Part shown: one piece after another, positions 1 to 21,833 of the stretch
Numbering within the stretch: position 1 is the stretch's first letter
Layout: each line of letters begins with the position of its first letter
Source: Planctomycetaceae bacterium UBA4732
GTDB taxonomy: Bacteria; Planctomycetota; Planctomycetia; Gemmatales; Gemmataceae
Direction of reading: 5' to 3'
NCBI GenBank assembly: GCA_002404095.1
Contig: DHJA01000218.1
Span: 371 to 22,203, forward strand
Length of the DNA: 21,833 nucleotides
Notes under the pieces: model-generated
What the model saw: only the letters and a program-made list of their open reading frames with translations
Told to the model about the DNA's origin: nothing
Databases searched by the model: none
Translations under genes and position numbers: made by a program

Positions 1-15
1 CCCTTCGGGTCGCGG

Positions 16-378
16 CTAAACGGATTTCATTGCCACCGGCAACTGGTCGATCTTGGCGGCGACGATGAAATCGTTCTCGGTCAGACCGCCGGCCGCGTGC
101 GTCGAAAGCTCGATGGCGACCTCGCGGTAGCCGGTCAGATGAAGGTCGGGATGATGGTCTTCCGTCTCCGCAAGTTGGCCGACGCGCTGAAAGAAGTCAA
201 GAGCGGTCGAAAAATCCTTGACGCGCCACTCGCGGCGGATGTGCTTGCCGTCCGCCGTTGGGCGCCAGGCCGGCACGGCCGCTAGATGGTCGCGGACCTG
301 CTCGGCGCCCAACGGCGGTACACCGGATTCGCACGCCTGACAATGTTTTCGAGTCAACTCCGCCGTCGTAATCGTCAT
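16..378 (-). CDS. phhB: 4a-hydroxytetrahydrobiopterin dehydratase (pterin-4a-carbinolamine dehydratase)
   Basis: The 120-residue product matches the small PCD/DCoH family, which dehydrates 4a-hydroxytetrahydrobiopterin after aromatic amino acid hydroxylation and so recycles the pterin cofactor in the cytoplasm. Visible signatures are EDHHPDL (residues 73-79) with the family's paired histidines, Tyr84, His94 and the C-terminal block GLTENDFIVAAKID (98-111); these fit the spacing of the family signature. The length is normal for a full bacterial member. The ATG at 378 is preceded by AGGAG at good spacing, which supports this start. No phenylalanine hydroxylase gene is visible, though the window ends just downstream. 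The next gene is divergent, with about 240 bases between them in which I see nothing specific. Identification is confident; the physiological substrate in this organism is inferred. Confidence 0.93.
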   Translation of the reverse strand: MTITTAELTRKHCQACESGVPPLGAEQVRDHLAAVPAWRPTADGKHIRREWRVKDFSTALDFFQRVGQLAETEDHHPDLHLTGYREVAIELSTHAAGGLTENDFIVAAKIDQLPVAMKSV

Positions 379-616
379 GATTCGCTCCTTCCATTTGTTC
401 GGGCGCCCTCTCGTTCATCTTATGTACATTCGGCCGGAACGATCCTTTCGATCCATCCCACCATGCGGACCCCGACGCGCCGCAGCCCCGGCGTAATTGT
501 CCAGAACTCTAAGGGCGGCGGCGAATGGCGCGGCCGCTAGACTCAGCCTCCCCGCGCGCGTCCGCCGATGAATAAATGGACCAGGGGACGGCAACACGGC
601 TATTCGAGGGGCGGCC

Positions 617-1687
617 ATGATGCGAATGGGTTGGATCGCGGCGTTGGCGTTGGCGCTGACTTCGTGGACGACGGCCCACGCCCAGCTGATACCTCGCCCT
701 TTTCAACTCCAACGCCTCAATTATCAACTGGCCGGGCGCATCGTCGATTATACGCACGATCATGGGACCGACAATCGCTTCTGGTCGGCGGCCCTGGGCG
801 AGCGCCGCGATATGTACGTCTACCTTCCACCGGGATACGACCCCAACAAGCAGTATCCTTTCATTCTCTGGCTCCACGGCGTCGCCCAGGACGAGCATAG
901 TTTTTTGATGGACGGCGTCTGTCCGCTTGACGAGGCCATGCGCAGCGGCCGGTTGCCGCCCGCCATCGTGGCCGCCCCCGACGGCAGTCTCCGCGGCGTC
1001 AGCGGCTACTTCAGCGCCGGCAGCTTTTGGATCAACACCCCCGTCGGCGGCCCTTATGAAGATTACTTGATGCAAGACGTATGGAACTTCGTCACGTCCC
1101 ATTATTCCATCCGTCCCGAGCCGGAGGCCCACGCCGTCGCCGGGGTTTCGATGGGCGGCGGCGGGGCGTTCCATACCGCCATTAAGTATCCGGATCGTTT
1201 CAAAACAGCCATCGCGTTCATTGCCCCCTTGAACACGCGCTGGCAGGACTGTCACGGCCGAACGACGGCCCATTTCGACCCCAATTGCTGGGGCTGGCGC
1301 AGCGATTTCAGTCGCGGGCGTGAATTACTCGGTCGTTTCTACCTGTTCTTCACCGTCCGTCAGAGCGCGGTGAGTTTTCCTCTCTACGGCCGGAAGAACC
1401 CCGACACGACGAAATTGATCGCCCGCGACAATCCGATCGAAATGCTCGACGCCTATGATGTTCAGGACGGCCAGATCGGCATGTACGTCGCCTACGGGAG
1501 CCTCGATCAGTTCAACCTTGGCGCTCAGGCGGAAAGCTTTCTGTACCATGCCCACGAGCGCGGCATTAGCGTGGACGTGGACTATCATCCGTGGGGCCGT
1601 CACGACCGATGGACGGTGCAAAGCATGGTGCCCAAGGCGCTCGACTGGCTGGGGCCAAGGTTGGCGCCGTACGCTCCGCAAGAGTGA
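617..1687 (+). CDS. Secreted alpha/beta-hydrolase, esterase D-like
   Basis: A 356-residue protein with an N-terminal signal peptide (hydrophobic residues 5-20, likely cleavage after AHA at 21-23). The mature part is an alpha/beta-hydrolase of the putative esterase family. It has a YLPPGYDP strand (69-76), an oxyanion-type LHG (86-88), the nucleophile elbow GVSMGGGG (176-183, Ser178) and a C-terminal HPWGRHDRW that should carry the catalytic histidine. It probably hydrolyses an ester outside the cytoplasm; the substrate cannot be told. ATG 617 or ATG 623 could both start it without altering the signal peptide; the Shine-Dalgarno is weak. A large palindrome follows the stop and may act as terminator before the next gene. 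Confidence 0.85.
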   Translation: MMRMGWIAALALALTSWTTAHAQLIPRPFQLQRLNYQLAGRIVDYTHDHGTDNRFWSAALGERRDMYVYLPPGYDPNKQYPFILWLHGVAQDEHSFLMDGVCPLDEAMRSGRLPPAIVAAPDGSLRGVSGYFSAGSFWINTPVGGPYEDYLMQDVWNFVTSHYSIRPEPEAHAVAGVSMGGGGAFHTAIKYPDRFKTAIAFIAPLNTRWQDCHGRTTAHFDPNCWGWRSDFSRGRELLGRFYLFFTVRQSAVSFPLYGRKNPDTTKLIARDNPIEMLDAYDVQDGQIGMYVAYGSLDQFNLGAQAESFLYHAHERGISVDVDYHPWGRHDRWTVQSMVPKALDWLGPRLAPYAPQE

Positions 1688-1699
1688 ACACCCATTTCG

Positions 1700-1770
1700 G
1701 AATACAACAAGCCCCGAGCGCGAGCGAGTGGTTTCGTCCAACCCCTCGCTCGCGCTCGGGGCTTGTATTC
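1700..1770. repeat. Large GC-rich palindrome (repeat A)
   Basis: The right arm 1745-1770 (26 bases) is the exact reverse complement of the left arm 1700-1728, except for three extra bases in the left arm near 1706-1709. The core is GCCCCGAGCGCGAGCGAG. The loop is about 16 bases. It lies between the esterase stop and the next gene's start, so it may terminate transcription, but the sequence looks like a REP-type dispersed element. Confidence 0.85.
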
Positions 1771-1787
1771 AATCCGAAAGGGCAGTC

Positions 1788-2636
1788 ATGCAATTGTGCA
1801 AGGTGCGACGGTCGGGCGGCGAAACAGCGGTTGGCGTCCTCGACGCGGGGCGGGTGCGTCTGCTGGACGGAGCGCACACACTGAGCGGCGTGTTGTACTC
1901 CAATGACCCGGCCGGTCTGGCGCGGTCACTGCTGAAGGCCGGCGATCCTGGCGTTCCCGTCGAAAGCGTTGCGCTGCTGGCGCCGCTGGACGATCAGGAA
2001 GTCTGGGCGGCGGGCGTGACCTACAAACGCAGCCGCGAGGCGCGCGAGCGCGAGTCGGCCGGCGCCGCCCGTTTTTACGACCTCGTTTACAACGCCCCAC
2101 GTCCCGAGCTTTTCTTCAAAGCGCCGGCTCGTCGCGTGGTCGGTCCCGGCGGCGCGGTGCGCATTCGCCGCGACAGCCATTGGAGCGTACCGGAGCCGGA
2201 GTTGGCCCTGGTCATATCGCCGACATTAAAGATCGTCGGTTATACAATCGGCAATGACATGAGTTCGCGCGACATCGAGGGCGAGAATCCGCTCTACCTT
2301 CCGCAAGCCAAATTCTACGACGGCGCCTGCGCCCTCGGGCCGACCGTGACGCTTGCCGGCGATCTGCCGTCGCCCGACCTCACCGCCATCCGCCTTCTTA
2401 TTACGCGCGGCGGCGCCGTGGTTTTCGACGGCGCCACGACATTGGCGGCGATGCACCGTTCGTTCGAGGATTTAGTGTCGTGGCTGGGCCGCGAGACGAG
2501 CTTTCCCGACGGCGTGGTGCTGCTGACGGGCACGGGCGTGGTGCCGCCGGACGACTTCACGCTGGCGCCGGGGGATGAAATCACAATTGAGATCGCCGGC
2601 ATCGGGAAGCTGACGAATGTGGTTGATCGGGCGTAA
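1788..2636 (+). CDS. Fumarylacetoacetate hydrolase family protein, 2-keto-3-deoxy-arabinonate dehydratase-like
   Basis: I place the start at ATG 1788, behind GAAAGGG, because the open frame upstream only translates the palindrome and the end of the esterase. The 282-residue product is a cytoplasmic FAH-fold enzyme. The metal ligands are visible in VPEPELAL (134-141, Glu136 and Glu138) and GYTIGNDMSSRDIEGENP (151-168, Asp157), followed by YLPQAKFYDGACALGP (170-185) with Lys175. The long GENPLYLPQAK block resembles enzymes that dehydrate 2-keto-3-deoxy sugar acids such as 2-keto-3-deoxy-D-arabinonate, rather than fumarylacetoacetase itself. That finer call is from memory of the family and less certain. 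The gene converges on mutL, with two bases between stop codons. Confidence 0.88.
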   Translation: MQLCKVRRSGGETAVGVLDAGRVRLLDGAHTLSGVLYSNDPAGLARSLLKAGDPGVPVESVALLAPLDDQEVWAAGVTYKRSREARERESAGAARFYDLVYNAPRPELFFKAPARRVVGPGGAVRIRRDSHWSVPEPELALVISPTLKIVGYTIGNDMSSRDIEGENPLYLPQAKFYDGACALGPTVTLAGDLPSPDLTAIRLLITRGGAVVFDGATTLAAMHRSFEDLVSWLGRETSFPDGVVLLTGTGVVPPDDFTLAPGDEITIEIAGIGKLTNVVDRA

Positions 2637-2638
2637 GA

Positions 2639-4444
2639 CTACACCCTTCGGAATTGCCGGTCGAGGTCATGACGGCTGAACAGCAGCGACGTGGGCCGGC
2701 CGTGCGGGCAATGGTGGGCGTCGTCGGCCAGGGCGCGTTGCTCCACCAAGGTGGTCATCTCCTCCGGCGTCAATCGGTCGCCGGCCCGGACGGCGGCGTG
2801 ACATGCCATGAGACTTAGCAGATCGTTGAACAACACTTCGCGCGTCGGCGGCCGGTCCTTCGAGGTCAGATGGTCCACCACCGCCCGCAATATCGACTGC
2901 GGCGAACGCCGACCCAACAGCGTCGGCACACTCGTCAGCAGCACCGTGCCGCCGCCGAAGTCTTCTACGCCCAGGCCCAATTCAGCTAGCGATTCTCGAT
3001 GTTCCAGCGTCCGCGCTGCTTGCTCGGCCGTCAGCTCGACCGGCTCAGGAATTAACAGCCGTTGCGTTTCCAACGGCCCTGAGCGAAGTCGCGTTTTAAG
3101 CTGCTCGAACAGGATGCGCTCGTGAAGGGCGTGCTGGTCGATGACGAGCATACCCTTTTCCGTTTCCATCACCAAATAGGCGTCGTAAAGCTGAATGACC
3201 TTGTTCGGCCCCGGCGACGGCAGACTCTGGGGAAGGTCCGGATGGTGGGGCGCCCGCTCCGCGGGCGCCATTGTGGACGGTAGAGGAGATGCAGAAGAAA
3301 ATGGCGCCGGCAGAGCCGGCGCCCCACCATAGGGCGCCGGCGGCTCACTTAGCGTCCACGGTAATCGGTCCAACGGCGACGGCGTATCAACGGGCGTGGG
3401 CCGCATCGTAGAGGGAACCTGAAGGCGCGCGGTCAGATTTTCCGCGCGCAGCCGGTCGCGCACCGTGCCGAATACCAGATGATAAAGAGACTGAGAATCG
3501 CGAAATCGCACTTCCGCTTTCGTCGGATGCACGTTCACGTCCACCTGATCCGGCGGCAGATCGAGGAAGAGAAACGCGACGGCGTAACGGCCGGTCATGA
3601 GCAGGCCGCGGTACGCTTCCTGAACGGCATGGCCGAGGCTGCGGTCGCGTATCCACCGACCGTTGACGAAAAGGTACTGCATCTTGGCCGTGCCGCGTTC
3701 ACAAGACGGATCGGCGATGTAGCCAGTCAAGCGGGCGTCGCCTTTACGGCCGTCCACGGCGTACAGGGCGCCGCCCACTTCCAGACCGAAGAAGGCGCCG
3801 ATGCGGTCGAGCAGCGTCATCGACGCCGACAGCTCGTGGACCGGTTTGTTGTTGTGCCGTAGCGTCAAGTGCAACGGCGAAGCCCCGGCCGGCCGCCCGT
3901 GCGCGAGGGCTAACCGCGTGAACGCTTCGGAGATATGGCCCATCTCCGTTGTCGTCGTGCGCAGGAACTTACGGCGCACGGGCGTATTGAAGAAGAGATG
4001 CCTAACCTCAATGCGCGTACCGGGCGAGCCGTTCCACGGCCGGACGGCGCTGAAATCGCCACCGTTACAGGCGATCTCGGCGCCGCACGTCTCGTCCGGC
4101 GGCCGCGATTGTAGCGACACCTGAGCGATGCCGCCGATGGAGGCAAGTGCTTCGCCGCGGAAGCCGAGGGTGCCGATGCGAAAGAGATCATCGGCGTCGT
4201 GGAGCTTGCTGGTGGCATGCGTGGCAAAGGCGAGCGGCAGGTCGTCGGCGTGGATGCCGCAGCCGTCGTCCACGACGCGGATCAACTCGACGCCGCCCTG
4301 CTCCACGTCCACATCGACGCGACGGGCGCCGGCGTCGATGGCGTTTTCGAGGAGTTCCTTGAGGACGCTCGACGGTCGCTCGATGACCTCGCCGGCGGCG
4401 ATTTTGTTGACGACCAGCGGCGGCAGTTGGCGGATACGAGGCAT
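2639..4444 (-). CDS. mutL: DNA mismatch repair endonuclease MutL
   Basis: A 601-residue full-length MutL. The N-terminal GHKL ATPase has ELLENAIDAGA (30-40), DDGCGI (59-64) and TLGFRGEAL (92-100), and the transducer region has VNVHPTKAEVRF (303-314). The C-terminal domain carries the endonuclease motif DQHALHERILFE (436-447) with ACHAAVR (547-553) and CPHGRP (579-584). It is therefore of the nicking type, as in organisms without MutH, working with MutS in methyl-independent mismatch repair. The linker (about 340-413) is Pro/Ala/Ser-rich, and residues 372-401 are encoded by a palindromic repeat (see repeat B). The ATG at 4444 begins MPRIRQLPPLVVNKIAAGEV, the usual family N-terminus; only a weak GAGAAG precedes it. 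It lies 58 bases downstream of a small same-strand gene. Confidence 0.97.
   Translation of the reverse strand: MPRIRQLPPLVVNKIAAGEVIERPSSVLKELLENAIDAGARRVDVDVEQGGVELIRVVDDGCGIHADDLPLAFATHATSKLHDADDLFRIGTLGFRGEALASIGGIAQVSLQSRPPDETCGAEIACNGGDFSAVRPWNGSPGTRIEVRHLFFNTPVRRKFLRTTTTEMGHISEAFTRLALAHGRPAGASPLHLTLRHNNKPVHELSASMTLLDRIGAFFGLEVGGALYAVDGRKGDARLTGYIADPSCERGTAKMQYLFVNGRWIRDRSLGHAVQEAYRGLLMTGRYAVAFLFLDLPPDQVDVNVHPTKAEVRFRDSQSLYHLVFGTVRDRLRAENLTARLQVPSTMRPTPVDTPSPLDRLPWTLSEPPAPYGGAPALPAPFSSASPLPSTMAPAERAPHHPDLPQSLPSPGPNKVIQLYDAYLVMETEKGMLVIDQHALHERILFEQLKTRLRSGPLETQRLLIPEPVELTAEQAARTLEHRESLAELGLGVEDFGGGTVLLTSVPTLLGRRSPQSILRAVVDHLTSKDRPPTREVLFNDLLSLMACHAAVRAGDRLTPEEMTTLVEQRALADDAHHCPHGRPTSLLFSRHDLDRQFRRV
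3242..3330. repeat. Paired-hairpin inverted repeat inside the mutL linker (repeat B)
   Basis: Outer arms ATGGTGGGGCGCC (3242-3254) and its exact reverse complement (3318-3330) enclose two hairpins. 3249-3257 pairs with 3261-3269 (9 bp, TCC loop). 3303-3311 pairs with 3315-3323 (9 bp, AGA loop). The whole unit is read in frame as 30 linker residues of MutL. Confidence 0.85.
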
Positions 4445-4502
4445 TAGAAAAAGCTTCTCAAGAGGAGGCGTTAGCTACTCGTTCTATTTAGCACGGAATG
4501 TT

Positions 4503-4841
4503 TCAGGGAAACTGTTCGACAAAGGCGCCAATAGCGTCGGCGACCCGTTGGTACTTCGCATCCGTCTCCGGATCGTCAACTCGCGGGATGATGTTTAGGA
4601 TCGCGCCCAACCCGCCCTTCATCCGCTCGAATTCAGCTGACGCGTTGGCTTCCGAGCCGAAAAAGCGGGTGTGGAACATCCAGCCGTAGATTCCGCAGGT
4701 GATGGCGAAAGGAGCATGGTCCGTTTGCCGCTCCAGAGTGATCCGTGCGCCCAGATCGTGTTCCTCATCAGAGAGGGTTATGCCGTTCTCCGACCCGCGC
4801 TTGTCGATGGTCGCTCCATTATCGAACGGTCCCCACGCCAT
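4503..4841 (-). CDS. Small conserved-looking protein of unknown function
   Basis: I do not recognise a named family. The 112-residue product starts at ATG 4841, preceded by GAGGAA with a 7-base gap; a TTG at 4847 is possible but too close to that site. It has no signal peptide or membrane segment. It opens with MAWGPFDNGATI and has a central ITCGIYGWMFHTRFF block rich in aromatic residues, then a helical C-terminus, suggesting a compact alpha/beta cytoplasmic protein. It lies 40 bases downstream of the toxin-antitoxin-like pair on the same strand and may be cotranscribed with it. Its size and position would suit an immunity-type or accessory protein, but nothing in the sequence proves this. 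Confidence 0.7.
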   Translation of the reverse strand: MAWGPFDNGATIDKRGSENGITLSDEEHDLGARITLERQTDHAPFAITCGIYGWMFHTRFFGSEANASAEFERMKGGLGAILNIIPRVDDPETDAKYQRVADAIGAFVEQFP

Positions 4842-4881
4842 CGACAAATTCCTCGCCCGCGCTTCGGGCTGGTACGATTCT

Positions 4882-5211
4882 TTACTCGCCTTCCGCAGGC
4901 AAAACCTGCCGTGTCAGCCGTCCGCCTTCAGGCGGGGCATGATGCCCGTTCACTTGCGGTTCCGTCGTCGGCTCCGGTTCCAACTTCATTTGCGGGCCGC
5001 ACCAGCCGACGAGAAAATCCATCACGTCCATAACGGCGTCCTCGTCGGGTTCGCGCCCCGCTTCCCGCAGCGCCTGCCTGGCCTCCTCGAATAGGGCCAG
5101 TACCGCTGTTGGGGGCGTACCCCGCGAAAAAAGCTCCCTAGCCAGCAGACGGAGATTGTGAGTTGGCTCCGGCGAACGGAGCGCTCGGTCGATGGATGCG
5201 TCAAGCGTCAT
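4882..5211 (-). CDS. Probable antitoxin or immunity partner of the Tse2-like gene (helical, unknown family)
   Basis: A 109-residue protein with ATG 5211 behind GGAGAG. Its start overlaps the end of the upstream toxin-like gene by 11 bases, which implies cotranscription and coupled translation. The first 75 residues look all-helical, with a conserved-looking acidic block EPDEDAVMDVMDFLVGWCGP (about 54-73). The tail is Pro/Glu-rich and probably disordered. No DNA-binding domain is evident. Tse2-type toxins are paired with small helical partners encoded immediately downstream, so position and fold class suit an antitoxin. That role is inferred from context only; the sequence itself is not one I can assign. 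Confidence 0.7.
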   Translation of the reverse strand: MTLDASIDRALRSPEPTHNLRLLARELFSRGTPPTAVLALFEEARQALREAGREPDEDAVMDVMDFLVGWCGPQMKLEPEPTTEPQVNGHHAPPEGGRLTRQVLPAEGE

Positions 5212-5623
5212 TGGAATCTCTCCTTTTGGCCGCCGCGGGCGTCGCCTTCCGCCAGAGGCCGCGCGTTCGGGCGAGGGCGCGTTGGTAATCGGCGAGCGTC
5301 ATAGGACGCGCCGGCTCAATGAAGCCATGCCGGGCGGATGTCGGGTCCGGTCGGTAAGCCAGATCCGGTTCGAGTTCCGCCGCCGTGATCGTCCAAACCT
5401 GATCCTTGCCCACGCCCTGATATTCCGGAGGGCGGCGGAACATCGGGAAGTTCAAAGGGTCGTCGGGGCTTACGGACAACCCACCCTGGCCGGGTCGAAA
5501 GAGTTCTTCCGGCGTGTTTACCGGCACGTCGATTCCGGGACGAATTCCGAGGGTGCGGGCGCTTTCCCCTTCCTCGGGCAGCCCTCCCTCGCCCTCTTTC
5601 ATGGCCCGGAAAAGTCGCGGCAT
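5201..5623 (-). CDS. Tse2-like ADP-ribosyltransferase-family toxin
   Basis: A 140-residue cytoplasmic protein without signal peptide. The layout follows the Tse2 family as I remember it. MPRLFRAM at the N-terminus corresponds to the LYRA-type strand. ELFRPGQGGLSVSPDD (about 40-55) corresponds to the glycine-rich GGTSV segment. ELEPDLAYRPD is followed by ARHGFIEPARPMTL, matching the His...PAKPM segment, and then a final helix containing DYQRALARTRGLW. Tse2 was described as a type VI secretion effector toxic to its host; homologues outside such systems are often linked to small partner genes. The start lies 23 bases after the response-regulator stop, behind GAAGAAGG. It overlaps the probable antitoxin gene by 11 bases. 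The family call is moderately secure; enzyme activity is not shown. Confidence 0.72.
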   Translation of the reverse strand: MPRLFRAMKEGEGGLPEEGESARTLGIRPGIDVPVNTPEELFRPGQGGLSVSPDDPLNFPMFRRPPEYQGVGKDQVWTITAAELEPDLAYRPDPTSARHGFIEPARPMTLADYQRALARTRGLWRKATPAAAKRRDSNDA

Positions 5624-5646
5624 AGCAACGCGCCTTCTTCATTCTA

Positions 5647-7191
5647 TCACTCATCTTCCTCCGCTGACTCCCCATCCGCCAGCCCGAGTTTCTTCGCCTT
5701 CCGCTGTAGCTCTTTCTCCTCCATCCCCAGCTCGCGCGCCGCCGCCGTTACGTCGCCGTGCGTCCCCTCTAGCGTTTGCCGGATCTTGTTTTGCAGCTCC
5801 CACTCCTTGATATTGCGATACAACGTCCGCTCGCCGATGCCGAGCATCTTCGCCGCCTCTTCGCGGTTGCCTTCCGTTAGCGACAGCGCCTGCTCCGTGT
5901 AATAGCGCTCCACCTCGCTCAACGGCCGGCCCACCAGACTGGACGGCCCCGCCGTGTGGCCCGACGGCAACGGCATCTTCAACACTTGGCCGTCCTGCAG
6001 GTCGTCCAGGCCCAACACGCCGTCCACGTCCAATACCACCATACTCTCCAGGAAATTGCGCAATTCACGCACGTTGCCCGGCCACTCGTAGGCCATCATC
6101 GCCCGCCGCACCGGCTCGGCCACCGTCGTCACCTGTTTGCCGTGCAGCGTGTTGAAATCCTTGATGAAGTGCGCCGTCAGCAGCATGACGTCTTCGCGCC
6201 GCTCCCGCAGCAGCGGCAGCTTCACCGTCATCACCTTCAGGCGGTGGTAGAGATCCTGGCGAAACGCTCCTTCCGCCACGGCCGTCTCCAGATCGCGGTG
6301 CGTGGCCGACACCACGCGCACGTTCACCTTGATCGCCTCGTTGCTTCCGATACGAAAGACCTCTTTATTCTCCAATACCCGCAGCAGCTTGGCCTGCAAC
6401 GCCAGCGGCATGTCGCCGATCTCGTCCAGAAACAGCGTACCGCCATTGGCGTACTCGAAGCGGCCTTTGCGCATCTTGTCGGCTCCGGTAAAGGCGCCGG
6501 GGTCGTGGCCGAATAGCTCGTCGTCCAGGAGGTTTTCGTTCAAGGCCGTGCAGTTCATTTCCGCGAACGGCTTGTTCTTGCGCGGGCTGTTGTTGTGGAT
6601 GGCCCGCGCCGCCAGCTCCTTGCCGGTGCCCGTTTCGCCCAGGATCAGCACCGTGGCGTTCGTCGGGGCGATGGCCTGCATACGCTTGATAACGTCGTGC
6701 ATCTTCGGACTGTTGCCGATCACGCCCTGGAAGCCAAAACGCTCATCCAGCTGCCGCCGTAGGTCGCGGTTGGCGCGAGACAGCCGCAGCCGTTCGGCCG
6801 CCTTGTCCACGATGGCCCGCAGCTCGGCCACGTCCACCGGCTTGGTGAGGTAGTTGGCCGCCCCTTGCTTAATGGCCTCGACGGCGGTTTTCACGTCGCC
6901 GTGGCCGGTTATCATCACCACCTCGGCCTCGGGCGCTTCCTCCCTGGCGATGCGGAGAATGGCCAGGCCGTCCAAATCCGCCATTTTGAGATCGGTTAAG
7001 ATGACATCGAATTCGTCTTGCGCGATGAGGCGGGCGCCGGCCGTCCCGCTCGTGGCCACGGTGCATTCGTAGCCGACTCGTTCGAGGCTCTCGGCCACGG
7101 TTTCGGCGTGGAACGCTTCATCGTCGATGACGAGGACTTTCAGACCCTCGCCGGGTTGGCGCGGCGGGGCGTGTTCAGCGATCCGGCTCAT
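5647..7191 (-). CDS. NtrC-family sigma-54-dependent response regulator with doubled Fis-type HTH
   Basis: A 514-residue activator. The receiver domain (about 17-130) has the acidic pair in VIDDE, phospho-acceptor Asp67 (VILTDLKM), Thr95 and Lys117. The AAA+ domain (about 155-385) has Walker A GETGTGKE (185-192), the sigma-54 contact loop GAFTGA (232-237) and Walker B TLFLDEIGD (252-260). The C-terminus has a Fis-type helix-turn-helix (about 426-464) and then a second similar unit (about 467-503, VTAAARELGM...LQRKAKKLGL), which is unusual. An acidic tail ends the protein. It should activate sigma-54 promoters on phosphorylation. No histidine kinase or target sigma-54 promoter is evident nearby, so it may be an orphan. 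ATG 7191 follows AGGAA at 7-base spacing. Confidence 0.95.
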   Translation of the reverse strand: MSRIAEHAPPRQPGEGLKVLVIDDEAFHAETVAESLERVGYECTVATSGTAGARLIAQDEFDVILTDLKMADLDGLAILRIAREEAPEAEVVMITGHGDVKTAVEAIKQGAANYLTKPVDVAELRAIVDKAAERLRLSRANRDLRRQLDERFGFQGVIGNSPKMHDVIKRMQAIAPTNATVLILGETGTGKELAARAIHNNSPRKNKPFAEMNCTALNENLLDDELFGHDPGAFTGADKMRKGRFEYANGGTLFLDEIGDMPLALQAKLLRVLENKEVFRIGSNEAIKVNVRVVSATHRDLETAVAEGAFRQDLYHRLKVMTVKLPLLRERREDVMLLTAHFIKDFNTLHGKQVTTVAEPVRRAMMAYEWPGNVRELRNFLESMVVLDVDGVLGLDDLQDGQVLKMPLPSGHTAGPSSLVGRPLSEVERYYTEQALSLTEGNREEAAKMLGIGERTLYRNIKEWELQNKIRQTLEGTHGDVTAAARELGMEEKELQRKAKKLGLADGESAEEDE

Positions 7192-7278
7192 GGGTCGGTT
7201 CCTAACTCGTTGGGCGCGAATGGGGATATTCTACCGGCCGCCGACGGAAAACGCATAGGCCGGCAGAGCGGCCTCCCG

Positions 7279-7332
7279 TAAGTCCTGTAGGACTTATAAG
7301 TCCTATAGGACTTATAAGTCCTATAAGACTCA
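7279..7332. repeat. Three tandem 18-bp palindromic units (repeat C)
   Basis: Three abutting 18-base units, of which the middle (7297-7314) is the perfect palindrome TAAGTCCTATAGGACTTA. The first differs by one base and the third by two. The array sits between two divergent genes, 88 bases upstream of the response-regulator start and 58 bases upstream of the hydrolase start. It could bind a dimeric regulator or be a dispersed repeat. Confidence 0.88.
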
Positions 7333-7389
7333 TAAGAAGGATTTGCCGGTCCCCAAGGAGGGCCGGCCCAACCGGAAAGAGGTTCCACC

Positions 7390-8292
7390 ATGAAGCGTTT
7401 GGTTTTTGCCCTCGGATGTGTCGTCGCGCTTGGCGGTGTTGCCGCGGCGGATGCGCCGCTCGTCCTCGACGTATGGCCCTATAACGCCCCTGGAGAAATT
7501 GGCAAAATCGGCAAGGAAACGGCGACGGATTCCAAGCCGGGCGAGTTTCAAGTAAAGCGGATCACTAACGTCACTCATCCGACTCTCACGGTGTTTCGGC
7601 CGGCGAAGGACAAGGATACGGGCGCGGCCGTCGTCATCGCTCCGGGCGGCGGCTATGCCATCCTCGCCTGGGACCTGGAGGGCGAGGAAGTCGCCCAATG
7701 GCTGAACTCCATCGGCGTCACCGGCATCGTCCTGAAGTATCGCGTGCCGCGCCGTTCTGGTACGCCGAACGATGTGGCGCCGCCGCAGGCGCAGATGGAC
7801 GCCCAACGCGCGCTTAGCCTGGTTCGGAGCAAAGCCAAGGAATGGAGTATTAATCCTAAGCGGATCGGTATGCTCGGCTTTTCGGCCGGCGGCAACCTGA
7901 CGGCCTGGGCCTCCACGAACTTCGACAAGCGCTCCTATGAGCCGGTCGATGACGTGGATAAAGTGAGCTGCCGTCCGGACTTCACCATCCTCGTCTATCC
8001 CGCATACCTCCTGGCGAAGGACAAGAACGGACTAGCGCCGGACATCCATGTCACCAAGGATACGCCGCCTATGTTTATCGCTTATGCCGGAGACGACAAA
8101 GTGGCACAAGGCGGCGCTGAGTTATATCTGGCGTTGAAAAAGGCCGGCGTCCCGGCCGACTTACACATCTACGCCTCCGGCGGCCACGGCTTCGGCCTAC
8201 GTCCGAGCGGCAAGCCTTGCTCGACATGGCCGCAACGCTGCGCCGAATGGCTTACAGACCAAGGCTTCCTCAAACCCGCCGCGGCGCCATGA
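7390..8292 (+). CDS. Secreted alpha/beta-hydrolase (esterase/lipase type)
   Basis: A 300-residue protein with a signal peptide (MKRLVFALGC then a hydrophobic stretch to Ala20). It is an alpha/beta-hydrolase of the hormone-sensitive-lipase/BD-FAE-like group. The oxyanion segment is VVIAPGGGYAILAWDLEG (81-98), the nucleophile is GFSAGG (163-168, Ser165), the acid is AGDD (233-236) and the base is GGHGFG (264-269, His266). In planctomycetes such proteins often act as carbohydrate acetyl-esterases, but the substrate cannot be read from sequence. A Shine-Dalgarno AAAGAGG precedes ATG 7390. The gene is divergent from the response regulator and converges on the nitrilase gene, with the long palindrome D between them. 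Confidence 0.9.
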   Translation: MKRLVFALGCVVALGGVAAADAPLVLDVWPYNAPGEIGKIGKETATDSKPGEFQVKRITNVTHPTLTVFRPAKDKDTGAAVVIAPGGGYAILAWDLEGEEVAQWLNSIGVTGIVLKYRVPRRSGTPNDVAPPQAQMDAQRALSLVRSKAKEWSINPKRIGMLGFSAGGNLTAWASTNFDKRSYEPVDDVDKVSCRPDFTILVYPAYLLAKDKNGLAPDIHVTKDTPPMFIAYAGDDKVAQGGAELYLALKKAGVPADLHIYASGGHGFGLRPSGKPCSTWPQRCAEWLTDQGFLKPAAAP

Positions 8293-8371
8293 GGCGAGCC
8301 GGGGGCGTAAGCCCCCGGAGATGATACCAGCGACTGCATGGAACTCCGGGGGCTTACGCCCCCGGCTCGCC
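8293..8371. repeat. Perfect 28-bp inverted repeat (repeat D)
   Basis: 8293-8320 is the exact reverse complement of 8344-8371, with a 23-base loop. Each arm contains the smaller hairpin CCGGGGGCGTAAGCCCCCGG. It starts one base after the hydrolase stop and covers the last six codons (including stop) of the convergent nitrilase gene. It would serve as a bidirectional terminator. Confidence 0.92.
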
Positions 8372-9352
8372 AAATGTCTGTTTTCCACGCCGAATCGCGA
8401 GGTCGTTTCCTTCCAACGTCGGCGGCCCACCGGCAACCAGCCCGCCCGGATAGATGCTCCGTCGGTACGCCGGGTACGCTTCCATACGCAAGTGCGCCAA
8501 CATGTGATGCCCTTGCCGGCGTTCGCGCTCCGCGCGTAGCGCCAGTAAGTCAATCGGCCCCACCACGATCTTTTCGCCGGGGCCGGGATCGGCTTGGCTC
8601 AATATACGACCGTCATAGTCCACAATCATACTGCCGCCCGGCCAGGTGAACGGCGGATAGTGTTCGGCCCGCGCCCCCTGGTTGGACGCGACCACATACG
8701 CCAGATTCTCAAGCGCCCGGCAGCGATTGATGACCGTCCACCAGTCCATCGGCGGCGTCGCGCCCCACGGGTCCATGTACGCCGACACGCGCACCAACAC
8801 TTCCGCCCCGGCCAGCGCCAGCTGACGAATCGCCTCGGGGAAAAGCCAGTCGTAGCAGGTCGCGGCGCCGAGACGGCCGATCTCTGTGTCGGCTACTGGG
8901 AACAGCGGTTCGGTATAGCCCGGCAGGTCGTGCGGGCTGGTGTGGACCTCCCACGGAATCCACGGATGAACCTTGCGATACCGCGTCAACAGGCCGTCGG
9001 GGCCGATCAGGCACGTCGTATTGAAGACATGGCCGGGATAGCGGTCGTCGCGTTCAAGGAAGCTGGCCGTTTGAATATAGGCGCCGTGTTGGCGCGCTTT
9101 GAGATGGTAGCGGTCGGTGTGTTCGTTCGGGATCGGCACGGCGAGTCGGTCGTGAAGTTCCTCGACCGTGGTGTAGATCGGCGCCGCGTGGCCGAATTCG
9201 GGGAACGCCAGCAGACGCACCGAGCCGAAAGGCGCGTAGCCGATGACGGCCCGGTCGATCATGGCCAGCATATGGTTGACCGCATGAGCGATGCCTTTAC
9301 GGTCGCGCGGATTGGGCAAGTCGGTCTGGCAGGCGGCGGCAAGGTAACGCAT
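8354..9352 (-). CDS. Carbon-nitrogen hydrolase (nitrilase superfamily)
   Basis: A 332-residue cytoplasmic amidohydrolase. The Glu-Lys-Cys triad of the nitrilase superfamily is present: Glu52 in LLAFPEFGH, Lys127 in RYRKVHPW and Cys166 in AATCYDWLFPE. The family hydrolyses nitriles, amides or carbamoyl groups; the CYDWLFPE block and the long segment between Lys and Cys argue against true nitrilases and for an amidase-type enzyme, substrate unknown. ATG 9352 is preceded by GAGGA with a short 4-base gap. The last residues, GEPGA, and the stop codon are encoded by repeat D, so the original C-terminus was probably replaced or trimmed by repeat insertion. Confidence 0.92.
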   Translation of the reverse strand: MRYLAAACQTDLPNPRDRKGIAHAVNHMLAMIDRAVIGYAPFGSVRLLAFPEFGHAAPIYTTVEELHDRLAVPIPNEHTDRYHLKARQHGAYIQTASFLERDDRYPGHVFNTTCLIGPDGLLTRYRKVHPWIPWEVHTSPHDLPGYTEPLFPVADTEIGRLGAATCYDWLFPEAIRQLALAGAEVLVRVSAYMDPWGATPPMDWWTVINRCRALENLAYVVASNQGARAEHYPPFTWPGGSMIVDYDGRILSQADPGPGEKIVVGPIDLLALRAERERRQGHHMLAHLRMEAYPAYRRSIYPGGLVAGGPPTLEGNDLAIRRGKQTFGEPGA

Positions 9353-9568
9353 GGAATCCTCGAATTAAAATGAAGCAAAGCGATTGAAATGGCGACCGGG
9401 TATGAACCTCTGGCCCGCCGCCAGCGTACATCCAACGTAGGCTGTCACAGGTGGGAACGCTATGGATATTGTCGAAAAATCTTTTGCGAAATAGGCCGAT
9501 ACTCCTTGCTATCCGTCGCGCCTCCGGGTAGCATCTTCTGTGAGTGAACCTCAAGAGTCACAACCGGG

Positions 9569-10021
9569 ATGATGGGATCGAACCGCCGAACCCTGATCGA
9601 CCTCTTACCGCGAGCCGCCCTGGCTCTCGCGGCGGCCGTCCTGTTCGCGCCCACGACCGCCCGCGCCGATTGCGCAACTCACATCCCTAGCTTCTCCGGA
9701 TTTGATCTGCCCTTCGCGGATTCGCACGACAGCGGCCGTCATGCCGCCAACCAATCTTCCGCGCCGGCGTCCGAAGCACCCGCGCCCAAACCGTGTTCCG
9801 GTCCCTCGTGTCATGAACACGATCCGCTCCCGTACTCGCCCATGCCTGCGCCGGCGCCTGCTCCTTCCGGCGGCGGCCAGGAATGGGGCTGCATTTCCCG
9901 ATTCCATCTGGTCTTGGTCTCGATCCACGGCGATCTACTCCGCGACGACGCGCGCCTCCACGCCGTCCGCCGCATCGCCGACGTATTTCATCCTCCGCGC
10001 ACTTCTTCCTTCCCCATCTAA
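9569..10021 (+). CDS. Small secreted Cys/Pro-rich protein of unknown function
   Basis: A 150-residue protein with a clear signal peptide (LIDLLPRAALALAAAVLF then TTARA, cleavage near residue 33). The mature part has a Ser/Ala/Pro-rich low-complexity stretch, a short PCSGPSC motif (about 77-83) suited to a disulfide or metal site, another Pro-rich stretch, and a C-terminal DVFHPPRTSS. I recall PCSGxxC and terminal FHPPR as recurrent in small planctomycete exported proteins of no known function, but cannot verify it here. ATG 9569 or 9572 would both work; the ribosome-binding site is poor. The 216 bases upstream hold no feature I can name. Confidence 0.6.
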   Translation: MMGSNRRTLIDLLPRAALALAAAVLFAPTTARADCATHIPSFSGFDLPFADSHDSGRHAANQSSAPASEAPAPKPCSGPSCHEHDPLPYSPMPAPAPAPSGGGQEWGCISRFHLVLVSIHGDLLRDDARLHAVRRIADVFHPPRTSSFPI

Positions 10022-10198
10022 AGTCTGTCTGAGTAACGGTTGCGCGCCCGCGCCGTAGTATCCCTACGGTTCACGCCGCCGATACCTCGGCTCGACCCTC
10101 GCAACATCGACTCGTTTTACAATCCGACGTTTGGACGGTTGTTTCCGCGCGTTCACCGCGCGCGGGCCGTCGGTTTCGCGGTCCCAAAGGACATTGTT

Positions 10199-10220
10199 AG
10201 CGCGCGTAGCGCGCTGTTTT
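10199..10220 (+). terminator. Short hairpin followed by T-run upstream of the DUF1559 gene
   Basis: AGCGCG (10199-10204) pairs perfectly with CGCGCT (10210-10215) over a 5-base loop, followed by GTTTT. It resembles a weak intrinsic terminator or a 5'-leader hairpin. It ends 46 bases before the DUF1559 start. Confidence 0.3.
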
Positions 10221-10266
10221 ATACCTTATGCTCTCTTCAATGTTCCTTTTTCAAGGAGTTCGTGTC

Positions 10267-11295
10267 ATGGTTCGTAGACGTTCCGCGTTCACGCTCATCG
10301 AGCTGCTGGTGGTGATTGCCATCATCGCAATCCTTATCGGCCTGCTGCTGCCCGCCGTCCAGAAGGTGCGCGAGGCCGCCGCCCGCATCTCCTGCACCAA
10401 CAACCTCAAACAGATCGGCCTCGCCCTGCACAGCTACCACGACGCCAACGGGGCTTTGCCTACCGGAAAAGGCCCCTCCTACCCGGGTGCCCCGGTCTAC
10501 GCACGCTGGTCGGCCCAAGCCCAAATCCTGCCCTACCTTGAGCAGGGAAATCTCTATAAGAGCATCGATTTCGCTTTCCCACCGGCTACCCCCGGCATGG
10601 GCGGCGTCGTCAATTTCATGCCCGCGTATGACAACGCCGTCAATCACGACGCCTGCCGCGCGGTCGTCAAGACCTTCCTTTGCCCCTCCGACCCAGCGCC
10701 CCCGACGCCGGACTGGGCGGGCAATAACAACTACCTCGGCAGCGAGGGGACCATGTGGCTGTGCGACCTGAGCGAGCAACAGCCCAGCACCATGGCCCCG
10801 GGCGAGCCGGTCAATGGAATCTTCTATTACAAGAGCCACGTCAAGTTTGCCGACGTCACGGACGGCCTGAGCAACACCGCGTTCTTCAGCGAGAAGAACC
10901 GCGGCAGCGGCGTTCCCAACCCGCGCAGCGACCAGTTCATGATGATGAACACGACCTCCCTCGACAACACGTACCAAACCTGTTCCGGACTGAACCCGAG
11001 TACGGCCACGCCCCTGACGAGTTGGCAGGGGAAGAGTTGGGTGATGGGGGAAATGTGCTGCACGACCTACAACCACGTGGCGCCGCCAAACACCTCCACC
11101 TGCGCCGGCATGGGCTTCCCGGGGAACATGTCGAACATGGCCATGCAAGTTCCACCTTCGAGTTACCACATGGGCGGCGTCAACGTCCTCATGGGGGACG
11201 GGGGCGTGCGCTTTGTCATCAACGGCATCTCCCTGCCGAGTTGGCGGGCCATGGGCACGCGCAACGGCGGCGACGTGCCCGGCAACGACTTCTGA
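10267..11295 (+). CDS. DUF1559 domain protein with prepilin-type N-terminus
   Basis: The start is ATG 10267, because AAGGAG lies 8 bases before it; the frame is open from 10228 but without signal. The 342-residue product begins [20 protein letters not shown], a type IV pilin-like N-terminus cleaved before Phe with the conserved Glu at +5, followed by a transmembrane helix and [15 protein letters not shown], the hallmark of the DUF1559 family. The C-terminus has the H-X9-DG motif ([12 protein letters not shown]) and ends in the typical Trp-Arg-Ala-x-Gly-Thr block. This family is greatly expanded in planctomycetes and is thought to form pseudopilin-like or surface structures. It heads a run of same-strand genes; the next start is 12 bases away. 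Confidence 0.95.
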
Positions 11296-11307
11296 AAGGA
11301 GCCAGGA

Positions 11308-11715
11308 ATGTACCCCGTTTCTATGACGGCCCGCGCCCGGACAATTGGCGGCTGGCTATTGCTCGCGCTCTTGCCCGGCTGCGGCCTGAGCCAAAAAGAC
11401 TACATCCCGACGAAGGACAAGGCTCGCAAGAGCTTGGAAACAGCCTTAACGGCCTGGCAAGGCGGTCAGTCCCCCGGCAAGATCGGCAGCGCGTCGCCAA
11501 CCGTCCAAGTGGTGGACTCTGGCTGGAAGGCCGGTCAGAAGCTGTCCGAGTTTACGATCCTCGACGAGGAACCTGGCGACGGCCCGCGGTGGTTCTCGGT
11601 TCGGCTGCGCCTGGAGAATCCGAAAAGCGAGTTGGTTGTCCGCTACGTCGTTCTCGGCCGAGATCCCATCTGGGTCTACCGCGAAGAGGACTACAAGCGG
11701 GCCACGGGTATGTAG
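11308..11715 (+). CDS. Lipoprotein of unknown function downstream of DUF1559
   Basis: A 135-residue protein with a lipoprotein signal peptide: hydrophobic GGWLLLALLPGCG with the lipobox cysteine at about residue 26. The mature domain is small, probably alpha plus a beta-sheet (WFSVRLRLENPKSELVVRYVVLGRDPIWVYRE), with no catalytic motif I can see. It starts 12 bases after the DUF1559 stop behind AGGAG, so it is almost certainly cotranscribed. Small lipoproteins of this kind accompany DUF1559 genes in planctomycetes (from memory), which suggests they work on the same envelope structure. The exact role is unknown. Confidence 0.85.
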   Translation: MYPVSMTARARTIGGWLLLALLPGCGLSQKDYIPTKDKARKSLETALTAWQGGQSPGKIGSASPTVQVVDSGWKAGQKLSEFTILDEEPGDGPRWFSVRLRLENPKSELVVRYVVLGRDPIWVYREEDYKRATGM

Positions 11716-11795
11716 GCTGAGACGCCAGGCAACCCCCGATTTGGTCCATCGGGGCGCCGTTTGTTTCATTCCGTTCTCTTCAGGAGGTTCGCATC

Positions 11796-11969
11796 ATGCT
11801 CCGCCGACGCACCGCGTTCGCGCTTATCGAGCCGGTGGTTGTGATGATGGTCGTCGCCATCCTGAGCGGCCTGCTATTGTTCGCGGTCCTGAAAGTCCGC
11901 AACACCGCCGCTCGTGTACAATGCACCAATAATTTATCCCAGTCCTTCAATACGAGGCCGCGTCCATGA
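11796..11969 (+). pseudogene. 57-aa DUF1559 N-terminal remnant, still open and coupled to the cytochrome gene
   Basis: ATG 11796 follows CAGGAGG. The frame reads [20 protein letters not shown] and onward to CTNNLSQSF, then stops. By hand alignment, 32 of its first 49 residues equal those of the DUF1559 protein at 10267, including the cleavage-site A-F, Glu+5, the transmembrane segment and CTNNL. Everything after that (normally about 290 residues) is absent. The TGA stop overlaps the ATG of the cytochrome gene as ATGA. It is either a decayed paralogue whose good ribosome-binding site now feeds the next gene by translational coupling, or a mini-pseudopilin. Pro at position 13 and Phe at position 29 depart from the paralogue and hint at relaxed selection. 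Confidence 0.7.
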
Positions 11970-14900
11970 ACAATCCCACCGTGCAATCGCCGCCGTTGCG
12001 TCCGCACTTGCGCGACGCCCGCGGCCGAGCCTATACCCCGGCGTTGGGGCCTGCGTTAAAAGCGCTCCTAATTGTCCTGTTTATCCTTACGGCCCTCTTA
12101 AGCGTCACCGGCGTCTATCTCGGCGCCATCCGCTTCGTTGAATGGCAGGCGGCCAAGACCTACACGAACCAGTTCACTCTCTGGATGGTCCTCGCCCACA
12201 TTGTCGGCGGCCTCGTTTTCGTCGCCCCGTTCCTCATCTTCGGCTTCACCCATTGGGCCACCGCCTGGAAACGCAAGAACCGTCTCGCCGTCCGCCTGGG
12301 AATCACCCTGTTCATCGTCGGAAATCTCGTCGTCGTGAGCGGCTTGGCGCTGATCCAGCTGTCCGGCTGGCTGCAACTGCCGACGGGCAGCATCGGCCGC
12401 ATCCTCGTTTACATTCTGCACCTGGCGACGCCGGTTTTCGCCGCGATCCTTTACATAATGCACCGCCGGGCCGGCCCCGACATTAAATGGAGTTGGGGCG
12501 GCGGCTTTGGCGTCGTCGTCGTCGTTTTCGTCGCCGCCATGATCGTCATGCACATGCAGGACCCCCGCCAGTGGTACGCGCAAGGCTCCAAGGACGGCGA
12601 GAAGTATTTCGAGCCGTCCAAGACGCGCACCACGGACGCCAAGTTCATCCCGGCCAAGGCGCTGATGATGGATGCGTATTGTCTCAAATGTCATAAAGAC
12701 ATCTACAATGACCATATTCACTCTGCCCACAAGTTTAGCTCCTTCAGCAATCCCACATACCTCTTTAGCGTCCAAGAGACGCGCGAGGCCGGCCGGAAGC
12801 GCGACGGCAATGTCCAGGGGTCGCGCTGGTGTGCCGGTTGTCACGACCAAGTTCCGTTTTTGAGCGGCAGTTTTGAGGATCCCCGCCAAGACCCACACTA
12901 CGACGCCGGGCGCGACCAAGACCGTGTACAGCAGTATGAAGAAGTGGAAAACGTGCTGAATAAGCGGATGGATGCGCGGAATTCGGCTATCTCCAGCGCC
13001 GGCATTAGCTGCACCGTCTGTCACGCCATGACCAACGTCAACAGCACGACCGGCAACGGCGATTACACCATTGAGGAGCCGACGCACTATCCGTTCGCCT
13101 ATAGCGATAATTCGGTGTTGCAATGGGTAAATAATCAACTGGTCAAGGCCAAGCCGGAGTTCCACAAACAGACTTTCCTCAAGCCGTTCCATAAGACGGC
13201 CGAGTTCTGCTCAACGTGCCATAAGGTGAATCTGCCGGTCGAATTGAACCACTATAAAGAGTTCCTAAGAGGTCAAAACCATTACGACACTTACTTACTC
13301 AGCGGCGTGTCGGGCCATGGGGCGCGCAGCTTTTACTACCCGCCGGAAGCCAAAACCAATTGCGCCCAGTGCCACATGCCGCTTCAGCCCAGCGCCGATT
13401 TCGGCAGCAAGGACTTCGACGGCAGCGGCGTCCGCAAGGGTCACGGCCATTGGTTTCCGGGCGGCAACACCGGCCTGCCGTCGCTGCTGAGTCTCGACCC
13501 CAACCACCCGGACGACGCCGAGGCGTTTCGACGACAGTCGCAGCGCCAGGCCGACTTTCTGCGCGGCGTCGACCCGGAGGGCAAGGATAAGAAGCTGCGC
13601 ATCGACATCTTCGGCCTTAAGCCGGGCGGGACGGTCAACGGCGAGCTGATCGCCCCATTGCGGCCGAAGCTGCCGCCGTTGAAACCGAACTCGACCTACC
13701 TGATTGAAGTCGTGGTCCGTACGCTCGCGCTGGGCCATCCGTTCACGCAAGGCACCGTCGATTCCAACGAAGTTTGGGTCGATTTCACGGCGTCATCGGG
13801 CGGCAAGGTCATCGGCCGCAACGGCGGCCTCAAGGATGGCAACGACGCGGGCGAACTGGACCCGTGGGCGCATCGCCTGAACGTCCTGATGCTGGACCGC
13901 GACGGCAATCGCATTAACCGCCGCAATCCGCAGGACATTTTCACGCCGCTGTACAACCATCAGATTCCGCCAGGCGCCGGCCAAGTGATTCATTATCAGC
14001 TGACGACGCCGGCCGATCTAACGGCGCCGGTCGAGCTGAGCGTGAAGCTGCGTTATCGCAAATTCGACTTTGAGTATCTTAGTTTGGTCTATGGAGGCGC
14101 CGACAAGGTTCCCAAGACGCCGGTCGTGGACTTGTGCGAGGACAAGGTGGTCTTGCCGGTGGAAGGCGGGCTGGCGGCGCCTGAGCAAACGTCGCCGATC
14201 AAACCGGCCTGGCAGCGCTGGAACGACTATGGCATCGGCTGCGCCATTGAAGGCGGCATCGGCTTGAAAAAAGGCGAGTTTCGCCAGGCGGAAGAGGCGT
14301 ATAAGCACTTGCTGCCGCTCGATCCCGCCGAGGCCAAGGGCGCGCGCTGGAATGGCCACGTCAACCTGGCGCGCATCTACATCGACGAGGGCCGTTGGGA
14401 TGAGGCGGTCGCGGCCCTAAAGGCGGCCAAGACGGACGATCCGCCGGCGCCGTGGTGGCTGCTGGCCTATCACAATGGTCTGGTGAACCTCCAAAATTTC
14501 CGCAGTAAGGAGGGCTTCGACGCGGCCATCGCCGACTTCGAGCAGATCCTGGACCCGAACAATCAGCCGCGCGAACGCGGCTTCGACTTCACCAAGGATT
14601 ACGTCGTCATCGACCTCCTGGGCGGCGCCTTGTTCCAACGCGCCCAGGTGGAGACCGACCCCGCGGCGCTCGATGCGTTCCTACTGCGGGCCGTCGGGCA
14701 GTACGAAAAGACGCTGTTGCTTGACTCCGAAGACCTGGACGCTCACTACGGCCTCAGTCAGTGCTTCGACCAGCTCGGTCATTCTTCGCCGCCAGGGGAC
14801 TTTGACCTCGGCGATAGTAAAACCGACGAAGCGACTCTGCAATCTCTCGTCAATCTCTTGACGGACGGCGCCGCGGAGAAGAAGGCGCGATTGGAGGCGG

Positions 14901-15235
14901 CGGCCCGTCTGGAGGAAGCCGTCATCGCGCTCGGCCAGCAGCCGGCCGATGCAAAAGCGCCTAAACGGATGCGTTATGAGGCTCTTGTGAAACAGATCGA
15001 GCCGTTTTTCCATCAAAAGGGCGATGCGGAAACGAACGCGGCCGCGTCGCGGGCGCTGTACGTCCTGCACCGCGAACTGCACGCGATCTTCAAGCCCGAC
15101 GACCTGGCCGCTTCTCAGACCGCGAAGGTGTACCGCGAGAAGCATCCCGCCGCCGACAAGGCCGCCAACGCCGTCGTCATTTACGAACTCAATCGCGCGG
15201 GCGCTCCCGGCCTGCCGGAAGGAGGCAACCGATGA
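11966..15235 (+). CDS. Membrane-anchored pentaheme c-type cytochrome with TPR domain
   Basis: A 1089-residue protein. About five transmembrane helices (32-57, 72-95, 108-132, 146-166, 178-196) put the rest in the periplasm. Four histidines in the membrane part (78, 96, 152, 166) could ligate b-hemes. Five CXXCH sites follow: CLKCH 239, CAGCH 289, CTVCH 349, CSTCH 415 and CAQCH 466, in a cytochrome c-554-like fold with extra histidines as distal ligands. A beta-sandwich region (about 545-700) precedes TPR-like helical repeats (about 755-1000). It probably passes electrons between the quinone pool and a periplasmic partner; the direction is unknown. Start and stop both form ATGA overlaps, so it is translated with its neighbours. 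The next gene, an FG-GAP/ASPIC protein, is the likely partner. Confidence 0.9.
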
Positions 15236-17199
15236 ACGTGGGAAATCAGGGGATCACGGGCGACGAAGGCGAGCGCGTCACGTCCGGCGGATCGCTGCTG
15301 TCGTGGCTGGGCGCCGGCTTGGCGGTCTTGGCCGTGGCGGCGCTCGTCATCGCCGGCGTCTGCCTGTGGTACTTTCAGAAACCGCCGACGGTTGGCCCCG
15401 GCCCGAAGGTCGAGCCGGGAACACTCCTTGAGACGAAGGCTGTACCCGTACCGAAGGTACGCTTCACCGACGTTACGCAACAAGCCGGCATCCACTTTAC
15501 CCACACCAACGGCGCCTTCGGCAAGCGCTTGCTGCCGGAGACGATGGGGGCCGGCGCCGCGTTTGTCGACTACGACAATGACGGTAAACCCGATCTGCTA
15601 TTTGTCAATTCCTGTTACTGGCCCGGTCACGAAGAGAAAGGGCCGGCGCCGACGTTGGCTCTCTACCACAACCTCGGCGACGGCAAGTTTGAAGACGTGA
15701 CGGAAGCCGCGGGACTCGCCCTGACGATGTACGGCATGGGCGCAACAATCGGCGACTACGACAACGACGGCTGGCCGGACATTTTCATCACCGGCGTCGG
15801 CGGCAATCGGCTGTTCCACAACGAACCGGCGCCCGGCGGCGGCCGTCGCTTCCGCGAAGTGACGGCGGATGCCGGCGTCGGCGGTCCTGGCGGTTGGCCG
15901 AAGCCGGGCGACGGAGATTTCCTATCGCGTAAAGAGCTTTTGCCGTTCTGCACGTCTGCGTCGTTCCTCGATTACGACGGCGACGGCTTGCTCGATCTGT
16001 TCGTGTGCAGCTATGTCACCTGGTCGCCCGACTACGACCTTCACGCCAACTTTAACGTGGCCGGCGAGGACCGCAGTTTCGGCCCGCCGACGGCTTTTGA
16101 GGGCGCCCAATGTTTCCTCTACCACAACCTCGGCGGCGGCAAGTTCGAGGACGTTTCGGCCAAGGCCGGCATTCAGGTGTTCGACAAGGAAGGCGTGGAC
16201 GCGGCCGACCGCAAGCGCTCCGTCGCCAAGTCGCTCGGCGTGATTGTGGCCGACGTGGACGGCGACGGTTATCCCGACGTGATCGTGTCGAACGACACGG
16301 TGCGCAATTTCTTCTTCCACAACGTCCCGGCGCCGGGCGGCGGCCGTATGTTCGAGGAGATCGGCTACAAGAGTGGCGTCGGCTATGCGGAAGGCCGGGC
16401 GCGGGGGGCGATGGGCGTCGATTGGGCCTGGGATTATCGGCCGGGTCTGCACGCGGCGGCGATCGGCAACTTCGCGGATGAACCGGATACGTTTTTGTGC
16501 TTGGACGACGCTAAACGGCTGCGCTTCTCCGACCACGCCTTGGCCGAGGGCGTCGGCGGGCCGAGCCGGTCGCTGCTCAAGTTCGGCCTATTGTTCTTCG
16601 ACTATGACAACGACGGCCGAGCCGACTTGCTCACGTGCAACGGTCACGTCGAACCGGACATCGAGAAAATCCGAAAAAGCCAGAAGTACAAGCAGCCTGC
16701 CCAGCTGTTCTGGAACACGGGCAAACAGCCAGGGGGCTTCGAGCCGGTGACGGCCGAGGCGGCCGGCCCGGACTTGTTCAAGGAGATGGTCGGTCGCGGC
16801 TGCGCGTTCGCCGACGTGGACGGCGACGGCGCTTTGGATTTGGTGCTGACCGGCAACGGCGAAGCGGCTCGGCTGTTGCACAACGGCGGCGGCACGGGCC
16901 ATCACTGGGTCCGCCTGAATCTGCGCGGCGACGGCGTTCATTCCAACCGCAGCGCCATCGGGGCGCGAATCGTGTTGGAAGCCGGAGCCGTTGTGCAGCA
17001 GCGCGAGATCGCCGCATCGCGCGGCTACCTCAGCGCGAGCGAGCTGGTCGTGACGTTCGGTCTCGGCGCTGCGACGAAGATCGACCGGGTGACAATCCGC
17101 TGGCCGGGCCGCGACGCCGGGGCGCCGCAGGTGCTGATGGATGTGGCGGTTGATAAGGTCAATACGGTCGATCAGGTATACCAGAAGTCGGCGCCGTAA
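15232..17199 (+). CDS. CRTAC1-like FG-GAP/VCBS repeat protein with ASPIC/UnbV domain
   Basis: A 655-residue protein with an N-terminal membrane anchor (about 24-44) and a periplasmic body. Six repeats carry calcium-loop motifs of the D-x-D-x-D-G type, for example FVDYDNDGKPDLLFVN, IGDYDNDGWPDIFITG, FLDYDGDGLLDLFVCS, VADVDGDGYPDVIVSN, FFDYDNDGRADLLTCN and FADVDGDGALDLVLTGN, indicating a seven-bladed beta-propeller. The C-terminus (about 570-645) is an ASPIC/UnbV domain (SAIGARIVLEAGA...RGYLSASE...VTIRWPG). No heme motif is present. ATG 15232 overlaps the cytochrome stop. Such propellers bind proteins or polysaccharides, and UnbV-type proteins have been tied to biosynthetic clusters, so it may be a docking or catalytic partner of the cytochrome. 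The function is unproven. Confidence 0.93.
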   Translation: MNVGNQGITGDEGERVTSGGSLLSWLGAGLAVLAVAALVIAGVCLWYFQKPPTVGPGPKVEPGTLLETKAVPVPKVRFTDVTQQAGIHFTHTNGAFGKRLLPETMGAGAAFVDYDNDGKPDLLFVNSCYWPGHEEKGPAPTLALYHNLGDGKFEDVTEAAGLALTMYGMGATIGDYDNDGWPDIFITGVGGNRLFHNEPAPGGGRRFREVTADAGVGGPGGWPKPGDGDFLSRKELLPFCTSASFLDYDGDGLLDLFVCSYVTWSPDYDLHANFNVAGEDRSFGPPTAFEGAQCFLYHNLGGGKFEDVSAKAGIQVFDKEGVDAADRKRSVAKSLGVIVADVDGDGYPDVIVSNDTVRNFFFHNVPAPGGGRMFEEIGYKSGVGYAEGRARGAMGVDWAWDYRPGLHAAAIGNFADEPDTFLCLDDAKRLRFSDHALAEGVGGPSRSLLKFGLLFFDYDNDGRADLLTCNGHVEPDIEKIRKSQKYKQPAQLFWNTGKQPGGFEPVTAEAAGPDLFKEMVGRGCAFADVDGDGALDLVLTGNGEAARLLHNGGGTGHHWVRLNLRGDGVHSNRSAIGARIVLEAGAVVQQREIAASRGYLSASELVVTFGLGAATKIDRVTIRWPGRDAGAPQVLMDVAVDKVNTVDQVYQKSAP

Positions 17200-17210
17200 G
17201 CATCCCGAAG

Positions 17211-17270
17211 GCGAGCCGCCGGGTTTATCCCGGCGGGTTTGGGCCGGCGGGGATAAACCCCGCCGCTCGC
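17211..17270. repeat. Paired-hairpin inverted repeat (repeat E), probable terminator
   Basis: Two arms, 17211-17237 and 17244-17270, are reverse complements with four mismatches. Each is itself a hairpin with an 8-bp stem (CCGCCGGG/CCCGGCGG and CGGCGGGG/CCCCGCCG). It lies 11 bases after the ASPIC/UnbV gene and 33 bases before the selenoprotein start, so it may end the long operon. Confidence 0.85.
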
Positions 17271-17303
17271 TGGTTGTTAGAGCTTCTAATGAGGAGAACT
17301 ATA

Positions 17304-18452
17304 GTGGCACATGCAACCTTTCGCGCGGCCGGCTGGCTCGCGCTCCCGATCGTATTGGGCGGTTCCTTCGCGGCCGGCGCCGCTGAGCCGACGCCTCAAT
17401 GCCACGACTTCTTGGCGTCCGTTCGCCGCCTCGAATTCGTGGAAATGCTGACCGCCATTGTGAATGACGAAGAGATCGGCCCCGGCACCGGCTGGTTCCA
17501 TCCCGCCCAGAGCCGTTACAACTGGAAGTTGCTCGCCGAGCGCATGGACGCCGATCACGACGGCGCGATCACGCCGGAAGAGTTCACGGGGTCGCGTGAA
17601 CTCTTCGACCGCCTCGACCGCGACGGCGACGGCCGCCTTACCGCCGACGATTTCGACTGGTCCGAAAAATCGCCTTACTGGCGGCAGGCGGGAATGGCCA
17701 AGCAATTGCTCCGGCGCGCCGACGCCGACAGCGACGGCAAGGTGTCCGAAGAGGAATGGCTGGAAATGTTCCGGCAAGCCGTGAAGGACAAGGACAAACT
17801 GACGGCCGACGACCTGCGCGTCCTGCTCTTTCCGCCACAGCCGAAGGCGCCGCCCGGCCCGCCGCCGGGTATACCTTCGCAGACGACGCTCCTTCTCGGC
17901 CTGTTCCAAAGCGAAATCGGCTCACCGTCGGCCGGCCCCAAAGTCGGCGCGCCGGCCCCCGACTTCACTCTGCGCACGCCGGACGGTAAGAAAATCACCA
18001 TGCAAGTGTACCGCGCCGGCCGGCCGATGGTGCTGGTCTTCGGCAGTTTCACCTGAGGGCCGTATCGGTCCCAGTTTGGGGCCATCGAAGAGCTGAAAAG
18101 TCGCTACGGCGACCGCGCGGCGTTCCTTAACGTCTACGTCCGCGAGGCGCACCCGACCACCGGCTGGCGCATGGAGTCCAACGACAAGGAAGGCGTCTGT
18201 TTCGCTCAGCCGACCACCGACGAGGAGCGAAACACGATCGCACGTCAGTGTAAGACGACTCTCAAGATGACGGTTCCGCTGGTGGTGGACGGCATGGACG
18301 ACCGCGTCGGCCATCTTTATAGCGGAATGCCGGATCGGCTTTATGTGATTGGCCGCGACGGCCAAGTCGTCTACAAGAGCGGCCGCGGGCCGTTTGGCTT
18401 CCGGCCGGCGGAGATGGAGCAGGCTCTTATCTTGCACTTACTGGATAAATAA
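17304..18452 (+). CDS. EF-hand/iodothyronine deiodinase-like selenoprotein (TGA at 18054-18056 read as Sec)
   Basis: Read through one in-frame TGA, this is a 382-residue exported protein. It has a signal peptide (1-26), three canonical EF-hand loops (82-93, 105-116, 140-151), a Pro-rich linker (about 177-191) and a deiodinase-type thioredoxin fold (about 211-382). The active-site segment is RPMVLVFGSFT-Sec-GPYRSQF, matching the deiodinase GSxT-Sec-PPF. Sec is residue 251 and the catalytic-type EAH follows with His283, 32 residues on, as I recall for mammalian type 3 deiodinase. LYVIGRDGQVVYKSGRGPFG near the end also fits. The start is GTG 17304, behind GAGGAG at 7-base spacing; ATG 17289 overlaps that site. 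Gene callers would split it at 18056. A premature stop is the alternative, but the downstream frame is intact and conserved. It may reduce carbon-halogen bonds or act as a redoxin; the substrate is unknown. Confidence 0.9.
18054..18087 (+). promoter_or_regulatory. Sec UGA codon with candidate bacterial SECIS hairpin
   Basis: After the TGA (18054-18056), 18067-18072 pairs with 18078-18083 (six pairs including one G-U) around loop AGTTT (18073-18077). The stem extends through 18064-18065 with 18084-18085 and 18061-18062 with 18086-18087, with C18066 and T18063 bulged. The loop G is 17 bases after the UGA, within the range known for bacterial SECIS elements. It should recruit SelB and Sec-tRNA. 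Confidence 0.75.
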
Positions 18453-18904
18453 TGGGGAAGACGCGCAAAAATCGTCTCGATGATGTTTACCGCGCCACTA
18501 CGTATTTCGTGGACGCGCCGGCCGGGCGCTTGGCGTTTCGCGTCGGGCAAGCCAGCGCGGAAATCGACGCGTTGGCTACAGCGCACCAAGTCCGCACCTG
18601 GACCTACATCACCGCCTACAACCCCGGCTCGGTCGCGGCGCCCAGGGAGCGGAACGAGCAACGCCAGCAGGAGCTGAAACAGGCCGTAGCGGAGTCCGGT
18701 TATCCCTTTTACAGCGGCGAAGGCAAGGGAGACGGCGACTGGCCGGCGGAGCCGAGCTTGCTGGTGCTTGGCGTCAGTGAAATGGAGGCCGCGGCAATGG
18801 CGCGCCGGTTCGGCCAAGCCGCCGTCCTCTTCGGGGACCGGCACGGACCAGCACGTCTACTATGGACGGACGCTTATTCGGCGTCATCCATGCAGGGGGA
18901 TTAG
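18452..18904 (+). CDS. DUF3293 domain-containing protein
   Basis: A 150-residue cytoplasmic protein covering the whole DUF3293 family length. Recognisable blocks are VYRATTY (12-18), WTYITAYNPGS (50-60), the segment RNEQRQQEL, GDWPAEPSLLVLGV (95-108) and RRFGQAAVLFG (118-128). The family has no established function that I know of. Its ATG overlaps the TAA stop of the deiodinase-like gene by one base, so translation of this gene is probably coupled to read-through of the Sec codon. No Shine-Dalgarno of its own is evident. A compound palindrome begins 15 bases after the stop. Confidence 0.9.
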   Translation: MGKTRKNRLDDVYRATTYFVDAPAGRLAFRVGQASAEIDALATAHQVRTWTYITAYNPGSVAAPRERNEQRQQELKQAVAESGYPFYSGEGKGDGDWPAEPSLLVLGVSEMEAAAMARRFGQAAVLFGDRHGPARLLWTDAYSASSMQGD

Positions 18905-18918
18905 AGACACTACCAGAA

Positions 18919-19147
18919 GGCGAGCCGCCGGGCTTGTCCCTTTGGTATCTACACAAGTGGGGGGTGCCATGCTTTCGCGGCCTCTTTTCGGCACCATGCG
19001 CCCGCTCAAGCTGCCGCGAAAGCATGTGTGCCCACGTGGGTCTCCTGCTTTCGCGGGGTTGAGACTGGACGAGGTTTCGGGACCGGCCCGCGAAAGCATG
19101 GCACCCCGCTTGTGTAGATACTAATGGGACAAGCCCGGCGGATCGCC
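18919..19147. repeat. Nested compound palindrome (repeat F)
   Basis: Outer arms 18919-18940 and 19126-19147 (22 bases, one mismatch) resemble repeat E. Inside them, 18946-18980 and 19089-19122 form a second inverted repeat (TATCTACACAAG...GCTTTCGCGG, one mismatch and a 2-base length difference). Inside that, CCGCGAAAGCA 19014-19024 pairs with 19046-19056. Different repeat families appear inserted one in another. Confidence 0.85.
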
Positions 19148-19183
19148 CGGTTGTTGAAATAATTTCTAGTGAGGAAGAGCGTC

Positions 19184-20437
19184 GTGCAAAAAAGTCTATT
19201 AGCGACAGGGATTTATCTGATAATCGGCCTGACGGCGGCGCGCGCCGCGCCTCCCGACGGCTACCAACCCAAGGTCACGGTCGCGGCCGCCACGCGGCTG
19301 GATTGGACGTTCGCGCTCTCCAATCAGAGCCTTGCCGATCCGCCGGCCGACTGGCTAAAGGATTACGACTCCACGAAACAACAATACGAACTATACGTTC
19401 CGGCCAAGCGCGACCCGAAGAAACTGCTGCCGCTGATCCTGTTCGTGTCGCCGGGCAACGAGCCGATGGGCTGGAAGCACTTCGAGCCGGTCTGCAAGAA
19501 CCTCGGCTTCGTCTTCGCCGGCCTGCGCGACGCGGGCAACGACTGCCCGCTCAAGCGGCGCGTGCGCATCCTGTTCGACGTGCTGGACGACGTGCGCCGC
19601 CGCTACCCGACGGACTCCGACCGCACCTATGTCGTCGGCTTTTCCGGCGGCGGCCGCATCGCCTGCGCCGTGGCGTTCGCCTTGCCGGAAACCATCGGCG
19701 GCGCGATGCCGATCTGCGCCAGCGGCGATCTGCGCGACGAACCGTGGCTGCGCCAGCGCGTCATCGACCGGCTGAGCGTGGCCCTGATGACCGGCGAGAA
19801 CGACTTCAACCGCGCCGAAGTGGAGCGGCTGCGCGGGCCGTACCTGAAGGAAGTGGGTGTGCGGACGCGCTGGTGGGAACAGGCCGGCCTCGGCCACGGC
19901 GTCCCCAACGAAAAGCAGCTCATGGAAGCCGTGAAATGGCTCGATGAGGGCGTGGAACGGCGGCGAAAGCTGGCGAAGGACTATCCCGCAATGCGTGTGG
20001 TCGGCCAGGGCGCGCCGAGCCGGGAAGAGGCGGCGAAGGCGCTTTTGTCCGAAGGCAAGCGTCGGTTAGAGATAAAAAAGACCGTGTTTAGCGGCCTCAT
20101 GTTGTTGCAAGGCTGCATGAATCGCTGGCCGGACCTGCCGTCGGCCGACGAGGCGAAAACAGTGCTGCTGGATTACGAAGGCCGTAAGGAACGGCCGTGG
20201 GAAGCCGAGGACGTGGCCGAGCAACGGCGCTTCCTGATCGCGCAGGCTCGCGCCCTGGACGCTTACGCTTCCGGCGATCTGCCGCCGCAATACGCCAAGG
20301 AGCGGCCGGGCACGGCGAAGCAGGCGATGGCACTGTGGCGAAAGGTGTTGGAGGATGGCGCGGACGCGGACGCCTGCCGTGAGGCGAAGAAACGCATCCC
20401 GGAGTTGGAAAAGATCGCCGGCGCGCCGGACAAGTGA
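19184..20437 (+). CDS. Secreted alpha/beta-hydrolase with helical C-terminal extension
   Basis: The start is GTG 19184, 6 bases after GAGGAAG; a GTG at 19169 is in frame but lacks a ribosome site. The 417-residue product has a signal peptide (about 1-21, ending TAARA). The catalytic domain looks like the feruloyl-esterase/PHB-depolymerase-like branch of alpha/beta-hydrolases: nucleophile GFSGGGR (Ser154), acid TGEND (Asp207) and base GLGHGVP (His238). Residues after about 260 form a mainly helical extension, perhaps TPR-like, with no catalytic motif. It probably cleaves an ester outside the cytoplasm; the substrate is unknown. Repeat F lies just upstream, and its stop is 13 bases from the convergent ugd stop. 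Confidence 0.87.
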   Translation: MQKSLLATGIYLIIGLTAARAAPPDGYQPKVTVAAATRLDWTFALSNQSLADPPADWLKDYDSTKQQYELYVPAKRDPKKLLPLILFVSPGNEPMGWKHFEPVCKNLGFVFAGLRDAGNDCPLKRRVRILFDVLDDVRRRYPTDSDRTYVVGFSGGGRIACAVAFALPETIGGAMPICASGDLRDEPWLRQRVIDRLSVALMTGENDFNRAEVERLRGPYLKEVGVRTRWWEQAGLGHGVPNEKQLMEAVKWLDEGVERRRKLAKDYPAMRVVGQGAPSREEAAKALLSEGKRRLEIKKTVFSGLMLLQGCMNRWPDLPSADEAKTVLLDYEGRKERPWEAEDVAEQRRFLIAQARALDAYASGDLPPQYAKERPGTAKQAMALWRKVLEDGADADACREAKKRIPELEKIAGAPDK

Positions 20438-20450
20438 TGCGCTTCTCGCC

Positions 20451-21767
20451 CTACTCCGGCCGGCTCATCCTGCGGCCGATCGAATGGTAGACGAAGCCGT
20501 GGCTGGCCGGAATCTTGGGGTCGTAGAGGTTGCGGCCGTCGAAGAGGACGTGCTCGCGCAGCAGCCGGCGCATCACCTCGAAATCCGGATTGCGGAACTC
20601 CTGCCATTCGGTGACGATGGCCAGGCCGTCCGCTCCCTCCAGGGCGCCATACGGCCGGTCGCAGTACGTCAAACGGTCGCCGTATAGCGCGCGGACGTTG
20701 GCGGACGCCTCCGGGTCGTGGACGCGCAGGCGCACGCCGTCGGCCAGCAAAGCGTCGATTAGGGCCAGCGACGGGGCGTCGCGCACGTCGTCGGTGCGCG
20801 GTTTGAATGCCAGCCCCCATAACGCCAACGTCTTGTCCTTCAGCGCGTCGCCGTAATGCGCGCGGATTTTTCCCGCCAGCACCTGCTTTTGCCGGTCGTT
20901 GACGCGATCCACCGCCTGCATCATGTCGGCAGGCAGGCCGGCCTGATTTGACAGATGAATCAGAGCGCGAATGTCCTTGGGGAAACAACTTCCGCCGTAA
21001 CCCACTCCGGGAAAGAGGAATTGGAAGCCGATGCGCGCGTCGTGGCCGATGCCGCGGCGCACGTCGTTCACGTCGGCGCCGAGACGTTCGCAGACATTGG
21101 CCATCTCGTTAATGAAACTAATTTTCGTCGCCAGCATGGCGTTGGCCGCGTACTTGGTCATCTCGGCGCTTTCCGGCGACATGGCCAGAAACGGCCGTTC
21201 CGTGCGTAGATACGGAGCGTAAAGTTCTTGCAGAACGTCGGCGACCTCTTTGCGGCGGACTCCCACGACGATGCGATCCGGTCGAGTGCAGTCCTCGACG
21301 GCCGCGCCCTCTTTCAGAAACTCCGGGTTGCTGGCCACGTCGAGCGGGTGCTTGGCGCAGGCGTTGATGCGCTCCGCGACCTGATGATTCGTGCCTACGG
21401 GCACAGTACTTTTGATGACAACGATTTTGGGACCATTCGCGCAGTCGGCGATGGCGTCGGCCACGGCCCAAACGGTGGATAAATCGGCCGAACCGTCGGC
21501 GCTCTGCGGTGTACCGACGGCGATAAAGACCAATTGTGCTGGGGCGATGCCGCTGGCGAGGTCGGTCGTGAAATGCAAACGCGATTCTCGACGATTGCGG
21601 GCGACGATCTCTAGTAGGCCGGGTTCGTAGATGGGCAGCCGGCCATTTTCGAGCAACTCGATCTTGCGGGCGTCCTTGTCGATGCACCAGACTTCGTTGC
21701 CGCTCTCGGCAAAGCAGGCGCCCGTGACCAGGCCGACGTATCCCGTGCCGACTACTGCGAGCTTCAT
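20451..21767 (-). CDS. ugd: UDP-glucose 6-dehydrogenase
   Basis: A 438-residue member of the UDP-glucose/GDP-mannose dehydrogenase family, which oxidises a nucleotide sugar twice with NAD+ to the uronic acid (UDP-glucuronate) used for exopolysaccharide or envelope glycans. The NAD-binding GTGYVGL (7-13), IKSTVPVGT (118-126), NPEFLKEGAAV (147-157), Lys205 in TKYAANA, and the catalytic cysteine Cys261 in GYGGSCFPKD are all present. The length is typical. UDP-glucose is the most likely substrate from the GFQFLFPGVGYGGSCFPKD pattern; a GDP-mannose enzyme is less likely. ATG 21767 follows AAAGG. Upstream only a partial repeat is seen before the window ends. Confidence 0.94.
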   Translation of the reverse strand: MKLAVVGTGYVGLVTGACFAESGNEVWCIDKDARKIELLENGRLPIYEPGLLEIVARNRRESRLHFTTDLASGIAPAQLVFIAVGTPQSADGSADLSTVWAVADAIADCANGPKIVVIKSTVPVGTNHQVAERINACAKHPLDVASNPEFLKEGAAVEDCTRPDRIVVGVRRKEVADVLQELYAPYLRTERPFLAMSPESAEMTKYAANAMLATKISFINEMANVCERLGADVNDVRRGIGHDARIGFQFLFPGVGYGGSCFPKDIRALIHLSNQAGLPADMMQAVDRVNDRQKQVLAGKIRAHYGDALKDKTLALWGLAFKPRTDDVRDAPSLALIDALLADGVRLRVHDPEASANVRALYGDRLTYCDRPYGALEGADGLAIVTEWQEFRNPDFEVMRRLLREHVLFDGRNLYDPKIPASHGFVYHSIGRRMSRPE

Positions 21768-21799
21768 GCGTCTTTGCCTTTGGGTAGCGTCGTTATTTA

Positions 21800-21833
21800 G
21801 CGAGCCGGGTCGCCACTCCGGGCGCTTACGCGA
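21800..21833. repeat. Partial repeat related to repeat D, cut by window end
   Basis: GCGAGCCGGG at 21800-21809 equals the start of repeat D's left arm. ACTCCGGGCGCTTACGC (21815-21831) resembles the start of its right arm with small differences. The 33 bases between it and the ugd start show only the ribosome site. Confidence 0.5.

Follow-up and report, generated by a model that had tools for sequence, protein, structure and literature searches.

Deiodinase-like selenoproteins of bacteria were described by Zhang et al. in 2005 (PMC1088965) from the Sargasso Sea metagenome, in both selenocysteine (Sec) and cysteine (Cys) forms, and later tabulations list them as well (PMC2398784, PMC9312934 and PMC13188914). 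In the 2005 study the Sec form was represented by four marine metagenome sequences, and a small, G-containing apical loop was named among the features of the bacterial SECIS element; by word search, neither EF-hand nor Planctomycetes occurs in its main text. Reviews from 2022 and 2026 tabulate a UxxC motif for the deiodinase-like protein; no motif is given in the GOS table of 2008. A GOS survey from 2021 (PMC9402790) reported from marine samples a selenoprotein that joins an EF-hand domain to a deiodinase-like one; the passages on this fusion name no host and contain neither a SECIS analysis nor a Sec/Cys distribution nor partner genes. PMC4807772, whose main text lacks the word deiodinase, records Sec genes for certain planctomycetes.

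The window, by which we mean the whole stretch of 21,833 nucleotides that was analysed, carries a gene that resembles both published proteins. Like the 2005 Sargasso Sea protein (PMC1088965), its product matches PF00837, has Sec or Cys at the same site among its relatives, is associated with a predicted SECIS hairpin with a loop G and likely has a redox role. Like the 2021 fusion (PMC9402790), it would be a selenoprotein that combines an EF-hand pair (PF13499) with a deiodinase-like domain. The bacterial family and the EF-hand fusion are thus, as far as these published texts go, already known, and the window gene is a well-supported further case. It was not filed under the UxxC form because the residue at +3 from Sec is Tyr and not Cys; across 42 Sec genes this position holds F in 31, Y in nine, and C and R in one each.

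The whole open frame runs on the forward strand from GTG at 17304 to TAA at 18452, and encodes 382 residues when its TGA is read as one residue. An earlier note on this DNA had placed a stop at 18054-18056, right after FGSFT, followed by a stop-free run of 132 codons containing EAHPTTGW, RLYVIGRDG and GRGPFG. Retranslation returned exactly this: with TGA as U there is one frame with one TGA (18054-18056, forward strand), directly after VLVFGSFT, then 131 more residues and the TAA, so that the 132 codons count the stop, and all three motifs lie downstream as quoted. Frame translation and comparison with relatives predict this TGA to be the codon for selenocysteine at residue 251. GC content at third codon positions is 0.81 upstream of the TGA and 0.77 downstream. 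Taking GTG as the start codon is a guess, in favour of which AGGAG at 17292-17296 (forward strand) reads as a possible ribosome-binding site 7 bases 5’ of it; TTG at 17274 is also open.

Several domains follow one another along the joined protein, all encoded on the forward strand. Its N-terminus (17304-17384) is signal-peptide-like, with a hydrophobic stretch followed by ...AGAA/EP and a hydropathy maximum of 1.77 at residues 12-26; export is predicted from this hydropathy and from inspection of the N-terminus. Three loops of the canonical EF-hand pattern come next: DADHDGAITPEE (residues 82-93, 17547-17582), recognised by loop pattern, and DRDGDGRLTADD (residues 105-116, 17616-17651) and DADSDGKVSEEE (residues 140-151, 17721-17756), each recognised by profile match as well as loop pattern. 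The EF-hand pair model PF13499 spans residues 98-157 with 43.4 bits (cut-off 30), in the same chain as the deiodinase-like, thioredoxin-fold domain at residues 213-374 (17940-18425), whose sole interruption is the TGA. Pfam T4_deiodinase (PF00837) covers the TGA and scores 96.5 bits over these residues (cut-off 27). The NCBIfam model NF038285, "deiodinase family protein" (hypoth_equivalog), offers a name without a function and covers most of the joined protein (residues 42-381, model positions 7-346 of 347, 464 bits, cut-off 250). AhpC-TSA scores 27.7 (cut-off 26) and Redoxin 20.6, below its cut-off of 26.6. The gene product is most likely a selenoprotein of about 382 residues, whose signal-peptide-like start is followed by the three EF-hand loops and then by the deiodinase-like domain.

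Relatives were compared at the active-site column. In a first set, PF00837 matches from 31 of 59 genomes, the window's own included, were aligned with the window; all 42 genes with a letter at the site have either TGA (23, window included) or a Cys codon (19), and one further fragment has no letter there. The set was then enlarged to 109 genes, exact copies removed and near copies kept, by 79 loci from named genome records, taken from the 80 best of 231 relatives found. Nearly all of these records are titled as planctomycetes, L152 (Byssovorax) being at least one exception. In the enlarged set the column, window included, holds 42 TGA and 67 Cys codons (TGC or TGT) and no other codon. The alignment check proposed in the earlier note, whether column 251 is Sec or Cys, therefore gave one or the other in all 109 genes. 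At the level of sequence comparison this confirms that the TGA-or-Cys pattern exceeds chance, and bears out the note's argument that a stop at precisely the Sec position is no chance hit. TGA differs from TGC and TGT by one base, so a Cys-type gene could in principle have been broken by a recent nonsense mutation, or seem so through a sequencing error. One copy among the relatives (L084, G040:C37), which has a further TAG besides the TGA at the site, does appear decayed. We nevertheless consider such an accident very improbable, since the identical TGA occurs in 42 of the 109 genes, among them genes from 16 of the 59 genomes searched, since the sequence on both flanks is still coding, and since covariation of the hairpin described below is confined to TGA genes.

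The residue three positions before the site (U-3, residue 248 in the window) differs between the two gene types: 40 of the 42 Sec genes have Ser there, and 59 of the 67 Cys genes have Asn (Fisher p 6e-23 over 105 of the 109 genes, the four with Cys at U-3 excluded and kinship ignored). A tree of 106 genes, from which three of the 109, fragmentary at the locus compared, were left out, calls for at least nine Sec/Cys switches in its best form, two of them forced by well-supported branches. Well-supported independent pairs for the Ser/Asn test number just two, too few to reach significance. Because the tree holds few independent switches, the association at U-3 may reflect one old clade difference. 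The published accounts examined do not mention a Ser/Asn change at U-3 in the portions available. A second, divergent type of Sec gene, with TFGCLTUPPFLW at the site and about 467 aa long, was seen at L069:8395-9795 and in L156 near 4808; its deiodinase-like part scores 26.5 bits, just below the PF00837 cut-off of 27, and the L069 gene has a C-terminal EF-hand.

Downstream of the TGA, a bacterial SECIS hairpin is predicted at 18067-18083 on the forward strand (stem GGUCCCA/UGGGGCC, loop GUU at 18074-18076) from covariation in Sec genes and from its presence in the minimum-energy fold. Counted from the UGA it occupies bases 14-30, with stem columns 14-20 and 24-30 around a 3-base loop, and 17 bases separate the UGA from the loop. 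In a gap-free alignment of 48 bases from the TGA onward in 23 Sec genes, 87.6% of stem cells are paired, 29 cells are changed on both sides and the covariation score is 0.488; each of these values was matched by 0 of 500 shuffles, and the other two of five pair measures were weaker (matched by 62 and 7 of 500). Shifting the partner by one column in either direction lowers pairing in these 23 genes to 52.8%. In the 19 Cys genes, by contrast, the same columns are 33.8% paired, with no excess over shuffles, and RNAalifold recovered the hairpin from the Sec alignment but no structure from the Cys alignment.

The same pattern was found outside the defining genes. Of 19 further Sec genes, 17 form at least six of the seven pairs; the two that fail are the divergent TFGCLTUPPFLW genes of L069 and L156, with four of seven pairs at the usual place. 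Overall, at least six pairs form in 34 of 42 Sec genes versus 0 of 67 Cys genes, and some of the eight Sec genes that fall below six pairs at these columns fold a bulged stem. Synonymous recoding of the 42 Sec genes gave a mean of 161.6 pairs (sd 6.5, maximum 183 in 2000 recodings) against 268 observed. All 23 genes of the first Sec alignment have the loop G (column 21), as do 40 of 42 Sec genes overall, which agrees with the small, G-containing apical loop of the 2005 bacterial SECIS element (PMC1088965). The codon at this position is CAG (Gln) 37 times among the 42 Sec genes and 15 times among the 67 Cys genes, so that here the protein sequence seems to yield to the RNA hairpin. The window hairpin taken singly folds no better than shuffles at four lengths (z -1.1 to +0.3), so the SECIS case rests on the comparison; single-sequence folding was dropped as stand-alone evidence and the alignment used instead. 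Rfam at gathering thresholds has no match anywhere in the window. Covarying solely in TGA genes, the hairpin is predicted to be the expected bacterial SECIS element.

The earlier note had also suggested a search of the genome for selA, selB, selC and selD. In the window's genome (6.8 Mb in 299 contigs, 90% complete), selA, selB, tRNA-Sec and a fusion that scores as selD were all recovered. selB (639 aa, 385 bits) and selA (472 aa, 570 bits) are adjacent, and a tRNA-Sec with anticodon tca (UCA) scoring 74 bits lies on another contig. The selD candidate is a 786-residue oxidoreductase-SelD fusion scoring 277.4 bits against a selD cut-off of 125; its match to the "fusion_not_SelD" model, at 388.8, falls short of the 700 required there. 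This fusion (G000:C69, L092:3120-5480, minus strand) is the genome's only selD match over cut-off and is free of TGA; 20 selD matches in relatives have an in-frame TGA.

Across genomes, selB passes its cut-off in all 16 that have a TGA form and in nine of the 15 whose forms are all Cys (Fisher p 0.007, kinship ignored). selA is over cut-off in 14 of the 16 TGA-form genomes and is split over two contigs in G044; tRNA-Sec reaches at least 60 bits in 14 of 16, the exceptions being the draft genomes G003 (51.7 bits) and G017, in which no selA was found and the best tRNA-Sec scored 44.4 bits. Genome-wide reassignment of UGA to an amino acid has nothing in its favour beyond the single in-frame TGA, is opposed by the dedicated tRNA-Sec, selA and selB and by the six of 14 checked window genes that end in TGA, and strikes us as wholly implausible.

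The usual annotation of such a gene was predicted in the earlier note to be a truncated EF-hand protein, and databases bear traces of this. A search of 5.8 billion proteins gave 1555 matches at E <=0.001, of which the best 120 were analysed (121 with the query). Among the matches listed, 21 proteins are shorter than 300 residues, and 20 of them end exactly at FGSFT, several under the names "EF hand" or "Ca2+-binding EF-hand superfamily protein"; the remaining one (P0038) continues into a different C-terminus. Proteins ending at FGSFT make up 15 of the 18 best matches (P0005-P0019), below three full-length proteins with Cys at the site (P0002-P0004). Of 100 longer proteins, counting the query typed with Cys, 98 match the searched motif with Cys and two do not fit the pattern. 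The possibility raised in the earlier note that homologues have a true stop and no downstream domain is countered by full-length relatives, which pass through the site as one domain. In a 22-row alignment, all 21 rows besides the window's have Cys at the site and run through it, and 34 of 59 invariant columns, active-site residues among them, fall 3’ of the site, within 131 of 382 residues. That alignment also weighs against a UGA that serves mainly as a stop, with a real EF-hand product of 250 residues and minor or regulated, selenium-dependent read-through. UGA decoding does generally compete with termination, as is established (also PMC9599142), and the short product would retain the EF-hand part, yet we judge this arrangement improbable.

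Taken together, the TGA-or-Cys column in 109 genes, the hairpin found only with Sec and the Sec machinery support the claim that one selenoprotein lies behind two apparent ORFs. We are highly confident that the TGA at 18054-18056 would be read as selenocysteine through SelB, tRNA-Sec and the SECIS hairpin, giving a likely exported EF-hand/deiodinase-like selenol redox enzyme of about 382 residues. Sec insertion, export, calcium binding and the chemistry of the window protein are inferred.

The closest solved folds to a predicted structure of the deiodinase-like domain are Dio2 and Dio3; the model was built on 22 sequences, and its residues 1-39 are mostly of low confidence. Sequence E-values are 3.7e-20 for mouse Dio3 (4tr3) and 1.2e-16 for mouse Dio2 (9h48). 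The window protein shares with the mouse enzymes the fold, the active-site motif FGSxTU and the loop motif EAHPxxGW, and with Dio3 the GRGP turn. Dio3 residues whose functional roles are discussed in PMC7506546 align with identical ones in the window protein: Ser167 with S248, Thr169 with T250, Sec170 with U251, Tyr197 with Y278, Glu200 with E281, His202 with H283, Trp207 with W288, Arg225 with R309 and Arg275 with R361. Other Dio3 residues are not kept (His219 is P303, Tyr257 is M342, Glu259 is D344 and Arg176 is Q257), and the U-2 position is Cys in Dio3 but Phe here. Animal deiodinases, moreover, are membrane proteins and have no match to the EF-hand part. The protein was not filed as an animal-type iodothyronine deiodinase because the second histidine, Dio3 His219, is replaced by P303; by deiodinase-like we mean a predicted likeness in fold and active site. 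The peroxiredoxins AhpE and Bcp have a fold score below that of the deiodinases and a marginal Pfam score.

Neighbouring genes on the forward strand include, directly upstream, an FG-GAP/ASPIC-UnbV protein (15232-17199, by profile annotation) and, before it, a large TPR-repeat protein (11966-15235) that has five CxxCH motifs of the haem-binding type and a weak match to a multihaem cytochrome model (21.8 of 250 bits). Directly downstream, a DUF3293 gene (18452-18904, ORF and profile annotation) overlaps the TAA by one base at its start. A relative of the TPR/CxxCH gene lies near a deiodinase-like gene in five of 99 other loci, all Cys-type (L075, L147, L166, L061 and L171), and an ASPIC/UnbV protein is also present in three of them. 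The idea of a cytochrome and an ASPIC protein feeding the deiodinase-like protein is retained as a side remark, given a cytochrome-like relative in just five of 99 loci, all Cys-type. DUF1559 prepilin-like and small lipoprotein-like genes (window 10228-11715) recur near deiodinase-like genes, their clusters being present in 34 and 25, respectively, of the 90 loci, and are probably a common planctomycete cassette.

A different partner recurs in relatives. The AhpD-like motif C-x-x-C/U-[M/L]-G-H occurs in the stored stretch of 41 of 100 loci (the window, included in the 100, is without it), and in 38 of those 41 it lies on the same strand within 3 kb. All nine motif-bearing loci with a Sec-type gene have at least one CxxU (two also have CxxC), versus CxxU in four of the 32 with Cys-type genes only (Fisher p 2e-6, kinship ignored); 29 of 38 Sec-type loci have no AhpD-like motif. 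A search of the window's own genome (90% complete) at E 0.001 yielded no AhpD-like partner. The motif is in frame with the deiodinase-like part in 15 of 109 genes, a second TGA being read through only where it fits the AhpD-like motif. Four of these fusions are Sec-type with CxxU, three are Cys-type with CxxU and eight are Cys-type with CxxC. Two Sec codons thus fall in one gene in L059, L102, L103 and L112, with the TGA codons 442-500 codons apart. The fused part reaches 20.1 bits with CMD (cut-off 23), and alkylhydroperoxidase-related models are also weak, all below cut-off. The sequence CTCGCGGTCGCGGG follows 13 of 13 M-type CxxU motifs versus 0 of 34 CxxC motifs, as might be the case for a putative second SECIS. 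Annotation would likewise be split at the TGA in CxxU AhpD-like neighbours or fusions of L080, L100, L106, L119, L122, L150, L162, L081 and others. No deiodinase-like/AhpD fusion or other link between the two was found by literature search or in the portions available of PMC1088965, PMC13188914, PMC9312934, PMC2398784 and PMC9402790.

The reaction catalysed can be approached from these neighbours and from the active site. Fusion is a classical hint of joint function, and AhpD reduces AhpC, a precedent for an AhpD-like partner. The fusion or pairing with an AhpD-like CxxC/CxxU protein suggests that in relatives the two proteins form a redox relay. The most likely chemistry of the window protein is peroxiredoxin-like. 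Were it instead a true reductive dehalogenase acting on an iodo- or bromo-aromatic, with the chemistry of animal deiodinases and not that of a thiol peroxidase, one might expect His219 and Tyr257 of the hormone pocket, which are missing; no halogen-linked gene is present among the annotated neighbours (many neighbours lie outside the annotation), and the AhpD-like proteins that recur nearby in relatives belong to a peroxidase-related family. The dehalogenase appears to us rather unlikely.

Under the selenoprotein reading that we prefer, genome-encoded SelB and tRNA-Sec would decode UGA 18054-18056 as selenocysteine, assisted by the predicted SECIS hairpin 14-30 bases from the UGA. A single selenoprotein chain of about 382 residues would result, probably exported, in which three EF-hand loops precede the deiodinase-like domain. 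Its selenolate would pass electrons to a peroxide or to a substrate with an activated carbon-halogen bond, and a thiol partner would afterwards restore the selenolate. In relatives this role plausibly falls to the AhpD-like CxxC/CxxU protein, fused or encoded alongside. A wider proposal, which we offer tentatively and hold to be possible though doubtful, is a dedicated extracytoplasmic selenium relay of planctomycetes, in which a selenol enzyme would be recharged by an AhpD-like CxxU/CxxC protein, sometimes in one chain with two selenocysteines. EF-hands would tie this relay to calcium, the window would hold its stand-alone form, and the switch from Sec to Cys would retune the active site together with Ser to Asn at U-3.

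These comparisons document a recurring annotation error in which genes are cut at their active-site codon. As a resource, they also offer natural variants of a single enzyme family, 42 with Sec and 67 with Cys, for which the SECIS element is mapped. The AhpD-like protein is a concrete candidate partner for a bacterial branch of the deiodinase family, and the role of deiodinase-type enzymes in organisms without thyroid hormone becomes testable in bacteria.
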